Shown here piece after piece: positions 1 through 64,000 of a stretch of DNA of 64,000 bases. The notes beneath the pieces were generated by a model that worked only from the letters and a program-made list of their open reading frames with translations, had not been told where the DNA came from and made no database searches. The DNA is from Nitrospirota bacterium. Lineage in GTDB: Bacteria > Nitrospirota > Thermodesulfovibrionia > Thermodesulfovibrionales > UBA1546. The stretch lies in the NCBI GenBank assembly GCA_009773185.1, contig WPIF01000015.1:1-64000 (forward strand), read 5' to 3'. The translations under genes and the position numbers were made by a program. Positions within the stretch are counted from its first letter, which is position 1. Each line of letters starts with the position of its first letter.

Positions 1-71
1 GATAATCAAATACGTGAAATGGCAGGAAAGCCAGGATTCAGGTCAAGCGAAGCTTGTTCTGTGAAAAAGTG

Positions 72-89
72 CCACGGGCTTGCCCGTGG
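72..89. repeat. Short perfect hairpin (REP-like palindrome)
   Basis: An 8-bp perfect inverted repeat, CCACGGGC and GCCCGTGG, is separated by only two bases, so in RNA it would fold with a slightly opened 4-nt loop. It lies between the left edge and the first gene, about 50 bp upstream of the likely start codon. No T-run follows it, so it does not look like a classical intrinsic terminator. Compact GC-rich palindromes in otherwise AT-rich intergenic DNA resemble REP-type elements, but I see only one copy here and no REP-associated transposase. Confidence 0.5.
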
Positions 90-141
90 GTATCTACATA
101 TCTGATTCAACATTCGTATTACAATGCCTGAAGGACAGACA

Positions 142-813
142 ATGACAGTAGCGGCGAAGTGCACGCCTGATGAAGAATTTCTCTCAGCTATTGAAAGGGC
201 AGGCATTTCTGCTGTCGAATTATATACAAACCTTGATTATCTGCATAACTTAAGCAAGGTAAAAAAAACCTGTAAGAAATTTTCTTTTCGCTACGCAGTG
301 CATGCCCCTAATGATGGTTGCGAGCCGGAGTTGTTAGCTGAACTGGTTGGCGAGCTGAAAGCGGAGATAGTTGTTTTTCACGATATATTCTGGGACCGGG
401 AGTGGGAGCGCATAGCTTCAGTTTTTGGAAAAATTAAAACCAATGTCTGTATTGAAAATACACATTCAGTGCATGAGCCGTTGAAACTCATGAGGCGTTT
501 CGGCATGAAACGCTGTTTGGACCTTGAGCACCTGCAGATGCAGTGCGCCGGTGTTTTTGAGGAGGCATTCGTGCCGGTTATCAGCCAGGCTGCCCATATT
601 CATCTGACCGGATATTTTTATGGCTCGGATTTATGGCATACGCATATACACCATTCACCCGAGCACTCTGTTTATTTTTTAAATTTGATAAAAGAAGCAG
701 GCTATGCCGGTCTGGTGGTCTCCGAGGCAAAAACTTCACTTCAGACTTATGACGAATTTAAGAAGTTGAATGATTTTTATAAATTATGGGAATCGAAATT
801 AGACAAAAATTAG
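142..813 (+). CDS. Sugar phosphate isomerase/epimerase-like TIM-barrel protein
   Basis: About 223 residues of the xylose isomerase-like / AP endonuclease 2 TIM-barrel type. Repeating beta-strand patterns alternate with helices: AVELYTN, FRYAVHAPND, EIVVFHDIFW, NVCIENTH, RCLDLEHLQM, AAHIHLTGYFYG and GLVVSEAK. The acidic and histidine residues at strand ends (His in VHAP, Glu in IENT, Asp/Glu in LDLEH, His in HIHLTG, Glu in VSEA) match the metal-site layout of the family. It is shorter than typical 260-300 residue members. I chose the ATG at 142, preceded by AAGGAC, over the one at 124, which has no ribosome site. Substrate is unknown; a role in making or interconverting a sugar for the downstream glycan genes is inference. 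Confidence 0.7.
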   Translation: MTVAAKCTPDEEFLSAIERAGISAVELYTNLDYLHNLSKVKKTCKKFSFRYAVHAPNDGCEPELLAELVGELKAEIVVFHDIFWDREWERIASVFGKIKTNVCIENTHSVHEPLKLMRRFGMKRCLDLEHLQMQCAGVFEEAFVPVISQAAHIHLTGYFYGSDLWHTHIHHSPEHSVYFLNLIKEAGYAGLVVSEAKTSLQTYDEFKKLNDFYKLWESKLDKN

Positions 814-938
814 GAGAAGTTTCAGATTTAGGCAGCCTGTTGCTCGGCCATGTAAAACCCATAATGCTCATTATGGCCGGGATCATGGTGGCGATGAAGA
901 TGGTGCTGCTCGGCAAAAGGAGTGAGTATGATTATTAG
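786..938 (+). pseudogene. 50-aa fragment related to the tail of the 5711-6253 membrane protein
   Basis: A 50-codon frame starts inside the end of the upstream isomerase gene (28-nt overlap) and stops at 938. Its last ~28 residues, HVKPIML...MKMVLLGKRSEYDY, closely match the extreme C-terminus of the protein at 5711-6253 (GKPHMLL...MKMLLLGKRSEFE). The rest of that protein (membrane segments and winged-helix-like domain) is missing. It may be the stump of a deleted paralogue, or a small one-helix membrane protein translated by coupling to the upstream gene. No strong ribosome site precedes its ATG. The similarity is visible by eye; the gene-remnant reading is inference. Confidence 0.5.
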
Positions 939-956
939 CCGCGGATGGGAGCGCTA

Positions 957-1952
957 ATGAAGAAACTCGTAATCGGCATTATTGTTAGCGCGGTTTTTAT
1001 ATATTTTTCTATTGGAGGCATTGACTTCGCAAAAGTTCTGCTAAACTTAAAGGACATAAGATATTCTTTGTTAGTTCCGACTGTATTGATTTTTTTATTT
1101 ATCATATTGCTGAGATCTCTTCGATGGGAGATAATCCTATCTCCCATCGAGAAAGTAAATCAGAAAAAACTTTTTCCGATAACATGTATAGGTTTCATGG
1201 GAATAGCCCTGATGCCGCTCCGCATTGGTGAATTTGTCCGTCCATATTTAGTGAGCACAAAGAGCAATATCCCGTTAAGCTCTGCCATTGCGACGATATT
1301 TGTGGAGCGGGTCTTTGACATGTTAGTTCTAATCGCGATTATGGCTGTGGTTATCATGAACGGTAACTATCCCCCCTGGATAGTAAAGTCAGGATATATT
1401 ATTTTTATAACCTTAAGTTTAGTGCTGATATGTCTATACTTATTCTACTTTAAGACGGAACAAATGTTGAGGTTGCTCACTCCTGTTTTGAGAGTATTTC
1501 CCAAAAAATTGAAAGAAGCGCTTGAAGGTTTGATAAAGGCGTTTGTCGAAGGGGTTACTATACTCGCGTCGCCTAAAAAACTGATATTTGCTGTCTTGTT
1601 TTCTGTCTGTATATGGATTTCTTCCGGTTTTGCGATCTACAGTCTTTTTTATCTTAGCGGACTGAGTCTCTCTTTGTTTAGCGCCTTTGTAGTCCTGGTA
1701 ATAACCACGTTAGGTGTAAGCCTTCCTTCTGCTCCGGGTTTTTTGGGAAATTTTCAATTTGCATGTATTTTTGCCCTTTCCACGTTCAATGTTTCAAGGT
1801 CAGAGGCGTTTGCTTTTTCAATGGTATACTATTTAATAGGTATCGGCATTAATGTGCTGGCAGGTCTGCTGTTTCTGCCGTTTCATAAATTTTCTCTGAC
1901 CGAGATGAAAAAAGTTTTTACTGTCGAATTTTTATCACTGAGGAAACAATAA
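957..1952 (+). CDS. YbhN/AglD-family flippase-like membrane protein (lysylphosphatidylglycerol synthase TM domain)
   Basis: A ~331-residue polytopic membrane protein with about eight hydrophobic segments. It has the signature pattern of the UPF0104/LPG-synthase transmembrane family (Pfam PF03706): the RSLRW motif after the second segment, the MPLRIGEFVRPYL block, FVERVFDML, and a late GVSLPSAPGFLGNF segment. Related proteins, including archaeal AglD-type and bacterial YbhN-type members, are linked to lipid or polyisoprenyl-sugar handling in the membrane. The soluble LPG synthase domain of MprF is absent, so this is the stand-alone form. The start at 957 is favoured because GGGAG lies five bases upstream; an in-frame ATG at 945 has no such site. 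A perfect 12-bp inverted repeat lies within the coding sequence. Confidence 0.8.
   Translation: MKKLVIGIIVSAVFIYFSIGGIDFAKVLLNLKDIRYSLLVPTVLIFLFIILLRSLRWEIILSPIEKVNQKKLFPITCIGFMGIALMPLRIGEFVRPYLVSTKSNIPLSSAIATIFVERVFDMLVLIAIMAVVIMNGNYPPWIVKSGYIIFITLSLVLICLYLFYFKTEQMLRLLTPVLRVFPKKLKEALEGLIKAFVEGVTILASPKKLIFAVLFSVCIWISSGFAIYSLFYLSGLSLSLFSAFVVLVITTLGVSLPSAPGFLGNFQFACIFALSTFNVSRSEAFAFSMVYYLIGIGINVLAGLLFLPFHKFSLTEMKKVFTVEFLSLRKQ
1121..1150. repeat. Perfect 12-bp inverted repeat inside the YbhN-like gene
   Basis: The arms TCGATGGGAGAT (1121-1132) and ATCTCCCATCGA (1139-1150) are exact reverse complements, separated by a 6-nt loop, within the coding sequence of the preceding gene. The frame stays open. 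The encoded residues span the conserved RW and P positions of the family, so the palindrome is not an inserted block of foreign residues. It could form a strong mRNA stem-loop. Confidence 0.7.
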
Positions 1953-1977
1953 GCATCTATTAAGCCGGAGTTATTGT

Positions 1978-2097
1978 ATGAAAGCACGGGGAAAAGCTGC
2001 ACAACGTATTATACGTATTATCGAATATGCTATAATTATCAGGTTGCCGGTATCATTTAAGCCGGAGGCCGCGGCAGTAAAGATGAATGTTCGTTAA
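1978..2097 (+). CDS. Possible small basic protein (39 aa), unknown
   Basis: A 39-codon frame in the gap between the YbhN-like gene and the radical SAM gene. It starts with ATG seven bases after GGAG, a good ribosome site. The product is short and basic (MKARGKAAQRII at the start), with a hydrophobic IIEYAIIIRLPV centre and no cysteines. I do not recognise it. The sequence TTAAGCCGGAG occurs twice nearby (around 1960 and 2057), once as the ribosome site and once inside the frame, so the frame could be fortuitous. Confidence 0.3.
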   Translation: MKARGKAAQRIIRIIEYAIIIRLPVSFKPEAAAVKMNVR

Positions 2098-2121
2098 ATC
2101 GGGAAAGGATCAGGATGTATT

Positions 2122-3189
2122 ATGAAATTACAAAAGTATTATAAATATTGGCGCTATGTTGCTAATTTGTTTGAGGGCAGGCTTTTAAAACAAACCTTCC
2201 CTCTTGAAGCAACACTTGCGGTCACAAACAGGTGCAATATAAATTGTGTGTATTGTTATGGAAATTATCCGGAACGTTCTGATAAAGATATCCCGCTGGA
2301 GAATATATTGTCAACCATTGATGAGATGTACTCAATGGGGTTGCGCTTTATCCACGTATCCGGAGGTGAAGCATTAACTCGGCGAGATATAGGGGATATT
2401 TTGAGGTATATCAAGAAGAAAAATATTTTATTGGAAATTATTACTAATGGTGTTATAACCTTAAAACATTTGCCATTGTTAAAAGAAACGCTGGACTTTA
2501 TCTGTATTAGTATAGATGGCAATGAGCAGATCACCGATGAAAACCGTGGTAGCGGTGTTTACAGGAAGGCATTAGAAACCGTAAGGGCTTGCAGAGATGC
2601 GGGTATCGTTACCAGGGTTAATGGTGTTTTATCAGAAAAAACAGTAGATACATTAGAGCATCTTATTCATCTGGCGGCACAAGAAAAATTTTTGTTAAGT
2701 TTTAATCTTCCATATGGATCGATGTCAGCTGATAGAACAAAAAGTATGCCATTTCATGATAAAAGGATGCGAGATGGCATTAAGAAGATATTGGATTATA
2801 AGAGGCAGGGATACCCAATAAATTTTTCTCAAAGTGCATACAACTATGTTTTAAATTGGCCGATCTCCTTAGAAGAAAATAGATTAGATGCAGAGATGGT
2901 TCAAAAATATGGATTAAAGCCTTCGCCCTGTTATTATGGAAGATTTATTTGCGTGATAGATGCTAATGGCGACGTATATCCATGCACTCATTTATTGAGT
3001 GAGCCGAGCTTTAAACCCAAAAATTTTGTAAAGGATGGATTTCGAGCTGCGTGGGAAAATCTGGAGTTAAGTCATAGGTGTATAACCTGTACAGACTTGA
3101 GTTTTACGGACCACAATATGATGATGTCTTTAATGCCGGCAGCATTTCTGAACCAATTTTTTAATGCTTTACGTGTTAACAAATCATAA
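2122..3189 (+). CDS. Radical SAM protein with SPASM-like C-terminal cysteines
   Basis: 355 residues. The radical SAM 4Fe-4S motif CxxxCxxC is at Cys38, Cys42 and Cys45 (CNINCVYC), followed by the HVSGGEALTRRD strand typical of the SAM-binding GGE motif, and by EIITNGV and FICISIDG. The C-terminal part has CYYGRFICVIDANGDVYPC and later CITCTD, a cysteine arrangement like the SPASM/twitch domain that binds auxiliary iron-sulphur clusters. Such enzymes modify peptides, sugars or other small molecules. No peptide substrate gene is obvious nearby apart from the doubtful 39-aa frame just upstream. The next gene is a B12-binding radical SAM protein 23 bp downstream. The substrate is unknown; the surrounding glycan genes suggest a carbohydrate or lipid. 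Confidence 0.85.
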   Translation: MKLQKYYKYWRYVANLFEGRLLKQTFPLEATLAVTNRCNINCVYCYGNYPERSDKDIPLENILSTIDEMYSMGLRFIHVSGGEALTRRDIGDILRYIKKKNILLEIITNGVITLKHLPLLKETLDFICISIDGNEQITDENRGSGVYRKALETVRACRDAGIVTRVNGVLSEKTVDTLEHLIHLAAQEKFLLSFNLPYGSMSADRTKSMPFHDKRMRDGIKKILDYKRQGYPINFSQSAYNYVLNWPISLEENRLDAEMVQKYGLKPSPCYYGRFICVIDANGDVYPCTHLLSEPSFKPKNFVKDGFRAAWENLELSHRCITCTDLSFTDHNMMMSLMPAAFLNQFFNALRVNKS

Positions 3190-3212
3190 ATTCCACAGGC
3201 AATAGGTAGGCG

Positions 3213-4628
3213 ATGAAAGTTTGCTTTATACAAAAAGAGGCGTTCCCTTACTTTGGCATCATGTCACTCGTTGGATACCTGAAAAAAGAAGGGATAGAAT
3301 CCGAAGTGTTAATTGCAAGCTTGGAGGATGACCTAAATAAGGCGTTAAGTGAGATTAAGCCAGATTTGATAGGTTTTTCGGTACTGACAACAGAACATGG
3401 TTGGTTGGCACAAACAAGTCGTCAGATAAGGAATACCTTTAAAGATATACCAATTGTTGTCGGCGGTGTTCATGCGATACTGTATCCGGAATCCGTATTG
3501 CGTATTCCTGATATTGATTATGTATGCACTGGTGAAGGAGAAAAAACACTTGTAGAGTTTTGTGGGTTTGTAGAAAACGGCGGTGAAATTAGCTCAATAA
3601 GGGGTATCGGTTATCGTAATGGAGAAGCCCCTATAATAAATGAGGGGATGTCCTTGTTGGAAAACTTAAGTGAACATTTTGAAGACCGTGAAGTATACTA
3701 TCGGCGATATGCTGTCCTCAAAAATGATGAGCTAAAACAATTCATTGCATCCAGGGGTTGTCCATATAAGTGCGCCTTCTGTTTTAATGAGCAGTTGATG
3801 GATGTTTACAAGTCAAAAGGTAAGTATGTAAGGATGAAAGAGCCGGAACATTTTGTTGAGGAAATACGAAGAGTTAAAGAAAGTCTTTCAGCAAAATCTA
3901 TTTTTTTTGCAGATGACCTGTTTACAATGAACAAGTCCTGGTTAAAAAGATTTTTGCCGCTGTATAAGGAGAAGATTAATGTTCCATATATGTGTACCAC
4001 GAGGGCCAACCTTATGAGCGAAGAGGTTGCAATTATGCTAAAAGAATCGGGATGTCATACGGTCAGTTTTGGTATTGAGACGGGGAACGAACGGATCAGA
4101 AAAGAGATACTTCAAAAAAATGTGACAGATGAGGATATTATCAAATGTGGAAGTATTTTAAAGAAAAATGGGATACGAATACAGACCTCAAATATGTTTT
4201 GTCTTCCGGGAGAAACACTTGATGATGCCTTTAGTACAGTAAAGCTGAATATAAAGATAAAGACGGATTTTGCGTTCTCAACTTTATTCATGCCGTTTCC
4301 TGAAACAAAGCTTGCCAGGTATTGTATTGATAATGGACATCTTGGAAAGGAATTTACCTTTGAAGACCTGCCCAAGTCATTTCTTACACATAGCATCTTA
4401 ACATTAAAAGATAAAGGGAAAATAGAAAATGTGCAGAGAAGTTCGTATTTCCTTATAACGCACCCATTTTTACTGAGCCATATAGAAAAACTAATACGAA
4501 ATTTTAAACTTGACAGGTTGTTTTATTTATTGTTGTTTGTCAGCACCTTTTTCCGCTATAAAGAGGAAAGACAAATATCAACTTTTAATGCGATGAAGTT
4601 TTTGTGGCGATTCAGAAAGAGTTTTTAA
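3213..4628 (+). CDS. B12-binding domain radical SAM protein
   Basis: 471 residues. The N-terminal Rossmann-like B12-binding domain covers roughly 1-125, with IGFSVLTT and PIVVGGVHAILYPE strands and the TGEGE motif. It lacks the DxHxxG histidine used for base-off cobalamin binding. The radical SAM domain begins at the CxxxCxxC of Cys183, Cys187 and Cys190 (SRGCPYKCAFCFN), followed by an FFADDLFTMNKSWL block and SFGIETGNERIR. The C-terminal ~90 residues are basic and partly hydrophobic. Family members carry out methylations, ring contractions and other radical reactions; the substrate here is unknown. It resembles the protein at 15406 in its ADDLF/EDDLF-xxxxSWL motif. The context points to glycan or lipid modification. 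Confidence 0.85.
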   Translation: MKVCFIQKEAFPYFGIMSLVGYLKKEGIESEVLIASLEDDLNKALSEIKPDLIGFSVLTTEHGWLAQTSRQIRNTFKDIPIVVGGVHAILYPESVLRIPDIDYVCTGEGEKTLVEFCGFVENGGEISSIRGIGYRNGEAPIINEGMSLLENLSEHFEDREVYYRRYAVLKNDELKQFIASRGCPYKCAFCFNEQLMDVYKSKGKYVRMKEPEHFVEEIRRVKESLSAKSIFFADDLFTMNKSWLKRFLPLYKEKINVPYMCTTRANLMSEEVAIMLKESGCHTVSFGIETGNERIRKEILQKNVTDEDIIKCGSILKKNGIRIQTSNMFCLPGETLDDAFSTVKLNIKIKTDFAFSTLFMPFPETKLARYCIDNGHLGKEFTFEDLPKSFLTHSILTLKDKGKIENVQRSSYFLITHPFLLSHIEKLIRNFKLDRLFYLLLFVSTFFRYKEERQISTFNAMKFLWRFRKSF

Positions 4629-4647
4629 AAAAACGTAGAGAGCCAAA

Positions 4648-5097
4648 ATGACATTACGAGCGCATACCATTCAAGCCGGCATAGGAAGCGTTCTCCTGAT
4701 ACCGTTTTTAGGTGTTGATACGATAGTATTTTTTTTTAGCATGATTCTGATAGATATCGATCACTATTTTGACTATGTTTTTGTCTGTAGAAGATTTGAC
4801 ATAAAAGGGATGTTTAAATTCCATAACTTTATTTACAAGAGCAAAGAGTCTGTATATGGATTCAGTCTTTTCCATACGGTAGAGGTTTTTTTATTGGTTT
4901 TTCTTTTGGGTTTCTGGAGTTATTATTTCTGGATAATACTGTCTGGTTTTCTCGTACATTTTATTTTTGACCTTTATGCGCTCTACATGAATAATGCAAT
5001 TTTTGGCAGAGCATTCTCAATTATCGAATATATTGTTAGAAGGAAAAATGTAAAGGGGTATCCTGTGCTCCCTGATGGATTTTGGGAAAAGATATAA
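4648..5097 (+). CDS. Small membrane protein, YdjM/metal-dependent hydrolase-like
   Basis: 149 residues with about four hydrophobic segments. The placement of polar residues at membrane edges (AHTIQAG near the start, IDIDHYFDY, FHTVEVF, HFIFDLY) resembles the membrane-bound metal-dependent hydrolase family (YdjM-like, PF04307), in which His and Asp residues near membrane segments are thought to bind metal. The match is by pattern only and is weak. The gene begins 19 bp after the B12 radical SAM gene, so they are probably co-transcribed. A palindrome and a 102-bp gap follow. Confidence 0.45.
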   Translation: MTLRAHTIQAGIGSVLLIPFLGVDTIVFFFSMILIDIDHYFDYVFVCRRFDIKGMFKFHNFIYKSKESVYGFSLFHTVEVFLLVFLLGFWSYYFWIILSGFLVHFIFDLYALYMNNAIFGRAFSIIEYIVRRKNVKGYPVLPDGFWEKI

Positions 5098-5147
5098 AAA
5101 GGATGTGTAGAATTAAGGTGCAAAAATATATAGCCCCAGTTCAGCCG

Positions 5148-5168
5148 CTAAAATTCGATGAATTTTAG
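5148..5168. repeat. 9-bp inverted repeat upstream of the 5200 gene
   Basis: CTAAAATTC and GAATTTTAG are perfect reverse complements around a GAT loop and are followed by a run of A. The element sits in the 102-bp gap between 5097 and 5200. On the - strand the A-run becomes a T-run, but no - strand gene ends here, so a terminator role is unlikely. A protein-binding operator or an incidental AT-rich palindrome are both possible. Confidence 0.4.
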
Positions 5169-5199
5169 AAAAAAACTGATTTAACAGAGGTTAAATATT

Positions 5200-5718
5200 A
5201 TGGAAGTATTATTGTGGGGACTCACTTTTTTCGGTTTAGCTTTTATTGCACATTTTATCCTATGGAAGATATATCTTCCCAAAAGTCAGATAAAGGCATT
5301 ACTATTTATATTCCTTTGTACGTTACTTATAGGTCTTATTGGTTTACTAAATGTTAAATCTAGCCTTATGGGGCTGTCTGTGCCTGATACCCTTCCGGAA
5401 TATATTCATATATCACTTTTATACATCTCTTTCATGCTTGCATATATAGTTACTTATTCTGCCATTGAGGTTGACAGCCCTTCAATGGTAATGGTGCTCA
5501 AAATTGTTAACGCTGGTTCCGGAGGTTTGGATGAAGCAGAGTTTGATAAGACGATGACTGACGACATATTGGTAAAGCCAAGGATAAGCGATATTGTAAC
5601 TGCTGAACTTGCCTATATGGACGGTGATAAATACAGGTTAACGCCAAAAGGCATTTTGCTTGCACGCATATTTATTTTTTATCGTAAATTAATGAATAAT
5701 ACCTCAAAAGGTGGTTAG
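5200..5718 (+). CDS. Membrane protein with C-terminal winged-helix-like domain
   Basis: 172 residues. Residues 1-90 contain three or four hydrophobic segments (LLWGLTFFGLAF, ALLFIFLCTLLIGLIG, ISLLYISFMLAYIV). The rest is polar and looks like a winged helix: SPSMVMVLKIV, a helix-turn region, then DKYRLTPKGILLARIF, where YxLTxKG is the usual wing pattern of small DNA-binding winged-helix domains. The following gene overlaps by 8 bp and has the same architecture. I do not recognise a named family. A membrane-tethered regulator of the glycan genes is possible; the wHTH-like tail could equally mediate protein contacts. Confidence 0.55.
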   Translation: MEVLLWGLTFFGLAFIAHFILWKIYLPKSQIKALLFIFLCTLLIGLIGLLNVKSSLMGLSVPDTLPEYIHISLLYISFMLAYIVTYSAIEVDSPSMVMVLKIVNAGSGGLDEAEFDKTMTDDILVKPRISDIVTAELAYMDGDKYRLTPKGILLARIFIFYRKLMNNTSKGG

Positions 5719-6253
5719 AACGTTTATGCTGTCTTTAAGTTATCTTTATGCTTTCACTCCTCTTATAGGTTTGTTGCTCAATGTATTTGCTCAGCTTATC
5801 GGTTTTAGGTATATAAAGTTTTCCCTCTTAAAATCGTTAATCCTTGGATTTATTATCGGCCTTCTTTTTGTATTCGGAGCAGGTTTTTACGGTTATTTTG
5901 CCTTGGCACAGCCATCTGGAGAGTTTATGACGCTTTTTATAGTTAATTCCCTGACATATTTAGCTTTAAGTTATTGTTATGCCCATTTCATAAACCTGGG
6001 GGAAGGCGCACGGAGAATCAGGATAATAAGGGAATTATATAAGTCTGAAACAGGTCTTACAATGGGTGAACTTTTGAAGATCTACAATGGCAGGCAGATG
6101 GTTGAGAATCGAATAAACAGGCTTATGAGCGGCGGACAGATAATATTAAGAGATAACAGATATTTTATCGGCAAACCCCATATGCTATTAATATCCCGGA
6201 TTATATTGCTGATGAAAATGCTGCTTCTTGGGAAAAGAAGCGAATTTGAATAG
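5711..6253 (+). CDS. Membrane protein with winged-helix-like tail, partner of the 5200 gene
   Basis: 180 residues. The first ~100 hold three or four hydrophobic segments. A charged region with a helix-turn-helix-like pattern follows (RRIRIIRELYKSETGLTMGELL, then MVENRINRLMSGGQIILRDNRYFI), and the protein ends with a second hydrophobic stretch and LLLGKRSEFE. It overlaps the 5200 gene by 8 bp, so the two are translationally coupled. The layout mirrors that of its neighbour, suggesting two halves of one complex. A 50-residue fragment of a close relative lies at 786-938. The start codon appears to be GTG (at 5711), because the overlap leaves no closer ATG. Function unknown. Confidence 0.55.
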   Translation: MVRTFMLSLSYLYAFTPLIGLLLNVFAQLIGFRYIKFSLLKSLILGFIIGLLFVFGAGFYGYFALAQPSGEFMTLFIVNSLTYLALSYCYAHFINLGEGARRIRIIRELYKSETGLTMGELLKIYNGRQMVENRINRLMSGGQIILRDNRYFIGKPHMLLISRIILLMKMLLLGKRSEFE

Positions 6254-6272
6254 TTATTAGTTTCATAGAACA

Positions 6273-7973
6273 ATGACCATTTCATCAAAAATCAATAGCG
6301 AGAAGAGTAGCATTGTCAAAATAGCTGGAGAAAAAGAATATCTTCTTATTATTTTAGCCGCCCTCCTGGTGATAGGTAATCTTTTTTGGATTATTTTAGA
6401 TTACCGTAATCTGTCTGTCCATCCTCACGTAATATACGACATTATGCCGTATTTTACAAAAGACGGTATCGGTTTTACATGGAATGACATGGTCAAACCC
6501 CTTCAAGAGATGGGAAATCCAGGGGAATATCGACCGAGGTTTCTCACTTATGGAATAAGTTTGATAGATATAAAACTCCAGTCGTTTTTCTACCAGTATT
6601 TTATAGCCCACCCAACTGCTTCAATTTCCTGGATTTTATCCTTGTTTATTGCCCCCATTTATCTCTACAAATTGTTGCGATATTTTACCAATTCTAAAAA
6701 GGCGCAAGTTGCGGGCATTATTGTCTACTTATCTTCCATGGGATTTCTATCTGGCTTTTCCACAATGTTAGTGCCTGGGAAAACATTAACAAGCACGGTA
6801 TTTATTCTTACCATTTATTGTATGACGCAAATTCACAAACTGCAAACAGACCGTCAATTATTCTTTCAGATACGGTCAAAACACAAAACAATAATGTTTT
6901 TTGTTGTCTTTTTGGGACTGTTTCTGGACGAGGTCTCTTTTATGCTTTTGTTTCTTGTGCCAATATTATTCTTAGAACTCTTCTATCTGCCGGTTTGGCG
7001 CAAAGATGACATATATCGAAATATAAAGAATATTATATACTTTGGACTTCCATTTTTTTTGTTTTCGGTAGTTGTTATTTTTGTTGTTCCAATCCTCACA
7101 CAGCATTTTTGGAATTATGACTTCCGTTACCTATCATCTCTTACTGGAGCCGCTGAAACTGCAAGAGGAGCTAAAACTTTTTTCCTTAATGCATGCGGTG
7201 ATTCTCTATTGCTTGCATTCTATAAAAATTTCTTGAATCTTTTTGGCACTGCTATGGTGCCATACCAAATCAGCCCATTGATTCATAGTGTCGTTCCCGG
7301 AGATGGTTGTCATGGCATGTTTACGCAGGAAAACAATCTGTTAAAGGGCCTGTTGTTTTTAGCGATATTTCCCGCGCTCTTTTTTTATGCCTTTCGTAAT
7401 AGATTTCAGAACCCGTTCACTATCAGGTTGATTGTTGTAATTCTGGTTTTTATTGGTCTCGAGACAATCTTGCATAAGAGGCACATTCCCATAATAAACG
7501 GTTATTATTATGGCGCTTGTTTTTCCGTTTTTTTTTCGATGCTGGCAGGCAATCTCTATTCTGTGGCGAGTAGACACATCAGCGTATATAAAATCTTAGT
7601 TTCTAGTAGCTTGCTTGTTTTAGTGGTTGTGCAAGCAGGTAATTTTAAAATAATGAATAAAACATGGATTGTAGGCCATAATAATTGGACTAAAAATAGA
7701 TACGGGGTTGCATATGAGGGTTGGGAAGGGAAAAAACTTAAGACCATGTTTAATAACCAAGAGGCTAAAAAGCAGTATGAATCGCCGTATCCTGTAAATA
7801 TCGCACATCCAGTCCCTTTGGGCAGGGCCGAATTGCATAAAATCTATGATTCATGGAAGGCTGGAACTTTACAAGAGTACTTAAACCAAAACGGCATATC
7901 TTCCGGTGCGGTCTATTTGTTATTTTATTTGAAAAATATTGACGTGAGCCGTCTGAATAATTCTCATAAATAA
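6273..7973 (+). CDS. Large polytopic membrane protein, GT-C-like, unknown
   Basis: 566 residues with about ten hydrophobic segments, the first at residues ~23-45. The first large external loop has charged and aromatic residues (DIMPYFTKDGIGF, GNPGEYRPRF), and the protein ends with a ~90-residue soluble tail. This overall shape (N-terminal helix, polar loop, many helices, soluble tail) resembles GT-C polyprenyl-phosphate sugar transferases, but I see no clear DxD/DE motif at the expected loop, and the class is uncertain. It sits 19 bp after the 5711 gene and 9 bp before another large membrane protein, so it is part of one operon. Substrate unknown. Confidence 0.55.
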   Translation: MTISSKINSEKSSIVKIAGEKEYLLIILAALLVIGNLFWIILDYRNLSVHPHVIYDIMPYFTKDGIGFTWNDMVKPLQEMGNPGEYRPRFLTYGISLIDIKLQSFFYQYFIAHPTASISWILSLFIAPIYLYKLLRYFTNSKKAQVAGIIVYLSSMGFLSGFSTMLVPGKTLTSTVFILTIYCMTQIHKLQTDRQLFFQIRSKHKTIMFFVVFLGLFLDEVSFMLLFLVPILFLELFYLPVWRKDDIYRNIKNIIYFGLPFFLFSVVVIFVVPILTQHFWNYDFRYLSSLTGAAETARGAKTFFLNACGDSLLLAFYKNFLNLFGTAMVPYQISPLIHSVVPGDGCHGMFTQENNLLKGLLFLAIFPALFFYAFRNRFQNPFTIRLIVVILVFIGLETILHKRHIPIINGYYYGACFSVFFSMLAGNLYSVASRHISVYKILVSSSLLVLVVVQAGNFKIMNKTWIVGHNNWTKNRYGVAYEGWEGKKLKTMFNNQEAKKQYESPYPVNIAHPVPLGRAELHKIYDSWKAGTLQEYLNQNGISSGAVYLLFYLKNIDVSRLNNSHK

Positions 7974-7982
7974 TCGGATAAT

Positions 7983-10265
7983 ATGAAAAAGAAAATAGCA
8001 TACTCGATATTATTAGTCGTGATATATCTTGGCGTTCTTAGTGCGCTAAAACATCTTGATATTTGGGAATCCCGATTTTATGAAGATGGTTTTTCTGTCA
8101 TTGTCTATATCTTTCTTAAAGTTATATTTGCCGGTTATTTCATGATGATTTTGCTGACTTCAGGAGTCGCATTGCAGCGAATTGTATTGCCTAAATCTGA
8201 TGTTTCTTCTGTTGGGTTTGGCATCTACCTAATAGCCTGTTTTTTTCTCGGGGCTTCCGCATTAGCCTTGTTAATGCTTATTCTGGGCTTCTTGAAGGCA
8301 TATTATTTTGCAACGGTTATTATAATAACAGCTCCGCTTGTGGGGTTGACCCCTTTTATACTACCTTCTTTAATGACAATCGTGAAGGCCCGGTTTTACC
8401 AGATATTGAAAACATTGTCCCCCGCAGTTAGTTTGGCTTATATAGCACTTCTTATAAGTACGGTGATTATCGCTATCGTGCTTCTGCTGCATAAGGGAAT
8501 TTTTCCGGGAGAATTAGACAGCGATGTATGGATGCATTACCTCCACTATTACAAGGAAGTTTCTGTAAATGGAAATATTTGGCCCAATGATTTGTGGTAT
8601 CACTTTTACCTTTCGAAAGGCGCAGGGTTGTTTTTCCTGGCAAGTCTCCTGACGGATGTTATGTCCCCGGCAATTGTTTCGTGGTGCTTTGTCATAATTA
8701 CTGCAATTATCGTTTATGATATTTTGAGCGAACATATCAGCTATCCGTTGTGGCCGTTATTGGGTGCATTGCTGGTTTTTCTATCGCTTTCTGCCATAAC
8801 CAATCAATATGTTACGGAGAATACTACAAGCAGTTTCTTCAAACACCATATTATCCTTATGGGGTTTATTGCCTTTGGATTTTGGTGTGCTATTCGCTTT
8901 GTTGGCAATCTATCACATGAGACTGCGTGGCTGTTAGGTATTGTAGGGGCATTAAGTTTTTTTTACATCGGGTTTTATATTCCCACAACAGTCATCCCGC
9001 TTATTGCAATATGGTTTTTTGAGGTTGCTGTGGTCTCTCTTTTTTTACAAAGGAAACCGATGCAAGCACGGGTATTCATCGGTTTTGCCGTAGCTGCTTT
9101 ATTTGGCTCGCTGTTCGCTTTCCTGATAAATTATTCCGTTACGGGCCTTGCAGACAATACTCCTGTAAGCCTTATGTGGAAGTTCGCAGACAAAGAGAGG
9201 TTCGGAAAATTATGGAGTCCCTGGATTATTGAATATTATTTTCTTGCCTCCAGCTTTGACAGCCAGCCGGTAATTCTGTCCAACATATTGAAAGTAGATA
9301 TACATTGGATAGCACAATTATGCAGGACATGGTTTTTTAAAGATGTTCCGTTATTAAGTTACTCGATTCTACTTACGGCTTTTATCGGAGCAGCCTATTC
9401 AAGGAGTTCTTGGAAGCCCGTGATATCCGCCAATAAAAGGAATGATATTTTGTATGCCGCGCTGTTTATCGGCAATGCGTTACTATTTGCCCAATTCTTT
9501 AAAAACTATAATTCATTATTTAGGTTGTATAATTTCACTGTCATATTCGTGATCTTGTTCATCATCCTCTTCTGGGCTGCCGTTCTTGGGCCGATGAGCA
9601 GGTATAAGCCGGCTATAGTCGCTGCCGTCGTTTTATTGAGCGCGGGTTTCTTTATTAAGGACCTTCCGTTGTATATTACAAAGAATCGCACTGAGGCGCT
9701 GTGGCAATATGTTACAGGGAGGATATCAACCAAGGACGCTGTGGCAGATACTGATTTCCTTATAAATTCGTATATAAAGAATGACACAAGGTTTTCGCAT
9801 TTCATCAAGGCCAATAGTTATATTAGAGACGGCAGCAAGATGTTGTATATGGGACAGGATTGCGGCCCCGGATATTTTTTCCCGGCTATGGTAGTTTCTG
9901 AACTATCGTATGCCCTTGGCAATAAATATGATGTAACTCTTTTCGGTCCCCCGGAAGAGGCGAGAAGCGCTTACCAGAGGTTGGGTATAAATTATTTTGC
10001 ATTAAATTTGCGAAGGCAATTTTTTGTTGGCTTGCCCTTTAGTCCCCTCTTTAAAGCGGAAAATGTGCAAAAGTACCTTGACCTTGTTTGGGCAGATGGA
10101 GATTTTTATTTGCTTGCATGGAAAACAGAAAACTCAGATAAGGTAATGCCGGTAGAGTTTCTCCACAAGCTGGAGCAGAAACAACTTGAAGAAAGCAAGA
10201 CAGGATGGGGAACATATTATAAGGATATGTATGAAAAATATAACCGAGGAGTTCATAGAGACTGA
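7983..10265 (+). CDS. Large polytopic membrane protein, GT-C-like, unknown
   Basis: 760 residues. About twelve hydrophobic segments fill residues ~5-580, and a soluble C-terminal domain of ~170 residues follows. A polar loop after the first block of helices reads FPGELDSDVWMHYLHYY, with acidic residues close to the membrane as in GT-C enzymes. The C-terminal part contains YMGQDCGPGYFFP and an ALNLRRQFF region that I cannot assign. The gene lies 9 bp after the previous membrane protein and 14 bp before the next. It probably acts on a lipid-linked sugar in the inner membrane with its loops outside; this is inference from shape and context. Confidence 0.55.
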   Translation: MKKKIAYSILLVVIYLGVLSALKHLDIWESRFYEDGFSVIVYIFLKVIFAGYFMMILLTSGVALQRIVLPKSDVSSVGFGIYLIACFFLGASALALLMLILGFLKAYYFATVIIITAPLVGLTPFILPSLMTIVKARFYQILKTLSPAVSLAYIALLISTVIIAIVLLLHKGIFPGELDSDVWMHYLHYYKEVSVNGNIWPNDLWYHFYLSKGAGLFFLASLLTDVMSPAIVSWCFVIITAIIVYDILSEHISYPLWPLLGALLVFLSLSAITNQYVTENTTSSFFKHHIILMGFIAFGFWCAIRFVGNLSHETAWLLGIVGALSFFYIGFYIPTTVIPLIAIWFFEVAVVSLFLQRKPMQARVFIGFAVAALFGSLFAFLINYSVTGLADNTPVSLMWKFADKERFGKLWSPWIIEYYFLASSFDSQPVILSNILKVDIHWIAQLCRTWFFKDVPLLSYSILLTAFIGAAYSRSSWKPVISANKRNDILYAALFIGNALLFAQFFKNYNSLFRLYNFTVIFVILFIILFWAAVLGPMSRYKPAIVAAVVLLSAGFFIKDLPLYITKNRTEALWQYVTGRISTKDAVADTDFLINSYIKNDTRFSHFIKANSYIRDGSKMLYMGQDCGPGYFFPAMVVSELSYALGNKYDVTLFGPPEEARSAYQRLGINYFALNLRRQFFVGLPFSPLFKAENVQKYLDLVWADGDFYLLAWKTENSDKVMPVEFLHKLEQKQLEESKTGWGTYYKDMYEKYNRGVHRD

Positions 10266-10279
10266 AGGGGGATATTTAA

Positions 10280-12031
10280 ATGAAGCGCTATATTAATATT
10301 TATACAAGCATAGTTTTTATAGCAATTGCCTATTTTCTGGTAACTTTATATTTTGCACTGCCATATCGTTTCTTCCCCGGTGATGAGGTAACCTTTCTTG
10401 AGCAGGTGCAGGATACTTATGAAATAAACAATATTTCTCTGGACAAGTTCAAAAAAAAGGGGATGCCGGCGGGTGTAATAGAAAACCTGAGTTCAATAAA
10501 GGTCTCCGTTTATAAATATTATGATTACAGAGATACTCTCGTTGGCATGCTTGGGCAGGAGGATTTTAATAAATATAACAAAACCATATTCAAGTATACG
10601 AAAAGGCCTTTTCTTTTAACCAATATCCTAAAAACATATCAGCCGGTATTTTATCTGGGGTTGCATATAAACAAGATTATCTGGAGCTATTTCTCAAGCG
10701 ATTACAACTCAACATTGGCTTTTTCCTCTGCTTTATGCACAAGTATAACCTTGATTTTTATTGCCTTGATAATTTATCAGATAACTTCCAGTCAGTATCT
10801 GTCTTATTTAGGTCTGATCTTATATGCAACTTCTACATGGGTGCTCTCGTATTATTTTTTCTATTCATATGTGGTTTTTGCGGCAATGTTCGGCGCCGCG
10901 TCAACCTATTTCTTGATTTTGGCATATTTTAAAAAGAAAGATGATTATATAGTTGCGGCAGGAATTTTGTCTGCACTATTGTTTTTGAGTTCTACGTCAG
11001 CTCCGCCATTTATTGCGGTACAGGCGGCTGCATTGTTTTTCCTATTTTATGGCCAAGTTGGTGCTTTGAAAAAGGTATTTATTTTTATAACAACAATGTA
11101 TATTACGATAGCTCCATTGTTTGCTGGTTTTTTATATGAATTTGAAGTTCATCTTTTTCAAAATATAACGGCTAATAACTATATACTGTCGAATAAACTA
11201 CCGGTTGCGAGGGCTATGCCGGAAGTTATATATATTTTGTGGGCCTATAATAAAGTGTTTGTCGTTTATTTTTTTGTATTATTAGCCATATTTCTCTATA
11301 ATTACCTATCAAACCGTTTTAAAAAAGATATTGTAAAGGAAACCGATATAAATAAAAGGGTATTACTTACTCTGATATCCATGGTTTTTTTATATACTGT
11401 GTTGATGGCAAGTACAGGTTATTTCGCAGTAACCAGGGTATATTTTATTATATATCCTATTTTTATAATTGTTTTTTGCTCTCTATTGAATAATGACGGG
11501 GTCTCAAGGGATAATTTTATAAAGAATTCATGGAAATTTATGGATAAGGCAATACGTTTTTTGCACCTTGCCGTAATAATAGCGATTGTATATAGTTCGC
11601 TTACAGATGATATAGACCTATTGAAAGTTAGAAGGGAAGCGCCACAATTTTTGCAAACATTGATTAGTAAGCATTACAAGTCATATTACATATCAGAAGA
11701 CCCACACGTGCCTGGCATAAAAACATGGCTGGTCAGTAAAATCCATAAAGAATTTGAATTTGAGACGGTAAGCAAAAATACTTTAAATGATATTGTTAAT
11801 GCAAGAAAAAATAACGAAAAAATAGCTATTATTGTTAAAGGTACTGATAGCCTTATTAGTGATTTGTCTCCGATTTTGAATAAAGGGAAAAGCTTTGCAT
11901 TAAATTTTAGCGGTTTTTTTGCTTTTTTATTGGAAGATGATGTCGCAAGAGATATGTTTTTTTCGGGGGAAATAACCAAAAAAAACCATCGTTCCCAAAG
12001 CCAAAAGATAAAGGTGGTGTTATTTGAATAA
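10280..12031 (+). CDS. Polytopic membrane protein, GT-C-like (GDE loop)
   Basis: 583 residues with about ten membrane segments and a C-terminal soluble region from about residue 450. Directly after the first segment the sequence reads YRFFPGDEVTFLEQVQ. An acidic pair in the first external loop is the usual catalytic feature of GT-C (GT39/GT83-like) glycosyltransferases, so this one fits the class better than its two upstream neighbours. It follows the 7983 gene by 14 bp after an AAGGGGG-type ribosome site and overlaps the methyltransferase gene downstream by 8 bp. The substrate is unknown. Confidence 0.6.
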   Translation: MKRYINIYTSIVFIAIAYFLVTLYFALPYRFFPGDEVTFLEQVQDTYEINNISLDKFKKKGMPAGVIENLSSIKVSVYKYYDYRDTLVGMLGQEDFNKYNKTIFKYTKRPFLLTNILKTYQPVFYLGLHINKIIWSYFSSDYNSTLAFSSALCTSITLIFIALIIYQITSSQYLSYLGLILYATSTWVLSYYFFYSYVVFAAMFGAASTYFLILAYFKKKDDYIVAAGILSALLFLSSTSAPPFIAVQAAALFFLFYGQVGALKKVFIFITTMYITIAPLFAGFLYEFEVHLFQNITANNYILSNKLPVARAMPEVIYILWAYNKVFVVYFFVLLAIFLYNYLSNRFKKDIVKETDINKRVLLTLISMVFLYTVLMASTGYFAVTRVYFIIYPIFIIVFCSLLNNDGVSRDNFIKNSWKFMDKAIRFLHLAVIIAIVYSSLTDDIDLLKVRREAPQFLQTLISKHYKSYYISEDPHVPGIKTWLVSKIHKEFEFETVSKNTLNDIVNARKNNEKIAIIVKGTDSLISDLSPILNKGKSFALNFSGFFAFLLEDDVARDMFFSGEITKKNHRSQSQKIKVVLFE

Positions 12032-12746
12032 TAAAAAAAATATGACAGCGCCGGCAACCGGAAGCTTTGGCGCTATGAATGACTTTGCAACCAATATTAA
12101 ATCCATAACGCCTGAGTATTATCAGCAGGTTGCCGCGATAATTGACCGGCATCTTAATGATTTTGTGGAAAAATCAGGGAGAATGCCTAATGTGATAGAT
12201 ATCGGAGGGGCGGGGGTTCTCCCCTTTGACCTTACTATTCCCAATAAAATTTGTATTTTGGATATTTTTCAGAAGCCTGACTGCTTAACTCTGCCTGACA
12301 ATGCAGAATGGATAGTTCATAATATCTTGAGCGAAGATATGCCGAATAAAGAAAAATATGACATTGTAATAATGTCGGGTGTGCTGCACCACCTTGCCGA
12401 TAAAAATAACAACATCAGGCAGAATCTGGCAATGTGCCTTGAAAATGTCAAGAAGCTTTTGGCTACAGGAGGTTGTTGTCTTATATTTGAAAGCATATGT
12501 CCGCCGTATTTTGATAAACTGCAAGATTTGTTTTATCCCATATATTCCAGGATACTAACAAAGGCGCTTAAATTCCCCTATGCGCGGCTTCTTACTTTAA
12601 AAGAGATTGCTACTGCGTTAAATGCCATAAATTTTAATTATAGGATGGTTGATTTTAGGCAAATTAAACAACATTATTTTGCAGGGTATAAAGTCTCCTC
12701 TAAAATATATCCGATAAGCTATATATGCGTTGAGCTGAGGGCATGA
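12024..12746 (+). CDS. Class I SAM-dependent methyltransferase
   Basis: 240 residues starting at TTG. The SAM-binding motif I is VIDIGGAGVLPFDL, followed by an acidic strand end (CILDIF), DIVIMSGVLHHLADK, and CCLIFESI, the order seen in Methyltransf_11/25-type enzymes. AAGGTGG lies six bases upstream of the TTG and overlaps the end of the preceding gene by 8 bp, which supports this start; the in-frame ATG at 12042 has no ribosome site. The substrate is unknown. Between two membrane sugar-transferase-like genes, methylation of a sugar or lipid is a reasonable inference. Confidence 0.75.
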   Translation: MNNKKNMTAPATGSFGAMNDFATNIKSITPEYYQQVAAIIDRHLNDFVEKSGRMPNVIDIGGAGVLPFDLTIPNKICILDIFQKPDCLTLPDNAEWIVHNILSEDMPNKEKYDIVIMSGVLHHLADKNNNIRQNLAMCLENVKKLLATGGCCLIFESICPPYFDKLQDLFYPIYSRILTKALKFPYARLLTLKEIATALNAINFNYRMVDFRQIKQHYFAGYKVSSKIYPISYICVELRA

Positions 12747-12774
12747 GATTAAATACGATTACGCTAACTTATTG

Positions 12775-15396
12775 ATGTTTTCCCAAAAAAAATCATACCT
12801 ATTTATTTTAGCAATCCCTGTTTTATTTTTTTGCCTACCCTTGTTGTTGGGTTATGCATGGAATTCAGCCGCAGTAATTCCAGGAATAAACAATCCATTT
12901 ACATCACCAAACTTATTTAATAATCTTGAAGATTACCATGGAAGACATCCTAATACGACATTAAGCATAGATGAGCGTACAGGAAGTTCTTATAATCTCC
13001 CTTATGATGTTAATCTAAAGTACTACCTATCTCAATTTGAACTGCCATTATGGAATCCTTTCAAGGGATTAGGGGTGCCATTATCATCTCAATCAGAAGG
13101 AAGCCCGTATCATTTATTTAATCTGTTTAGGGCACTAACTCCCGGGGAATATGTTAATGTTATTACTTTTATAGAGTTATATATATCGGGTGTTTTTCTT
13201 TTTTTATTTCTTAAAAACCTGAAAATTTCGGATCAATCAGCATACATTGGTAGCTTTAGCTATATTTTTTCAGGGGCTTTTACCGGACATTTCACCACTA
13301 CAAATGTTGTGGCAGCATTATCCATAGCTACTTATTTATTCTGGGCCATTGAAAAAGCCATTAGAAAGAAAAGGTTGAATAACTTTATACTGGCAAGTTT
13401 TCTTGTCGCCCTTCAAGTCCTTTCTGGTCACCTAATAACAACATTTGTAGTGCTGTTTTCAGCCTTCCTTTTTTGTTTGTTCTATATCAATATCCAGCAT
13501 GAACCCTCAAAAGAACCTTTCAAGTTGTTTTTAATGTCACTTCTCTCGTTTTTATTAGGCATTGCGCTCTCCGCATTTGTCGTATTGCCCACCTTGGAAA
13601 CTATCCAAGTTGCCCACAACACAGCACATGAGAATATAGGCCATTACTATCTACCCTTTTCAAATCTTTTGTACTTTATTTTTCCTTACTATTCAGGGCA
13701 TATCGGTGACTACTGGCCTGAGATCCATGCCTTTTTAGGATTATCCCCTATACTGGCAATACTATATGGTATATCACCCTATCATTGGAACGACAAAAAT
13801 CAGAAGAATCTATTTTATTTTTTTTTAATCTTATCTCTATTTTGGATTTCAAGATATACCGGTTTCGTATTATTCGAGTGGGTTGGCTCTCTCCCTTTTT
13901 TCTCGGAACTTTCCATAAAACATTCAAATGGATTTCTGGTTTTATCCCTTTGTATTGCAAGCGCAATTTCTATCGAGAATCTTAAACAATGGAGATTCTT
14001 CAAATTAAAAACGAGCATATTCCTTGGACTTGTTCTCGTTAGTATAATTAAACCCCATTTCGTTTCTGTTCTTAGTACAAAATTATTTCATTGGCAAATA
14101 CTTTTTTTATTTACAGCAATAATTACAACTTTTATATTTTTTTACTGCTTTAAATTGTCAAAGTATAATGAGAAAAAAGCAATATTATTTCTACTGTTTG
14201 CCATATCCGGAGAATTAATTCTCTATATTCCATTAGGGAACAGAGAGGTTTTGTTCACCAACATTAGATACTTGCTTTATGTGGTATCATTAGGTGTAAT
14301 CATTTTATTTGATAGTAATAATCGGACGTACATGGAATCATCTGTTTGCACACCCTACAATTTCTGTCGAAGAAAAATGTTTTTTATTGTTGCGATCATC
14401 TTTTTGTTTTATGGAGCACTTATTTATTTTCCACAGCACGGGTTACCTTCTCAATATGATTTCACAAAGCCACCAAAAGAATTTTCGTGGCTAAAGAAAC
14501 ACCTTACACATGAAGAACGAACTTTAGGCATCCACCCAGACTATCAACTGCTGTCACAAATACAAAACATAGATATGCATGGTCCATTTCCTACAGACAG
14601 TTTTTCTAATTTCGCTGAATTGATAGAATATAACTACCCGGGTTTTAAAAATGGGACCATGAACCTTGCTATAAATTATGACCTGAAGAAATATTTTACT
14701 TTCAAAGCATTCTTTGACTGGGTTTGTGTGAAATACCTCTTTTTAGAAAATTCCATATTTGAAAAAGATCTAAGCCTTCTCTCTTTTTTCAACAACATAT
14801 CCACATTAAAAACAGTTCATACTACTCAAAAAGTAATAATTATGGAATCAATCAATTCAACCTCAAGGGCCTATTTTGCACAAAACTACACAATACTCCC
14901 TAAAAGTCAATATACAAAAGAAAATGTTATCTACTTTTTAAAAAATAATCCTGAAAAAATATCTCAATTAACCATACTGGAAGATGACACCGTATTGGAA
15001 GACAACAGCACGAAGAATGCTAAAAAGAACGCCCAATTCTCAGAATATTTTTCAACTCAATATCCCATAAAAATTTTACAATATTCTCCCAATTTAGTTA
15101 GATTAGAACTATCTGCACATAAATCAGGTGTTGTGGTTTTAAAAGATGCTTTTTTCCCAGGTTGGACTGCATATGTTAATGGTAAAAAAGTTCCTATATT
15201 TAGGGCAAACCTAATAGCAAGAGCTGTCAAAATCGACGGGCCTGGCACATACAATATAGTTTTCAAGTATTACCCTAAAAGTTTTGTTTACGGACTTCTT
15301 ATTTCCATTTTTTCTTTATTGCTAATCATCTGTGCTTTAGCCTATAATATGCGAAATTTGCATTCAGCAAGAAAACAAGAAATACGGGGCAAATAA
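12775..15396 (+). CDS. YfhO-family membrane protein (copy 1)
   Basis: About 873 residues with ~12 membrane segments and a soluble beta-rich C-terminus. The end of the protein, VVLKDAFFPGWTAYVNGKK followed by PIFRANLIARAV and VFKYYPKSFVYG, is the hallmark of bacterial membrane protein YfhO (PF09586), which in Gram-positive bacteria takes part in glycosylating lipoteichoic acid. The protein at 19236 is a close paralogue (shared GYNGRYP/DYHGRHP, PLWN, GxGxPxxxQxEGSPY and WTAYVNG/WRAYINN blocks). The ATG at 12775 is used, since the TTG three bases earlier adds nothing. The gene is clearly more AT-rich than its paralogue: one 60-nt line counted by hand gave about 27% GC versus 47%. Confidence 0.75.
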   Translation: MFSQKKSYLFILAIPVLFFCLPLLLGYAWNSAAVIPGINNPFTSPNLFNNLEDYHGRHPNTTLSIDERTGSSYNLPYDVNLKYYLSQFELPLWNPFKGLGVPLSSQSEGSPYHLFNLFRALTPGEYVNVITFIELYISGVFLFLFLKNLKISDQSAYIGSFSYIFSGAFTGHFTTTNVVAALSIATYLFWAIEKAIRKKRLNNFILASFLVALQVLSGHLITTFVVLFSAFLFCLFYINIQHEPSKEPFKLFLMSLLSFLLGIALSAFVVLPTLETIQVAHNTAHENIGHYYLPFSNLLYFIFPYYSGHIGDYWPEIHAFLGLSPILAILYGISPYHWNDKNQKNLFYFFLILSLFWISRYTGFVLFEWVGSLPFFSELSIKHSNGFLVLSLCIASAISIENLKQWRFFKLKTSIFLGLVLVSIIKPHFVSVLSTKLFHWQILFLFTAIITTFIFFYCFKLSKYNEKKAILFLLFAISGELILYIPLGNREVLFTNIRYLLYVVSLGVIILFDSNNRTYMESSVCTPYNFCRRKMFFIVAIIFLFYGALIYFPQHGLPSQYDFTKPPKEFSWLKKHLTHEERTLGIHPDYQLLSQIQNIDMHGPFPTDSFSNFAELIEYNYPGFKNGTMNLAINYDLKKYFTFKAFFDWVCVKYLFLENSIFEKDLSLLSFFNNISTLKTVHTTQKVIIMESINSTSRAYFAQNYTILPKSQYTKENVIYFLKNNPEKISQLTILEDDTVLEDNSTKNAKKNAQFSEYFSTQYPIKILQYSPNLVRLELSAHKSGVVVLKDAFFPGWTAYVNGKKVPIFRANLIARAVKIDGPGTYNIVFKYYPKSFVYGLLISIFSLLLIICALAYNMRNLHSARKQEIRGK

Positions 15397-15405
15397 GAGC
15401 ATGAA

Positions 15406-16905
15406 ATGAAGAAGGCGAATGTTTTATTCTTGACATTGGAAACTGATTTCATTGATAATTTTGGCATAGCTGTTCTCAGCGCAGTAGCAAAAAAAATGGG
15501 TTGGCGAACAAGTTTTTTTGTCTTTAATCCAAAAGCTATTGATGAATATTTCTCAAAAATTCAACCCACAATAGTTTGCTATAGTTGTATGTCAAGTAAT
15601 TACAACGATTATTTAAGAGTTAACAGTTATCTTAAATCAAAATATAATTTTGTATCAATTATGGGAGGGCCTCACCCCACTTTTTTCCCTGAAATTATTC
15701 ATGAAGAGGGATTAGATTATATATGCAGAGGTGAAGGAGAACTTGCATTTGCTGAATTCTTACAAAAATATCAAAACGGTGAAGATACTGATAGTATTCT
15801 TAATTTTCACAGTAAAAGAAAAAAGAACCCTGTAAGGGACTTAATTCGAGATTTAGATGACATTCCTTTCCCCGACCGCAGTTTAATCTTTGATAATACT
15901 GAATTGAAAGATATGCCTCTCAAAACATTTATGTCATCAAGAGGCTGCCCTTACCCATGCACATATTGTTATAACAAGAGCTTGAAAGAAGAATACGTTG
16001 GAAAAGGGCAGTTCTCTCGAGTACATAGTGTAGATAGAATGATAGAGGAAATAAAGTATGTGAAATCTAAATATCCTTTACAATTTGTAAAGTTTGAGGA
16101 TGATTTATTTGCAATAAAAATGTCTTGGCTTGACGAATTTGCAAAAAAATACCGTAATGAAATCAATTTACCTTTTAATTGTTTACAAAGAATAGATTTG
16201 ATCAATAAGGATAGAATTGGGCTATTAAAAACGGCAAACTGTCATTCCATTACTGTTGCAATAGATTCTGCAAATTCAAGAATTAGGAATGAAATTCTTG
16301 GACGCTGCATGAAACTTTCAAACCATGAAATAATTGAGCGCATACATTTAATAAAAGATACTGGCATAAACGTATTTACTAATCAAATAATAGCCGTGCC
16401 AACAAGCACAATCCAGGATGAATTAGATGCAATCAACTTGAATATCTCTGCAAATATTGATTTTGCCGGAAGTACGATATTAGTCCCGTATCAGGGGACT
16501 GAAATTTGGAAATATTGTGAAAAACACAATCTGATTGATAAAAATTCTTTAACTACTAGTAATTTTTTCCATTCTATCCAGAAAAAATCAGCTCTCAGTT
16601 GTTTCTCAAAAAAAGAAAAAGAGGTTCAATGGAATCTTTCACTTTTTTTTGTAATGATAATAAAATTACGTTTGCTACGAAGAGTATTGATATGGATTGC
16701 TATGAATTGCAAACCAAATCCATTTTTTGCCATTATTTCAACTATCTTCAAGGGCTATTACTTAAAAAAGTACATTTATCCTGTGAGGGTGTCTTCCATG
16801 CGAAGCATAAGAATGGTGCAAAAAGCTTTCTCTATAGAGCTTAGCAGAATGCTTGGTAAAAAGAGGACTATTATTAAATTGTTTGGCTCCAAAGAAATCC
16901 ACTAA
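15406..16905 (+). CDS. B12-binding domain radical SAM protein
   Basis: 499 residues. The N-terminal B12-binding-type domain has CYSCMSSNYND, SIMGGPHPTFFPE and YICRGEGE. As in its relatives here, the DxHxxG motif is absent. The CxxxCxxC motif is at Cys181, Cys185 and Cys188 (SRGCPYPCTYCYN), followed by KFEDDLFAIKMSWL, closely like the 3213 protein. The C-terminal ~100 residues are basic and hydrophobic and may lie against the membrane. The gene is AT-rich like the YfhO copy 9 bp upstream; the pair may have arrived together. Reaction and substrate are unknown. Confidence 0.85.
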   Translation: MKKANVLFLTLETDFIDNFGIAVLSAVAKKMGWRTSFFVFNPKAIDEYFSKIQPTIVCYSCMSSNYNDYLRVNSYLKSKYNFVSIMGGPHPTFFPEIIHEEGLDYICRGEGELAFAEFLQKYQNGEDTDSILNFHSKRKKNPVRDLIRDLDDIPFPDRSLIFDNTELKDMPLKTFMSSRGCPYPCTYCYNKSLKEEYVGKGQFSRVHSVDRMIEEIKYVKSKYPLQFVKFEDDLFAIKMSWLDEFAKKYRNEINLPFNCLQRIDLINKDRIGLLKTANCHSITVAIDSANSRIRNEILGRCMKLSNHEIIERIHLIKDTGINVFTNQIIAVPTSTIQDELDAINLNISANIDFAGSTILVPYQGTEIWKYCEKHNLIDKNSLTTSNFFHSIQKKSALSCFSKKEKEVQWNLSLFFVMIIKLRLLRRVLIWIAMNCKPNPFFAIISTIFKGYYLKKYIYPVRVSSMRSIRMVQKAFSIELSRMLGKKRTIIKLFGSKEIH

Positions 16906-16969
16906 CTTTGACAGCTTTATTCATTGTTGGAATAGTAATCAATTCTATCCCGTTATCATAGAAAAGCTA

Positions 16970-19255
16970 ATGATGCAAAAAATTACAATATCCAGAAATA
17001 GATTTGATCCGTATATGTTAATTGCGCTTGTGGCGCCGATAGCATACTGTCTCTATTATTTGCTGCAGGGCCAATTCTTGCTGAAGGGGAATTCAGATAC
17101 AATTGACGTAAACATCCCTTACTTTATAGCTGTAAATGATGCGGTATCAACAGACATAATTCCATCATGGACGCGCTATACCTTTACCGGTTTTTCTTTG
17201 ATAGGTTCTCCCACCCTGTTATGGTACCCACTGAATTGGTTGGCATTTATAGTTGATAAAGCCTATGTCCCTCATGTTATGACAGCCTTGGCATGGCTGC
17301 ATTTTATCGGTGTTGCTTTTGCAGGCTATATATTTTTTCGGGAGATAGCTAAATCCAGCTTTTGGGCGGTTGTTTCAGCTACAGCATACACTTTTTCACT
17401 GCCCGTTGTGTATGGATTGTCTGTTGTGACATCGTCATATTTAGTCGGCTATCTTTTCACGCCATTGGCTTTATATGTAATACACACTCACAGAAACAGG
17501 ACAGGGTACCTTAATGCACTCTATATTGCCCTGATTACGTTTGCCCTTGTGACAGGCGCATTTATTCAGATTGCTATTTATAGTTTAGGAATTATTTTTT
17601 TATATGCATTTTCCGTAGGATTTTTTGGGACAGAATCCAGTACTAGAGACAAAAAGACAATTCTTTATTTTTTAGGAGGTATTGTTTTAGGTATTTTCCT
17701 ATCAGCGCCCATGTTATTGCCCATGTTTGCCATTGGCAGTGATACATCAAGAGATTTTGCCGCACTGGACATATCTACTATTTACGAATACATGGCTAAG
17801 GGTAGCCCAGGTTTATTGTGGCGGCTTTTTTCACCAAATGCCTTCGGTCACGATATTTATTTCCCGAATCATGAAATGGGAGGCGTTAACTATGTAGAGT
17901 CCATGAATTCTTTCTGCGGTATAATTATATTGTTTCTATCAGGGTATGCAATTACCGTAAGACGTTCTCCGGTTACTGTCTTTTTCTCGTTTTTGTTTAT
18001 AGGTATTATTCTGGTTACAATTACCCCATTGGCGTACATTCATATTTTCTTGTTTGGATTGAAGCCGGTGTTAAACAGGATCTCATACTTTCTTCCTTTA
18101 GCAATTGCGAGCTTGGCTGCTGTCGGCGGCCGTCATCTTGATATTGCAAATAATTTACCCTTCAAGAAAATAGTTCTGAATCCTATCTGGCTTTTGCTTT
18201 TAGTTGCCGCAATGTATGTTATGCCAAACAACGGTTATTTTTACCTTGAAATAACTCGTGGCATAGTATTTGTAGGTATCTTTATAATAACGTATAACAT
18301 TTTAAAATACAGGAAACATTTATGGCATATTATTGTTTTAAGCCTTGTAGTTATAGAAGTGATTTGGAGCGGCCATCTTATGACAACTGTTCAAGTTCAT
18401 CCGTTAATGGTTGAAGTAAAGGACTTTTATCCCTATGGCAGTCCAAAGGAGTCTTTTCCCTTAAATAAGAATGAATTAGAGCTTTACAGGGTATTATTAT
18501 ACGGGGATACAGGGAACGAGCTTAATAAAAGTGGAGGGAAGTTAAATAATGGCATTTATTATGGCTATGCGAGCCCCTGGGGGTACAATAATGCCTATTC
18601 ACTGGGGATGGTTCTTTTATTAACCAAATTGGCAGATAAGGAGCCAATCGGAGGCCTTGGTAGGGACATGTATTTTAACGCAACCCCCCCTTACGATAGG
18701 GTTGCAGATTTAACCAGCGCAGGATTTATTGTTGCTTATAAAGATAAGAAGTGGCAAATATTAGAAGATCGCCGCCAGAGATGTTTGCCTCGTATAAGTT
18801 TATTTTATAATTATGAAAAACATGAAACTCTTGATGAAGCAGCTGTTAGACTAAAATCTCCTGATTTCCCGTTTAAACAAACTGTAATGCTGACATCTAA
18901 TTTCAATCTTCCCATTGGGCCATACGATCCTGATTCATCTGTAAAATTCTTAAGGAATGGAAATTCTAATGTTGCGATAGAGGTAAAGAGCAAAACCCCG
19001 TGCATATTACTGTTCAATGATGTATATGCCAAGGGTTGGAGAGCATTTATTGACGATAGTGAAGTAGAAATACTGGAGGGGAATATTGCATTCAGGGCAG
19101 TATATGTCCCTCAGGGAGACCACTTGGTAGAGTTTCGATATAATCCACCCATGCTTAATTTATCTTTATTTGTCTCATTCGCGGGCATCATAATTTGTAT
19201 TATTCTCTATAAAAAACGTAATAGCGGTACTAGAGATGCTCCAATCAATGATTGA
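16970..19255 (+). CDS. YfhO-like membrane protein (copy 2, divergent)
   Basis: About 761 residues if the ATG at 16970 (or 16973) is the start. An upstream TTG at 16853, overlapping the radical SAM gene, would add 39 non-hydrophobic residues without a clear ribosome site, so I prefer the shorter form. There are ~12 membrane segments. The first external loop holds NSDTIDVNIPYF and the region LIGSPTLLWYPLNW, matching the position of the PLWN block in the other copies. The C-terminus has LLFNDVYAKGWRAFIDDSE and VEFRYNPP, the YfhO-type beta domain. It overlaps the next YfhO copy by 20 bp. Probable role: membrane sugar transfer, by analogy. Confidence 0.7.
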   Translation: MMQKITISRNRFDPYMLIALVAPIAYCLYYLLQGQFLLKGNSDTIDVNIPYFIAVNDAVSTDIIPSWTRYTFTGFSLIGSPTLLWYPLNWLAFIVDKAYVPHVMTALAWLHFIGVAFAGYIFFREIAKSSFWAVVSATAYTFSLPVVYGLSVVTSSYLVGYLFTPLALYVIHTHRNRTGYLNALYIALITFALVTGAFIQIAIYSLGIIFLYAFSVGFFGTESSTRDKKTILYFLGGIVLGIFLSAPMLLPMFAIGSDTSRDFAALDISTIYEYMAKGSPGLLWRLFSPNAFGHDIYFPNHEMGGVNYVESMNSFCGIIILFLSGYAITVRRSPVTVFFSFLFIGIILVTITPLAYIHIFLFGLKPVLNRISYFLPLAIASLAAVGGRHLDIANNLPFKKIVLNPIWLLLLVAAMYVMPNNGYFYLEITRGIVFVGIFIITYNILKYRKHLWHIIVLSLVVIEVIWSGHLMTTVQVHPLMVEVKDFYPYGSPKESFPLNKNELELYRVLLYGDTGNELNKSGGKLNNGIYYGYASPWGYNNAYSLGMVLLLTKLADKEPIGGLGRDMYFNATPPYDRVADLTSAGFIVAYKDKKWQILEDRRQRCLPRISLFYNYEKHETLDEAAVRLKSPDFPFKQTVMLTSNFNLPIGPYDPDSSVKFLRNGNSNVAIEVKSKTPCILLFNDVYAKGWRAFIDDSEVEILEGNIAFRAVYVPQGDHLVEFRYNPPMLNLSLFVSFAGIIICIILYKKRNSGTRDAPIND

Positions 19256-21899
19256 AAAAAAAGCCATTTCTCTTCGTAATTTGCTTGTTCTCGGCATGCC
19301 AGTTCTTTTTCTCTGTATTCCCTTATTTCTTGGTTATAACTGGAATATAATGGGTTACGGAGTCGGGGACCATAATATTTATAATCGTCCAGAGGGATAT
19401 AACGGTAGATACCCTGATGGCTATCTTTCAATAGAGTCAATGACCCCTATGATTTATAATGTCTCCTATGATGTTACCATTCGCCGCTATATACTCAACA
19501 GGCAACTGCCTTTATGGAATAGTAATAAGGGTATAGGAACCCCTTTTGCGGCGCAAGGGGAAGGAAGCCCATATTTTCCCCTTACTATTATTAGATCTCT
19601 TCTTCCATATAACTATTGGAACTATGTGACATTCCTCGGGTTTTTTCTGGCAGCTATTTTTTTATTTCTTTTCCTGAGAGAAATGGCTATTTCTAAATAT
19701 GCGGCATATATTGGCAGTTATTTTTTCGTTTTATCAGGTGCGCTTGGCGGTCAAATAATTGCAACCAATATTACTTCCTCACTCACAGTTGCGCCATTGT
19801 TATTCTGGGTTTCTGTAAGGGCTATCAAGGCGCAAACGCTTTTTTGGCGAAGTCTGTTCAGCATTGCGGTTGCATTACAAATGTTGGCAGGGCATATTCA
19901 AATGGCATTTGTTATATTGATTTCGCTGATAATATTTTGCTTGCATTATATATGGATAAAAGAGGTTTCATTCTTCACTCGTATTCGAGAATCTGTTGTT
20001 AGCATGTGGTATTTGATTTTAGGAATCGGGTTGGCCTCGTTCCTGCTTTTACCAACATTGGAGAGCCTCGGTGTGGCCTATCATAATAAAGAAATAAGAG
20101 ATCTCCACTCTTTGCCAATATCCTGGTTGCTGGCCTTTATTTATCCGCTTATCTTCGGCCTGTTCCGTGAAAGCTGGTTCCATATCAATTGGCTTGACCT
20201 GTTTGCCTATAGTGGACAGGGAATGATTGTGGCTGTAATCGGGGGTGTTGCGTCTCGGTGGAATAATCGTTTTCATCGTTCAATGTTCTGGTTCTTTATT
20301 ACCATTGCTTTATTTTGGATACTGAGGTATACAGGTTTTCCATTTCTGACTTGGATATGGAAATTACCTTTTCTCTCAGTGTTAAGTCCAAAACATAGCA
20401 ATGGTTTTATTGTGTTTTGTTTAAGCATAGCAGCAGCCTTTGCAATAGAGCACCTAAAAAACTGGAAAGTATCAAGATTGATAACTATCTTGCTGATATC
20501 TTTTGCAAGCGCTGTATTTGTCTTTCTTGCTATTGTAGCTAAAAATCAAAATGATGCTGTTCATTCGGTTTTGCCATATATTGTTATAAGCATAATGCTA
20601 AGCTTGATTACCGCAGCCGTATTTATTTATGCCAGACGCTTGAGCAATATATCCTTGACAAAGGCATGGCAGTTTTTGCTGATAGCCATGTCGGCAGAGT
20701 TGATATTCTATATTCCCCTCGGAAACAGCTCTTTTACCTTTCTTTCCATGAGATTTTGGTTATATATAGTTATTTTGTTTACGGCACTAGTATTTATAAA
20801 AAAGCGGTCGTTTTTAATCCCCTATCTATCCGGCTTCCCTGCATTTTATAAATTGTCAAAGGGTAAATATCTGATTATCGTGATGATAACTGTTGCTGTG
20901 GGAATGTTTATTTTGCTGATATACGTTCCTAATCATGGCTTGCCTAATCAATTTGATGTTACTGTTCCGCCGAAGCATATCGTTTGGCTTAAAGAGAGGC
21001 TTTCTGCAGGCGAGCGGACATTTGGAATACGTCCGGACTACCAAACATTAGCAGATATTCAAAATATTGATACCAATGGGCCGTTCCAGCCATATGGGTT
21101 TGCTAACTTTATAAATCTGATTGAAGGGAATGTAAGTCCTACTGAAAGGGGGTGGTTTAATAATGGTTATTTTGATATTAACTTGACACAATATAATATG
21201 AACAAATATATACTTCACAAACCATTCTTCGATTGGATAGGTGTGAAATATATTGTTTTAGAAAAAGGTGTGTTTGACAAAAGAAGAGAGGAGTATAATG
21301 TAATTACAAATTCCCAAAGCGGTTTGAAGACTTCTTATGAGGACAGTGCTGTAACGATATTGGAATCTCTATCACCTACGAGCAGGGCATATTTTTCATC
21401 TAATTATAAAATATATCCCAGTGGGTCACTATCTGCAGAGGCAATCATTAAATTTTTCAAGAACAATCAAAGTTATATTGCACAAATGACATTGCTTGAG
21501 GATCCTACCTTAAATAATTTTGACAATAATGTGGTTATAAAAACAGAGATGCTATCAGTTCAAATGCCTGTCAAGGTAAATAACTATGAGCCGAATTATA
21601 TCCGGCTGGAGGTAGACGCTTTTTCTCCCGGGGTTGTGGTTCTAAAAGATGCCTTTTATCCAGGCTGGCGGGCATATATTAACAATACAGAAGTTCCAAT
21701 TTTGAGGGCCAATGGAATGGTTCGGGCAATAAAGATTGATCACCAGGGGAAACATGTAGTGGAATTTAGATATATGCCGAGCAGCTTTGTTTACGGACTA
21801 ATGCTATCGGGTGTTATCATGATTTTTTTTGTCAGTAGTGTGTCATTATCATCTTATCGGAGGGCGAGGCTAAATGGGAGGGGCGTCTCTAAAATTTAG
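19236..21899 (+). CDS. YfhO-family membrane protein (copy 3)
   Basis: 887 residues, ~12 membrane segments, and a C-terminal beta domain with VVLKDAFYPGWRAYINNTE, RANGMVRAIKI and VEFRYMPSSFVYG (YfhO, PF09586). It is a full-length paralogue of the 12775 gene, alignable by eye from the N-terminal PVLFLCIPLFLGYNWN segment to the tail. It overlaps the preceding gene by 20 bp. Having three YfhO-type proteins in 9 kb suggests separate sugar-transfer steps, or duplication with specialisation. Composition is closer to the local average than that of copy 1. Confidence 0.75.
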   Translation: MLQSMIEKKAISLRNLLVLGMPVLFLCIPLFLGYNWNIMGYGVGDHNIYNRPEGYNGRYPDGYLSIESMTPMIYNVSYDVTIRRYILNRQLPLWNSNKGIGTPFAAQGEGSPYFPLTIIRSLLPYNYWNYVTFLGFFLAAIFLFLFLREMAISKYAAYIGSYFFVLSGALGGQIIATNITSSLTVAPLLFWVSVRAIKAQTLFWRSLFSIAVALQMLAGHIQMAFVILISLIIFCLHYIWIKEVSFFTRIRESVVSMWYLILGIGLASFLLLPTLESLGVAYHNKEIRDLHSLPISWLLAFIYPLIFGLFRESWFHINWLDLFAYSGQGMIVAVIGGVASRWNNRFHRSMFWFFITIALFWILRYTGFPFLTWIWKLPFLSVLSPKHSNGFIVFCLSIAAAFAIEHLKNWKVSRLITILLISFASAVFVFLAIVAKNQNDAVHSVLPYIVISIMLSLITAAVFIYARRLSNISLTKAWQFLLIAMSAELIFYIPLGNSSFTFLSMRFWLYIVILFTALVFIKKRSFLIPYLSGFPAFYKLSKGKYLIIVMITVAVGMFILLIYVPNHGLPNQFDVTVPPKHIVWLKERLSAGERTFGIRPDYQTLADIQNIDTNGPFQPYGFANFINLIEGNVSPTERGWFNNGYFDINLTQYNMNKYILHKPFFDWIGVKYIVLEKGVFDKRREEYNVITNSQSGLKTSYEDSAVTILESLSPTSRAYFSSNYKIYPSGSLSAEAIIKFFKNNQSYIAQMTLLEDPTLNNFDNNVVIKTEMLSVQMPVKVNNYEPNYIRLEVDAFSPGVVVLKDAFYPGWRAYINNTEVPILRANGMVRAIKIDHQGKHVVEFRYMPSSFVYGLMLSGVIMIFFVSSVSLSSYRRARLNGRGVSKI

Positions 21900-21958
21900 G
21901 ATATAATATAGTCAAAAAATGTAGTTGAAATGTATTACCAAAATGAGGAGGAAAAAGC

Positions 21959-22477
21959 GTGGAAAAAAATTTGGAGTATTACAAAAAACTGAGTTATGAT
22001 GTGGTCTTGAAGAAAAAAGGCGATTGCTTTGTGTTATTTATCCCTGATCTGTGTTGTATGGGAGAGGATGCAAGTCTGGGAAAGGCTTATGAAAAATTAG
22101 AATTAGAGAAAGAGAAATATTTTCAGGAGATGATAGCCTCAGGTTCTCAATTGTATATTAGAGAACCTGAGGCTATAAAACTTAAAAGGTCAAATTTGGT
22201 TAACAACTTGCTTCCGTTTCTGATAAAGCTATTAATAATTGGCTTGATAGGTGTTGTTGGGATGCAAGTTGCGGTAACTAGGATTAAATCTGCAGAGCAT
22301 AAAATATCTCAAAAGGCACTTGGTGCAGTTAAAGACCTGAATAATAAATTCAAGAGCATGTCGCCAGAAAGAAAAGAAGAAATAAGGATGGAGTTGCGAG
22401 AGACCGTTCAAAACGTGAAACCTTTTGTTGATGAAATTAAGGTTTTATTAGAGGATGAGCATAAGAGAAAACCTTGA
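21959..22477 (+). CDS. HicB-like domain fused to a transmembrane segment
   Basis: 172 residues starting at GTG, with a strong GAGGAGG ribosome site upstream. Residues ~5-58 (YYKKLSYDVVLKKKGDCFVL, IPDLCCMGEDASLGKAYEKLE) have the beta-beta-beta-alpha pattern of the HicB antitoxin-like fold (YxxxxxxDxxGxxxxxPDLxGxxxxGxxxxEA). A polar linker, one hydrophobic helix (~77-100: LLPFLIKLLIIGLIGVVGMQVAV), and a charged, probably helical C-terminus with MSPERKEEIRMELRE follow. No HicA-like toxin is next to it and there is no DNA-binding tail, so it is not an ordinary toxin-antitoxin pair. It probably sits in the inner membrane with the HicB-like domain inside. Function unknown. Confidence 0.6.
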   Translation: MEKNLEYYKKLSYDVVLKKKGDCFVLFIPDLCCMGEDASLGKAYEKLELEKEKYFQEMIASGSQLYIREPEAIKLKRSNLVNNLLPFLIKLLIIGLIGVVGMQVAVTRIKSAEHKISQKALGAVKDLNNKFKSMSPERKEEIRMELRETVQNVKPFVDEIKVLLEDEHKRKP

Positions 22478-22619
22478 AATTTTTTTCTCAGCATGAGTTG
22501 AATACCAACCTATCATCGCTAGTTGCCCGGTAGAGCTTAACCCATAGGTGGCGTGACAGAAGGATATCATTGAAAAGATGTTTGGGATACGCGCAAATTT
22601 AACTGTGTCAAACACAATA

Positions 22620-24374
22620 ATGAAAAAACAAAAGAATAAGTTTGACTTCTTGCCATATGTCGTTATTCTTTTCGTAATATTAAGTTATGGAAGAATTTTC
22701 TGGCTCCGCGATGTTTTTTGGGATGATAATTGCTGGCTTTTGTCTGAGTTTTCAAGCTTAAACCTCGATCAGTTCCTTAATACCGGTTTTTATGAGATGA
22801 GGAGGGCGCCTCTGGGAATATTTTTTTATTATTTTTTCAGCCTTCATAAAGCTACCGGCCATGCCTATCTGATATGGCATTCCATGAACATGATTATTCA
22901 AATTCTCACCCCGGTTTTTCTTTACTTTTTTTTAAAAAATCTTTTTAAAGATAAACAATTGCTCTCGTTCTTTATAGCTGCCAGCCTTGTGGTTTTTTCT
23001 CTCGATAATACCTTGCCCTATTTATCGGCCATAAATTACAGGATAGCAATATTGCTGGCCGTAATTTCATTTTATCTTACGGAAAGGGCTTTTGGCAGGG
23101 ACAATCCGTGGTTTTTACTGGTTATATCTCTTTTAATCTCAGGACTTTCTTATTATGTATTCATGGAGGCGGCAATTGTTTTCGAACCTGCGAGGCTATT
23201 TGTCATCGGATATATCTTCCATAAAAAGGGCCTTGACGGCAAATCTTTAATTAAAAAATCCTTAAAATACTTTTTGCCTTTTTTTCTTCTTTGCATCCCG
23301 CTGGTCTTGTACAAATTGACATACAAATCATACGGCATCTACGGCGGCAAATATAAGACTGATATTTTTTTCTTTTTACGATGGAAAGAACATGCAAAAC
23401 TTATCGGGATATTCCTGTTTTATCAGTGGAAGGTTTTATCGGGGTATATTAAAGATGTTAAAATATGGACGTTATTAATAAGTTTTTTGGCTACGTGCAT
23501 CGGTTTTTTTGCCGTAAAAAAATTGCCTGGCATAATTAGAGATGAATTATCAAATCCCAATATGCCGGCGCTGCATTCCTTTAAGAAAGAGTTTAAGCGG
23601 GTCTGGTATCATGTCCGCATTGTTTTTTTCGTGGGGATAGCTTTCTTAGCGCCTGCGGTTCTATTTATGGAATTTGCAAGATTAGAGATAGGGCCCGGAT
23701 TTAACAGCAGTCATTTTACTCTCCTCCAGATTGGCTATGCAATTATTATTGGTTGCATCCTGTTTACCGGATATTCTGTATTTTTGAATTCCTACGGAAG
23801 GGTAAGGTTGTTGGGTCTTTCTCTGGTCCTCATTATCGGGGCTGGTATTTTTTTTAATAATCTGAACCTGGATATGTATTTTAATTCAAGGGAAAGACAG
23901 GCCCGGTTCTGGAAATCCTTTACAAAGCGTTTTCCGTCTCTCCCTGAAAATACAATATTCATGATGGATGCCAGGGATCCCTATTATTATGATACCCCGG
24001 ACCTGGACAACACTTATGACCTGGAATATATGTTGAATCTGCTCTATGCCGATTCGGACAAGCCTGAAGAATTTCGCAAATATAAGGTATTGGCATTTGA
24101 AGAATTTAAACCTGAAATGGTACAGAAATTCAGGTGCGATCATCAGATGAATGAAGAGAAAATGGAGAGGATGACTCATTTCGGAAAAGAAACACTTGAT
24201 CCGTGTAAATTTATTGTAGTGTATTATCGTAATGGTGAACTTCTGGTCAACAGGGAGATTAAGGAAAAATATCCGGATATCCTTTATAGGATGTGGTTAA
24301 ATAATGATTTTCCAGAACTGCCTGATAAGCCTGCTAATTATGCATTACGGCATAAACTGAGGGAGATTAGGTAA
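22620..24374 (+). CDS. GT-C-like membrane protein, tandem copy A
   Basis: About 584 residues from the ATG at 22620; an earlier in-frame ATG at 22578 adds 14 residues not present in the paralogue, so it is less likely. There are ~9 membrane segments. Just after the first segment comes RDVFWDDNCWLL, an acidic pair in the first external loop typical of GT-C glycosyltransferases. A soluble tail of ~160 residues has FMMDARDPYYYD and the strongly conserved EEKMERMTHFGKE block. The next gene encodes a full-length paralogue. The 100 bp upstream hold no feature I recognise. Confidence 0.65.
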   Translation: MKKQKNKFDFLPYVVILFVILSYGRIFWLRDVFWDDNCWLLSEFSSLNLDQFLNTGFYEMRRAPLGIFFYYFFSLHKATGHAYLIWHSMNMIIQILTPVFLYFFLKNLFKDKQLLSFFIAASLVVFSLDNTLPYLSAINYRIAILLAVISFYLTERAFGRDNPWFLLVISLLISGLSYYVFMEAAIVFEPARLFVIGYIFHKKGLDGKSLIKKSLKYFLPFFLLCIPLVLYKLTYKSYGIYGGKYKTDIFFFLRWKEHAKLIGIFLFYQWKVLSGYIKDVKIWTLLISFLATCIGFFAVKKLPGIIRDELSNPNMPALHSFKKEFKRVWYHVRIVFFVGIAFLAPAVLFMEFARLEIGPGFNSSHFTLLQIGYAIIIGCILFTGYSVFLNSYGRVRLLGLSLVLIIGAGIFFNNLNLDMYFNSRERQARFWKSFTKRFPSLPENTIFMMDARDPYYYDTPDLDNTYDLEYMLNLLYADSDKPEEFRKYKVLAFEEFKPEMVQKFRCDHQMNEEKMERMTHFGKETLDPCKFIVVYYRNGELLVNREIKEKYPDILYRMWLNNDFPELPDKPANYALRHKLREIR

Positions 24375-24417
24375 AAATTTAAAGTTATAGGGAAAATCTG
24401 GAAAAAGATTCGAAAAT

Positions 24418-26181
24418 ATGTCTATTAATAAAAATAAACAAGAATTTGATTTTTTTATAGTATTTATTATTTTTTTTGCTGTTTTGAGTTATGGTAGAAT
24501 TTACTTTCTCCACGATGTTTTTTGGGATGATAATTATTGTCTTCGATCTGTATATGCAAGTAAAAATCTTGAAGAATTTTTAAATACAGGATTCGTTGAG
24601 CTAAGAAGAATATCAGCCGGAACCATTTTGTATTACTTTTTTAAGATTCATAAAGCTACGGACTATGTTTATATAATATGGCAGTCTATAAACATATTGA
24701 TTCAAGTTGTTACACCAATTTTTCTCTACTTATTTTTAAAAAATTTGTTAAAGGATAAAAAAACATTTGCTTTTTTTACGGCAATAAGTTTTTCCGTTTT
24801 TCCCCTTGATTATTCTTTCCCTTTTTTTGGCGCTATAGTCTATAGAGCAAGTCTGTTGGCTATTATATTTTCATTTTATATCATGGAAAAGGCATTAACT
24901 ATGAACAGGCCTCATTTTGGCTATTACCTCATGGCTTTTTTAGTTTCCGGATTCTCTCATTATTTCCTTATGGAAGGAACTGTATTTTTTGAACCGGCGA
25001 GATTATTTGTTATAGGTTATATTTTTTATAAGAAAGATTTCTTCGGCAAGGATCTTGTAAAAAAAACTTTAACGTACTGGTTCCCCTTTTTATTTATATG
25101 CATTCCCTTAATTGCATACAAACTTATGTTTAAACCATATGGCATTTACAGCGGCACATATGAAACAGATATTTTTTTCTTTTTGAAGTGGAGGGAGCAC
25201 TTAAAGATCATAAAGGTATTTCTGTTCCAGCAATGGAAAATCTTATTGAAATATATAAATGATGTTGAAATCTGGTCAATATTATTTGGTATATTTGCGA
25301 CTATTGTTGGATTTCTATCATTAAAAAAAATCTCAAGTAAAATTAGAGCAGAAGTAGCTAATGGTAATGTATTAGAGCGACTGCCATTTAGAACCAGATT
25401 AAAAAATAAATGTCGAAGCGTACAAACTATTTTTATCCTAGGGATATTTTTTTTGATACCCCATGTCATATTGATTGAATTTGTAGGGCATGAAATATCT
25501 TTTGGCAGAGATGGTTATCATTTTGCTCTCATGCAGATTGGCTATGCAATTATTCTGGGTTGCCTTATATATGCTTTTTATACTGCATTTTTAAATTCCT
25601 ATGCAAGAGTGAAATTGTTAAGTTTTTCTTTAGCCCTTATTGTTGGATTAGGCATATTTTTTAATAATTTAAACCTGGATCTATATTTTAATGCATCACA
25701 GCGCCAGAGTAGATTCTGGAAGTCTTTCGTTGTCCGTTTCCCCAGCCTTCCAGAAAATGCAACCTTTATGATGGATGTCCGTGATTTTTATTATTTTGAT
25801 TCTGCAGATATGGACAATTCTTATGACCTGGAGTTAGCGATGAATTTGTTATATGCCGATTCAACGAATCCTGAAAAATTCCGCAGATATAAAGTTTTTG
25901 CTATAGAGGAATTTAAACCCGGGATGGTGGAGAAATTCAGGTGTGATCAATCGGGCGAAGAGAAGATGGAGAGGATGACCCATTTTGGAAAAGAAGAATT
26001 AGACCCTTGCAAATTTATAGTTGTTCATTATAGAAACGGTGAACTTCTTGTTAATAGGGAAATCAAAGAAAAATATCCTGATGTTCCCTATAAAGTGTGG
26101 CTGAACAAAGACTTCCCCGAGCTGCCTGAATCTGCCCCGTACCCGTTGAGGCATAAATTTAAGGGATTAGATAATGCATAA
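24418..26181 (+). CDS. GT-C-like membrane protein, tandem copy B
   Basis: 587 residues, paralogous over its whole length to the gene 44 bp upstream: HDVFWDDNYCLR in the first loop, FEPARLFVIGYIF, YGIYSGTYETDIFFFLKW, and a nearly identical tail (EEKMERMTHFGKE, GELLVNREIKEKYPD). The acidic pair and layout again fit GT-C. Composition differs sharply from copy A: matching 60-nt lines counted by hand gave roughly 28% versus 42% GC. That argues against a recent tandem duplication in place. The end overlaps the 26174 gene by 8 bp. Confidence 0.65.
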   Translation: MSINKNKQEFDFFIVFIIFFAVLSYGRIYFLHDVFWDDNYCLRSVYASKNLEEFLNTGFVELRRISAGTILYYFFKIHKATDYVYIIWQSINILIQVVTPIFLYLFLKNLLKDKKTFAFFTAISFSVFPLDYSFPFFGAIVYRASLLAIIFSFYIMEKALTMNRPHFGYYLMAFLVSGFSHYFLMEGTVFFEPARLFVIGYIFYKKDFFGKDLVKKTLTYWFPFLFICIPLIAYKLMFKPYGIYSGTYETDIFFFLKWREHLKIIKVFLFQQWKILLKYINDVEIWSILFGIFATIVGFLSLKKISSKIRAEVANGNVLERLPFRTRLKNKCRSVQTIFILGIFFLIPHVILIEFVGHEISFGRDGYHFALMQIGYAIILGCLIYAFYTAFLNSYARVKLLSFSLALIVGLGIFFNNLNLDLYFNASQRQSRFWKSFVVRFPSLPENATFMMDVRDFYYFDSADMDNSYDLELAMNLLYADSTNPEKFRRYKVFAIEEFKPGMVEKFRCDQSGEEKMERMTHFGKEELDPCKFIVVHYRNGELLVNREIKEKYPDVPYKVWLNKDFPELPESAPYPLRHKFKGLDNA

Positions 26182-27559
26182 GAAGCACATATTATTCTTT
26201 GTAGACCATAAGTGGAGGGATCTGCTTATTAGCGTTTATATAAAGCTTTTGCTGGAAGAAAGAGGGTATAAGGTAACTATTTCAAGGAACGGTTTTGAAT
26301 CTATTGTGTTGCCTGTTGTTCAGCCGGATGTGGTTATATTCAACCATGTATATGAGGATAAAAGAGTAAATGTTATTAAGAGGTTTAAGAAAAACGGTTT
26401 AAAGGTAATAATTCTGCCGACAGAAAATATCCCTGTCATGGATAATGTGAAGAGATTATTCGCTGGCGCAACGTCCGATCTTTCCGTAGTTGATAGGTAC
26501 TTTGTCTGGAACTCGGTAGTCGGCGATATTGTGACGAGCGAAAAGACGATTGACCCTGAAAAACTAAGAGTAATCGGTGTTCCGAGATATGATGTCTACA
26601 GAGAGCCGTTGTCGTCCATGATAATGAGCAGGGATGATTTTCTTGCAAAATATAATCTCAACAAAAAATATCCTGTCATTACCATGACTACGAACTTTAC
26701 TCTGGCCGGGTTTGCAGTTAAGAATAAAGAATTTTACGAGAAGGATGTGAAACAGTTAAAGACCGACAAGATCGGATATGGGGGGCGGCTTGCAGAGCGG
26801 GATTTCAGATCGAAGGAGATATTTCATCAGGCTTTTTTGAGGCTTATAGAGGATTATCCTGAAGCCAGTTTTATTATAAAGCCTCATCCATCGGAAGACC
26901 ACACGCCTTATTATGATATTTTAGAAAAAATCAAAAACAGCCCGGCTCAGGGACGCGTTGCAGTTGTTCTGACAGAGTATATCTGGGATGTCCTTAACGC
27001 TACTGATATACTGCTTGAGAGATCATGCCTTACCGGCCTTGAGGCCTGGACTATGAATAAGCCTACGATTGAACTGCATCTGAACCCGGACGAATGGTAT
27101 CATTCCCCTGAGATGGCAAGCGGCAGCGATGAGGTCTTGAACTATGACCAGTTACGGGAGAGAATAGATTACTATCTCGGCGGCGGCCCGATTGAAGCCT
27201 CCAGGCTTAAAAACAGGGAAGCGATTATTAAACGGTGGTGCAATGGCCTGGATGGCATGGCATCTCTTCGTTTTGCAGATGAGCTTGACAAGTTTCTTCA
27301 GGGGGAGCAAAAGGCTGCCAAAAGGTTTTCGTGGTCAGATATTAAGAATTATCTGTTATATTATATATTCATATTCCCGGATTACAGGTTACTTGATATG
27401 AAGCTTTACAAAAACTGGGGAAAGAAAATTGATAAACTTGGCCGGACTGATAAATATTTCCGGGCGCGGGACATTAAATACTGGGCGGGCAGGCTCAGGC
27501 CGCTTTTGAGCCGTTCAGAGGCTGAAAATTTTTCAGGGAAAGAGACGGTAGTGAAATGA
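26174..27559 (+). CDS. Surface carbohydrate biosynthesis protein (GT-B-like)
   Basis: 461 residues. The N-terminal half reads like a GT-B donor or acceptor domain (HILFFVDHKWRDLL, PDVVIFNHVY, KVIILPTENIP). The second half has FIIKPHPSEDHTPYY, LLERSCLTGLEAW and PTIELHLNPDEWYH, in the style of CDP-glycerol/capsule-type transferases. It matches what I recall of the surface carbohydrate biosynthesis protein family (TIGR04396), found beside nonulosonate genes in other bacteria. It overlaps the next gene (legB) by 4 bp, so it leads into the legionaminic-type operon. It could transfer the finished CMP-activated sugar or an underlying sugar. Confidence 0.7.
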   Translation: MHKKHILFFVDHKWRDLLISVYIKLLLEERGYKVTISRNGFESIVLPVVQPDVVIFNHVYEDKRVNVIKRFKKNGLKVIILPTENIPVMDNVKRLFAGATSDLSVVDRYFVWNSVVGDIVTSEKTIDPEKLRVIGVPRYDVYREPLSSMIMSRDDFLAKYNLNKKYPVITMTTNFTLAGFAVKNKEFYEKDVKQLKTDKIGYGGRLAERDFRSKEIFHQAFLRLIEDYPEASFIIKPHPSEDHTPYYDILEKIKNSPAQGRVAVVLTEYIWDVLNATDILLERSCLTGLEAWTMNKPTIELHLNPDEWYHSPEMASGSDEVLNYDQLRERIDYYLGGGPIEASRLKNREAIIKRWCNGLDGMASLRFADELDKFLQGEQKAAKRFSWSDIKNYLLYYIFIFPDYRLLDMKLYKNWGKKIDKLGRTDKYFRARDIKYWAGRLRPLLSRSEAENFSGKETVVK

Positions 27560-28548
27560 AAAACAAAAAGGTAATTGTTACCGGAGCCGATGGTTTTATA
27601 GGCAGCCACCTGGTTGAGGCTCTTCTTGAGGAAGGGGCAGATGTAAAGGCATTTGTTTATTACAACTCATTTAATTCATGGGGCTGGCTTGACACCCTTC
27701 CGAAAGATAAACTGAAGGATATAGAAATTTTTGCAGGGGATATCAGGGACCCAAATGGCGTAAGGGAAGCCGTGAGGGGTATTGACATGGTTTTTCATCT
27801 TGCGGCATTAATCGGGATCCCTTTTTCATATCACTCTCCGGATTCCTATATTGACACGAATATTAAGGGCACTTTAAATATCTTGCAGGCCTCCAGGGAT
27901 TGTAATGTAGGACGCGTTATTGTCACATCCACATCTGAAGTTTATGGAACTGCCCGGTATGTTCCTATTGATGAAGGACATCCGTTGCAGGGGCAATCAC
28001 CTTACTCTGCGTCCAAGATAGGGGCAGACAGGATCGCAGAGTCTTTCCATCGTTCTTTTGGAAGCCCGGTTATAATAGCAAGGCCCTTTAACACTTACGG
28101 CCCCAGGCAATCCGCCCGTGCCGTTATCCCTACGATAATAACTCAATTGCTTAACAACAGGAAGGAGATCCATCTCGGGGCTTTGCACCCCACGAGGGAT
28201 TTGAATTACGTAGGCGATATATGCAAAGGATTTATATCCCTCGCCGGATGCGATGAGGCTGTCGGCAAGGAGATAAATATAGGCTCCGGCACCGAGATAT
28301 CTATCGGCAATCTTGCAGAACAACTGATAAAACTCACAGGTTCTGATGCAAGGATAGTTTCCGAGGAGCAGAGGAAAAGGCCTGAAAAAAGCGAAGTTGA
28401 ACGGCTGGTCTGCGACAACGGAGTAATTCGAAAGCTTACAGGATGGAAACCTGAGGTAGCTTTAGAGGAAGGGCTTGAAAGGACCATTGCATGGTTAAGG
28501 GATAAAGATAACCTCAACAGGTATAAATGGGATATTTATAATGTCTGA
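27556..28548 (+). CDS. legB: LegB-like NDP-HexNAc 4,6-dehydratase
   Basis: 330 residues, extended short-chain dehydrogenase fold. It has the NAD-binding GxxGxxG (TGADGFIGSHL, residues 9-19), FHLAALIGIPFSYHSP, TSTSEVYG, and the catalytic YxxxK at Tyr150 and Lys154 (PYSASK). PFNTYGPRQSARAVIP and HPTRDLNYV complete the substrate domain. The sequence and position match the LegB family, which removes water from UDP- or GDP-GlcNAc to give the 4-keto-6-deoxy sugar, the first committed step to legionaminic acid. The gene overlaps the one before by 4 bp and the one after by 8 bp. Confidence 0.85.
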   Translation: MKNKKVIVTGADGFIGSHLVEALLEEGADVKAFVYYNSFNSWGWLDTLPKDKLKDIEIFAGDIRDPNGVREAVRGIDMVFHLAALIGIPFSYHSPDSYIDTNIKGTLNILQASRDCNVGRVIVTSTSEVYGTARYVPIDEGHPLQGQSPYSASKIGADRIAESFHRSFGSPVIIARPFNTYGPRQSARAVIPTIITQLLNNRKEIHLGALHPTRDLNYVGDICKGFISLAGCDEAVGKEINIGSGTEISIGNLAEQLIKLTGSDARIVSEEQRKRPEKSEVERLVCDNGVIRKLTGWKPEVALEEGLERTIAWLRDKDNLNRYKWDIYNV

Positions 28549-29701
28549 GAATCGTATGATTCCACTCTCGGAACCGGAGATAGCCGGCAATGAATGGAAA
28601 TATATTAAGGAGTGTCTTGATTCGGGATGGGTCTCTTCTGTAGGCGGTTATGTTGATAAATTTGAGAAAATGCTTGGCTCTTACTCAGGGACAGGATATG
28701 CAGTTGCAACAGTTAACGGCACATCTGCCTTGCATGTAAGTCTTATGGCCTGCGGCGTTAAGCCCGATGACGAAGTTATTGTCCCGACCCTGACATTTAT
28801 TGCTCCTGTGAATGCAGTCAGGTATTGCGGCGCTTATCCGGTCTTCATGGATTGCGATAAAGATACATTGTGCATTAATGTTCAGAAGACATCTGAGTTT
28901 ATAAAAAATGAGTGCGGGCAGGGCAAGGACGGTTTTACTTATAACAGGAAGAGCGGCAGGAAAGTAAAGGCAATTATACCGGTCCATATATTCGGCCATC
29001 CTGCGGACATGGGTCCTTTGCTTGAAGTTTCAAAAAAATATAATATCCATGTAATAGAAGATGCTACAGAGAGCCTTGGCTCTGAGTATAAAGGAAAAAA
29101 GACAGGTTCTTTTGGCAGTACAGGCTGTTTCTCGTTTAACGGCAACAAGATAATAACAACAGGCGGAGGAGGAATGGTTGTAACTGATGATAAAGGGCTT
29201 TCGGAGAGGATAAGGCATTTATGCACACAGGCCAAAAAAGACCCGTTCGAATATTATCATGATGAGATAGGCTATAACTACCGCCTTACAAATATTCAGG
29301 CCGCAATGGGGGTCGCCCAGATGGAGAGGCTTGAGGAGTTTGTTGACAGGAAAAGGAAGAATGCAGTTATATATAAAGAATTGGTATCGGACATCGGTGA
29401 GGTGGAATTTTTATGGGAGCAGGACTGGGCCAAAAGCAATTTCTGGTTTTATACACTGAGAGTCCCGAAAGAGCGCAGGAAGGGATTGATGGATTTTCTT
29501 TTATCAAATAATATACAGGTGAGGCCTGTCTGGAAGTTGATACATACACTTCCCATGTATAAGGATTCGCAGGCATATGAAATAAGCAGGGCCTTTGAGG
29601 TTTACGGGAGTTGTATAAATCTTCCCTGCAGTGTAAATATAGTAAAAGGTGATGTTGAATATATAGTTGAAACTATCAGGAGATATTTTAAAAAGGCATG
29701 A
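28541..29701 (+). CDS. legC: LegC-like PLP aminotransferase
   Basis: 386 residues, DegT/DnrJ/EryC1 family. The PLP lysine is Lys203 in CFSFNGNK, the PLP-ring aspartate is Asp174 in VIEDATESLG, and the N-terminal PLSEPEIAGNEWKYI is typical of LegC-type enzymes. It transfers an amino group to C4 of the 4-keto sugar made by LegB. The insertion around residues 115-145 (CGQGKDGFTYNRKSGRK) is also a LegC-style feature. Overlaps legB by 8 bp and the acyltransferase gene by 4 bp. Confidence 0.88.
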   Translation: MSENRMIPLSEPEIAGNEWKYIKECLDSGWVSSVGGYVDKFEKMLGSYSGTGYAVATVNGTSALHVSLMACGVKPDDEVIVPTLTFIAPVNAVRYCGAYPVFMDCDKDTLCINVQKTSEFIKNECGQGKDGFTYNRKSGRKVKAIIPVHIFGHPADMGPLLEVSKKYNIHVIEDATESLGSEYKGKKTGSFGSTGCFSFNGNKIITTGGGGMVVTDDKGLSERIRHLCTQAKKDPFEYYHDEIGYNYRLTNIQAAMGVAQMERLEEFVDRKRKNAVIYKELVSDIGEVEFLWEQDWAKSNFWFYTLRVPKERRKGLMDFLLSNNIQVRPVWKLIHTLPMYKDSQAYEISRAFEVYGSCINLPCSVNIVKGDVEYIVETIRRYFKKA

Positions 29702-30336
29702 CAGCAGGGAAGAGGATTATCTTAATCGGCGGCGGCGGACACGCAAGGGTTTTAATTGACCTTATCCTGATGTCTGATAAATTCGAGATTGCCGGAATTT
29801 TAGACTCTGAAATCAAGAAGGGGAAAATGGTTTTGGAAATTCCTGTGCTTGGCAGTGATAACCTCCTTGCTGATTTATATGGCAAAGGTATCAGAAATGC
29901 CTGTATTGCTGTGGGAAGCATAAAAGATAACAGCAAGAGAAAGATGTTATATGAAAAGGTTAAGCAGGCTGGTTTTGATATGCCATATTTAATTCATCCG
30001 CAGGCTGTTGTATCAAAGAGCGATACAAGAATTTCCAGCGCTGTCCAGATAATGGCAGGCGCTGTCATCCAGCCCGGTGTTTTAATAGGGGAAAATACAA
30101 TAATAAATACAGGAGCGATAGTTGAACATGACTGCAGTATAGGCAGCCATGCCCACATATGTCCCGGCACTGTTATATCAGGCGGCTGCATTGTCGGTGA
30201 AGGCGCCTTTATAGGTGCAGGGGCTACGGTTATCCATGGAATTAAGATAGGGAAGGGTGCCTTAATAGGGGCAGGCTCGGTAGTAATTGGTAATGTGTCT
30301 GAAGGGGCGGCAGTAAAAGGAGTTCCTGCAAGATGA
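29698..30336 (+). CDS. neuD: NeuD/LegH-family sugar O/N-acyltransferase
   Basis: 212 residues. The N-terminal Rossmann-like PglD_N segment (ILIGGGGHARVLIDLI) is followed by hexapeptide repeats forming a left-handed beta-helix (IMAGAVIQPG, IINTGAIVEHDC, HICPGTVISGG, FIGAGATV, LIGAGSVV). The active-site histidine is likely His in IVEHDC. In legionaminic acid pathways this enzyme acetylates the 4-amino group; in sialic acid pathways NeuD O-acetylates. The operon position after legC favours the N-acetyl role (LegH). ATGA overlaps on both sides show tight translational coupling. Confidence 0.85.
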   Translation: MTAGKRIILIGGGGHARVLIDLILMSDKFEIAGILDSEIKKGKMVLEIPVLGSDNLLADLYGKGIRNACIAVGSIKDNSKRKMLYEKVKQAGFDMPYLIHPQAVVSKSDTRISSAVQIMAGAVIQPGVLIGENTIINTGAIVEHDCSIGSHAHICPGTVISGGCIVGEGAFIGAGATVIHGIKIGKGALIGAGSVVIGNVSEGAAVKGVPAR

Positions 30337-31361
30337 AGACTTTTATCATTGCCGAGGCCGGAGTAAACCATAACGGCGATGTAGTGGTTGCAAAGAAACT
30401 TGTAGATGCAGCAGTTGAGGCAGGAGCCGATGCTGTAAAGTTTCAGACCTTTAAAGCCGGCAGGATAGTGACGGCTAAGGCAGCAAAGGCAGGTTATCAG
30501 TTAGAGAACACCGGCGCCGGTGAGACCCAGCTTGAGATGTTAAAGAGGCTTGAACTTTCACCTTCTGCGCATATAGAATTAGCCGGGCATTGTGCAAAAA
30601 AGGGCATTACATTCCTGTCAACTCCGTTTGATGCGAAAAGCGCTGATATGCTGGATATGCTTGGCATGAAGATATTTAAAATACCATCAGGTGAAATTAC
30701 AAACAAATATCTCATAGAGCATATTGCCCTGAAAAGGAAACCGATAATACTTTCAACAGGGATGTCTTGCATCGGCGAAGTGGAGAAGGCAATTGGCTGG
30801 ATTAGTGAGAGATGGATGCAATGGAATGAAAAACCTCAACTGACTTTGCTTCATTGTGTTTCAAATTATCCTGCCTTGCCCGAAGACTCCAATTTGCTGG
30901 CAATCAAGACAATGGAAAAGGCCTTCAGATTGCCTGTCGGGTACTCAGACCATACGCCCGGGATAGAGGTTGCAATTGCTGCGGTTGCATTAGGTGCAAA
31001 GGTAATAGAAAAACATTTTACGCTTGACAGGAATATGGAAGGGCCTGACCATAAGGCATCCCTTGAGCCTGATGGGTTTAAGACGATGGTAAAGTCGATA
31101 AGGAGTGTAGAAAAATCTCTGGGAGACGGGATAAAAAGACCCATGACAAGCGAAATAGATACAAAGATAGCCGCCAGAAGGAGCTTGGTTGCTGCAAGGG
31201 ATATAATGGCAGGAAAGATAATATCATCTGATGATATTGCGGTAAAAAGGCCGGGCGATGGCATCTTGCCGGAGTTTAAGGATATTATAGTAGGTATGAA
31301 GGCAAGGCAAGATATTGCCGCGGATTCAGTAATTAAGTGGGAGTATTTAAAAGATGCGTAA
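30333..31361 (+). CDS. legI: NeuB/LegI-type nonulosonic acid synthase
   Basis: 342 residues. TIM barrel of the NeuB type (IIAEAGVNHNGD at the start, DAVKFQTFK, FLSTPFD, IPSGEITN, ILSTGM, LLHCVSNYPA, GYSDHTPG, IEKHFTLDR) followed by a SAF antifreeze-like domain (residues ~280-342, RRSLVAARDI, VKRPGDGI). It condenses a 6-carbon sugar with phosphoenolpyruvate to give a 9-carbon nonulosonic acid. The neighbouring legB, legC and neuD genes argue for legionaminic rather than N-acetylneuraminic acid. Confidence 0.92.
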   Translation: MKTFIIAEAGVNHNGDVVVAKKLVDAAVEAGADAVKFQTFKAGRIVTAKAAKAGYQLENTGAGETQLEMLKRLELSPSAHIELAGHCAKKGITFLSTPFDAKSADMLDMLGMKIFKIPSGEITNKYLIEHIALKRKPIILSTGMSCIGEVEKAIGWISERWMQWNEKPQLTLLHCVSNYPALPEDSNLLAIKTMEKAFRLPVGYSDHTPGIEVAIAAVALGAKVIEKHFTLDRNMEGPDHKASLEPDGFKTMVKSIRSVEKSLGDGIKRPMTSEIDTKIAARRSLVAARDIMAGKIISSDDIAVKRPGDGILPEFKDIIVGMKARQDIAADSVIKWEYLKDA

Positions 31362-32511
31362 GATAGCGGTTATAACCGGCACAAGGGCTGAATACGGGCT
31401 GCTTTACCTGATTATCAAGGGGATTCATGAAGACCCCAAGCTTAAATTGCAGTTAATCGTAACAGGGATGCATCTCTCGCCTGAATTCGGTTTGACTGTA
31501 AGGGAGATAGAAAAGGACGGGTTCCCTATAGCTGAAAAAATTGAGATGCTGCTTTCTTCGGATACTGAGACTTCAATTGCGACCTCTATGGGAGTCGGAA
31601 TGATAGGTTTTGCGAAATGTTATGAACGGCTGAGGCCTGATATCTTGCTTGTTTTAGGCGACAGGTTTGAAATCCTGGCAGCTGTTTCTGCTGCTGTCCC
31701 TTTCAGGATTCCGGTTGCTCATATTCATGGAGGAGAAGTTACCGAGGGAGCGATGGATGAGCTTTTTCGTCATGCAATAACAAAGATGAGCCATATTCAT
31801 TTCCCTGCTGTTAAAATCTATGCCGACAGGATCATTCAGATGGGCGAACAGCCGGAAAATGTCTTTTGCTTTGGCGCACCTGGTTTAGATAACCTGTATA
31901 AGATGAAATTGCTGAATAGAATGCAACTGGCAAAGAGCTTAGGTATATCGGCTGAAATGCCGTGGGGAGTGGTTACATATCATCCGGCAACGCTTGAAAA
32001 GGGCAGCGCCGGCATGCAAATGAAGACAATACTGTCTGCATTGGACAGGTTTCAGGAGATATGCTGGATATTTACTCTGCCGAATGCAGATACGGAGAGC
32101 AGGGCAATAATTAAGGTTATCGAAGCTTATGTTAAAAAAAATTCAGGGAGGACCTTTTTGTTCAGTTCGCTCGGCCAGTTGAAATATTTGTCGTTAATGA
32201 AGAATTCTGTTGTTATGGCCGGTAATTCTTCGTCCGGAATCATCGAGGCTCCTTCATTTAAGCTGCCGGTTGTAAATATAGGCAGCAGGCAAATGGGAAG
32301 GATCAGGGCTAAGAATATAATTGACGTACCCCTGAGCGGAGAAGATAAAATAGCAGCTGCCATAAATAAAGCCCTTTCCGTGAAATTCAGAAGGTCGTTA
32401 AAAGGTTTGAAAAATCCATACGGCAATGGCAGTGTGAGTAAAAGGGTCGTTAGTGTGCTGAAAAAAATCTCATTGACAGATAAATTCAGAAAACATTTTT
32501 ATGATTTATAA
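31354..32511 (+). CDS. legG: NeuC/LegG-type hydrolysing NDP-sugar 2-epimerase
   Basis: 385 residues. UDP-GlcNAc 2-epimerase family motifs: ITGTRAEYGLL, VTGMHLSPEFG, LGDRFEILAA, AHIHGGEVTEGAMDE, HPATLEKG and NSSSGIIEAPSF. The enzyme inverts C2 and releases the NDP, giving the free diacetamido-mannose-type sugar used by NeuB/LegI. It overlaps legI by 8 bp. With PtmE downstream, the natural substrate may be GDP-linked, as in Campylobacter legionaminic acid synthesis; that is inference from known pathway logic. Confidence 0.9.
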   Translation: MRKIAVITGTRAEYGLLYLIIKGIHEDPKLKLQLIVTGMHLSPEFGLTVREIEKDGFPIAEKIEMLLSSDTETSIATSMGVGMIGFAKCYERLRPDILLVLGDRFEILAAVSAAVPFRIPVAHIHGGEVTEGAMDELFRHAITKMSHIHFPAVKIYADRIIQMGEQPENVFCFGAPGLDNLYKMKLLNRMQLAKSLGISAEMPWGVVTYHPATLEKGSAGMQMKTILSALDRFQEICWIFTLPNADTESRAIIKVIEAYVKKNSGRTFLFSSLGQLKYLSLMKNSVVMAGNSSSGIIEAPSFKLPVVNIGSRQMGRIRAKNIIDVPLSGEDKIAAAINKALSVKFRRSLKGLKNPYGNGSVSKRVVSVLKKISLTDKFRKHFYDL

Positions 32512-32522
32512 GGCTTAATTTT

Positions 32523-33611
32523 ATGGACAAGACCAAATTTAAATCTTTATTGATAGCTGCTGATACAAGCCTTAAGCAGGTCATGCAGAAACTCAATGAT
32601 ACTGCTGAGAAGATACTTTTTATTGTTGATAAGAACCGCAGGCTTTTAGGGACGGTTACTGACGGAGATATCCGCAGGGGCATAATAGCAGGCACTAAGT
32701 TTACTGATAACGTTGAAAAGGTAATGCACAAGGGTTTTACCGCAGTGACCCTGAATCAATCATATACAGAGGAGAAGGTTAAAAAATTAATGCTCGAGAC
32801 TAAACTCGAGCAGATTCCTGTACTGGATGATACAGGAACAATAGTGGATGTTGTCCTGTGGACTAATATCCTGGAGGAAAATAGCCGGTTAACCCCGGGT
32901 AATCTTATTCCGAATCAGGTTGTAATAATGGCAGGCGGAAAAGGGACCAGGCTGGATCCGTTCACAAAAATACTTCCCAAGCCTCTAATCCCGATACATA
33001 ATAAGCCTATTATTGAACATATAATGGACCGGTTTTACAAGAACGGCTTCCATGAATTCATATTAATACTTAATTACAAAAAAGAGATGATAAAGATGTA
33101 TTTTGGTGAGAACAATCTCCCTTACAATGTCAGTTTTGTTGAAGAAAGCGATTACTGCGGCACTGCCGGCGGATTGTCATTGCTGAAGAATACTTTAAAA
33201 CAGACGTTTATAGTTACCAACTGCGACACAATACTGGAAGGCGACTATATAGATTTTTTCAACTGGCACAGGGAAAGGCGCAATCTGATGACGATAGTGG
33301 GTTCTCACAAGGAAATCACAGTGCCTTATGGCGTTCTCAACATGGGTGACGGTTCACTCATCGGAATAGATGAAAAGCCAAAGATAGACTTATTTGTGAA
33401 TACAGGCACCTATATTTTTGAACCTGTTATCCTTGACCTCATCGATGAAAATGAACATATTGACATGGATAAATTTATAGCCAGGGTTAAGAACAGCCAC
33501 AATGAGAGAGTTGGTGTTTTTCCGCATTGGGGAGGCTGGTTTGATATAGGACAATGGGATGAATACAGAAGAAGCCTGAAACATATAGGGGATCAGAGCG
33601 ATGAATTATAA
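32523..33611 (+). CDS. ptmE: PtmE-like CBS-domain nucleotidyltransferase
   Basis: 362 residues. Two CBS motifs cover about 1-120 (LLGTVTDGDIRRGI, QIPVLDDTG). A nucleotidyltransferase of the GlmU/RmlA type follows, with its signature at ~138-150 (IMAGGKGTRLDPFT) and PKPLIPIHNKPII. Catalytic and metal-binding aspartates are likely in VTNCDTI and FDIGQWDEY. PtmE in Campylobacter makes the GDP-glucosamine that feeds the legionaminic acid route, and it has this CBS-NTP_transferase layout. Gap of 11 bp after legG; overlaps the next gene by 11 bp. Confidence 0.85.
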   Translation: MDKTKFKSLLIAADTSLKQVMQKLNDTAEKILFIVDKNRRLLGTVTDGDIRRGIIAGTKFTDNVEKVMHKGFTAVTLNQSYTEEKVKKLMLETKLEQIPVLDDTGTIVDVVLWTNILEENSRLTPGNLIPNQVVIMAGGKGTRLDPFTKILPKPLIPIHNKPIIEHIMDRFYKNGFHEFILILNYKKEMIKMYFGENNLPYNVSFVEESDYCGTAGGLSLLKNTLKQTFIVTNCDTILEGDYIDFFNWHRERRNLMTIVGSHKEITVPYGVLNMGDGSLIGIDEKPKIDLFVNTGTYIFEPVILDLIDENEHIDMDKFIARVKNSHNERVGVFPHWGGWFDIGQWDEYRRSLKHIGDQSDEL

Positions 33612-34374
33612 GGGCTTATTTTCATGCGAGGACAAGGTGGCGCTTGTTACAGGCGGAGCAGGCCTTCTGGGCAGGGAGATAGCGAAGGCATTATATGATT
33701 TTGGCGCCAGGGTTTACATCGGTGATGCAGACGAGAAAAAAGCCAAAGAGATTTCAGGAGATACCGGAATCGGTTATGTACATCTTGATATCACATCTGA
33801 AGATTCGATAGAAAAAGCCATGGAAACTGTAATCAGTGATAACGGCGGGCTTGATATTATGGTAAACAGCGCCTACCCGAGGACAAAAGACTGGGGAAAC
33901 AAAATTGAAAAGGTATCACTTGAATCGTGGAAAAACAATGTTGACAGCCATCTGGGAGGCTATTTCTTCTGCTGCCGGAAGGCTGCAGAGCAGATGAAGC
34001 AGCAGGGCGGAGGCACAATTATTAATCTGGCCTCAATCTACGGGGTTGTAGCCCCTGATTTTTCCATATACGAAGGGACAAAAATGACGATGCCGGTTGC
34101 ATATTCAGCCATAAAAGGCGGGATAATTGCGCTGACAAGATATATCGCAACATATTATGCGAAGTATAATGTGAGGGCAAATACAGTTTCTCCGGGGGGT
34201 ATATTTGACAACCAGCAAGAGGCTTTTGTCAAAAGATATTCTGACAAGACCCCGCTTGGCCGGATGGGCAGCCCTTCTGAAGTTACAGGGGCAGTAGTAT
34301 TTCTTGCATCTGAAGCAGCATCCTATGTTACCGGCCAGAACCTGATTGTGGACGGCGGATGGACTGCATGGTAA
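33601..34374 (+). CDS. ptmA: PtmA-like short-chain dehydrogenase
   Basis: 257 residues, classical SDR. It has the TGGAGLLGREIAKAL cofactor loop (residues ~18-32), NSAYPRT in place of NNAG, the Ser of LASIYG, and YSAIKGG with the catalytic Tyr and Lys, plus the closing YVTGQNLIVDGGWTAW. PtmA homologues occur in legionaminic acid clusters beside PtmE and are thought to help supply the glucosamine precursor. The start overlaps the end of ptmE by 11 bp. Confidence 0.82.
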   Translation: MNYKGLFSCEDKVALVTGGAGLLGREIAKALYDFGARVYIGDADEKKAKEISGDTGIGYVHLDITSEDSIEKAMETVISDNGGLDIMVNSAYPRTKDWGNKIEKVSLESWKNNVDSHLGGYFFCCRKAAEQMKQQGGGTIINLASIYGVVAPDFSIYEGTKMTMPVAYSAIKGGIIALTRYIATYYAKYNVRANTVSPGGIFDNQQEAFVKRYSDKTPLGRMGSPSEVTGAVVFLASEAASYVTGQNLIVDGGWTAW

Positions 34375-34393
34375 GGGGATTTAGTTCTTATTT

Positions 34394-35341
34394 ATGAAAG
34401 CGCTGGTCGTTGGCTGCGGAGCATCAGGCAAAAGGCATATCAATAATCTGATTAAATTAGATTCTATCGAAAGCATATCTGTTTATACAAAAAATAAGCA
34501 ATGTCTTAAGGGTTTGAAAGGCGATGGAAAGATTAACATTATAAATACGTTGGATAGTATAGAGGCTGACTTCGCACTTATTGCCAACGAGACCTGTAAG
34601 CATATAGATACTGCCCTTTTCCTTGCTGCCAAAGGAATGGATTTATTTATCGAAAAGCCGCTTTCACACAATCAGGATAAGACAGAGGAGTTGAAGAAAA
34701 TAGCCAAAAAGAAAAAAATAAAGATATTTGTTGGATATAATTTAAGGTATCTCGGCGCAATGAAATATGTAAAAGATAAATTATCCGGGAAAATAATCGG
34801 AGACCTTTATTTTGCCAGAATAGAAGTTGGGCAATTCCTGCCGTCATGGAGGCCTGACAGAGATTACAGGGATTCGTATAGCGCGAGCGAGGCAAAAGGC
34901 GGAGGCGTAGCCCTGGATTTATCCCATGAGGTTGATTACATGCGATACCTTTTTGGAGACCCCTGTACATGGAAAGTACTCAAGGCCAGGGTCAGTAAAT
35001 TAGAAATAGATTCTGATGACGTATTTGAAGGCATATACAGGTATGATAATAATTTTATCTGTAATGTCCACATGGATTATCTGCAGAAGGATAAAAAACG
35101 TGAAATAAGGATAGTTGGAAGCGAAGGGATGCTGCACTGCGACTTAATAGGTAAAAATATCAGAATAATAAGAGGCGATAAAGAAACAGTCATGAATGAC
35201 AGGGATATGTTTGATATTGACAGGACTTATACAGATGAGTTGAAACATTTTATCGGAGCTGCGGGAAAAGATATAATACCTGATATTACGCTGGATGACG
35301 GCATTAAGGCGCTCAAACTTCTGGAGGATGGAGAAAAATGA
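34394..35341 (+). CDS. Gfo/Idh/MocA-family oxidoreductase
   Basis: 315 residues. The N-terminal Rossmann domain has VVGCGASGKRHINNL and later the conserved EKP motif (DLFIEKPLSHN), with VGYNLRY at the start of the substrate domain and GGGVALDLSHEVDYM in the usual HxxD position. The family oxidises or reduces sugars, often at C3 or C2. It is 19 bp after ptmA and overlaps the B12 radical SAM gene by 4 bp, so the two probably work on the same compound. No oxidoreductase of this family is strictly needed for legionaminic acid itself, which suggests an extra modification. Confidence 0.85.
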   Translation: MKALVVGCGASGKRHINNLIKLDSIESISVYTKNKQCLKGLKGDGKINIINTLDSIEADFALIANETCKHIDTALFLAAKGMDLFIEKPLSHNQDKTEELKKIAKKKKIKIFVGYNLRYLGAMKYVKDKLSGKIIGDLYFARIEVGQFLPSWRPDRDYRDSYSASEAKGGGVALDLSHEVDYMRYLFGDPCTWKVLKARVSKLEIDSDDVFEGIYRYDNNFICNVHMDYLQKDKKREIRIVGSEGMLHCDLIGKNIRIIRGDKETVMNDRDMFDIDRTYTDELKHFIGAAGKDIIPDITLDDGIKALKLLEDGEK

Positions 35342-36726
35342 GAATTCTGCTTGTAGTGTATGATAATGATTCATATATCCACTTTTTCCCTCAGGGCCTT
35401 GCATATATTGCTGCCGTGCTTGTAAAAGAAGGCCACGATGTAGAGATATACAATCAGGACAAATTCCATTATCCTGACGAACATCTTACGGAGTATTTGA
35501 ATAAAAATAAGTTCGATGTTATCGGTGTAAGCATCATTGCAGGATATTATCAGTACAGGAAATTAATAAGTATCTCTGATGCCATAAACAGCTCTAAGAA
35601 CAGGCCTTTTTATATAATCGGAGGCCATGGGCCGGCTCCTGAACCCGAGTTTTTCCTTAAAAAGACACAGGCCGATGCAGTTGTCATAGGAGAAGGCGAG
35701 GTAACGGTCATCGAACTGCTGGAGGCAATAAAGAACCGTAAGCCTTTGAATACAATTAAAGGAATAGCTTTTCGGGAAGCAGGGAAGGCAATAGTAAATG
35801 AGAGGCGGCCCCTTATAAGCGATATTGATTCCTTGCCAATGCCGGCATACGATTTATTTCCCATGGATTACTACAGGCTTTTGAGGATGCCGCATACAAC
35901 AAACAGTGACTTTGTAATGCCGATGATATCCGGCAGGGGATGCAAGTTTACGTGTAATTTCTGCTACAGGATGGATAAGGGTTTCAGACCCCGAAGCAAT
36001 GAAGGTATTATCGAAGAAATAAAATTATTGAAAAAAGATTATGGTATTACGTATATCGCTTTTGCCGATGAACTCCTGATGTCGTCAGTAGAGAGGACAG
36101 AAAGCCTCTGTAATGATTTTATAAAGGCTAAATTGAATGTTAAGTGGGATTGCAACGGCAGATTGAATTATGCCAAATCTGAAGTTTTGAGCCTTATGAA
36201 AAGGGCCGGGTGCGTTTTTATTAATTACGGCATTGAGGCCATGGATGACCAGGTATTAAAAAATATGAAAAAGGCGCTTACAACAAAACAGATTATAAAG
36301 GGCATTGAGGTGACGCTGGAGGCAGGAATCAGCCCCGGGCTGAATATTATATTCGGCAATATAGGCGATAATAAGGATACTTTAAATAAAGGCGTGGAAT
36401 TTTTGCTTGAATATGACGACGGCGCTCAGATGCGCACTATCCGGCCGGTGACTCCTTATCCGGGCTCTCCGCTTTACTATTATGCGATAGAAAAAGGCCT
36501 TGTTAAAGACTGTGAGGATTTCTACGAAAATAAGCATACAAATTCAGACCTGCTGGCGATTAATTTCACAGACATGAGCGATGAGGAATTTCATAAATGT
36601 CTGCTAGATGCTAATACCAGACTGGTAACTAATTATTATCAGAATAAATTACAGGGTACGATTGAGCGTGCCAGGAAACTCTATCTTGAAAGCGACCCTA
36701 ATTTCAGGGGCTTCCGCACTTTATGA
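35338..36726 (+). CDS. B12-binding domain radical SAM protein (inside the nonulosonate operon)
   Basis: 462 residues. The N-terminal B12-type domain has VIGVSIIAGYYQYRK, FYIIGGHGPAPEPE and VIGEGE, without DxHxxG. The CxxxCxxC motif is Cys202, Cys206 and Cys209 (SGRGCKFTCNFCYR), followed by YIAFADELLMSS and INYGIEAMDD. Its ATG overlaps the TGA of the Gfo/Idh/MocA gene. It lies between the precursor enzymes and the CMP-transferase, so a modification of the nonulosonic acid or its precursor (for example methylation, dehydration or epimerisation) is a reasonable hypothesis, not shown by the sequence. Confidence 0.85.
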   Translation: MRILLVVYDNDSYIHFFPQGLAYIAAVLVKEGHDVEIYNQDKFHYPDEHLTEYLNKNKFDVIGVSIIAGYYQYRKLISISDAINSSKNRPFYIIGGHGPAPEPEFFLKKTQADAVVIGEGEVTVIELLEAIKNRKPLNTIKGIAFREAGKAIVNERRPLISDIDSLPMPAYDLFPMDYYRLLRMPHTTNSDFVMPMISGRGCKFTCNFCYRMDKGFRPRSNEGIIEEIKLLKKDYGITYIAFADELLMSSVERTESLCNDFIKAKLNVKWDCNGRLNYAKSEVLSLMKRAGCVFINYGIEAMDDQVLKNMKKALTTKQIIKGIEVTLEAGISPGLNIIFGNIGDNKDTLNKGVEFLLEYDDGAQMRTIRPVTPYPGSPLYYYAIEKGLVKDCEDFYENKHTNSDLLAINFTDMSDEEFHKCLLDANTRLVTNYYQNKLQGTIERARKLYLESDPNFRGFRTL

Positions 36727-36773
36727 AGATTAAGAATCATAATCCTTTGCCTTTATTTTTTATCAGGTAAAAA

Positions 36774-37475
36774 ATGTACAAGGGTAATTCCATTTTATGT
36801 ATTATCCCTGCAAGGGGCGGCTCAAAGGGCCTGCCCGGGAAAAATATTAAAAAACTTTCAGGGAAGCCTCTGATTGCTTATTCGATTGAACAGGCAAAAG
36901 GGGCTAAGTATGTAGACAGGATTATAGTCTCAACTGAAAGCAGAAAGATAGCGGATATCGCGAGGCGATATGGCGCTGAAGTACCTTTTATGAGACCCCG
37001 GAAACTTGCTACAGACGACTGCAGCATAATAGATGTGCTCCTTCATGCAATGGACTGGATGGAGAATAAGGGAAAATTCAAATTTGATATATTAGTGCTT
37101 CTCCATGCAACTGCTCCGTTAAGAACGACCGAAGATATAGACAATTCCATAAAATTACTGGTAGATAAAAAGGCCGATAATGTCTTTTCAGTTACCGAAG
37201 CCCACAGGAATCCTTATTTTAATATGGTGGAAGTGCTCGATGACGGGGCTGTAAGGCGTGTAAAAAGAGGCAGTTTTGTTACAAGGCAGTCTGCTCCACG
37301 CGTGTTTGACATGAATGCGTCCATTTATGTCTGGTGGAGGGATGTGCTGAGAAAGGGAAAAAGCGTTTTCCTGAAGAAGAGCCATGTTTATGTCATGCCA
37401 AGGGAAAGGTCAGTGGATATAGATGACTATCTGGATTTCAGGATTGCTGAGATGCTGTTAAAAACAGGCACATAA
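36774..37475 (+). CDS. legF: NeuA/LegF-type CMP-nonulosonic acid synthetase
   Basis: 233 residues. It starts with CIIPARGGSKGLPGKNIKKL, the signature of CMP-sialate/CMP-legionaminate cytidylyltransferases, followed by PLIAYSIEQAK, VSTESRKIADIA, LLHATAPLRT and DIDDYLDFRIAE. It activates the free 9-carbon acid with CTP, ready for transfer to the glycan. A 47-bp gap separates it from the radical SAM gene. The next gene is a flippase, so the completed precursor can be joined to a lipid-linked glycan and exported. Confidence 0.9.
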   Translation: MYKGNSILCIIPARGGSKGLPGKNIKKLSGKPLIAYSIEQAKGAKYVDRIIVSTESRKIADIARRYGAEVPFMRPRKLATDDCSIIDVLLHAMDWMENKGKFKFDILVLLHATAPLRTTEDIDNSIKLLVDKKADNVFSVTEAHRNPYFNMVEVLDDGAVRRVKRGSFVTRQSAPRVFDMNASIYVWWRDVLRKGKSVFLKKSHVYVMPRERSVDIDDYLDFRIAEMLLKTGT

Positions 37476-37524
37476 GAGTTTGCTCCTTTAGAGACCTTAG
37501 GCCCCTGACAGGGTCACGCTATAT

Positions 37525-39000
37525 ATGTTAAAACAGAGAATATTTAAAAACACCCTTGTTAACTCCGGCGGGAAATCCTTAACTTTATTTTTACAGCTGT
37601 TCATCATCACATATCTTGTAAAGACTATAGGCAAGGAGGCATACGGCATCGTAGTCCTTGCGCTTTCTCTTGTCGGAAATACAAATCTTATTGAGGCCGG
37701 GTTTGGGCTTTCAGTGACCAAATATGTGGCTGAATATAAGGCCAAGGACGACTGGAAGCGTCTTCTTGAAATAGTTAATACAAACTTTGTTGTTGTGACG
37801 GTTATTGCCATTGGTTTTTGCATTGTACTGTTTATAATTAACGAGTTTTTACTTGAAAAAATATTCACTATCCCTGCGGATTTTTTACAGCCTGCAAAGG
37901 GCATGATAAGGATTTTAATACTGCTTTCCTTTGTAGAGTTCTGGTCTGTAAGCATAATGCGAGTGCTCGAAGGTTTTCAGCAGTTTTCTGTTGCAAGGGG
38001 GCTGGAAGTTTTAAAGTGGCTGCTCAGGCTGGTTTTTATAATCGTTGCAGTTGAGAAGGGTTACGGGCTGCCCGGCGTTGGCGCTGCATATTTTGCCGCC
38101 GGTATTATTAATCTGGCAATCCTTTACCTTTTTGCTTTTTCCAGGACTTCCAGGCTGAAGCTGAATATTTTCCTTGGCAATAAGGAGTCATTCAAACTCC
38201 TTTTCGGTTTCAGTATCTGGATATTCCTGTCCAAGGCCTTTGCCTTTATTTCATACAGGATTGACACCATTGTTATAGGTATATTTCTTCCCCTTGAGAA
38301 CCTTACCTATTATAATATTGCCTTTAAGGTATTTGATGTGTTGAGATACGGATTTTCTCTTATATCTTCAACACTGGTGCCTGTTACCTCCGAGATAGCA
38401 GCCACGAGGAATAAGGAGAGGCTGTCCCTGCTTTTCAAAAAGGCATCAAAATATACGACCCTTTCCATGTTTCCGATAGTGATTTTCTTCTTTTTTTATT
38501 CGGATAAGATTATCCGTTTATGGATGGGAAGCAGTTTTGGCACCTCGGTTGTATTAAGCCAGCTGTTTATTGCGTCCTTATTTCTTACAGCGCTTGTTTC
38601 AAGCGGTTCAGAAATGATGACCGGAATGAATAAGCTTAAGGTTTTAGTAAAATACAATGGGGTCGGGTCTCTCATAAACCTTGTGGCGAGTGTGATACTT
38701 GTTCAGAAGATAGGAGTTTATGGTGTAGTTGTCGGGACGTTGATAGGCTCATCAATAGTCTCAGCAGGATATCTGTATCAGATGATGAAAGAGTTTTCGA
38801 TGTCCTTGCCTGAGTATTTAAAGGATATTGTTATGATGCCGTTATTCTTAACTGCAATTTTATGTGTTACGCTCATATTTTTTAAGAGTATCCTTGTTGG
38901 TTTTTTAGGCGTGCTTATTTATTTCCTGATAGTTTTTGCTCTGGTAGTGGATAAGGAAGATAAAGAGAGTGTTTTAAAGTTATTAAAGAGTTATGTATGA
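37525..39000 (+). CDS. Wzx-type oligosaccharide flippase
   Basis: 491 residues with ~12-14 membrane segments in the MATE/MOP (Polysacc_synt) style. The N-terminal pattern NTLVNSGGKSLTLFLQLFI, VVLALSLVGN and FGLSVTKYVAEYKA is typical of Wzx/RfbX flippases. It would move an undecaprenyl-linked repeat unit across the inner membrane. The position after legF points to the nonulosonate-containing glycan as cargo. The 49-bp gap before it contains no strong terminator. No Wzy-type polymerase is certain on this strand. Confidence 0.82.
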   Translation: MLKQRIFKNTLVNSGGKSLTLFLQLFIITYLVKTIGKEAYGIVVLALSLVGNTNLIEAGFGLSVTKYVAEYKAKDDWKRLLEIVNTNFVVVTVIAIGFCIVLFIINEFLLEKIFTIPADFLQPAKGMIRILILLSFVEFWSVSIMRVLEGFQQFSVARGLEVLKWLLRLVFIIVAVEKGYGLPGVGAAYFAAGIINLAILYLFAFSRTSRLKLNIFLGNKESFKLLFGFSIWIFLSKAFAFISYRIDTIVIGIFLPLENLTYYNIAFKVFDVLRYGFSLISSTLVPVTSEIAATRNKERLSLLFKKASKYTTLSMFPIVIFFFFYSDKIIRLWMGSSFGTSVVLSQLFIASLFLTALVSSGSEMMTGMNKLKVLVKYNGVGSLINLVASVILVQKIGVYGVVVGTLIGSSIVSAGYLYQMMKEFSMSLPEYLKDIVMMPLFLTAILCVTLIFFKSILVGFLGVLIYFLIVFALVVDKEDKESVLKLLKSYV

Positions 39001-39008
39001 CAAGCTAG

Positions 39009-39021
39009 AGGCCTTCGGCCT
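39009..39021. repeat. Short GC hairpin AGGCC-TTC-GGCCT
   Basis: A 5-bp perfect inverted repeat with a 3-nt loop lies in the 44-bp gap after the flippase gene. No T-run follows. It may be a small palindromic repeat or a weak transcription or mRNA-stability element. Confidence 0.35.
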
Positions 39022-39044
39022 GAACCTTCTATCCGTGTATTGCC

Positions 39045-41567
39045 ATGAAAAAAGATAATATTATTTGCAGGGGTGTAATTGTTTATTATGCCCTGGCCTG
39101 GATTTTCTTTTTTTACAGGATACAGTCTTTTGCAAAGGATATCTTTATAGCGCCTCTGTATTTTCTCATTCCCGCAGGTGTCGGCCTGTTTGTGTTCTCT
39201 CTTTTCCGGACGCACACTAAATTAGCTGGTTTTATCGGCGGGCTCAGGCTGGCTCTGCTTTCAGCGTTTCTTGGATTCTCATTAATCACGCTTACTTATA
39301 CAGAGCTCAGCAACCGCGATATGCTGGCAGCGCTTTTCATGCCTGTGTATCTTATGTTTTATCTTTTATCCGTGGCTGGTTTCTACAGGACCAGAGAGTT
39401 ATTAACTGATACCGGCGTCTGTCAGGCGGCCGGCTCTGTTTTGTTAATATCCCCGGTCCTTGCCTTTGCGTATTATTTCAATTATATGTATTTCTCACCG
39501 TTTCCGCTGAGGGATATCTTTATGGAGACGCATTTCATGAAGGGCGCGCTGGAGTTCTCGAAATATAACATCCTGAATATTGCCACAGGCGACACCTATA
39601 TGCCACTTCTTCAGGTCGGCTCAGGGCTCCTTCATCGTTTCTATGAATTTGATTTGATAAACGGCCAGTGGATACTGCCTGCTTATCTATGCGTCTTCAT
39701 CAGTCTGTGTTATTACTGCTTCCTGTCCTCGTTCATCAGCAACGAGTTGACGCTGAACGTCTCTATGGGGCTTGCTGTCGGGCTTGTGAGCATTTGTTTC
39801 TCTATGAGCAATAATACTTTTCTTGCCGGGCTTGCTCTTGTATTTTTCTCACTGCTTGTCAGCCTCAACAAAGACAGGACCGGTGCGGTTTTTTTATTCT
39901 CCGAACTTGCTGTGCTCGCGGCCCTGTCTCTGATATTTTATAAACTTAGAAGAACGCCCTCTTTTGATGGAACGATATTGCCTTATCTGCTTGTGTTCCT
40001 TGCGTTCATGCTGGCCGTGTCCTACCTGAACGCTTTAAGAATATTAATCTATGCGCTCATAGTCCTTGTTCTTTTCATTGCTCCTCCTTATCACAGGGCT
40101 GCGTCGCTCTATATGCCTTTGATGCTTGTTTTTTATGGCGTGTATTTTGTCTTTTTCAGGATGGAGATTAAGAACGGGCTTGCAGTTAAGAAGCTGTTTA
40201 TGAAAAAAATCCTTCTTTATTCTCTCCTTATCCCTGTTTTGGGTATCAGCCTCGGGATTATTATAGTTAAGCTCCAGCCTTCTGTTTTTGGGCTTCTTGC
40301 AGATTTGCTGAACTCCGTCAGCATGGCTATTGTCGGGCAGCGGATAAGCGAGAATGAGGGGCTGAAGGCAGTGACAGCAGAATGGCTCAGGTTCGTGCCG
40401 TTTGTAGTCCATGGCCTGCTTATGCTCCTTGTTGCAGGATTATTCTTAAAGAGGCGCGACAGCCGCACCAAGAAGTTCTTAGAGTCCAATATGAACCCGT
40501 TGCTCTTTGTCCTGGTGTCCTTCCTGCTGCTTATGGTGGTTTACTACAGTCCTCTCCCACGCATACACAGGCTTCTTCCTTTCCCATCGCTCCTGTTCAT
40601 TGCATTGACTGCGTTATTGTTCAGATATTATTACGAGGGATATTCATTAACAGGCAGGCAGCATGTACGTACACTTATTATCCCTGCCTCTATGCTTGCC
40701 TATACCTTTGCGGCACAGGCTCTGTATCGCATACCGATGAAAGATGGCGATGTGAGCGCGTATGTTAAGGCCCTGTTGCCCCTCACCGGGACTTTAATTG
40801 CCATTATGCTTATCTCATTTGTTGCGCTTATCTTTATGCGCACAAAGGCCGCAGCGCTTGTTTTTGCGCTTGTTCTCATCTTCTCCGGCGTGATGGTCGA
40901 CAAGTTCAATATTATGGCAAAACTTTATTTTAATTCATATGGGCATGAACTGCCGGCTCCAGGTGTTATCTCGCATTACACGGGGCTTGAACTCAAGACA
41001 GCCGAAAGCCTTGGCAAGAGGCTTGACTCTCCCAAGGCCGTACTGTTCTCTGACCCCTTTACTCTTGGCATATTCGAGGCTGTGACAGGCAATAATGGTT
41101 TTTACACTTTCGAGAACCTCGGCCAATTCATGCTGCCTGAATATACAGGAGACCTGAAGGCCATTATAAGGAAGGCATTTCCTCCGCTTGATGACAAAAT
41201 GGCTTCTCAATGGCGTGATAAAGCTGATTTGTTGGACAACAATACCCTGATTACATCAATGCTTGGGGATTTTGCCGGGCAATATAAGGGCGCCATGCCT
41301 GAGGCGCGATATGCCCTCCATAAAAAATTTGGCATTCCTCGCAACTATGCTGCAACCGGAGACTTGCTCGGTTGGAATGCGGATGACTTGAGGCGCAATG
41401 TCTTTTGGGTTGTCACTGAAAAGACTATCCGATGGGCATACGGAGAAGTGGGTTATTATCCCATGGACGCAGCTTTCAGCGACGAATACTTAAAGAGCTA
41501 TGTCTTTCCATATTTCGAGGTCTTGCTTAATTTCGGGAATAAAGTACTGGTTCTTAAATTGAAGTAG
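39045..41567 (+). CDS. Large polytopic membrane protein, unknown
   Basis: 840 residues with about fourteen hydrophobic segments over residues ~10-620 and a ~220-residue soluble tail. The long loop after the first block has PFPLRDIFMETHFMKGAL and NIATGDTYMPLLQVG, with charged residues near the membrane. The tail includes SDPFTLGIFEAVTGN and YPMDAAFSDEYL. The shape resembles the GT-C-like proteins in the left part of the window, but there is no clear family signature. A polymerase or sugar transferase working with the flippase next door is possible; I cannot tell which. Confidence 0.5.
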   Translation: MKKDNIICRGVIVYYALAWIFFFYRIQSFAKDIFIAPLYFLIPAGVGLFVFSLFRTHTKLAGFIGGLRLALLSAFLGFSLITLTYTELSNRDMLAALFMPVYLMFYLLSVAGFYRTRELLTDTGVCQAAGSVLLISPVLAFAYYFNYMYFSPFPLRDIFMETHFMKGALEFSKYNILNIATGDTYMPLLQVGSGLLHRFYEFDLINGQWILPAYLCVFISLCYYCFLSSFISNELTLNVSMGLAVGLVSICFSMSNNTFLAGLALVFFSLLVSLNKDRTGAVFLFSELAVLAALSLIFYKLRRTPSFDGTILPYLLVFLAFMLAVSYLNALRILIYALIVLVLFIAPPYHRAASLYMPLMLVFYGVYFVFFRMEIKNGLAVKKLFMKKILLYSLLIPVLGISLGIIIVKLQPSVFGLLADLLNSVSMAIVGQRISENEGLKAVTAEWLRFVPFVVHGLLMLLVAGLFLKRRDSRTKKFLESNMNPLLFVLVSFLLLMVVYYSPLPRIHRLLPFPSLLFIALTALLFRYYYEGYSLTGRQHVRTLIIPASMLAYTFAAQALYRIPMKDGDVSAYVKALLPLTGTLIAIMLISFVALIFMRTKAAALVFALVLIFSGVMVDKFNIMAKLYFNSYGHELPAPGVISHYTGLELKTAESLGKRLDSPKAVLFSDPFTLGIFEAVTGNNGFYTFENLGQFMLPEYTGDLKAIIRKAFPPLDDKMASQWRDKADLLDNNTLITSMLGDFAGQYKGAMPEARYALHKKFGIPRNYAATGDLLGWNADDLRRNVFWVVTEKTIRWAYGEVGYYPMDAAFSDEYLKSYVFPYFEVLLNFGNKVLVLKLK

Positions 41568-41587
41568 TCCCCATGTCTTTTAAGAAT

Positions 41588-41608
41588 TTCGGGAATAATA
41601 TTCCTGAA
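41588..41608. repeat. Imperfect 9-bp hairpin in a 69-bp gap
   Basis: TTCGGGAAT and ATTCCTGAA can pair (one G-U) around an AAT loop, between the end of the large membrane protein gene and the capsule-synthesis gene. It is followed by A residues, not T, so a terminator in the + direction is not supported. It may be a mild attenuator or an mRNA-processing site. Confidence 0.35.
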
Positions 41609-41636
41609 AAAAGATATAATAAATGTTGGAGAAAAA

Positions 41637-43055
41637 ATGAAGGTTGATATTCTTTTTGCGATAATGGCTGTTCAGGAAGTTGTCTTCTTTGCCCCGATTG
41701 CAAAGAGGCTCAGGGATGAAGAAGGGCTTAAGGTTGCATTCCTGACCTTCCATGAAGCCGGCGACGATATCCTTGAAAAAGAGGGTGTGCCGTATTTCAG
41801 CCTTCACAAGATAAAAAATTCTGAAGGAATGAAAAAGCATGTGTTCCTGAAGCCGGAAGATGTTCAGAGGAGGCTTGGAATAAATATCAGGAAGCTCATC
41901 CTCCATGAAATGCTCACGACTAACAGGCTGGATGAAAAATATCTGTCGTCAAAGGTCATGACGTACCATGCAATCATGGACAGTATTTTCAGGGACAACG
42001 AGATAGGCTGTGTTGTTCAGGAACTCGGGGGTTTTATTGCGCCTCAATTACTTTATCATGTATCAAAGTACTACAAGAAACAGCATATATTTATCGAACC
42101 TGCCATGTTTCCTAAAAGGATAGTCTTTACGCTTAATGATATGAATGCAGACATTGCAGACTACGGGGAGGGAGTTGCGGCACCTGATGAGGAGCTTAAA
42201 AAGCTTCTTGAACAGTACAGTATCAGAAAAACAGTCGTAATCCCGAAGAAAGACAAACATTTTTTTCAGGACATGAGCCTGAAAAGGCTTTTTTCCATGG
42301 ATAATTTCAGGCGTCTTTCAAGAAAGCTCTATCACAAATACATACTTGGCCGCGAAGAAGAATATAATGCAATCCTTTGGTATATTGTCTATCATTTCAT
42401 AAAGTTTTTTAAACGGAAGGTCTTGAATTTCTACTATTCAGAGCCTGTTGAAGGCGAAAAATATATATACTACCCCTTTCATGTTCCGCTTGATGTGCAG
42501 CTGACGATGAGGTGCCCGGAGTTTCTGAATCAAGAGGCCCTGGTGGGATACATAGCAAGGGTTATCCCTTTAGGGTGCAGTCTGTATGTCAAGGAGCATC
42601 CGGCTGCCATAGGCGGCCATCAGCTTTCAAGGATGAGGGATATACTCAGGGATAAAAATATAAGGCTGATACACCCCAGGCATAATTCTTTTGACCTCAT
42701 TAAGAATGCAGGTTGTGTTATTACGATAAACTCAAAGGTCGGCTTTGAGGCGATTATGCAGGGCAAGCCTGTTGTTGTTTTAGGCAGGACCTTTTACAGG
42801 GGGAAGGGCGTTACATTGGACGTGAATAATGTAAGTGAAATCTCCGGCGCCGTAACATCTGCAACAGGTGAGGCCGGCATTCCTGCAAACAGGGATTATT
42901 TTCTCAATAAGGCTTTTGCGTGGAGCTATAAGGGCGAGCTCTATGAAAACAGCCCTGAGAACATTGATAATTTTTACAGGTCACTAAAAACATTCATGTT
43001 AAAATCAGGGATAATCAAATCTGATAAATATACGGCAGAAGGCGCTATAAGATGA
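41637..43055 (+). CDS. Capsule polysaccharide synthesis protein (KpsS/KpsC-like GT-B)
   Basis: 472 residues. The C-terminal half has the capsule-synthesis signature (PF05159): YYPFHVPLDVQLTMRCPE, LYVKEHPAAIG, NAGCVITINSKVGFEAIMQGKPVVVLG and TFYRGKGVT. KpsS/KpsC-type proteins add Kdo-type sugars to a lipid anchor. A nonulosonic acid is chemically a close relative of Kdo, so this protein could handle the CMP-sugar made by the upstream operon. GGAG lies six bases before the ATG. The gene overlaps the next radical SAM gene by 4 bp. No KpsMT-type exporter is visible in the window. Confidence 0.75.
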   Translation: MKVDILFAIMAVQEVVFFAPIAKRLRDEEGLKVAFLTFHEAGDDILEKEGVPYFSLHKIKNSEGMKKHVFLKPEDVQRRLGINIRKLILHEMLTTNRLDEKYLSSKVMTYHAIMDSIFRDNEIGCVVQELGGFIAPQLLYHVSKYYKKQHIFIEPAMFPKRIVFTLNDMNADIADYGEGVAAPDEELKKLLEQYSIRKTVVIPKKDKHFFQDMSLKRLFSMDNFRRLSRKLYHKYILGREEEYNAILWYIVYHFIKFFKRKVLNFYYSEPVEGEKYIYYPFHVPLDVQLTMRCPEFLNQEALVGYIARVIPLGCSLYVKEHPAAIGGHQLSRMRDILRDKNIRLIHPRHNSFDLIKNAGCVITINSKVGFEAIMQGKPVVVLGRTFYRGKGVTLDVNNVSEISGAVTSATGEAGIPANRDYFLNKAFAWSYKGELYENSPENIDNFYRSLKTFMLKSGIIKSDKYTAEGAIR

Positions 43056-44488
43056 GGTATAAGAAAGTATTACTTTTATTCCCTGACTATAAAGGCGGGC
43101 ATTTCGGCGCACTCCGGCCTCCTGCAGGGCTTGGCTATCTTGCTGAAACCCTGAAAATTAATGCTGTGGAATATGATTTCCTGGATATGGCTGTAGGGTA
43201 TTCTGCAGATGATCTGAAAAATAAAATCCTGTCGTTCAAGCCTGAGCTGGTTGCTGTCAGCCTCATGTCATTTATGTATAAAAGGTCTTACGAGATAATA
43301 AAACTTGTTAAACAGATAAATCCTGATCTGCATGTTGTGGCAGGCGGCCCCCATGTTTCTACAACAAGGGAAAAGGTGCTTGAGGAATGCCCTGAGGCTG
43401 ATTACGGTGTGGTTCTGGAAGGAGAAGATGCGCTCCTGGAACTTTGCAGGGGGGAAGACATATCTTCCATAAAAGGACTCATCCGCAGGGAAGGTGGAGC
43501 AATTATATTTAACGGCGAGCGGCAGTTCAAGGATGACCTTGACAGTATTCCATTCCCGAAATATGAGAAGTTTCCTTTGGGGAAATATGTTACGGAAGAA
43601 ATAGGGATTGTATCGTCAAGGGGTTGTCCTCACGGCTGTATATATTGCCCTGTTAAGGCTGCCATTGGCATGAAATGGCGGAGACGCAGCGCCGCAGGCA
43701 TTGTCGAAGAGATACAGTACTGGTATGACAGGGGATACAGGCAGTTCAGCATGCTTGATGATAATTTTACATTCAATAAAGACCGGGTTATCGAGATATG
43801 CGGAGAAATAAAGAGAAGGGATTTTAAGGGCATTGAACTCAACTGCAATAACGGGATAAGGGCGGACCGTGTCAATTACGATATGCTGAAACTGATGAAA
43901 GAGGCAGGGTTTAAATACCTTGCATTCGGAGTAGAGGCAGGAAATAACAAGGTGCTTAAAAGCATTAATAAGGGCGAGACCATGGAACAGGTGGATGCTG
44001 CCGTAAAGGCCGCTGTTGAACTCGGGTATAAGGTCACCCTGTTTTTTATCGTGGGCTCCCCGGGAGAAACAATTGAAGATGTAAAAGATTCCATAAACTT
44101 TGCCTTAAAATATCCTGTATTTGATGTGAGGTTTTATAACCTTATTCCTTTTCCTAAAAGCAAACTGTACGATTGGGTAAAGGAGAATAATTATTTTATC
44201 CTTGACCCTGAAGAATATCTCAACAGCTCATCCCAATGGGATTATAAACCGGTATTTGAGACACCAGAGATGGGCAGGGAAAAGAGGGAGGAAGCATTGA
44301 AGCTTGTCAGAGGGGTGAGAAAAAAGGTCAGATATAATTCCATGAAGGCGTCGCTTACCCCGCGGCTTGGGAAGGTTGCGGGTCCTATATCAAGGGTCTA
44401 TGTTACTGACTGGGTTCAGGATAAGCTGATGAAAAGCGGCATATTAAGAAGAAACCTGAAAAAAGTGTTTATGCGCGTGGCAGGGTGA
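43052..44488 (+). CDS. B12-binding domain radical SAM protein
   Basis: 478 residues. B12-type domain with AVSLMSFMYKRSYE, VVAGGPHVSTTRE and VLEGEDALLE, without DxHxxG. The CxxxCxxC motif is Cys192, Cys196 and Cys199 (SSRGCPHGCIYCP), followed by FSMLDDNFTFNKDR, CNNGIRADR and AFGVEAGNN. The C-terminus is basic. Overlaps both neighbours by 4 bp (ATGA and GTGA), so it is co-translated with the capsule protein and with the next radical SAM protein. Substrate unknown. Confidence 0.85.
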   Translation: MRYKKVLLLFPDYKGGHFGALRPPAGLGYLAETLKINAVEYDFLDMAVGYSADDLKNKILSFKPELVAVSLMSFMYKRSYEIIKLVKQINPDLHVVAGGPHVSTTREKVLEECPEADYGVVLEGEDALLELCRGEDISSIKGLIRREGGAIIFNGERQFKDDLDSIPFPKYEKFPLGKYVTEEIGIVSSRGCPHGCIYCPVKAAIGMKWRRRSAAGIVEEIQYWYDRGYRQFSMLDDNFTFNKDRVIEICGEIKRRDFKGIELNCNNGIRADRVNYDMLKLMKEAGFKYLAFGVEAGNNKVLKSINKGETMEQVDAAVKAAVELGYKVTLFFIVGSPGETIEDVKDSINFALKYPVFDVRFYNLIPFPKSKLYDWVKENNYFILDPEEYLNSSSQWDYKPVFETPEMGREKREEALKLVRGVRKKVRYNSMKASLTPRLGKVAGPISRVYVTDWVQDKLMKSGILRRNLKKVFMRVAG

Positions 44489-45984
44489 TTAAGATGAAGG
44501 TACTGTTTCTTAACCCTCCCTTTATGAGCAGATACGGCAAGTTCTCGCGTGAGCAGCGCAGTCCGGCTGTTACGAAGAGCGGGACATTTTATTATCCCAT
44601 GTGGCTCTGTTATGCAGCAGGGTTGCTTGAAAAAAACGGCTTTGAGGTCAAGGTCATTGATGCGCCTGCAAAGAGGATGGGCCTTGATGAAGTGCTCCTG
44701 GCAGCAAAGGATTTTTCACCTTCACTCACGGTGGTGGACACCTCTACGCCAAGCATATCTAATGATGTGAGTGTTGCGGTTGAAATAAAAAAGAATACAG
44801 GGAGCTTTGTTGTTCTGGTGGGTACCCATCCCTCTGCCCTGCCTGTGGAAACGCTGAAGATAAATGAATCAGTTGATGCAGTAGTGAGGAGGGAGTATGA
44901 GCATACTGTCCTTGAGCTTGCATCTCTGATAAAAGGCGGAACAGTAAATAAGGAAGGCCTGGGCAGGATAGACGGCCTTACTTTCAGATGGGACGGGGAG
45001 ATAATTGGGAACAAGGACAGAACATTGTCTGAAGACCTCGATTTCCTTCCATTTGTCAGTGATATATACAGAAGGCATCTGGATTACAGAGATTATTTTT
45101 ATGCTCACAGCAGGTATCCTATCATCACACTGATAACCGGAAGGGGTTGTCCGCACCACTGTGTTTACTGCCTTTATCCCCAGACCTTTAACGGCCATAA
45201 ATTGAGATACAGGAGCATTAAGAATGTCGTTGATGAAATAGAGTACTGCCTTAATAATTTTCCCGGCCTTAAGGAGATAATGTTTGAGGATGATACCCTT
45301 ACAGTCAATAAAAAAAGGGCAGTTGAATTTGCAGAAGAGATTCTCAGGAGAGGCCTGAAATTCCAGTGGTCTGCCAATTCCCGCGCAGATGTAGACCTTG
45401 AGACCATGAAGGCATTGAAAAAGGCAGGTGCAAGGCTTTTCTGTGTAGGGATAGAAAGCGGCGACCAGAGCGTTCTTGATTCGATGAAGAAAAGGCTGAC
45501 AGTTTCACAGATTAAGAAATTCTTTGGCGATGCAAAAAAAGCAGGCATATTGATACATGGGTGTTTTCTTGTGGGTAATCCCGGGGAAACCAAGGAGACG
45601 CTTCAGCGGACCCTTGAACTTGCGCTTGAACTTAACCCTGATACCGCGCAGTTTTTCCCTATAATGATATATCCGGGAACCGAGGCCTATAACTGGGCCA
45701 GAGAGAATAAATATCTGACGACAGAAGATTTCAATGAATGGCTGACCCCTGAGGGGCTCCATAACTGTGTGATATCAAGGCCCGGCCTGTCAAATTATGA
45801 ACTTGTTGAATTTTGTGATGTTGCCAGGCAGAAGTTCTATATGAGGCTGTCTTACATAGCAAAAAAATTCATACAGGGGCTTTCCAACCCCAATGAGCTG
45901 AAGAGGCTTTCCAAGGGAGCAGTGACGCTCTCAAAACATATTCTGAAAGGGTCTCTGAAAAGTAAGAAGGCAAGGAATTGCTGA
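44485..45984 (+). CDS. B12-binding domain radical SAM protein
   Basis: 499 residues starting at GTG within the stop of the preceding gene; an ATG at 44494 is an alternative. The B12-type domain has KVLFLNPPFMSRYGKF, VVDTSTPSIS and VLVGTHPSALPVE. The CxxxCxxC motif is Cys222, Cys226 and Cys229 (TGRGCPHHCVYCLYP), with IMFEDDTLTVNKKR and FCVGIESGDQS following. Tandem with the 43052 gene but not a recent duplicate. The next gene is a GT2 transferase only 1 bp away. Confidence 0.85.
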   Translation: MIKMKVLFLNPPFMSRYGKFSREQRSPAVTKSGTFYYPMWLCYAAGLLEKNGFEVKVIDAPAKRMGLDEVLLAAKDFSPSLTVVDTSTPSISNDVSVAVEIKKNTGSFVVLVGTHPSALPVETLKINESVDAVVRREYEHTVLELASLIKGGTVNKEGLGRIDGLTFRWDGEIIGNKDRTLSEDLDFLPFVSDIYRRHLDYRDYFYAHSRYPIITLITGRGCPHHCVYCLYPQTFNGHKLRYRSIKNVVDEIEYCLNNFPGLKEIMFEDDTLTVNKKRAVEFAEEILRRGLKFQWSANSRADVDLETMKALKKAGARLFCVGIESGDQSVLDSMKKRLTVSQIKKFFGDAKKAGILIHGCFLVGNPGETKETLQRTLELALELNPDTAQFFPIMIYPGTEAYNWARENKYLTTEDFNEWLTPEGLHNCVISRPGLSNYELVEFCDVARQKFYMRLSYIAKKFIQGLSNPNELKRLSKGAVTLSKHILKGSLKSKKARNC

Positions 45985-45985
45985 T

Positions 45986-46954
45986 ATGGTCTCTGTAGTT
46001 ATTCCGGCCTATAATGCAGAAAAGACAATAGCCGCTTGTCTTACCTCCCTTATGAAACAGGATTATCCAGGAGATTATGAGGTCATTGTCGTTGATGACG
46101 GCTCTTCAGATTCTACTCCGAATATTGTTTCAGGATATGAACGGGTAAGGCTCATAAAGCAGGAAAACGCAGGCCCTGCTGCCGCAAGGAATAAAGGCGC
46201 TGCTGCTGCAAAGGGAGAAATAATTCTTTTTACGGATTCTGACTGTGTTCCTGAAGGCAACTGGATTAAAGAGATGGTTAACCCTTTTAAAGACAACAGG
46301 GATGTAGTCGGCGTCAAGGGACGGTATAAGACAAAACAGAAAGAGACAACAGCAAGATTTGTTCAGTTTGAGTATGAAGATAAATACCGTTATATGCAGA
46401 AAGATAAATACATAGACTTTATAGATACCTATTCGGCAGGATTTAAAAGGGAAATCTTTTTGGAGATGCGCGGGTATGATACTGAATTCCCGGTTGCATG
46501 CGCTGAGGATGTGGAACTGTCTTTCAGATTATCAAAAAAAGGATATAAGATGATATTCAATCCCAATGCTGTGGTTTATCATATTCATCCTGCAGGGTTA
46601 AAGGATTACCTCAGGAAAAAATATAAATTTGCCTATTGGAGAATCGTTGCAGTTAAAAAAAATCCCGAAAAAATAGTAAAGGACTCGCATACCCCTCAGG
46701 TAATGAAACTTCAGGTTCTTTTTCCTCCCGCTGTTTTGGGAAGCGCCTTACTGTCTGTTGCCTATAACCGCCTTATGTGTTTTTCTTTGTTATGTTTTTT
46801 TGTGTTTATTTTAACAACGATTCCTTTTACAATCAGGACGGGCAAAAAAGACTTAATGGTTGGATTAATATCCCCGGTATTTTTATTTTTGCGGTCGCTG
46901 TCCCAATTCTTTGGCATATTGGGCGGGATTACATATATCTTTAAGAATAAATAG
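45986..46954 (+). CDS. Family 2 glycosyltransferase
   Basis: 322 residues. GT-A fold with VVIPAYNAEKTIAACL, VIVVDDGSSDSTPNI, AGPAAARNKGA and the metal-binding LFTDSDCVPEGNW, then PVACAEDVELSFRLSKKGYK (ED and the acceptor-loop residues) and VYHIHPAG. Two or three hydrophobic segments near the end (SALLSVAYNRL, FFVFILTTIPF) anchor it in the membrane. It is the last + strand gene before a 47-bp gap and a convergent gene cluster. Sugar unknown. Confidence 0.85.
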   Translation: MVSVVIPAYNAEKTIAACLTSLMKQDYPGDYEVIVVDDGSSDSTPNIVSGYERVRLIKQENAGPAAARNKGAAAAKGEIILFTDSDCVPEGNWIKEMVNPFKDNRDVVGVKGRYKTKQKETTARFVQFEYEDKYRYMQKDKYIDFIDTYSAGFKREIFLEMRGYDTEFPVACAEDVELSFRLSKKGYKMIFNPNAVVYHIHPAGLKDYLRKKYKFAYWRIVAVKKNPEKIVKDSHTPQVMKLQVLFPPAVLGSALLSVAYNRLMCFSLLCFFVFILTTIPFTIRTGKKDLMVGLISPVFLFLRSLSQFFGILGGITYIFKNK

Positions 46955-47001
46955 TTTAAGAAATAATTTAGCCGAACTAAAAATGCAGATGTTGTTTTAG
47001 G

Positions 47002-48309
47002 TTAAAGCCGCCAGTAATTTAGCCCCGCAGACAAAGCCGCCTCTTTTTTGTACAGCCCTTTGACGTCTATGAGCAAAGGATTGCTATTGCAGAGCCCCTT
47101 GAGATACTTCAGTGAGAAACCGGCATATGCCTTGTGTCTTACAGCAACAACCACGCCGTCATAAGGTTTTTTGTTTTCCGGTTTATGTATGAGTTTAATG
47201 CCGTATTCTTTTACTACATCTTTATGGCTGGCGTACTGGTCATGGACGTATGGAGAAACACCATACTCCTTTAACTCATTATAAATATCTATTACTCGCG
47301 TATTCCTTATGTCTTTTATATCATCCTTGAAGGTGAAGCCGAGTATAAGGATTTTACTGCCTTTTACGGCCCTGCCTGATTTTATCAGATGTTTTATGGT
47401 CTGCTCGGCTATATATTTACCCATGCTGTCGTTAATGCGCCTTCCGGCGAGGATAACCTCCGGATGGTAGCCGATGGATTGCGCCTTAAAGGTCAGGTAA
47501 TAGGGGTCAACGCCTATGCAATGGCCGCCTACAAGACCGGGCTCGAACCTGAGAAAGTTCCACTTTGTTGACGCAGCATCCAGGACGTCCCTTGTATCCA
47601 GCCCGATCTTATGGAATATGATGGCAAGTTCATTTATCAGTGCTATATTAAGATCTCTCTGTATATTTTCTATGACCTTTGCAGCCTCGGCGGTCCTGAT
47701 ATCAGGGGCCTTGTGAATCCCTGCCTTTACAACAAGGCCGTATACATGCGCAAGTAATTCTGCAGTCTCCCTGTCTTTGCCTGCCACTACCTTTATGATG
47801 TTTGGAAGGTTATGTACTTTATCTCCCGGGTTTATTCTCTCAGGCGAATAGCCGACACTAAAGTCCTTTCCGCATTTCAATCCTGAATATCGCTCGATGA
47901 CAGGCACGCAAAATTCTTCTGTAACCCCCGGATATACCGTGGATTCAAACACGACAGTAGAGCCTTTCCTGAGATTTTCTCCGATGAGTCTTGATGCTGA
48001 CTCAAGTGGCTTTAAATCAGGTATCTTATGTTCGTCTATTGGCGTCGGGACTGCCACTATGATTATCGAGGCCTCTTTAAGCCTTCTGGGGTCTGCTGTA
48101 AAATCTATACGGGCCTTTTTTAAATCTTTACCGGCAGTCTCGCCTGTAATATCTATGCCCTTTGAAAGTTCTTCGATCCGCTGTTTTTTGACGTCAAAGC
48201 CTATAACCTTGCCTAAAACTTTTCCAAACTCAACTGCCAGCGGCAGGCCTACATATCCAAGGCCAACAATTGCAATTGCCTTTTTACCTCTTTTAAGATT
48301 ATCTATCAT
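47002..48309 (-). CDS. tviB: TviB/WbpA-like UDP-HexNAc 6-dehydrogenase
   Basis: 435 residues. NAD-binding IAIVGLGYVGLPLAVEFGK at the start, VAVPTPIDEHKIPDL, STVYPGVTEEFCVPV, GYSPERINPGDK and the catalytic-cysteine block GGHCIGVDPYYLTFKAQ (Cys264), then ILGFTFKDDIKDIRNT. It oxidises C6 of UDP-GlcNAc or UDP-GalNAc to the uronic acid, as TviB does for Vi antigen. It faces the end of the + strand cluster and is the most distal gene of the - strand block, but the 165-bp gap upstream may hold its own promoter. Confidence 0.85.
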   Translation of the reverse strand: MIDNLKRGKKAIAIVGLGYVGLPLAVEFGKVLGKVIGFDVKKQRIEELSKGIDITGETAGKDLKKARIDFTADPRRLKEASIIIVAVPTPIDEHKIPDLKPLESASRLIGENLRKGSTVVFESTVYPGVTEEFCVPVIERYSGLKCGKDFSVGYSPERINPGDKVHNLPNIIKVVAGKDRETAELLAHVYGLVVKAGIHKAPDIRTAEAAKVIENIQRDLNIALINELAIIFHKIGLDTRDVLDAASTKWNFLRFEPGLVGGHCIGVDPYYLTFKAQSIGYHPEVILAGRRINDSMGKYIAEQTIKHLIKSGRAVKGSKILILGFTFKDDIKDIRNTRVIDIYNELKEYGVSPYVHDQYASHKDVVKEYGIKLIHKPENKKPYDGVVVAVRHKAYAGFSLKYLKGLCNSNPLLIDVKGLYKKEAALSAGLNYWRL

Positions 48310-48474
48310 CTTTCACTTTCTCCCATAAAAAATCATAATATCTTTTTTCAGAAATAAGGCAGGTCGTTGCGACTCGTCTACGACCCATGGGCAACCGAGC
48401 TCCTATCATAAAATCCTCAGCATCAAACCGAGCATTGAGATTTTAATATATAGCTGAAGAGAAATCAAGGAAAC
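48310..48474. other. 165-bp gap upstream of tviB
   Basis: Between the tviB start and the GT9 gene. It holds a possible stem (GGTCGT...ACGACC, around 48362-48385) and a second copy of the 12-mer AACCGAGCATTG, which otherwise marks the 3' end of the GT9 gene at 48477-48488. I see no convincing promoter hexamers or open frame. Confidence 0.3.
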
Positions 48475-49488
48475 TTAACCGAGCATTGTGCTTATGGCGG
48501 CAAATACATCATTGACAGATACATTAGAGGCATCTTTTCCATCTGTCAGGATTACATGTCTTGTGCCCCATGGCGCCCAGCTTTTTGGATTAGTTGAACC
48601 CCATACCGTGACAATGGGTTTTTGCAGCGCTGCGGCTATGTGCATCGCCCCTCCGTCACAACAGACAACAAGACTGCTCAGGCTCAGGGCTGAGATAAGC
48701 TCTCCAAGCTTGGTTGTTTTACAGGCAATTGGCTTTGGTTTCAGGGAATTTTTGATGAACTCTGCTTTTTCATCGTCTCCGGGGTGATATATATTTTTTT
48801 CGCTCCCCGGCGACCATAAAAGCAATATCGCGGCATTGTACCGGTCTAATATAAGTTTCCCAAGTTCCATGAATTTTTCGGCAGGCCATCTGTTTTCCGG
48901 GCGCCTGCTGCTTATATGGAAAGCTATTAGATATTTTTCCTTGCTGAAGCCTGATGCATTTAAAATATCCTGAACCTTCCGCACCTCATCTCCTGAAGGG
49001 AATATCCTTAACTGCTGCGGGGCGCCGTTTATGCCAAGACAGGATAATAAATTAAAAGTTTTTTCTGCTTCATGGAGTATTTCTTCAGGCTCGTACAAAG
49101 GCATATTATAGAACTTTGATTTCATCCCTTTTTTTAAATATCCAATCCTTTTTTTTGCGCCTGTAATAAATGTATATCTGGCAAGCCTCGGAGAGTATGA
49201 ACCGCATCCTATTGCGGCATCATATTTTTCTTTCCGTATTTTGTGTAAGACCTTTAAATTATTTAACCATACAGAAATCTTGTTTTTTTCAGGGGCATGT
49301 TTTGCTTTTTCATAGGTGTAAATTTCGTTTATATCCGGATTGTTTCTTATGGCGTCAACATTGTATGTGTTTACCAGTATCCCGATCCTTGCATCAGGGT
49401 AATGATTCCTTACTGCATGGATTGCGGGTGTGGTGCAGACGAGGTCGCCTATGTTGTCACGGCGGATAAAGAGAATTTTTTTTACCAT
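48475..49488 (-). CDS. Family 9 glycosyltransferase (heptosyltransferase-like) 1
   Basis: 337 residues. KILFIRRDNIGDLVCTTPAIHAVR at the N-terminus and VVCCDGGAMHIAAALQKPIVTVWG near the C-terminus are the two hallmark blocks of the GT9/ADP-heptose-LPS heptosyltransferase family. A typical length, and no cofactor loops are missing. It starts 1 bp after the ligase gene. Three GT9 proteins in this - strand block suggest LPS core or similar heptose-rich assembly. Confidence 0.85.
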   Translation of the reverse strand: MVKKILFIRRDNIGDLVCTTPAIHAVRNHYPDARIGILVNTYNVDAIRNNPDINEIYTYEKAKHAPEKNKISVWLNNLKVLHKIRKEKYDAAIGCGSYSPRLARYTFITGAKKRIGYLKKGMKSKFYNMPLYEPEEILHEAEKTFNLLSCLGINGAPQQLRIFPSGDEVRKVQDILNASGFSKEKYLIAFHISSRRPENRWPAEKFMELGKLILDRYNAAILLLWSPGSEKNIYHPGDDEKAEFIKNSLKPKPIACKTTKLGELISALSLSSLVVCCDGGAMHIAAALQKPIVTVWGSTNPKSWAPWGTRHVILTDGKDASNVSVNDVFAAISTMLG

Positions 49489-49489
49489 G

Positions 49490-50776
49490 CTATCTATTTA
49501 TAACCGTTTTTTCCTTTGGAAGTCTGTTCATGACAGCCATTCCCATACCGAGGAGCAGCATGAAAAGCAGTTTGCTGTCATCGCCGTCAAAACTTCCGAA
49601 GAAATTATTGACCCAGTATCCGCACATCATTGTCAGCAGAGCTGCTGACAGGTAGCGGGACAGGTTATCCGAAGATTTTTTCCAATTTTTAAAACAGACC
49701 CAAATAAAAGCGCCTATCATCCAGAGAAAGATTATAAGGCCCTGCACGCCAAGCTCAAAAGCCATGCCTATAAAGGTGTTATGTACCTGAGGGTAAATGA
49801 AGTGTTCATTTTTTTCATTCCTGACAACCTTAGCAAAGAGGAAGCGGCTGTACCCATGTGCATGAAATGGGTTTTCAGATATTTTTTGAATTGCAGTCTT
49901 CCACATTGCAAGCCTCTTTTCCACAGCCTTGGCAGAGGGGCCGGCTATTTGTTCAGGGGCCATTTTAAGATATTCCCGGAACGACGGTATCTTGTAGGCA
50001 TGATCTTCCCTGAACATCTTTTTCTCTGCATATACAAGGGTTGCCGTGAGGATGAAGACGGCAATCAAAAAACTCCATATCCATCGTTTCTCAGACAGCA
50101 AAAGGGCGATTATCATTACAGCCTGAACCCATAATGCAACTACAGCTGCGCGGGTAAAGGTTATGTGCAGGGCTGCCATATTGACTATAAGCAGGACTGA
50201 AAGACCGATGCGCTGCCAGCGATTTTTAAAATAAGACAGCCCCCAGAAAAGAAACGGGATGACCATTGTATGATATAAACCTGCGACCTCTCCGCCTCCG
50301 GGGTCTCTTAACCCCCCGGCGCGATAGTCATCACCTGTCCATGAGCCTCCATGTTTTTGGAAGTCATAGAACGAATAAATGCTGAAAACAAGGCTTCCTA
50401 AAAAAAGGATTTTCAGCAGTAAGGCCGCATTTCTTTCTTTTCTTATTGAAAGATATACCGTATAAAAAAGGATTATCGGAGTAATTAACTCTCCCCATAT
50501 TTCTTTCAGGCTTTGGTGCTGGTCAACCGAGGTAATTAAAGAGGCAGCTGCAACTGCAAAAAATGCCAGGAATTTCCATTCAAACGATGTATTGACCCAG
50601 ATTAAATTTTTTGTAAGAGAGTATCTCAGGATTAATAAGATTATTGGTATGTACAGGGCAAGGGAGCGGATAGTTGCTGTATGGGCAACCGGCAGTATAA
50701 ATATCAGAATGCCCAGGCACAGCATAATAGCATTGTCAATCCATAGGACACTCCTGTCATCTTCCCTTGTTGTCAT
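49490..50776 (-). CDS. O-antigen ligase/polymerase family membrane protein
   Basis: 428 residues with ~10-11 membrane segments. The Wzy_C-type signature is HNTFIGMAFELGVQGLIIFL after a large loop (residues ~240-305), and HITFTRAAVVALW matches the ligase family pattern with the functional arginine. It would join the finished polysaccharide to lipid A-core (WaaL role) or polymerise repeat units. Its position with GT9 and GT4 genes supports either. It is only 1 bp from the GT9 gene downstream. Confidence 0.8.
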   Translation of the reverse strand: MTTREDDRSVLWIDNAIMLCLGILIFILPVAHTATIRSLALYIPIILLILRYSLTKNLIWVNTSFEWKFLAFFAVAAASLITSVDQHQSLKEIWGELITPIILFYTVYLSIRKERNAALLLKILFLGSLVFSIYSFYDFQKHGGSWTGDDYRAGGLRDPGGGEVAGLYHTMVIPFLFWGLSYFKNRWQRIGLSVLLIVNMAALHITFTRAAVVALWVQAVMIIALLLSEKRWIWSFLIAVFILTATLVYAEKKMFREDHAYKIPSFREYLKMAPEQIAGPSAKAVEKRLAMWKTAIQKISENPFHAHGYSRFLFAKVVRNEKNEHFIYPQVHNTFIGMAFELGVQGLIIFLWMIGAFIWVCFKNWKKSSDNLSRYLSAALLTMMCGYWVNNFFGSFDGDDSKLLFMLLLGMGMAVMNRLPKEKTVINR

Positions 50777-50819
50777 CTGTTTGGTATATTACATTGTCCC
50801 TGAATTTATGGTCAAATAA

Positions 50820-51878
50820 TTATTGCAGGCTATTAACCCGGATTTTATTTAGTAAATACGCCATTTTGTTTTTATATGTTTCCAGGCTTAAAGTCCTCTT
50901 ATATCCATTCAATGCAATCCGTTCCCTTTCATCCTCATTCTTCAGGTAATATGACAGTTTATCCTTCAATTCAGAGACATCCTTAAAGGTCTCGATTTCT
51001 TCGCCGGGTTTAAAATATTCTGCCAGGGCATCTGAATAATCAGTAAGAAGAAAGGCGCCGCAAGCGGGAATATCAAAAATCCTCAGATTGAGGCCGGAGA
51101 GATTGGCCGTATCCCATTGGGATATATTCAATGCTATTTTGGTCTTATTATATAATCCGGCAAGTTCTTCTCCCCAAACCCCTTTCTTTTTTATCATTGA
51201 CCTTACGCGCAAATCAAAAAAGTTTTTTTTCAGCCACTTCGGGCCGTATATGGCAACAGGATAATCTTTTAATGCATTAATAATATCCTGTCTTTTTCTG
51301 GACCAGCCCCCAACAAAGACAACATCATGGTTATATTGTTTTTGGCCGTTGTCAGAAAGCTGCCTGTAAAGAATATTGTCTACTGCCAGCGCCGGCAAGT
51401 ATTCGATTTTATCTTTACTTGAGTAACCGTCTTTATGTATACAAAAAAAATGGTCATACAGTTTTGCCTCGGAAGTCATAATGTCAAACCATTTAGGCCC
51501 CTTGACCCACCATCCGACAATTTTTTTAATCCCGTATTTATCTCTTAGATAGTTTAAATATTCTCCGCCAAAGCCATGCCCGCGCATGACAAAAAGTATA
51601 TCAGGCCTGAAATTACTCAATGTTTTTTCCAGCAATTTTTCCCTGAAGTTTTGATTATTCCATCGAGAGCCTTTTAGTAAATCTATTTGCTTCAGCCCCA
51701 TATTCCACAATATCTTGTTGGCGGGTTTTAAAAAAGATTCAGCCGGGCTGTTAACGCCGCTGTCAAAACAGAGGACTTCACAGCCAAGCGCCTGCAGCGC
51801 CCTTGCGCAGGACGCTCCGAGCGGAATGTTGTTTGTGTTAAAAAAGTAGCTTATGGCTATTCGGGGATATTTTTTCAT
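50820..51878 (-). CDS. CgeB-like glycosyltransferase
   Basis: 352 residues. The C-terminal LNLRIFDIPACGAFLLTDYSDALAEYFKPG is the standard CgeB/GT1_2 block (COG4641), with LKDKLSYYLKNEDERERIA following. The N-terminal half has HDVVFVGGW and DILFVMRGHGFG. It overlaps the upstream GT4 gene by 4 bp. Donor and acceptor unknown. Confidence 0.8.
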   Translation of the reverse strand: MKKYPRIAISYFFNTNNIPLGASCARALQALGCEVLCFDSGVNSPAESFLKPANKILWNMGLKQIDLLKGSRWNNQNFREKLLEKTLSNFRPDILFVMRGHGFGGEYLNYLRDKYGIKKIVGWWVKGPKWFDIMTSEAKLYDHFFCIHKDGYSSKDKIEYLPALAVDNILYRQLSDNGQKQYNHDVVFVGGWSRKRQDIINALKDYPVAIYGPKWLKKNFFDLRVRSMIKKKGVWGEELAGLYNKTKIALNISQWDTANLSGLNLRIFDIPACGAFLLTDYSDALAEYFKPGEEIETFKDVSELKDKLSYYLKNEDERERIALNGYKRTLSLETYKNKMAYLLNKIRVNSLQ

Positions 51879-52990
51879 ATAGTATGCTCTTTTCTGAATC
51901 GTTCCAGAAAATCATACAATTTTTCACTCAGGATTTTATAGTCTCTTTGTTCCTTTATAACCTGTTTGCCTTTAGCGCCCATTTCAAATAATCTATTATT
52001 GGGTGCGGCTAAAATCTCTCTCATGGTTTTTTTGATGCTCTCTTTTGTGAAATCACAAAAGAAGGCGCTTTCATTATCAAAAAGTGAAACATATTCCGGC
52101 AGATAATTAACCAGTGCGGGAAGCCCTAAGCTGTAATATTCCAGGGTTTTTGTAGGCGAAGAAACGCGGTACAGCCTGTTGTCAGGGATTAATCCGATCC
52201 CGATATCATAATCCGTTATTTTCCGGAAAAGTTCGTTCCTTGGAAGCGCGGGATATATGTTTATTCTTTTATCACCCATGCTTTTAATCTTCCTGGTTAT
52301 TTCATTGTCACTCTGTGTATAAATATCAAGCACAAAATCTTCTTTCAGTTCTGAAAGGGCTTCGGCAACTAAATCTGTTTCTCTCAGGTGATCAACTGTC
52401 CCTGTATAAATTAATTTTCTGGTGGCATTATTATTTGGCCTGCATGAGGGCAGGCTGTCAAAATCAACACCCATGGGAAGAGGAAAATAGTCTATAATAA
52501 TGTCCTGATAAAAAGTCTTTTTGAATTCCTCTGACATAACTATAAGAAAATCACATTGCCTTGCGAGTTTTTTTTCCAGATGTGTTTTTAACTTATATTC
52601 GATAGTTTTCCTGAAAACAGCTTTATGTTCTTCCTGCGCCTCAAAAAATCTTCTGAAGGTGTGAGGGAATGAGTGCCAGAATCCGATGCGGAAATTGTAT
52701 GTAGTCTTATTCTTCAACAGGTCTTTGAGTACAGAGAAAAAGTTTCTTGCAATTACAATATCTACTTCCTTCAGGTTTATGAGGTTATTTAATTCTTTGC
52801 AGATATTTTTTCTTTTATATGAGTAAGGGATATATATTTTATTGTTGCTTTTAATAATGCTCTGGCCCAGGGTTTTCGAGAAATAGACAATATAGACTTC
52901 ACATCTCTCTTTGAGGTATGAGCCAAAAATACCTTCGATTGAAGAGTGATTTGAGTTTTCAGATTGATCTGTTATGCATAAAATCTTCAT
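51875..52990 (-). CDS. GT4-like glycosyltransferase 1
   Basis: About 371 residues from the ATG at 52990 (MKILCITDQSEN); an in-frame ATG at 53008 adds six residues and neither has a clear ribosome site. GT-B fold with RKLIYTGTVDHLRETDLVAEAL at the start of the donor domain and SSPTKTLEYYSLGLPALVNYLPEY carrying the EX7E-like acidic residue. Overlaps the end of the upstream GT9 gene by 32 bp. Confidence 0.78.
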   Translation of the reverse strand: MKILCITDQSENSNHSSIEGIFGSYLKERCEVYIVYFSKTLGQSIIKSNNKIYIPYSYKRKNICKELNNLINLKEVDIVIARNFFSVLKDLLKNKTTYNFRIGFWHSFPHTFRRFFEAQEEHKAVFRKTIEYKLKTHLEKKLARQCDFLIVMSEEFKKTFYQDIIIDYFPLPMGVDFDSLPSCRPNNNATRKLIYTGTVDHLRETDLVAEALSELKEDFVLDIYTQSDNEITRKIKSMGDKRINIYPALPRNELFRKITDYDIGIGLIPDNRLYRVSSPTKTLEYYSLGLPALVNYLPEYVSLFDNESAFFCDFTKESIKKTMREILAAPNNRLFEMGAKGKQVIKEQRDYKILSEKLYDFLERFRKEHTI

Positions 52991-54059
52991 ACTGGGCGAA
53001 AACCTCATCTGGCATTATTAACTTCATGGCGCTGTCGTCTCTTTGTTTTTTAGACAGCTTTGCGGCAAAACGGCCGTCTTTCTGGATAATCCGGTGTATT
53101 TGCAGATCCTGATACGGGCCTGTCACATTGCTGTCAGCAGATGAAAAAAGAGAGATCGTCGGGACTTTTATCGCTACGGCAAGGTGCATGGGGCCGGTAT
53201 CGCCGGTAATTAAAAGGCGCATTTTTTTTATGAGGCAAGGCAGCTCGTCAATCTTGAATTTGCCGCAGCAATTGATTACTCTATTGCCGCATGCGCTGAC
53301 TATTTGCTCTCCCAAATCATATTCTTTTTTTACCCCTGTAATCACTATCTGTGCGGAATGGTTCATGCCCAATATTTTTTTTGCCAGGGCAATAAAGTTC
53401 TCTATGGGCCACATATTATAAATATGTGATGCGCCAATCTGGAATCCAACGATGTCTGTTGTATTGCCTAAAGAGGCCTCAATTTTCGCTTCTGCTGTTT
53501 TATTGTCTATCGGAGGAATTTCCATGGTTTTTTCAATAATGGTTCCTCCTATCATCCTGACCAGGTCGAGCCTGTCTTCAATGGTATGCTGATATTTTTG
53601 TTCAAAATCGAATGCCAGGTATTTTTTGTGGGGGCTTTTTGTAGGATGCTTCAGGATAAAATTTGCGCCGCTTAAAACTGAAAATGCAATATCCTGAGGG
53701 CCGTTTCCGTGAAAGATTAAAACTGCCTCGGGCTTTTTCTCCCTGATTTCTCCCAGCGTTTTAAGGAATTTTTTATATCCGCCGTAGTACAGGATAATAT
53801 TATCCGCATATTTAAAGTTTTTGAATAAGGGAGCAATATTTTTATTGATGAGGGTTGTTATCTCTGCTTCCGGGAATGATTTCCTGAGGCTTTTCATTGC
53901 AGGAGTAGAGAGAAGGGTATCCCCGAGTGCCGTAGAAGAAATAACCAGAAAGCGTTTGGGGCTGAAATTCAAATCTCCGATCTTTTTTAGCTGGTTAGAG
54001 TATTTTCCAATATGCTTTTTAATATAGAGGTCTAATACTTTATGAAAGAATCTGTTCAT
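52959..54059 (-). CDS. Family 9 glycosyltransferase 2
   Basis: About 366 residues from the ATG at 54059, which overlaps the stop of the deacetylase gene (ATGA), a convincing start; a longer frame to 54131 would lie inside that gene. FLVISSTALGDTLLSTPAMKSLRK and LITGDTGPMHLAVAIKVPTISLF are the GT9 hallmark blocks. The N-terminal ~35 residues are a basic extension. Probably adds heptose or a related sugar to the LPS core. Confidence 0.83.
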   Translation of the reverse strand: MNRFFHKVLDLYIKKHIGKYSNQLKKIGDLNFSPKRFLVISSTALGDTLLSTPAMKSLRKSFPEAEITTLINKNIAPLFKNFKYADNIILYYGGYKKFLKTLGEIREKKPEAVLIFHGNGPQDIAFSVLSGANFILKHPTKSPHKKYLAFDFEQKYQHTIEDRLDLVRMIGGTIIEKTMEIPPIDNKTAEAKIEASLGNTTDIVGFQIGASHIYNMWPIENFIALAKKILGMNHSAQIVITGVKKEYDLGEQIVSACGNRVINCCGKFKIDELPCLIKKMRLLITGDTGPMHLAVAIKVPTISLFSSADSNVTGPYQDLQIHRIIQKDGRFAAKLSKKQRDDSAMKLIMPDEVFAQYEDFMHNRSI

Positions 54060-54841
54060 TTTTTCTTTATCTTTATATAAAGCCCTGAAAGAATTGAATT
54101 TGTATATACTACCATCCTTTTTTTGAACCACGCTGCATTGTCTTTAACTACTATTCTTTTTATGGCAAAAGGATCAGAACCGGGTTTAACAGCCCCGTGG
54201 GCTATAGTAAATAATGCTTTATATCCGGCATCCTTTGCAACTTTCACTGCAGCATTGTTATAGTCTCCGTACGGCCAGCAGAGATAGGGACACTTTTTGC
54301 CGAGTTTTTTTTCAATGGCCTGTTTGGATTCGTGGAGTTCTTCCAGCAGTTCAGTCTCTGATAACAGGCTGCATTTTTTATGGCTTTTTGTATGCGAATA
54401 AAAATCAACCAGGCCTGTAGCTGACATTTTTTTAATCAGCTCCCAGTTCAGCAATACTCTCTGTTCTTCCCCTTCTTTTATCAGCAGCTTTGATTCTTTA
54501 TGGGTTGGTGTGTGCGAAGGGACCTGTGCCGGATTTTCAGATGCCTTTTCAGTACTGCCGGTAATTATAAAGATTGAGGCATGTATCTTATATTTTTCGA
54601 TTACTGGTAAAGCATAGATATAATTATCAAGCCACCCGTCATCAAAGGTGACCACTACAGCCTTTTGTTCCGGGATCAAATCTCCATTTATGCAGGAGAG
54701 GAGTTCATCTATTGTCAGGGTCTTATATCCTGATTTATGGAGATATTCCATCTGTTTTTCAAAAACCTCAGGCGTTACAGTCACCATATCTTTTTTGTGA
54801 GGAGAGACATGATGATACATAAGCACCGGCACAGGCCTCAT
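54056..54841 (-). CDS. Polysaccharide deacetylase (CE4)
   Basis: 261 residues. NodB-domain motifs are TFDDGWLDN (motif 1, with the catalytic aspartates), YSHTKSHKKC (motif 2, HxxxH metal ligands) and CWPYGDYN (motif 3). It begins with PVPVLMYHHVSPHKKD, as in envelope-associated deacetylases. No signal peptide, so it may be cytoplasmic or held by partner proteins. It removes N-acetyl groups from a sugar in the growing glycan. ATGA overlaps on both sides. Confidence 0.85.
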   Translation of the reverse strand: MRPVPVLMYHHVSPHKKDMVTVTPEVFEKQMEYLHKSGYKTLTIDELLSCINGDLIPEQKAVVVTFDDGWLDNYIYALPVIEKYKIHASIFIITGSTEKASENPAQVPSHTPTHKESKLLIKEGEEQRVLLNWELIKKMSATGLVDFYSHTKSHKKCSLLSETELLEELHESKQAIEKKLGKKCPYLCWPYGDYNNAAVKVAKDAGYKALFTIAHGAVKPGSDPFAIKRIVVKDNAAWFKKRMVVYTNSILSGLYIKIKKK

Positions 54842-55932
54842 GCTCTTTCCCCTTCCATCAGGGAGGAATAAAGTGCATACATGCTTTTATACATTTTCTC
54901 AACAGTATAATTTTGCCGGACCATCTTTCTTCCCTCAATCCCCATTGCCTTTGCTTTCTCTTTATCCTGAAGCGCTTTGATAATGGTTTCAGCCAGTGCA
55001 GAAGGGTTATTGGGTTCTACAAGATAGCCGTTCCTGCCATTTTCTATAACTTCGCCGACACCGTCAACATTAGTCCCGATTACAGGCTTTCCCATCGCCA
55101 TAGCTTCCAGAAATGACGTGCCCAGGGCTTCCTGAAGAGTGGGCAGGACAAAAAGGTCTATGGACTTAAGTATCTCGGGGATATCGCTCCTCAGTCCCAG
55201 CATAAATATTCTGTCGGATATTCCCATGCTCTGTATCTTGTTTATAATATTTTCCTTTTGCGGCCCGTTTCCTGCAAATACAAAAACAGCCTGCGGTATT
55301 TTTTCCGCGACTAAAGGGACGGAGTCAAGGAGTATATGGTGGCCTTTCCTGTATCTCAGGATTGCAATAGTCCCTACAATGGGAATATCCTGTCCCAAGT
55401 TGAGCTCCTGCCTTAATCCGTCAACGGTTTTCTCCGGGTCAAATCTACTAAGATCTATACCGGTTGGGACAGCCAGTATTTTTTCAGGAGAGACGCCTTC
55501 TTTTATTAAATATTGCCTTACATATTCGCTTACAGTAACAACCTTGTGCGGAAGCAAGCTATAGGTTATCCGTGATGTTATCGGTAAGGCCAGATGCCGT
55601 GTCCTGACTATCCTGGGTTTTTTTCCTGAAAGCCTTCCTGCCAGGCCTGCAAGGAGACTGTCTCTTCCGCTATGGGTGCTTATCACATCAATTTTTTCAG
55701 TTTTGATAAGTTTGAGGATATATCTTATTGCTGAAAGGTCATAACTCTTTCTCATTGCGCATGTTCTGACCTCGGCCCCTTCTGCCAGGGCCTTTTTACC
55801 GAGCACGCTTTCAGGCTGGCACAGGATTATCGCCCTTGCCCCGAGTTTTTTCAGTCCAATGCATTCCTGAAGTGTCCGGTTTTCCTGTCCTCCCCAGCCT
55901 GTTGATGATTCAGTATGAAGTATGGTAAGCAT
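54838..55932 (-). CDS. GT4-like glycosyltransferase 2
   Basis: 364 residues. ILHTESSTGWGGQENRTLQE near the start, VPTGIDLSRFDPEKT, VGTIAILRYRKGHHIL, and the EX7E block EALGTSFLEAMAMGKPVIGTNV followed by GVGEVIENGRNGYLV. A typical retaining GT4 enzyme (UDP-sugar or GDP-mannose donor). Its start lies immediately after the end of the GT9 gene upstream. Confidence 0.88.
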   Translation of the reverse strand: MLTILHTESSTGWGGQENRTLQECIGLKKLGARAIILCQPESVLGKKALAEGAEVRTCAMRKSYDLSAIRYILKLIKTEKIDVISTHSGRDSLLAGLAGRLSGKKPRIVRTRHLALPITSRITYSLLPHKVVTVSEYVRQYLIKEGVSPEKILAVPTGIDLSRFDPEKTVDGLRQELNLGQDIPIVGTIAILRYRKGHHILLDSVPLVAEKIPQAVFVFAGNGPQKENIINKIQSMGISDRIFMLGLRSDIPEILKSIDLFVLPTLQEALGTSFLEAMAMGKPVIGTNVDGVGEVIENGRNGYLVEPNNPSALAETIIKALQDKEKAKAMGIEGRKMVRQNYTVEKMYKSMYALYSSLMEGERA

Positions 55933-57153
55933 TTATCTCTGCAGCTCACGCAATTTTTTTGTGAGGATATTTTTAACCTCATCCGGAGTTATCTCCTCAA
56001 GACACCTGCTTATCTTGCTTCCGTCACAGCCGTCTTGGCCGCAGGGTATGCATTCCCGTTCTTTTTGAATAACAGTATGAATGCCAAATGTTTGTATCCC
56101 GTTTCTTTTGGGGTAGGGGTTCCCTGAATTTGAAATTTGAAATTTGTCGCCCCAGGCGACTCGCTGAGGAGAGAAATTTGAAATTTTGTTGTCCCACGGC
56201 CCCCAGTGGAAGTCGCCGCTTGGCCCGAAAAGAGCGATAACAGGGGTATTTACTGCTGCGGCTATATGCATGGGAGCGGAATCTACGCCGAAGAACAGGT
56301 CCGATGCCTCTGAGATTGCAGCAAGCTGTTTTATGTTTGTCTTGCCGCACAGGTCTATTAGCTGATGGCTGATAGCTGATAGCTCTCCTCGGCGAGTCGC
56401 CTGAGGCGACTGATAGCTGACGAGAGACAATATTTTTTTGGTTTTTTCAATTTCTCTCTTATCCGGGGACGAAGTGACAATTACCTTTGTCCCCATATTG
56501 AGCAGCCAGTTTATTACATCTGCCATGTATTCATCTTTCCAGCATTTAAATAACCACCTTGATGTGGGGTGCACATGGATGACTTTGTCCTCCCTTTGCC
56601 CCACCTTGATTGCAAAAATGTTTTTCACAAAAGTTCTTGCATCTTCCGGGATAAAAATATCCACATTAAGATTTTCCGTGCCTATGCCGAATTGCCGCAC
56701 AACAGCAAGATTTTGCAGTACCATATGTTGGCTGCTGTCATTTTTTGCGAGGTGTGTATAAAAATACCGCTTTCCGGGGAAACCGTCTTTACCTGTGTCA
56801 CTTGCCAGTCTGTATTTTGCACCCGAGGCAAAAGATATTATCGCAGCCCTGTCTCCGCTTGTGAGGTCAACCGTCATATCAAAACCTTTCCCCCTTATCT
56901 TTTTTAGAAAATATAATTCTTTCAGGTATTTTTGAACCGGATTTATTTTTTTGATAGTCCTGTCGAATGCTATTACTTCATTTATGAGGGGGTTTCCTGT
57001 CAATACAGCTTCGGTGCCTGAATTTACTATGGCAGTTATATGTGCCTGCGGAAAATTTTCTCTTAATGCCCGGAATACAGGCACAGTAAGAAGAACATCG
57101 CCTATATGGCGCAATTTTATTACAAGAATTTTTTTTATGTTTTTAAAATTCAT
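55933..57153 (-). CDS. Family 9 glycosyltransferase 3, with two in-frame repeat insertions
   Basis: 406 residues, first gene of the - strand operon. GT9 hallmark blocks: ILVIKLRHIGDVLLTVPVFRAL (N-terminus), HVHPTSRWLFKCW, and FFGVDSAPMHIAAAVNTPVIALFG. The C-terminus has a cysteine cluster (CIPCGQDGCDGSKISRC) seen in some family members. Residues ~243-267 and ~322-343 do not look like GT9 sequence: they translate two copies of a 28-bp palindromic element with flanking 7-bp repeats (LSAISHQL- and KFQISN-type residues). Both insertions keep the frame and lie between the conserved blocks, so the enzyme may still work. Confidence 0.85.
   Translation of the reverse strand: MNFKNIKKILVIKLRHIGDVLLTVPVFRALRENFPQAHITAIVNSGTEAVLTGNPLINEVIAFDRTIKKINPVQKYLKELYFLKKIRGKGFDMTVDLTSGDRAAIISFASGAKYRLASDTGKDGFPGKRYFYTHLAKNDSSQHMVLQNLAVVRQFGIGTENLNVDIFIPEDARTFVKNIFAIKVGQREDKVIHVHPTSRWLFKCWKDEYMADVINWLLNMGTKVIVTSSPDKREIEKTKKILSLVSYQSPQATRRGELSAISHQLIDLCGKTNIKQLAAISEASDLFFGVDSAPMHIAAAVNTPVIALFGPSGDFHWGPWDNKISNFSPQRVAWGDKFQISNSGNPYPKRNGIQTFGIHTVIQKERECIPCGQDGCDGSKISRCLEEITPDEVKNILTKKLRELQR
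56127..56187. repeat. 28-bp palindromic element A with 7-bp tandem flanks
   Basis: The core, 56146-56173, contains the stem GTCGCC...GGCGAC and then TCGCTGAGGAGAG. It splits a TTTGAAA tandem repeat (56127-56145 on one side and 56174-56187 on the other). The core is the reverse complement of element B with two mismatches. It lies inside the GT9 gene at 55933-57153 and stays in frame. Confidence 0.75.
56361..56420. repeat. 28-bp palindromic element B with 7-bp tandem flanks
   Basis: The core, 56383-56410, contains CTCTCCTCGGCGA and GTCGCC...GGCGAC. It splits a GCTGATA tandem repeat (56361-56382 and 56411-56420). Element A, about 210 bp away, carries the same core in inverted orientation but in a different tandem repeat. 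It lies in frame inside the GT9 gene. Confidence 0.75.
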
Positions 57154-57203
57154 GGCGATTAGAAACCTGTTTTCTATAAAATTCTTTATTGCAAATGTTT
57201 TGA

Positions 57204-57232
57204 TTTACATACATTTTGTAACTCTATATAAT
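57204..57232 (+). promoter_or_regulatory. Predicted sigma70-type promoter for the cytochrome operon
   Basis: TTTACA (57204-57209) and a perfect TATAAT (57227-57232) are separated by exactly 17 bp in the 220-bp divergent gap. Transcription would start near 57239, leaving a leader of ~135 nt before the first start codon at 57374. The leader contains GGAG just upstream of that ATG. I see no riboswitch I can name in it. I could not find an equally good promoter for the divergent - strand operon. Confidence 0.6.
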
Positions 57233-57373
57233 AGAACACAATATTATAGAAATTCCAGATTATTAGCAGATAATTGATTGAAAGGTCAGAGGACATATTG
57301 CAGGTACGGTAATTGCTATTATTGAATAATGAATTATTTATTAAAATTATCGAGTGTGAGCGGAGACTGAATC

Positions 57374-60082
57374 ATGAAGAAGGTTGTATGGGGCGGTGAA
57401 ACCATGAGGGTAAAAATTATTTGTTTACCGATAGTTATAGCTCTATCCACCATAATTTTTTTAAGCCTGTCAGAATTTGCAAGTGCTGCAACTGCCCCTG
57501 TTTCAACCCCACTGGGTTATAATACGCTGCAAGGATGCGCCCCTGCGCGAATTGCCACAGATAGCAGCGGAAAGATTTATGTTACAGATGCCAATACAGA
57601 GTCCGTAAGAGTCTTTTCTAACAACGGGGTTCCGCTTTCAAACATCAGAGCGAATAAACCGCTCGGCGTTGCTGTTGATTCGTCAGGGAAGATTTTTGTA
57701 GGAAGCGTATCAGAAGGAAGCGTTTCAGTTTTCAGCAGTGAAGGCAGTTTGCTTTATAAACTCGGCGCAGGGACAGGCGAGTTCACAATGCCGAGCGATA
57801 TAGCGATTAGCTCTTCGGGGACTGTGTATGTTACAGACAGCCTACAAAATAAGGTGAAGTCATATACAACAGCAGGCGCGCCATTGTCTTCCATTGCAGG
57901 GCTTAATTTCCCGACAGGAATAGCAGTGGATGATGCAGCCGGTGAGATATATGTTTCCGACCACAGCAGTGGTACGGTAAAGATATTCGGCATGGATGGA
58001 ATTTTAAAAAGGTATATAAAAGGCGGCAGCATGTTTGGAAGCGTATTTCTGAGGCCGCAAGGCCTTGCGCTCGACAGCACAAGGGTTTATATAGTTGACG
58101 CATATAACAGCACTGTTGCGGTATATGGCAAGGACGGTATCTTCCTTAAATACATGGGGAATTATGGAGAGGGCGCAGGGCAATTCAGAACTCCGCTGGA
58201 TGTTGTCATTGACAGGAGCAACAAGGTTTTTGTTACAAACCATAATAACAGCAGGATTGAGATGATCGGCATAGACAGTTATTCACAGCTCAACATTTCC
58301 CCTAACACAATCAATTTATCTGTTTTTGAAGACGGTTCGCCGATTACACAGACCCTAAATCTGACTTCAACCGGAAATGCAGCAGGCTGGGTTGCCTCTT
58401 CTTCCAATTCATGGGCGACTGCTTCTCCGGCTGCAGGCACAACTCCTTCGGATGTTTATATTACTGTTGATCCGGCAGGTTTGAGCGCAGGCAATTACAC
58501 AGCCCAGGTGATGTTCAGCACGTCTTCGGGAACAGAATCAGTTGTCCTTGTGAATCTCGAAGTAAAACCTCAGCCAAAGGCCTTATATGTTGCGCCGACA
58601 AATATAAGTTTCAAATATCAGATGGAATCGCCGAATTATCCATCAGGCAATGTCGCAATCACATCTTCCGGCGGAAGCCTTGCGTGGACAGCTTCCTCAA
58701 ACGCAGCCTGGATAAGTCCTGACAGGGCATCAGGGATAACGCCTGATAATATAAAACTAAGTATCAATAGCGCTGTTGGTGCGCTGGGCGCCGGAAATTA
58801 TGCCGCAAACTTAATAATTGATGGAGGCAGCGCCCAGGGCAGCCCTGCAAGCGTAAACGTGAGCTTAACAGTAATCAATGCAGGCACAGTCAAAGTAACA
58901 GCGAACATTAAAGAGGCGGGCTTTGACATAATCCCGACAGGAACCGGGACAAGCTACAGCGGCACAGGCACTGAATGGAGCTATGACGAAGTAACGCCCG
59001 GAGACTACACCATAACCTTCAAGCACATAAGCGGATATATAAAACCATACACAAGGACCTTCACCGTAAAAACAGGTAAGGAGACAGTTATAGACGGCAC
59101 ATACAGAGTAAAGGCAATAGCAACCCATATAATAGCAGGCTCAGGCGGGACCAAAGGCAAGACCGTAGAAGTGCTTACACTTGACGGCAAGGTGGTAACA
59201 ACATTTGAGCCGTTCAAAGCGCCTGAAAGCATAGGGGTCGCAGCCGGAGACCTTGACGGAAGCGGCACAGACAAGATAATAGTAACAGACCACAAAAAAG
59301 ACCTTAAAGTCTATTCATTCGAAGGTCTGGAACTGGCCTCGCTCAAAATGGAGGATTGGCATAAAAACGCGACGGCGGCAGCAGCAGACATAGACAACGA
59401 TGGAAAAGCAGATCTGATAGCAGGCGTAGAAAACGACAGGCACAGCGAAAAAGAACAAAGAAGAATAATAAAACACCTTGTTTATGAAGAAGGAAAGCTT
59501 ATAGACAAAGGCGAAATCTATGCAGAAGACAAAGAAGACGAATTTACAATAGCCCTTGGAGACATAAACGGAGACGGCAAGCAAGAACTCATAATAGCGG
59601 ACGAGGATGATATAAGGGCCTTTGAAATAAACCTTGAAGCGCAGGACAAACTCAAAGAGATATGGAAAGTCGAGGCAAAAGGCATATACGAAGACACGCC
59701 TGAGATAGCAACAGGCGATATTAATGATGACGGGATATACGAGATAGCCCTCGGCATCGAGACAGAGGACAAAGAAGGTGAAAATGATAAAAAAGGCAAA
59801 GAAGACGAAACCGGTATAATAAAGATACTTAAAGGCAACGGGGAAGACTACAAGCTCCGGATAGAGCCATACAATGACCTTGGATACGAAGGCGCGCCTT
59901 CAGTTGCGCTTGGAGACCTCGACAAAGACGGCTTAGATGAGATATTGGCAGGGGCAGGCAAAGATGAGAAGAACGAAGGCTTGATAAGGACATATGAAAG
60001 CGACGGCTCATTCACGAACACAACGATAAAGACAGGCCTGAGCAAGTTTGGCGTAAACATAGCCGTTGGAAGGTTCAAATAA
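57374..60082 (+). CDS. Secreted NHL / BACON / FG-GAP repeat protein
   Basis: 902 residues. A signal peptide ends at about residue 38 (SLSEFASA); an alternative start at 57404 gives a more standard 28-residue leader. Regions in order: NHL-type beta-propeller repeats (~55-300), two BACON-like Ig domains (~305-400 and ~405-500), a PEGA/carboxypeptidase-regulatory-like domain (~503-578), and FG-GAP/VCBS repeats (~585-900) with calcium-type loops (DLDGSGTD, DIDNDGKAD, DINGDGKQE, DINDDGIYE, DLDKDGLDE). It probably sits outside the cell or at its surface as a scaffold or adhesion protein. The next gene starts within its stop codon, tying it to the cytochromes. Confidence 0.8.
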   Translation: MKKVVWGGETMRVKIICLPIVIALSTIIFLSLSEFASAATAPVSTPLGYNTLQGCAPARIATDSSGKIYVTDANTESVRVFSNNGVPLSNIRANKPLGVAVDSSGKIFVGSVSEGSVSVFSSEGSLLYKLGAGTGEFTMPSDIAISSSGTVYVTDSLQNKVKSYTTAGAPLSSIAGLNFPTGIAVDDAAGEIYVSDHSSGTVKIFGMDGILKRYIKGGSMFGSVFLRPQGLALDSTRVYIVDAYNSTVAVYGKDGIFLKYMGNYGEGAGQFRTPLDVVIDRSNKVFVTNHNNSRIEMIGIDSYSQLNISPNTINLSVFEDGSPITQTLNLTSTGNAAGWVASSSNSWATASPAAGTTPSDVYITVDPAGLSAGNYTAQVMFSTSSGTESVVLVNLEVKPQPKALYVAPTNISFKYQMESPNYPSGNVAITSSGGSLAWTASSNAAWISPDRASGITPDNIKLSINSAVGALGAGNYAANLIIDGGSAQGSPASVNVSLTVINAGTVKVTANIKEAGFDIIPTGTGTSYSGTGTEWSYDEVTPGDYTITFKHISGYIKPYTRTFTVKTGKETVIDGTYRVKAIATHIIAGSGGTKGKTVEVLTLDGKVVTTFEPFKAPESIGVAAGDLDGSGTDKIIVTDHKKDLKVYSFEGLELASLKMEDWHKNATAAAADIDNDGKADLIAGVENDRHSEKEQRRIIKHLVYEEGKLIDKGEIYAEDKEDEFTIALGDINGDGKQELIIADEDDIRAFEINLEAQDKLKEIWKVEAKGIYEDTPEIATGDINDDGIYEIALGIETEDKEGENDKKGKEDETGIIKILKGNGEDYKLRIEPYNDLGYEGAPSVALGDLDKDGLDEILAGAGKDEKNEGLIRTYESDGSFTNTTIKTGLSKFGVNIAVGRFK

Positions 60083-60945
60083 TGGGCGGGACAATATTTA
60101 TGAAACGTTTGTTGATTGCAAGTCTTATATTACTTCTTGCATTTGGAATAACTCTTTATATAAAGGATCAAACCATTGCAGCAGACGCTCCCCACACAAC
60201 AACACAGAGTGTCTTCTGTAATAGCTGTCATTCAGTTCACAGGGCATGGGGCACAGGTCTTACAAAGAGCGCAACAAATGCAAATCTTTGTCTTAGTTGC
60301 CATGCGATTTCAGGAATTGCAAGCACAAAGCGGTTAGACGCAACAATGCTGGCCACGCCGGGCATATCAGGCACATCTCACAGATGGGATACCGCGATGC
60401 CTACTGCGCCTACAACTCCAACCAGCCAATATGGCTTAAAGGCAGCATCTGAGCTTCCAACCGGAGCTCTTAAAAGCAGACTGGGCGCCTATAACAATGT
60501 AATTACATGTTCTGTATGCCACAATCAGCATGGCCAGGCAAGCACGCCGTGGGATCCATATGCTCCGGCGTCAGGCAACGGCAGGCATTTTCAGCGTACA
60601 AGCAATGAGTTAAACCAGATGTGCGAAGAATGCCATGCATACAGGAAGGCGGCGACTTCAGGAACGGATGTAAGGACCTACGATGAGACTAAAAAGAGCC
60701 ATCCGGTTGTGAAGAACCTCACCAGCGATGTCAATGCAAACCAATTTGTCGGCGCAGCGCCGCTTGAAAGCGCGCTCTGGAATTATAGTCCGCAAACTAC
60801 TGCTCCAAGATACCACGAGGGTGGAGGCGGGGACACAAATAAAACCAATAATATAGTGCTTGATTCTTCAAGCAAGGTGAGGTGCCTGTCGTGTCATGGC
60901 ATTCATTATACTGATTCGAGTTCAGGGACTGTTGATGGACCATAA
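60082..60945 (+). CDS. Five-haem c-type cytochrome (doubled CXXCH type)
   Basis: 287 residues; the ATG at 60100 would give the more usual signal peptide (MKRLLIASLILLLAFG). Five CXXCH haem sites: CNSCH (46-50), CLSCH (70-74), CSVCH (142-146), CEECH (180-184) and CLSCH (267-271). CNSCHSVH and CSVCHNQH resemble the doubled CXXCH domain. It is exported to the periplasm or beyond. Its first ATG overlaps the stop of the NHL gene. It is followed 5 bp later by a much larger cytochrome. Confidence 0.88.
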   Translation: MGGTIFMKRLLIASLILLLAFGITLYIKDQTIAADAPHTTTQSVFCNSCHSVHRAWGTGLTKSATNANLCLSCHAISGIASTKRLDATMLATPGISGTSHRWDTAMPTAPTTPTSQYGLKAASELPTGALKSRLGAYNNVITCSVCHNQHGQASTPWDPYAPASGNGRHFQRTSNELNQMCEECHAYRKAATSGTDVRTYDETKKSHPVVKNLTSDVNANQFVGAAPLESALWNYSPQTTAPRYHEGGGGDTNKTNNIVLDSSSKVRCLSCHGIHYTDSSSGTVDGP

Positions 60946-60950
60946 ATAAT

Positions 60951-63900
60951 ATGGAGATTTTAAGATATTTTCTAAATATGGCATATAAAATTATGAGACA
61001 TATTTATAAGAAAAGTTCACGATTCACGGGAAAAATGGGAAGTGTCCCTATTTTTGCAATTTTTATTTTTGCCTGTGCGGTTCTCATAATGGGCCCGGCG
61101 GTCGGACAGGCGGATGCTGTATGCACAAGGGTTAACCCGACAGTTTCGATTTTCCCGAGCGTCCAGAATGTTCTGGCTGGAAACGCTGTGACTTATACTG
61201 TGAGTGTAATCAATAATGACAGCGGCGACACCTGTGGTTCGACAACCTTTACTCTCAGCAAGACAGATGCTCCTGTCACACCCAATGCAAACTTCACTGC
61301 AGCGTTGTCGCCTCTTTCGATAACTCTTAACGTGGGCGCTTCAGGCAAAGTTACGCTCACCCATACAGCAGCAGCCGGCGCAAGCATTGGAGCTACACAA
61401 CAGAGCTATGTTACGAGCGCGGCAGATGCGAACCACGCGGCAGTTAATAGCAGTACAGTTACAACCACTGTTATTGCAACATCAGGAGACGGTTATCTTC
61501 TCAAGAGAGGCAAGGAAGAGACATGTCATGGCTGCCACAAGACCAATAAGAACATGCCATCCCCCGGAGAGACCGGCTATGTCCAGGCGAACTGGGACAA
61601 TGCCATTAAGACGCACAGCGCTGAAATACTCGGTACATGTTCTAATACAACCTATAAAACCCGTACAGCGTGTTCGGCTAACGGTGGCACATGGACGCCC
61701 GGAAAATGGAATGCCTCGGGCGGGTGGGGTATTGCAGGCGGGAGATACGGCGAATTTGTCTGCACAACATGCCACACAGGCCATAGCACAACAAATATAT
61801 ATCTGATAAAAGAGACGATAACAACTCCTGATGGCTCTAATTTTGGGGGCAGCGTCACAAGCAGCGTTACAGTTAATTTCAGAGTTAAATCAGGGACTCC
61901 TGCCGTTCCGGGACCTCAAACAGCCGGTATTATGGGTGACGACTCTGTTACACATGCTGCATCGGCTTTTATATGCGAAGTCTGCCATACTTTTGATGGA
62001 GCTCAGACAACAGGCGTAAATAAGCACGCTTACACCATGACTTCGATAACTTCTCATTATAATGGGCAGGAATGTAATACATGTCATTCTCATAGCGGAG
62101 GATTTAAGGCGAGTTGTAATTCATGCCACGGCAACCCGCCGATATCGGCAGTCATTGGAGGTCCGTCAGGTCTTGCAACTCCGGCCACAGGCGCGACAAG
62201 TCCGTTAAGCCCCGGTGCTCATAACACACATGTAACCACAAGAGGCATGACATGTAATGTATGTCATACAGGCAATACAATGCCTACGGTAAGCAATACC
62301 ATTCAGATGGGTTTTGTTACTAACTCAACTACCTATCCCACTGTGTGGAGTAGTTCAACATCAGCGACAACAGGTGCGTTTGACGGCCATACGCCATTAA
62401 ATGCACCTTATACAGGATTTGTATCGAGCAGCATAGGGACAAATGTCACCACAAGCGGAAGCTATGCAAATACATGTTCCACTTTATACTGCCATGGCTC
62501 AACACTCACTGCCGGCACATTAACGAGTCCTTCATGGGTCGGCGGCTCATCTCAGGCTGCATGCGGCACGTGTCACGGAGGCGCAGGATATACTGTCGCA
62601 GCAACAACTCCTCCGACAACAGGAAAGCATATAACACATGCCGCTACAACAACCGGCAATCTTGGTCTGGCGTGCAACAAATGTCATAACTCCCCCTCCC
62701 CAAGCATGACGCATGTCAATGGCGTTGTTTCCTGGTCGTTGGATACAGCAGACTCAAGAATTGGAGCTTCTGCTACTTACAACGGCGCAGCAAGCGGCGG
62801 TTCAACTACACAGCTTGCGCCAACACCGTATGAAAGTTGCGCAACTCTCTATTGCCATTCAAACGGCAAGGTAGGCACCTCAGTAGGCGCATACACAACA
62901 CCGGTCTGGGATGGGGCGGATATAGGCTGTAACGGATGCCACGGGACATTAAATACAGCAGGCACCCCTGACTATGCAAACGAAGGAGCAGGCACAGTAG
63001 GAGCCAACAGCCACAGCAAACATACAGTGGCAGGGACAAGCACATGCGTATACTGCCACACAAATACAACAACAACAGGCACGACCATAACAGGCACAGT
63101 GCATATAGACAATACAAGAAACGTATTGGAAGGCGGCGGGAAGAGTTTCACATATACGCCACAGACCTGCACTAACATCAGCTGTCACGGCGGTTTCGGC
63201 ACTGCAGCCACATGGGGCGGCGCAGCTCTAACCTGCACAAGCTGTCATGGAAGGACTACGGCAGGAGGCGGCGATCTGGATGACTTTGCGGCAGGCGGCA
63301 ACATGGCCAAGGTTGACACAGATGAATGGGCTGCGCTGGGTCATGGCAGGCCGAATGCAAGCGGTAACTATCCCGGCACGAATCCCAATCCTCCGGCTAA
63401 CTTTGCCGGTTTGGCAGGCTCCGGGCAGGATCCATGCCTCTGGTGCCATGACGGGATTTCGGCGGATCACGGCAACTACACTACGAACCCATACAGGCTG
63501 AGGAACAATAATGCGCTCGGAAACGGCTGGAATGATGCATGTTTGTATTGCCATGACACGAACCAGACCACGGCGAGTTATAAGGCTGTGGCTACATTTA
63601 CCACCGGAATAAATCTTGCCAATGTCAAAAAGATAGATAAGTGGCATTATGGTTCAAACCACAGCGCAACAAGAAACGGCGGACAATTCTGCTGGGACTG
63701 CCATGACCCGCATGGTGACGGGACGACAGGTCCGATAAAGATGATACAGAAATACCCGACAAAGACGAATACGAACGCGACTTACGGCGTTCCGAGCGGA
63801 GCCAATGACATTGATGAAGCAGTGGCTATTGTCTTTACGAACAACAACTTAGCCACGGGCGCAAACGGCTTTGCCATGACAGCAGGCACCTTCAGGCAAG

Positions 63901-64000
63901 GCATATGTAACGCATGCCATACATACAGCGCAAGCGCGCCGACAGTGACGTACTACACAAGCACATCATCAACATCGCATAACTCAGGCACAGTCTGCAC
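60951..64000 (+). CDS. Giant multihaem cytochrome with CX4CH...CXXCH domains (runs off the window)
   Basis: An open frame from the ATG at 60951 to the right edge (1016 codons so far). N-terminal hydrophobic signal (PIFAIFIFACAVLIMG...GQADA), an Ig-like NEW3-type region to about residue 185, then haem sites. I count 15 CXXCH motifs (CHGCH, CTTCH, CEVCH, CNTCH, CNSCH, CNVCH, CGTCH, CNKCH, CNGCH, CVYCH, CTSCH, CLWCH, CLYCH, CWDCH, CNACH) and 3 CX4CH motifs (CSTLYCH, CATLYCH, CTNISCH). The CX4CH-then-CXXCH arrangement matches the Geobacter-type domain (TIGR01904). Likely an outer-surface cytochrome for extracellular electron transfer. Low complexity, Gly/Thr/Ala-rich linkers. The C-terminus lies outside the window. 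Confidence 0.88.
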   Translation, partial: MEILRYFLNMAYKIMRHIYKKSSRFTGKMGSVPIFAIFIFACAVLIMGPAVGQADAVCTRVNPTVSIFPSVQNVLAGNAVTYTVSVINNDSGDTCGSTTFTLSKTDAPVTPNANFTAALSPLSITLNVGASGKVTLTHTAAAGASIGATQQSYVTSAADANHAAVNSSTVTTTVIATSGDGYLLKRGKEETCHGCHKTNKNMPSPGETGYVQANWDNAIKTHSAEILGTCSNTTYKTRTACSANGGTWTPGKWNASGGWGIAGGRYGEFVCTTCHTGHSTTNIYLIKETITTPDGSNFGGSVTSSVTVNFRVKSGTPAVPGPQTAGIMGDDSVTHAASAFICEVCHTFDGAQTTGVNKHAYTMTSITSHYNGQECNTCHSHSGGFKASCNSCHGNPPISAVIGGPSGLATPATGATSPLSPGAHNTHVTTRGMTCNVCHTGNTMPTVSNTIQMGFVTNSTTYPTVWSSSTSATTGAFDGHTPLNAPYTGFVSSSIGTNVTTSGSYANTCSTLYCHGSTLTAGTLTSPSWVGGSSQAACGTCHGGAGYTVAATTPPTTGKHITHAATTTGNLGLACNKCHNSPSPSMTHVNGVVSWSLDTADSRIGASATYNGAASGGSTTQLAPTPYESCATLYCHSNGKVGTSVGAYTTPVWDGADIGCNGCHGTLNTAGTPDYANEGAGTVGANSHSKHTVAGTSTCVYCHTNTTTTGTTITGTVHIDNTRNVLEGGGKSFTYTPQTCTNISCHGGFGTAATWGGAALTCTSCHGRTTAGGGDLDDFAAGGNMAKVDTDEWAALGHGRPNASGNYPGTNPNPPANFAGLAGSGQDPCLWCHDGISADHGNYTTNPYRLRNNNALGNGWNDACLYCHDTNQTTASYKAVATFTTGINLANVKKIDKWHYGSNHSATRNGGQFCWDCHDPHGDGTTGPIKMIQKYPTKTNTNATYGVPSGANDIDEAVAIVFTNNNLATGANGFAMTAGTFRQGICNACHTYSASAPTVTYYTSTSSTSHNSGTVC

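Follow-up and report, generated by a model that had tools for sequence, protein, structure and literature searches.

A putative 27-bp mobile element with two hairpins, inserted twice in frame in a glycosyltransferase gene of a Nitrospirota bacterium

The GT9 gene and its two inserts

The window analysed here, the complete stretch of 64,000 nt, contains a gene for a glycosyltransferase family 9 protein (GT9; Pfam Glyco_transf_9, 121 bits), in whose single open frame a 28-nt sequence is present twice in inverted orientation (Table 1). The two copies, designated A and B, are 93% complementary with two differences, each splits a different heptamer array and each keeps the reading frame, as the first-pass annotation had recognized. 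They are the sole two matches of the element within the window, where shuffled sequences give an expectation of 0.

Table 1. Positions of the host gene, the two element copies and the interrupted heptamer arrays in the window
Feature	Position	Strand	Remarks
Host gene, glycosyltransferase family 9 (heptosyltransferase-like)	55933..57153	-	406 aa
TTTGAAA heptamer array, left part	56127..56146		split by copy A; element-free in L122
Copy A	56146..56173	+	core 56147-56172 (26 bp), flanking N = G at 56146 and 56173
Copy A core			TCGCC CCA GGCGA C TCGCT GA GGAGA; empty site in L122
TTTGAAA heptamer array, right part	56173..56187		split by copy A
GCTGATA heptamer array, left part	56359..56384		split by copy B; element-free in L048
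Copy B	56383..56410	-	core 56384-56409 (26 bp), flanking N = G (C on + strand) at 56383 and 56410
Copy B core		-	TCGCC TCA GGCGA C TCGCC GA GGAGA; empty site in L048
GCTGATA array, right remnant after copy B	56410..56420		CTGATAGCTGA

The length of 28 bp initially assigned to the element requires correction. The 28-nt copies are real, but the inserted unit is 27 bp, consisting of the 26-bp core and one duplicated base, as follows from exact empty sites found upon alignment of the gene with orthologues lacking the insertions. L122 provides the empty site of copy A and L048 that of copy B, each with the same array in the same register and 27 bp less. With the window copies included, about ten filled/empty comparisons between relatives are available, each with a length difference of exactly 27 bp; the flanks are 90-98% identical in L011/L146, L013/L152, L152/L013, L165/L152 and the reciprocal L151/L159, and less so in L172/L153 and L152/L217. 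Consequently, insertion generates no repeat beyond a single base, and a MITE-type target-site duplication of several bp is absent from these pairs. A target duplication of 7-9 bp was considered and is excluded by empty sites of equal array length. As some insertions are shared (L003/L160 and L013/L165) and others are private, insertion went on after the species split.

Each copy adds nine codons, SPQRVAWGD to loop 2 of the GT9 protein in the case of copy A and SPQATRRGE to loop 1 in the case of copy B. These residues, thought to be new to the family, are indeed missing from the GT9 orthologues, but both loops, at about residues 246-263 and 322-345, are hypervariable in all orthologues. The AlphaFold model (pLDDT 85), the fold of which is the GT9 fold (PDB 3tov/1psw), has its lowest confidence at residues 249-260 and 328-342, which correspond to the two inserts, and low confidence also at residues 372-379, being confident elsewhere. 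As read from the sequence, copy A occupies the one frame where a TCA loop would result in TGA, its own CCA loop giving TGG. Orthologues of unrelated species with the same residues at both places, which would have refuted an insertion, were looked for and not encountered.

A dispersed family with preferred targets and a base rule

A search of the genome and its relatives for the core, as had been proposed, revealed a dispersed family. The genome that holds the window (G000, 2.79 Mb) contains 14 copies at no more than 3 mismatches and 14-15 close copies overall, with zero matches to a reversed control pattern, and a looser pattern finds 31 places, related types included. Among 61 genomes searched, 15 of the 16 from the same family possess 3-27 copies (for example 14 in G001, 12 in G007, 11 in G009, a genome 100% complete, and 26 in G010), while other members of the order have 0 or 1. 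Exact copies were found in 14 of 296 genomes sampled phylum-wide, all within the same class, and two viral contigs contain a match. The genomes surveyed are mostly draft MAGs, and copy counts are not all independent, as some copies are of common ancestry or located inside other dispersed repeats.

The general layout of a copy is N-TCGCC-loop-GGCGA-N'-TCGCC-GA-GGAGA-N, with hairpin loops of 2-3 nt. In 110 of 116 copies (GCG 66, CGC 33, ATA 8, TAT 3), the two outer bases agree and N' is complementary to them, with all four bases occurring as N; the left base matches in 113 copies, compared with a shuffle mean of 52 and a maximum of 69. When similar contexts are merged, the rule is kept in 60 of 66 distinct contexts and broken in 6, and it also holds for copies from further families within the order and class and for one viral contig. 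The loop is of the TCA type in 27 of 33 copies with N' = G compared with 21 of 66 with N' = C, an association which suggests that N' is inherited as part of the moving copy and that the target is what gets selected, the selection of the target being an inference. One copy on a contig listed as viral (L245; IMGVR_UViG_3300013125_001143, 10126-10151) has N = T and N' = A in a TTTGACCC-type array; it is located close to the contig end and could be host DNA. A related family, TCCGCC..GGCGGATTCGCC..GGAGAA (L034, L036, L042, L039), consists of two separately closed hairpins and does not fit the rule as written.

Compensatory support for the hairpins is provided by the N:N' pairs GC, CG, AT and TA and by two-sided changes in hairpin 1 (TCGCC/GGCGA to CCGCC/GGCGG). 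For the isolated 28-mer as DNA, folding energy is lowest for a single long hairpin, which is thermodynamically better than the double hairpin, so that the active fold is uncertain. The single long hairpin alone was rejected, as, despite its best energy, it is weakened or broken by the two-sided changes in hairpin 1. Both folds may matter.

With respect to targets, 46 of 116 copies fall precisely within a direct repeat of 7 or 8 bp compared with approximately 0.5% of control positions, and none of the 116 in direct repeats of 6 or 9 bp. Among distinct contexts, 31 of 66 have a period of 7 or 8, with no other period between 4 and 13, and 6 of 66 show an inverted repeat at the junction (1.2% with shuffled flanks). 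The proposal of a small mobile element that prefers heptamer repeats is thus upheld by the close copies, the 27-bp pairs and this enrichment; targeting is, however, a preference for 7- or 8-bp repeats and not exclusive, as more than half of the copies reside elsewhere, some of them within other dispersed palindromes or sister elements. At L184, the element lies within a sister element that in turn occupies a TTCTGAC heptamer array. Copies with N = A recur in the loop of a common hairpin repeat, TGGATTCCCGCTTA..GCGGGAATGAC (L025, L106, L148, L153, L154, L170, L197), as if the two had spread jointly or the loop were a hotspot.

Genes are not avoided, as 55 of 135 copies have at least 90 codons of open frame to either side, a share close to that of random positions drawn from the same loci (45%). 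All 20 intragenic host genes tested carry Pfam domains; hosts include P-type ATPases, a class I aminoacyl-tRNA synthetase, UvrA, a LarC-like nickel insertion protein, CbiG, TrpE, CarA, DXS, QueC, HslU-like AAA proteins, DnaX, an MFS transporter, a GT9 paralogue and TPR proteins, and several inserts fall between annotated domains. The element is read in several frames. In-frame survival, previously ascribed to selection or tolerance, requires no special selection, as 27 bp equal nine codons and most frames are stop-free.

Possible modes of insertion

That a mobile element is at the core of these observations is close to certain. It is probable that both GT9 copies represent insertions of a 27-nt mobile element that is non-coding, non-autonomous and composed of two short hairpins sharing the central base. 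Such an element would insert beside a base N, duplicating no more of the target than this base, and would require N to pair with N', which is demonstrated as a statistical rule. Its targets would often be slippable or foldable DNA, namely 7-8-bp tandem arrays and other palindromes, and an intragenic insertion would add nine codons, whereby copies in loops and linkers may survive.

How the element moves can be proposed only tentatively. In a single-strand guided mechanism, which has somewhat less in its favour than against it, the mobile form would be single-stranded (ssDNA or RNA) and folded into two hairpins, the single base N' would guide both ends, and insertion into strand-slipped or looped DNA would be performed by an enzyme encoded elsewhere; these steps are inferred and have not been demonstrated. 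It is conceivable, if rather unlikely, that the single central base of a 27-nt mobile nucleic acid acts as a programmable guide by pairing, at each junction, with the target base, so that C, G, T or A as N' would direct insertion only to G, C, A or T, respectively, without known transposases. If true, this would represent a minimal base-pair-guided insertion system that adds nine codons without breaking genes. No transposase that moves the element was identified in a search restricted to the Y1 and RVT_1 families, nor was an intermediate. The absence of an enzyme from a carrier is not proof, as copies may predate enzyme loss, and missing Y1_Tnp genes may also reflect gene loss or draft gaps.

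Host template switching or replication slippage, in which hairpin strand ends re-prime on another copy and strands slip at heptamer arrays, would dispense with a dedicated enzyme. The strong enrichment of copies at 7-8-bp arrays and inverted repeats is in line with such a process, as is the proposal of heptamers as polymerase-slippage units (work of Mrazek cited in PMC4679880, PMC4692102), and neither Y1 nor RVT_1 would be required in every carrier. It is nevertheless judged unlikely, as exact 27-bp ends at unrelated targets and the inheritance of N' look like a defined moving unit.

IS200/IS605 elements operate by hairpin recognition, base-pair-guided cleavage sites and ssDNA peel-and-paste. 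The lack of target duplication, the small hairpins and the guide-like base of the element resemble this logic, three Y1_Tnp genes are present in G000, and G006, which is without elements, is also without Y1_Tnp. Yet a REP/REPIN moved through ssDNA peel-and-paste by RAYT or another Y1 (IS200/IS605-like) transposase is quite unlikely, as three carriers of the element, G009 (despite its completeness), G010 and G014, gave no Y1_Tnp match, 20 Y1_Tnp loci examined contain no element-like sequence, and the copy flanks and ends lack a conserved GTAG or CGTC tag (as defined in PMC3733652). Moreover, the frequency of the element in genes differs from that of REPs, which are mostly extragenic. Membership in the REP/RAYT group is not supported. 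A small Y1 (IS200-like) transposase gene of 143 codons is located just past the window (G000:C5:71881-72246).

An RNA intermediate, that is, a transcribed double hairpin reverse spliced or reverse transcribed into DNA, is likewise of low likelihood. A precedent exists in the SDR elements of Nostoc, for which such a route has reportedly been suggested (Elhai 2008, as cited in PMC3116915 and PMC4390886), and on this strand a wobble T-G occurs at one pair in 8 of 67 unique sequences compared with 1 C-A. On the other hand, RVT_1 went undetected in four carriers whose copy numbers are given above (G001, G007, G009 and G010), and Rfam gave no match among six loci.

The suggestion that the repeats had been copied together with the element fares poorly. 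Element and array co-occur at both GT9 places, but arrays of the same unit and length are element-free in the relatives (L122, L048, L146, L152) and the same element is present in dozens of different arrays, which makes copying as a single unit very improbable. That the inserts are normal GT9 protein sequence with a coincidental DNA resemblance can practically be dismissed, in-frame placement of both notwithstanding, as the same DNA is dispersed across many unrelated genes and intergenic DNA and the residues are missing from orthologues.

Known small repeats and the turnover of heptamer arrays

By analogy, the probable mobile element described here works most like the SDR (small dispersed repeat) elements of Nostoc and its relatives. 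SDR elements are reportedly 21-27 nt long and dispersed, form a hairpin with compensatory changes and often reside inside heptamer tandem repeats; they are also said to be nested in copies and in other repeats, with an RNA intermediate having been suggested. Insertion of SDR5 is exact, between nt 3 and 4 of HIP1 (PMC3116915, PMC4390886). The 27-bp unit, dispersal, hairpins with compensatory changes, heptamer and nested sites, exact insertion and presence/absence between relatives are thus shared with this type of element, while the Nitrospirota constitute another phylum and in-frame residence in genes is frequent. Accordingly, the element was only in part 'unrecognised', with the SDR elements as a close precedent. 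New points are the N-N'-N target rule, for which a comparison with SDR elements is lacking, the insertion size accounted for as exactly 27 bp, and the residence of copies in frame within Nitrospirota housekeeping genes. The known range of the smallest mobile elements thereby extends from cyanobacteria to Nitrospirota, and empty sites together with the rule make the mechanism testable for a vague class of small dispersed repeats.

In fungal mitochondria, double-hairpin elements (DHE) and GC clusters are likewise small, dispersed and mobile with two adjacent GC-rich hairpins, but belong to organelle DNA; GC clusters have flanking repeats of 2-3 nt (AG or ACT), and heptamer targeting is not mentioned in the accounts consulted. 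Rickettsia palindromic elements (RPE) are palindromic selfish DNA present in frame in many genes, as is the element here, which with its 27 bp, compared with about 150 bp for RPE in one account, its several frames and its lack of a CGTC tag does not meet the RPE criterion of a palindrome of approximately 150 bp or with a CGTC tag and a conserved peptide. RPE-4 and RPE-6 are CGTC-tagged REPs (PMC3733652). REP/REPIN sequences of the GTAG and CGTC superfamilies are also short palindromic repeats and sometimes intragenic, including in uvrA (PMC3733652), from which the element differs in being untagged, not beside the examined Y1 genes and present without detected Y1.

Heptanucleotide tandem repeats (Geobacter metallireducens; TAACTGA; GGGAATC) resemble the target arrays, including arrays within genes, and represent the landing site, whereas the element is the lander. 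Among the long loop sequences of GT9 orthologues, a strict 7-bp period is present in 10 of 28 for loop 1 and in 10 of 16 for loop 2 (controls 0-0.9%), with repeat units that differ between species; the heptamer arrays in both GT9 loops predate the element. Arrays in genes are thus permissive sites, and array sequence and insertions turn over between close species, which is a source of variation in protein loops. G001, a close relative that shares 97% identity over residues 1-181, has other contents in both GT9 loops and an additional GGGACAGTCCC hairpin element near residue 181. Outside GT9, the array at L013/L152 is AAAGGGTC, but AAAATTC in L165. Close relatives hold entirely different 7-8-bp units at orthologous positions, both when L013/L152 are compared with L165 and when L121 is compared with the window in the GT9 loops, so that replacement of arrays seems to prevail over slow mutation.

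A second palindromic element of approximately 50 bp, GGGACAGTCCCGATTCTACGGC..GCCCGTAAATC.GGGACAGTCCC, is located in the GT9 loops of many relatives (L046, L050, L060, L064, L081, L082, L115-L119, L121). In a search of 21 genomes it was not found in G000 and was dispersed in 10, with 13 matches in G012; in L115, L119 and L121 it occurs twice per GT9 gene.

Follow-up and report, generated by a model that had tools for sequence, protein, structure and literature searches.

The gene p1, which occupies positions 60951..64000 on the plus strand of a Nitrospirota contig and continues to a stop at 64511, encodes a giant CX4CH/CXXCH cytochrome that is probably a secreted, repeat-built c-type cytochrome with a chain of 22 bis-His haems, serving as the electron conduit of a conserved gene module and most likely located outside the cell. 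What points to a conduit is the combination of 22 haem-attachment sites, the matches to TIGR01904 and PF09698, an equal number of haem sites and conserved candidate ligands (17/17), the conserved CX4CH spacing, the duplication of the module and the co-occurrence of its scaffold with cytochromes of this family. The MtrA/MtrB-type and GSU2203/GSU2204-like pairs encoded in the same genome, the ResB and CcsB genes and a frame joining two of the module's cytochromes (locus L083) are consistent with it as well. Arguing against a conduit are the module having no recognised porin gene, p1 having no recognised lipobox or surface anchor, the low confidence of the AlphaFold model for the haem-bearing part and the fact that no solved structure of the family was found.

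The p1 gene, its haem sites and its family

The window (the whole stretch of 64,000 nucleotides analysed here) belongs to contig C5, part of a genome of 2.79 Mb, and because this contig continues to 72451 the gene could be closed beyond the window edge. An earlier note had described the frame as running from 60951 to 64000 without a stop, cut by the edge, with 15 CXXCH and 3 CX4CH motifs. The frame is indeed open over this span and an exact recount gives the same numbers. The contig extension that the note had called for revealed no stop just past 64000 and added three CXXCH sites (residues 1016, 1038 and 1101) and a fourth CX4CH site (residue 1170), so that the complete protein of 1186 amino acids contains 22 sites by motif count, 18 CXXCH and 4 CX4CH. 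Shuffles of the p1 composition gave on average 0.07 CX2CH and 0.08 CX4CH motifs, with a maximum of 2 of either in 1000. The description "very large" is a relative one: with 22 haems the protein of 1186 residues stands at the small end of its family, in which as many as about 60 occur; a survey of members with 15 or more sites found up to 60-62 sites, and their lengths reach 2300-3900 amino acids.

The CX4CH sites at residues 509 (CSTLYCH, 62475..62495), 630 (CATLYCH, 62838..62858) and 740 (CTNISCH, 63168..63188), all on the plus strand, are each followed by CXXCH, as the note had it, at residues 538, 660 and 762 respectively, and this repeated succession is the layout of the CX4CH family. All 20 aligned sequences keep the spacing at residue 630 and 23 of 24 do so at residue 740, while 5 of 20 have CX3CH at residue 509; given this conservation, the three look like true attachment sites. 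In the 24-sequence alignment used to examine haem ligands, residues 271-990 of p1 contain 17 haem sites and 17 non-motif His residues conserved at 73% or above, a count that covers this region and leaves outside it five sites where too few sequences aligned or the alignment had ended. There are thus enough conserved His residues for one distal ligand per haem in this region, and the number of candidates would fit, as expected, every haem there being bis-His.

Profile searches bore out the relation to Geobacter-type CX4CH/CXXCH cytochromes, with scores above the cut-off for both TIGR01904 (83.9 bits, cut-off 27, four stretches matched) and PF09698 (38.7 bits, cut-off 21.7). Judged by its sequence, p1 is a member of the already known CxxxxCH/CxxCH cytochrome family (TIGR01904 / PF09698) and a relative, in a Nitrospirota host, of large surface cytochromes of Geobacter that are presumed to transfer electrons beyond the cell. 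It also passes the cut-offs of PF14522, PF14537 and PF22113 (MtrC/MtrF domains II/IV), whereas the doubled-CXXCH domains that the note had also raised fall short (TIGR01905, 13.6 against a cut-off of 25.2; PF09699, 17.7 against 20.6). Within the order Thermodesulfovibrionales, PF09698 is carried by 32 of 149 genomes. A tree of residues 694-1016 groups p1 with three Nitrospirota rows (96/93), its nearest named homologues there being Nitrospirota; a recent transfer of p1 from Geobacter left no sign in this tree.

The first 56 residues (60951..61118, plus strand) were read by eye from the sequence as a Sec signal peptide, a hydrophobic stretch being followed by an ADA-V boundary; the start codon is unsettled among M1, M15 and M29, because none of them has a clear ribosome-binding site. 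Residues 56-176 (61116..61478, plus strand) form a haem-free N-terminal beta domain in the AlphaFold model, the only part in which pLDDT rises to about 74, and "Ig-like" is our reading of its predicted strand pattern. The haem-bearing part defined by motif count extends from residue 192 onward (61524..64000 in the window, plus strand). The protein is of low complexity, Thr, Ser, Ala and Gly making up 47%, and neither a lipobox nor a cell-surface anchor was recognised on it. AlphaFold modelling of residues 55-1016 with 24 sequences gave pLDDT 39 and pTM 0.29, values that make it unusable for haem distances. Searching solved structures with the single p1 sequence returned one match (E 0.2), and with the profile the matches were to multihaem proteins outside p1's family and covered them in part, no chain named OmcS, OmcE or OmcZ being among them.

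The gene module and its copies

Five genes make up the module: those for a 5-haem cytochrome, an NHL/Ig/FG-GAP scaffold, the giant CX4CH cytochrome, a 12-haem cytochrome and a TmcD/TolB-like propeller. The scaffold (57374..60082, plus strand) is a haem-free protein of 902 amino acids with domain matches to an NHL propeller, BACON/Ig domains and FG-GAP repeats; its AlphaFold model has pLDDT 83 and its best Foldseek matches are NHL propellers (E 1e-18). The 5-haem c-type cytochrome (60082..60945, plus strand, 287 amino acids), identified by motif count, matches the doubled-CXXCH family PF09699 with 35.3 bits (cut-off 20.6). Downstream of p1 and beyond the window lie the cytochrome of 12 sites, 1349 amino acids long and with an fn3 domain (C5:64583-68632), and the TolB/TmcD-like propeller (C5:68779-70281), whose score of 95 bits against the TmcD model is far below the cut-off of 440. 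Read by eye, the surroundings include a surface-sugar region at 26174-57153 of the window, with glycosyltransferase, radical SAM, NeuB/NeuC-like and CMP-sugar-like genes, and a small IS200/IS605 TnpA-like transposase frame near the contig end (C5:71857-72285, or L002:11857-12285).

The module, which the note had not brought up, is present twice in the genome, on contigs C5 and C14. The C14 copy has a similar gene order, with a small cytochrome first, and is followed by ResB-like and CcsB-like system II genes (G000:C14:48000-57194; L084:4191-6184). Both genes also follow the module at loci L043, L052 and L060, and ResB alone at L045 and L061; this linkage was judged from individually read loci only, an order-wide survey of ResB being filled by housekeeping copies. 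The module recurs in other members of the Thermodesulfovibrionales and in a Geobacter MAG (L045); comparable gene sets were found at L043, L052, L053 and L078, with partial sets elsewhere, the Geobacterales distribution coming from one scan of genome contigs. Genome G001, of the same genus, encodes a scaffold with 80% identity on a contig that breaks off there, and a p1 gene may lie beyond the break. Of the 26 genomes with the scaffold, 22 also carry CX4CH cytochromes (PF09698), compared with 32 of all 149, a difference (p = 6e-15) that takes no account of kinship among the 149. The genes for scaffold and cytochrome are adjacent in most of the loci read. No porin was recognised, without a barrel predictor, among the genes read around both copies and in the relatives' modules. 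We found no description of this module in the literature searched, which covered few subscription journals, and its novelty is thus unproven.

Several frames from other loci deserve mention. In one relative, a frame of 558 amino acids and 8 haems (L083:7336-9012) matches the 5-haem cytochrome as well as the haem-bearing N-terminal part of p1 and is possibly a natural fusion of two such parts. Another, of 2518 amino acids with 44 CXXCH and 16 CX4CH (L081:4165-11721), adjoins an NHL scaffold, and an Anaeromyxobacter MAG has a frame of 3864 amino acids with 52 CXXCH, 7 CX4CH and 3 CX3CH (L055:5528-17122). In JdFR-86 (G022, contig C12, L075) a 13-haem cytochrome is encoded close to the genes for the scaffold and the 5-haem protein, and the intervening genes resemble, in size and order only, those beside a 13-haem frame of p1's own genome (L067).

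Outside the module, this genome encodes a decahaem DmsE/MtrA-type protein paired with an MtrB/PioB porin (L068:7243-10302; TIGR03508 258.7, cut-off 192.2; PF11854 266.6, cut-off 23), the porin scoring 220.9 against the NCBIfam MtrB model TIGR03509, below its cut-off of 240.05. A second porin-cytochrome pair resembles GSU2203/GSU2204 (L072:5258-8274), and there are many other multihaem frames. The genome also carries dsrA, and the host is probably a sulfur-respiring Nitrospirota.

Known systems and alternative roles for p1

Long, repeat-rich cytochromes with 10-85 haems and abundant Thr, Ser, Ala and Gly have been proposed as molecular wires in the PCC3 systems (PMC5566968, PMC10734462), and p1 can be likened to them, by description, in length, repeats and composition. 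Because this composition is that of the extracellular PCC3 cytochromes (PMC5566968), it argues for p1 being extracellular too. PCC3 clusters, however, have their own porin and inner-membrane protein, neither of which was recognised in the p1 module, where a propeller scaffold is found instead. PCC3 also has a periplasmic partner of 21-27 haems (PMC10734462), a precedent for long periplasmic cytochromes, and p1 could, as has been proposed for that partner, be a periplasmic electron reservoir or a wire spanning the periplasm, with which its plain Sec-type signal, the lack of a recognised surface anchor and the porin-less module would agree. We regard this as unlikely, since the Ig-like N-terminal domain and the NHL/FG-GAP partner resemble surface architecture, the composition is that of the extracellular proteins and relatives of 2300-3900 amino acids are long for a periplasm. 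The Uet complex of Tenderiales likewise clusters multihaem cytochromes with NHL-repeat proteins, as the p1 module does, but consists of an 11-haem cytochrome, triheme cytochromes, a PPIase and a porin, with no CX4CH giant mentioned (PMC10734462). OetABI (PMC10553843), through which sulfate reducers exchange electrons, is likewise encoded by a gene cluster with several multihaem cytochromes and is comparable to the module of this dsrA-bearing genome, although it has an outer-membrane barrel and none was recognised in the module.

The Geobacter CxxxxCH/CxxCH cytochromes (TIGR01904 / PF09698) probably include OmcG/OmcH-type proteins. In G. sulfurreducens, OmcG and OmcH were reportedly required for OmcB expression (a 2006 paper), and by analogy the module could mainly support or regulate other outer-membrane cytochromes rather than conduct electrons to a final acceptor. 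The Geobacterales relatives of p1, with 23 CXXCH and 3 CX4CH, come near to an OmcH homologue for which PMC9961858 gives 24/0/3. This likeness is one of haem counts, and 22 haem sites with conserved candidate ligands point to electron conduction, which makes such a role improbable. The Geomonas proteins in question align to residues 268-1183 of p1 at 35% identity, one of them scoring above the TIGR01904 cut-off (77.7 bits) as p1 does; a Geomonas homologue of p1 lies at L044:9131-12520. Compared with the Geobacter CX4CH cytochromes, p1 differs in its Nitrospirota host, its N-terminal Ig-like domain and its 18+4 sites, and the Geomonas scaffold is more distant in sequence and does not always adjoin the giant gene. 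A multihaem reductase in which one haem is catalytic and singly ligated would agree with weak matches of the profile to cytochrome nitrite reductases that form ammonia (6v0a, E 4e-6); these matches are partial and may be motif-driven, the motif count found no CX2CK site in p1, and conserved distal His residues equal the haems in residues 271-990, with no obvious open site, so that we consider a reductase very improbable.

Proposed electron path and its meaning

If p1 is the conduit of the module, the 5-haem cytochrome would give electrons to its haem chain or receive them from it, the scaffold would anchor the cytochromes at the surface or keep them together, and the 12-haem protein may be a second carrier, branching or terminal. 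The outer membrane would be crossed through one of the genome's porin-cytochrome pairs encoded outside the module. The extracellular location of p1, the formation of a complex, the direction of flow and the substrate are what we infer from these genes. System II (CcsB/ResB), for which the C14 copy has its own ResB and CcsB, may attach the haems, those at CX4CH sites included, and the link between these genes and the CX4CH sites is a putative one. It is conceivable, though we offer it tentatively and with some doubt, that the module together with ResB-CcsB constitutes a distinct, porin-less extracellular electron-transfer system common to Nitrospirota and Geobacterales, with a haem-attachment machinery of its own that is adapted to CX4CH.

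These results place large Geobacter-type CX4CH cytochromes in a conserved, duplicated module of a dsrA-bearing Nitrospirota and name the genes that go with them, some of which may form a dedicated haem-attachment system; these partners could be deleted or co-purified in the Geobacterales relatives.
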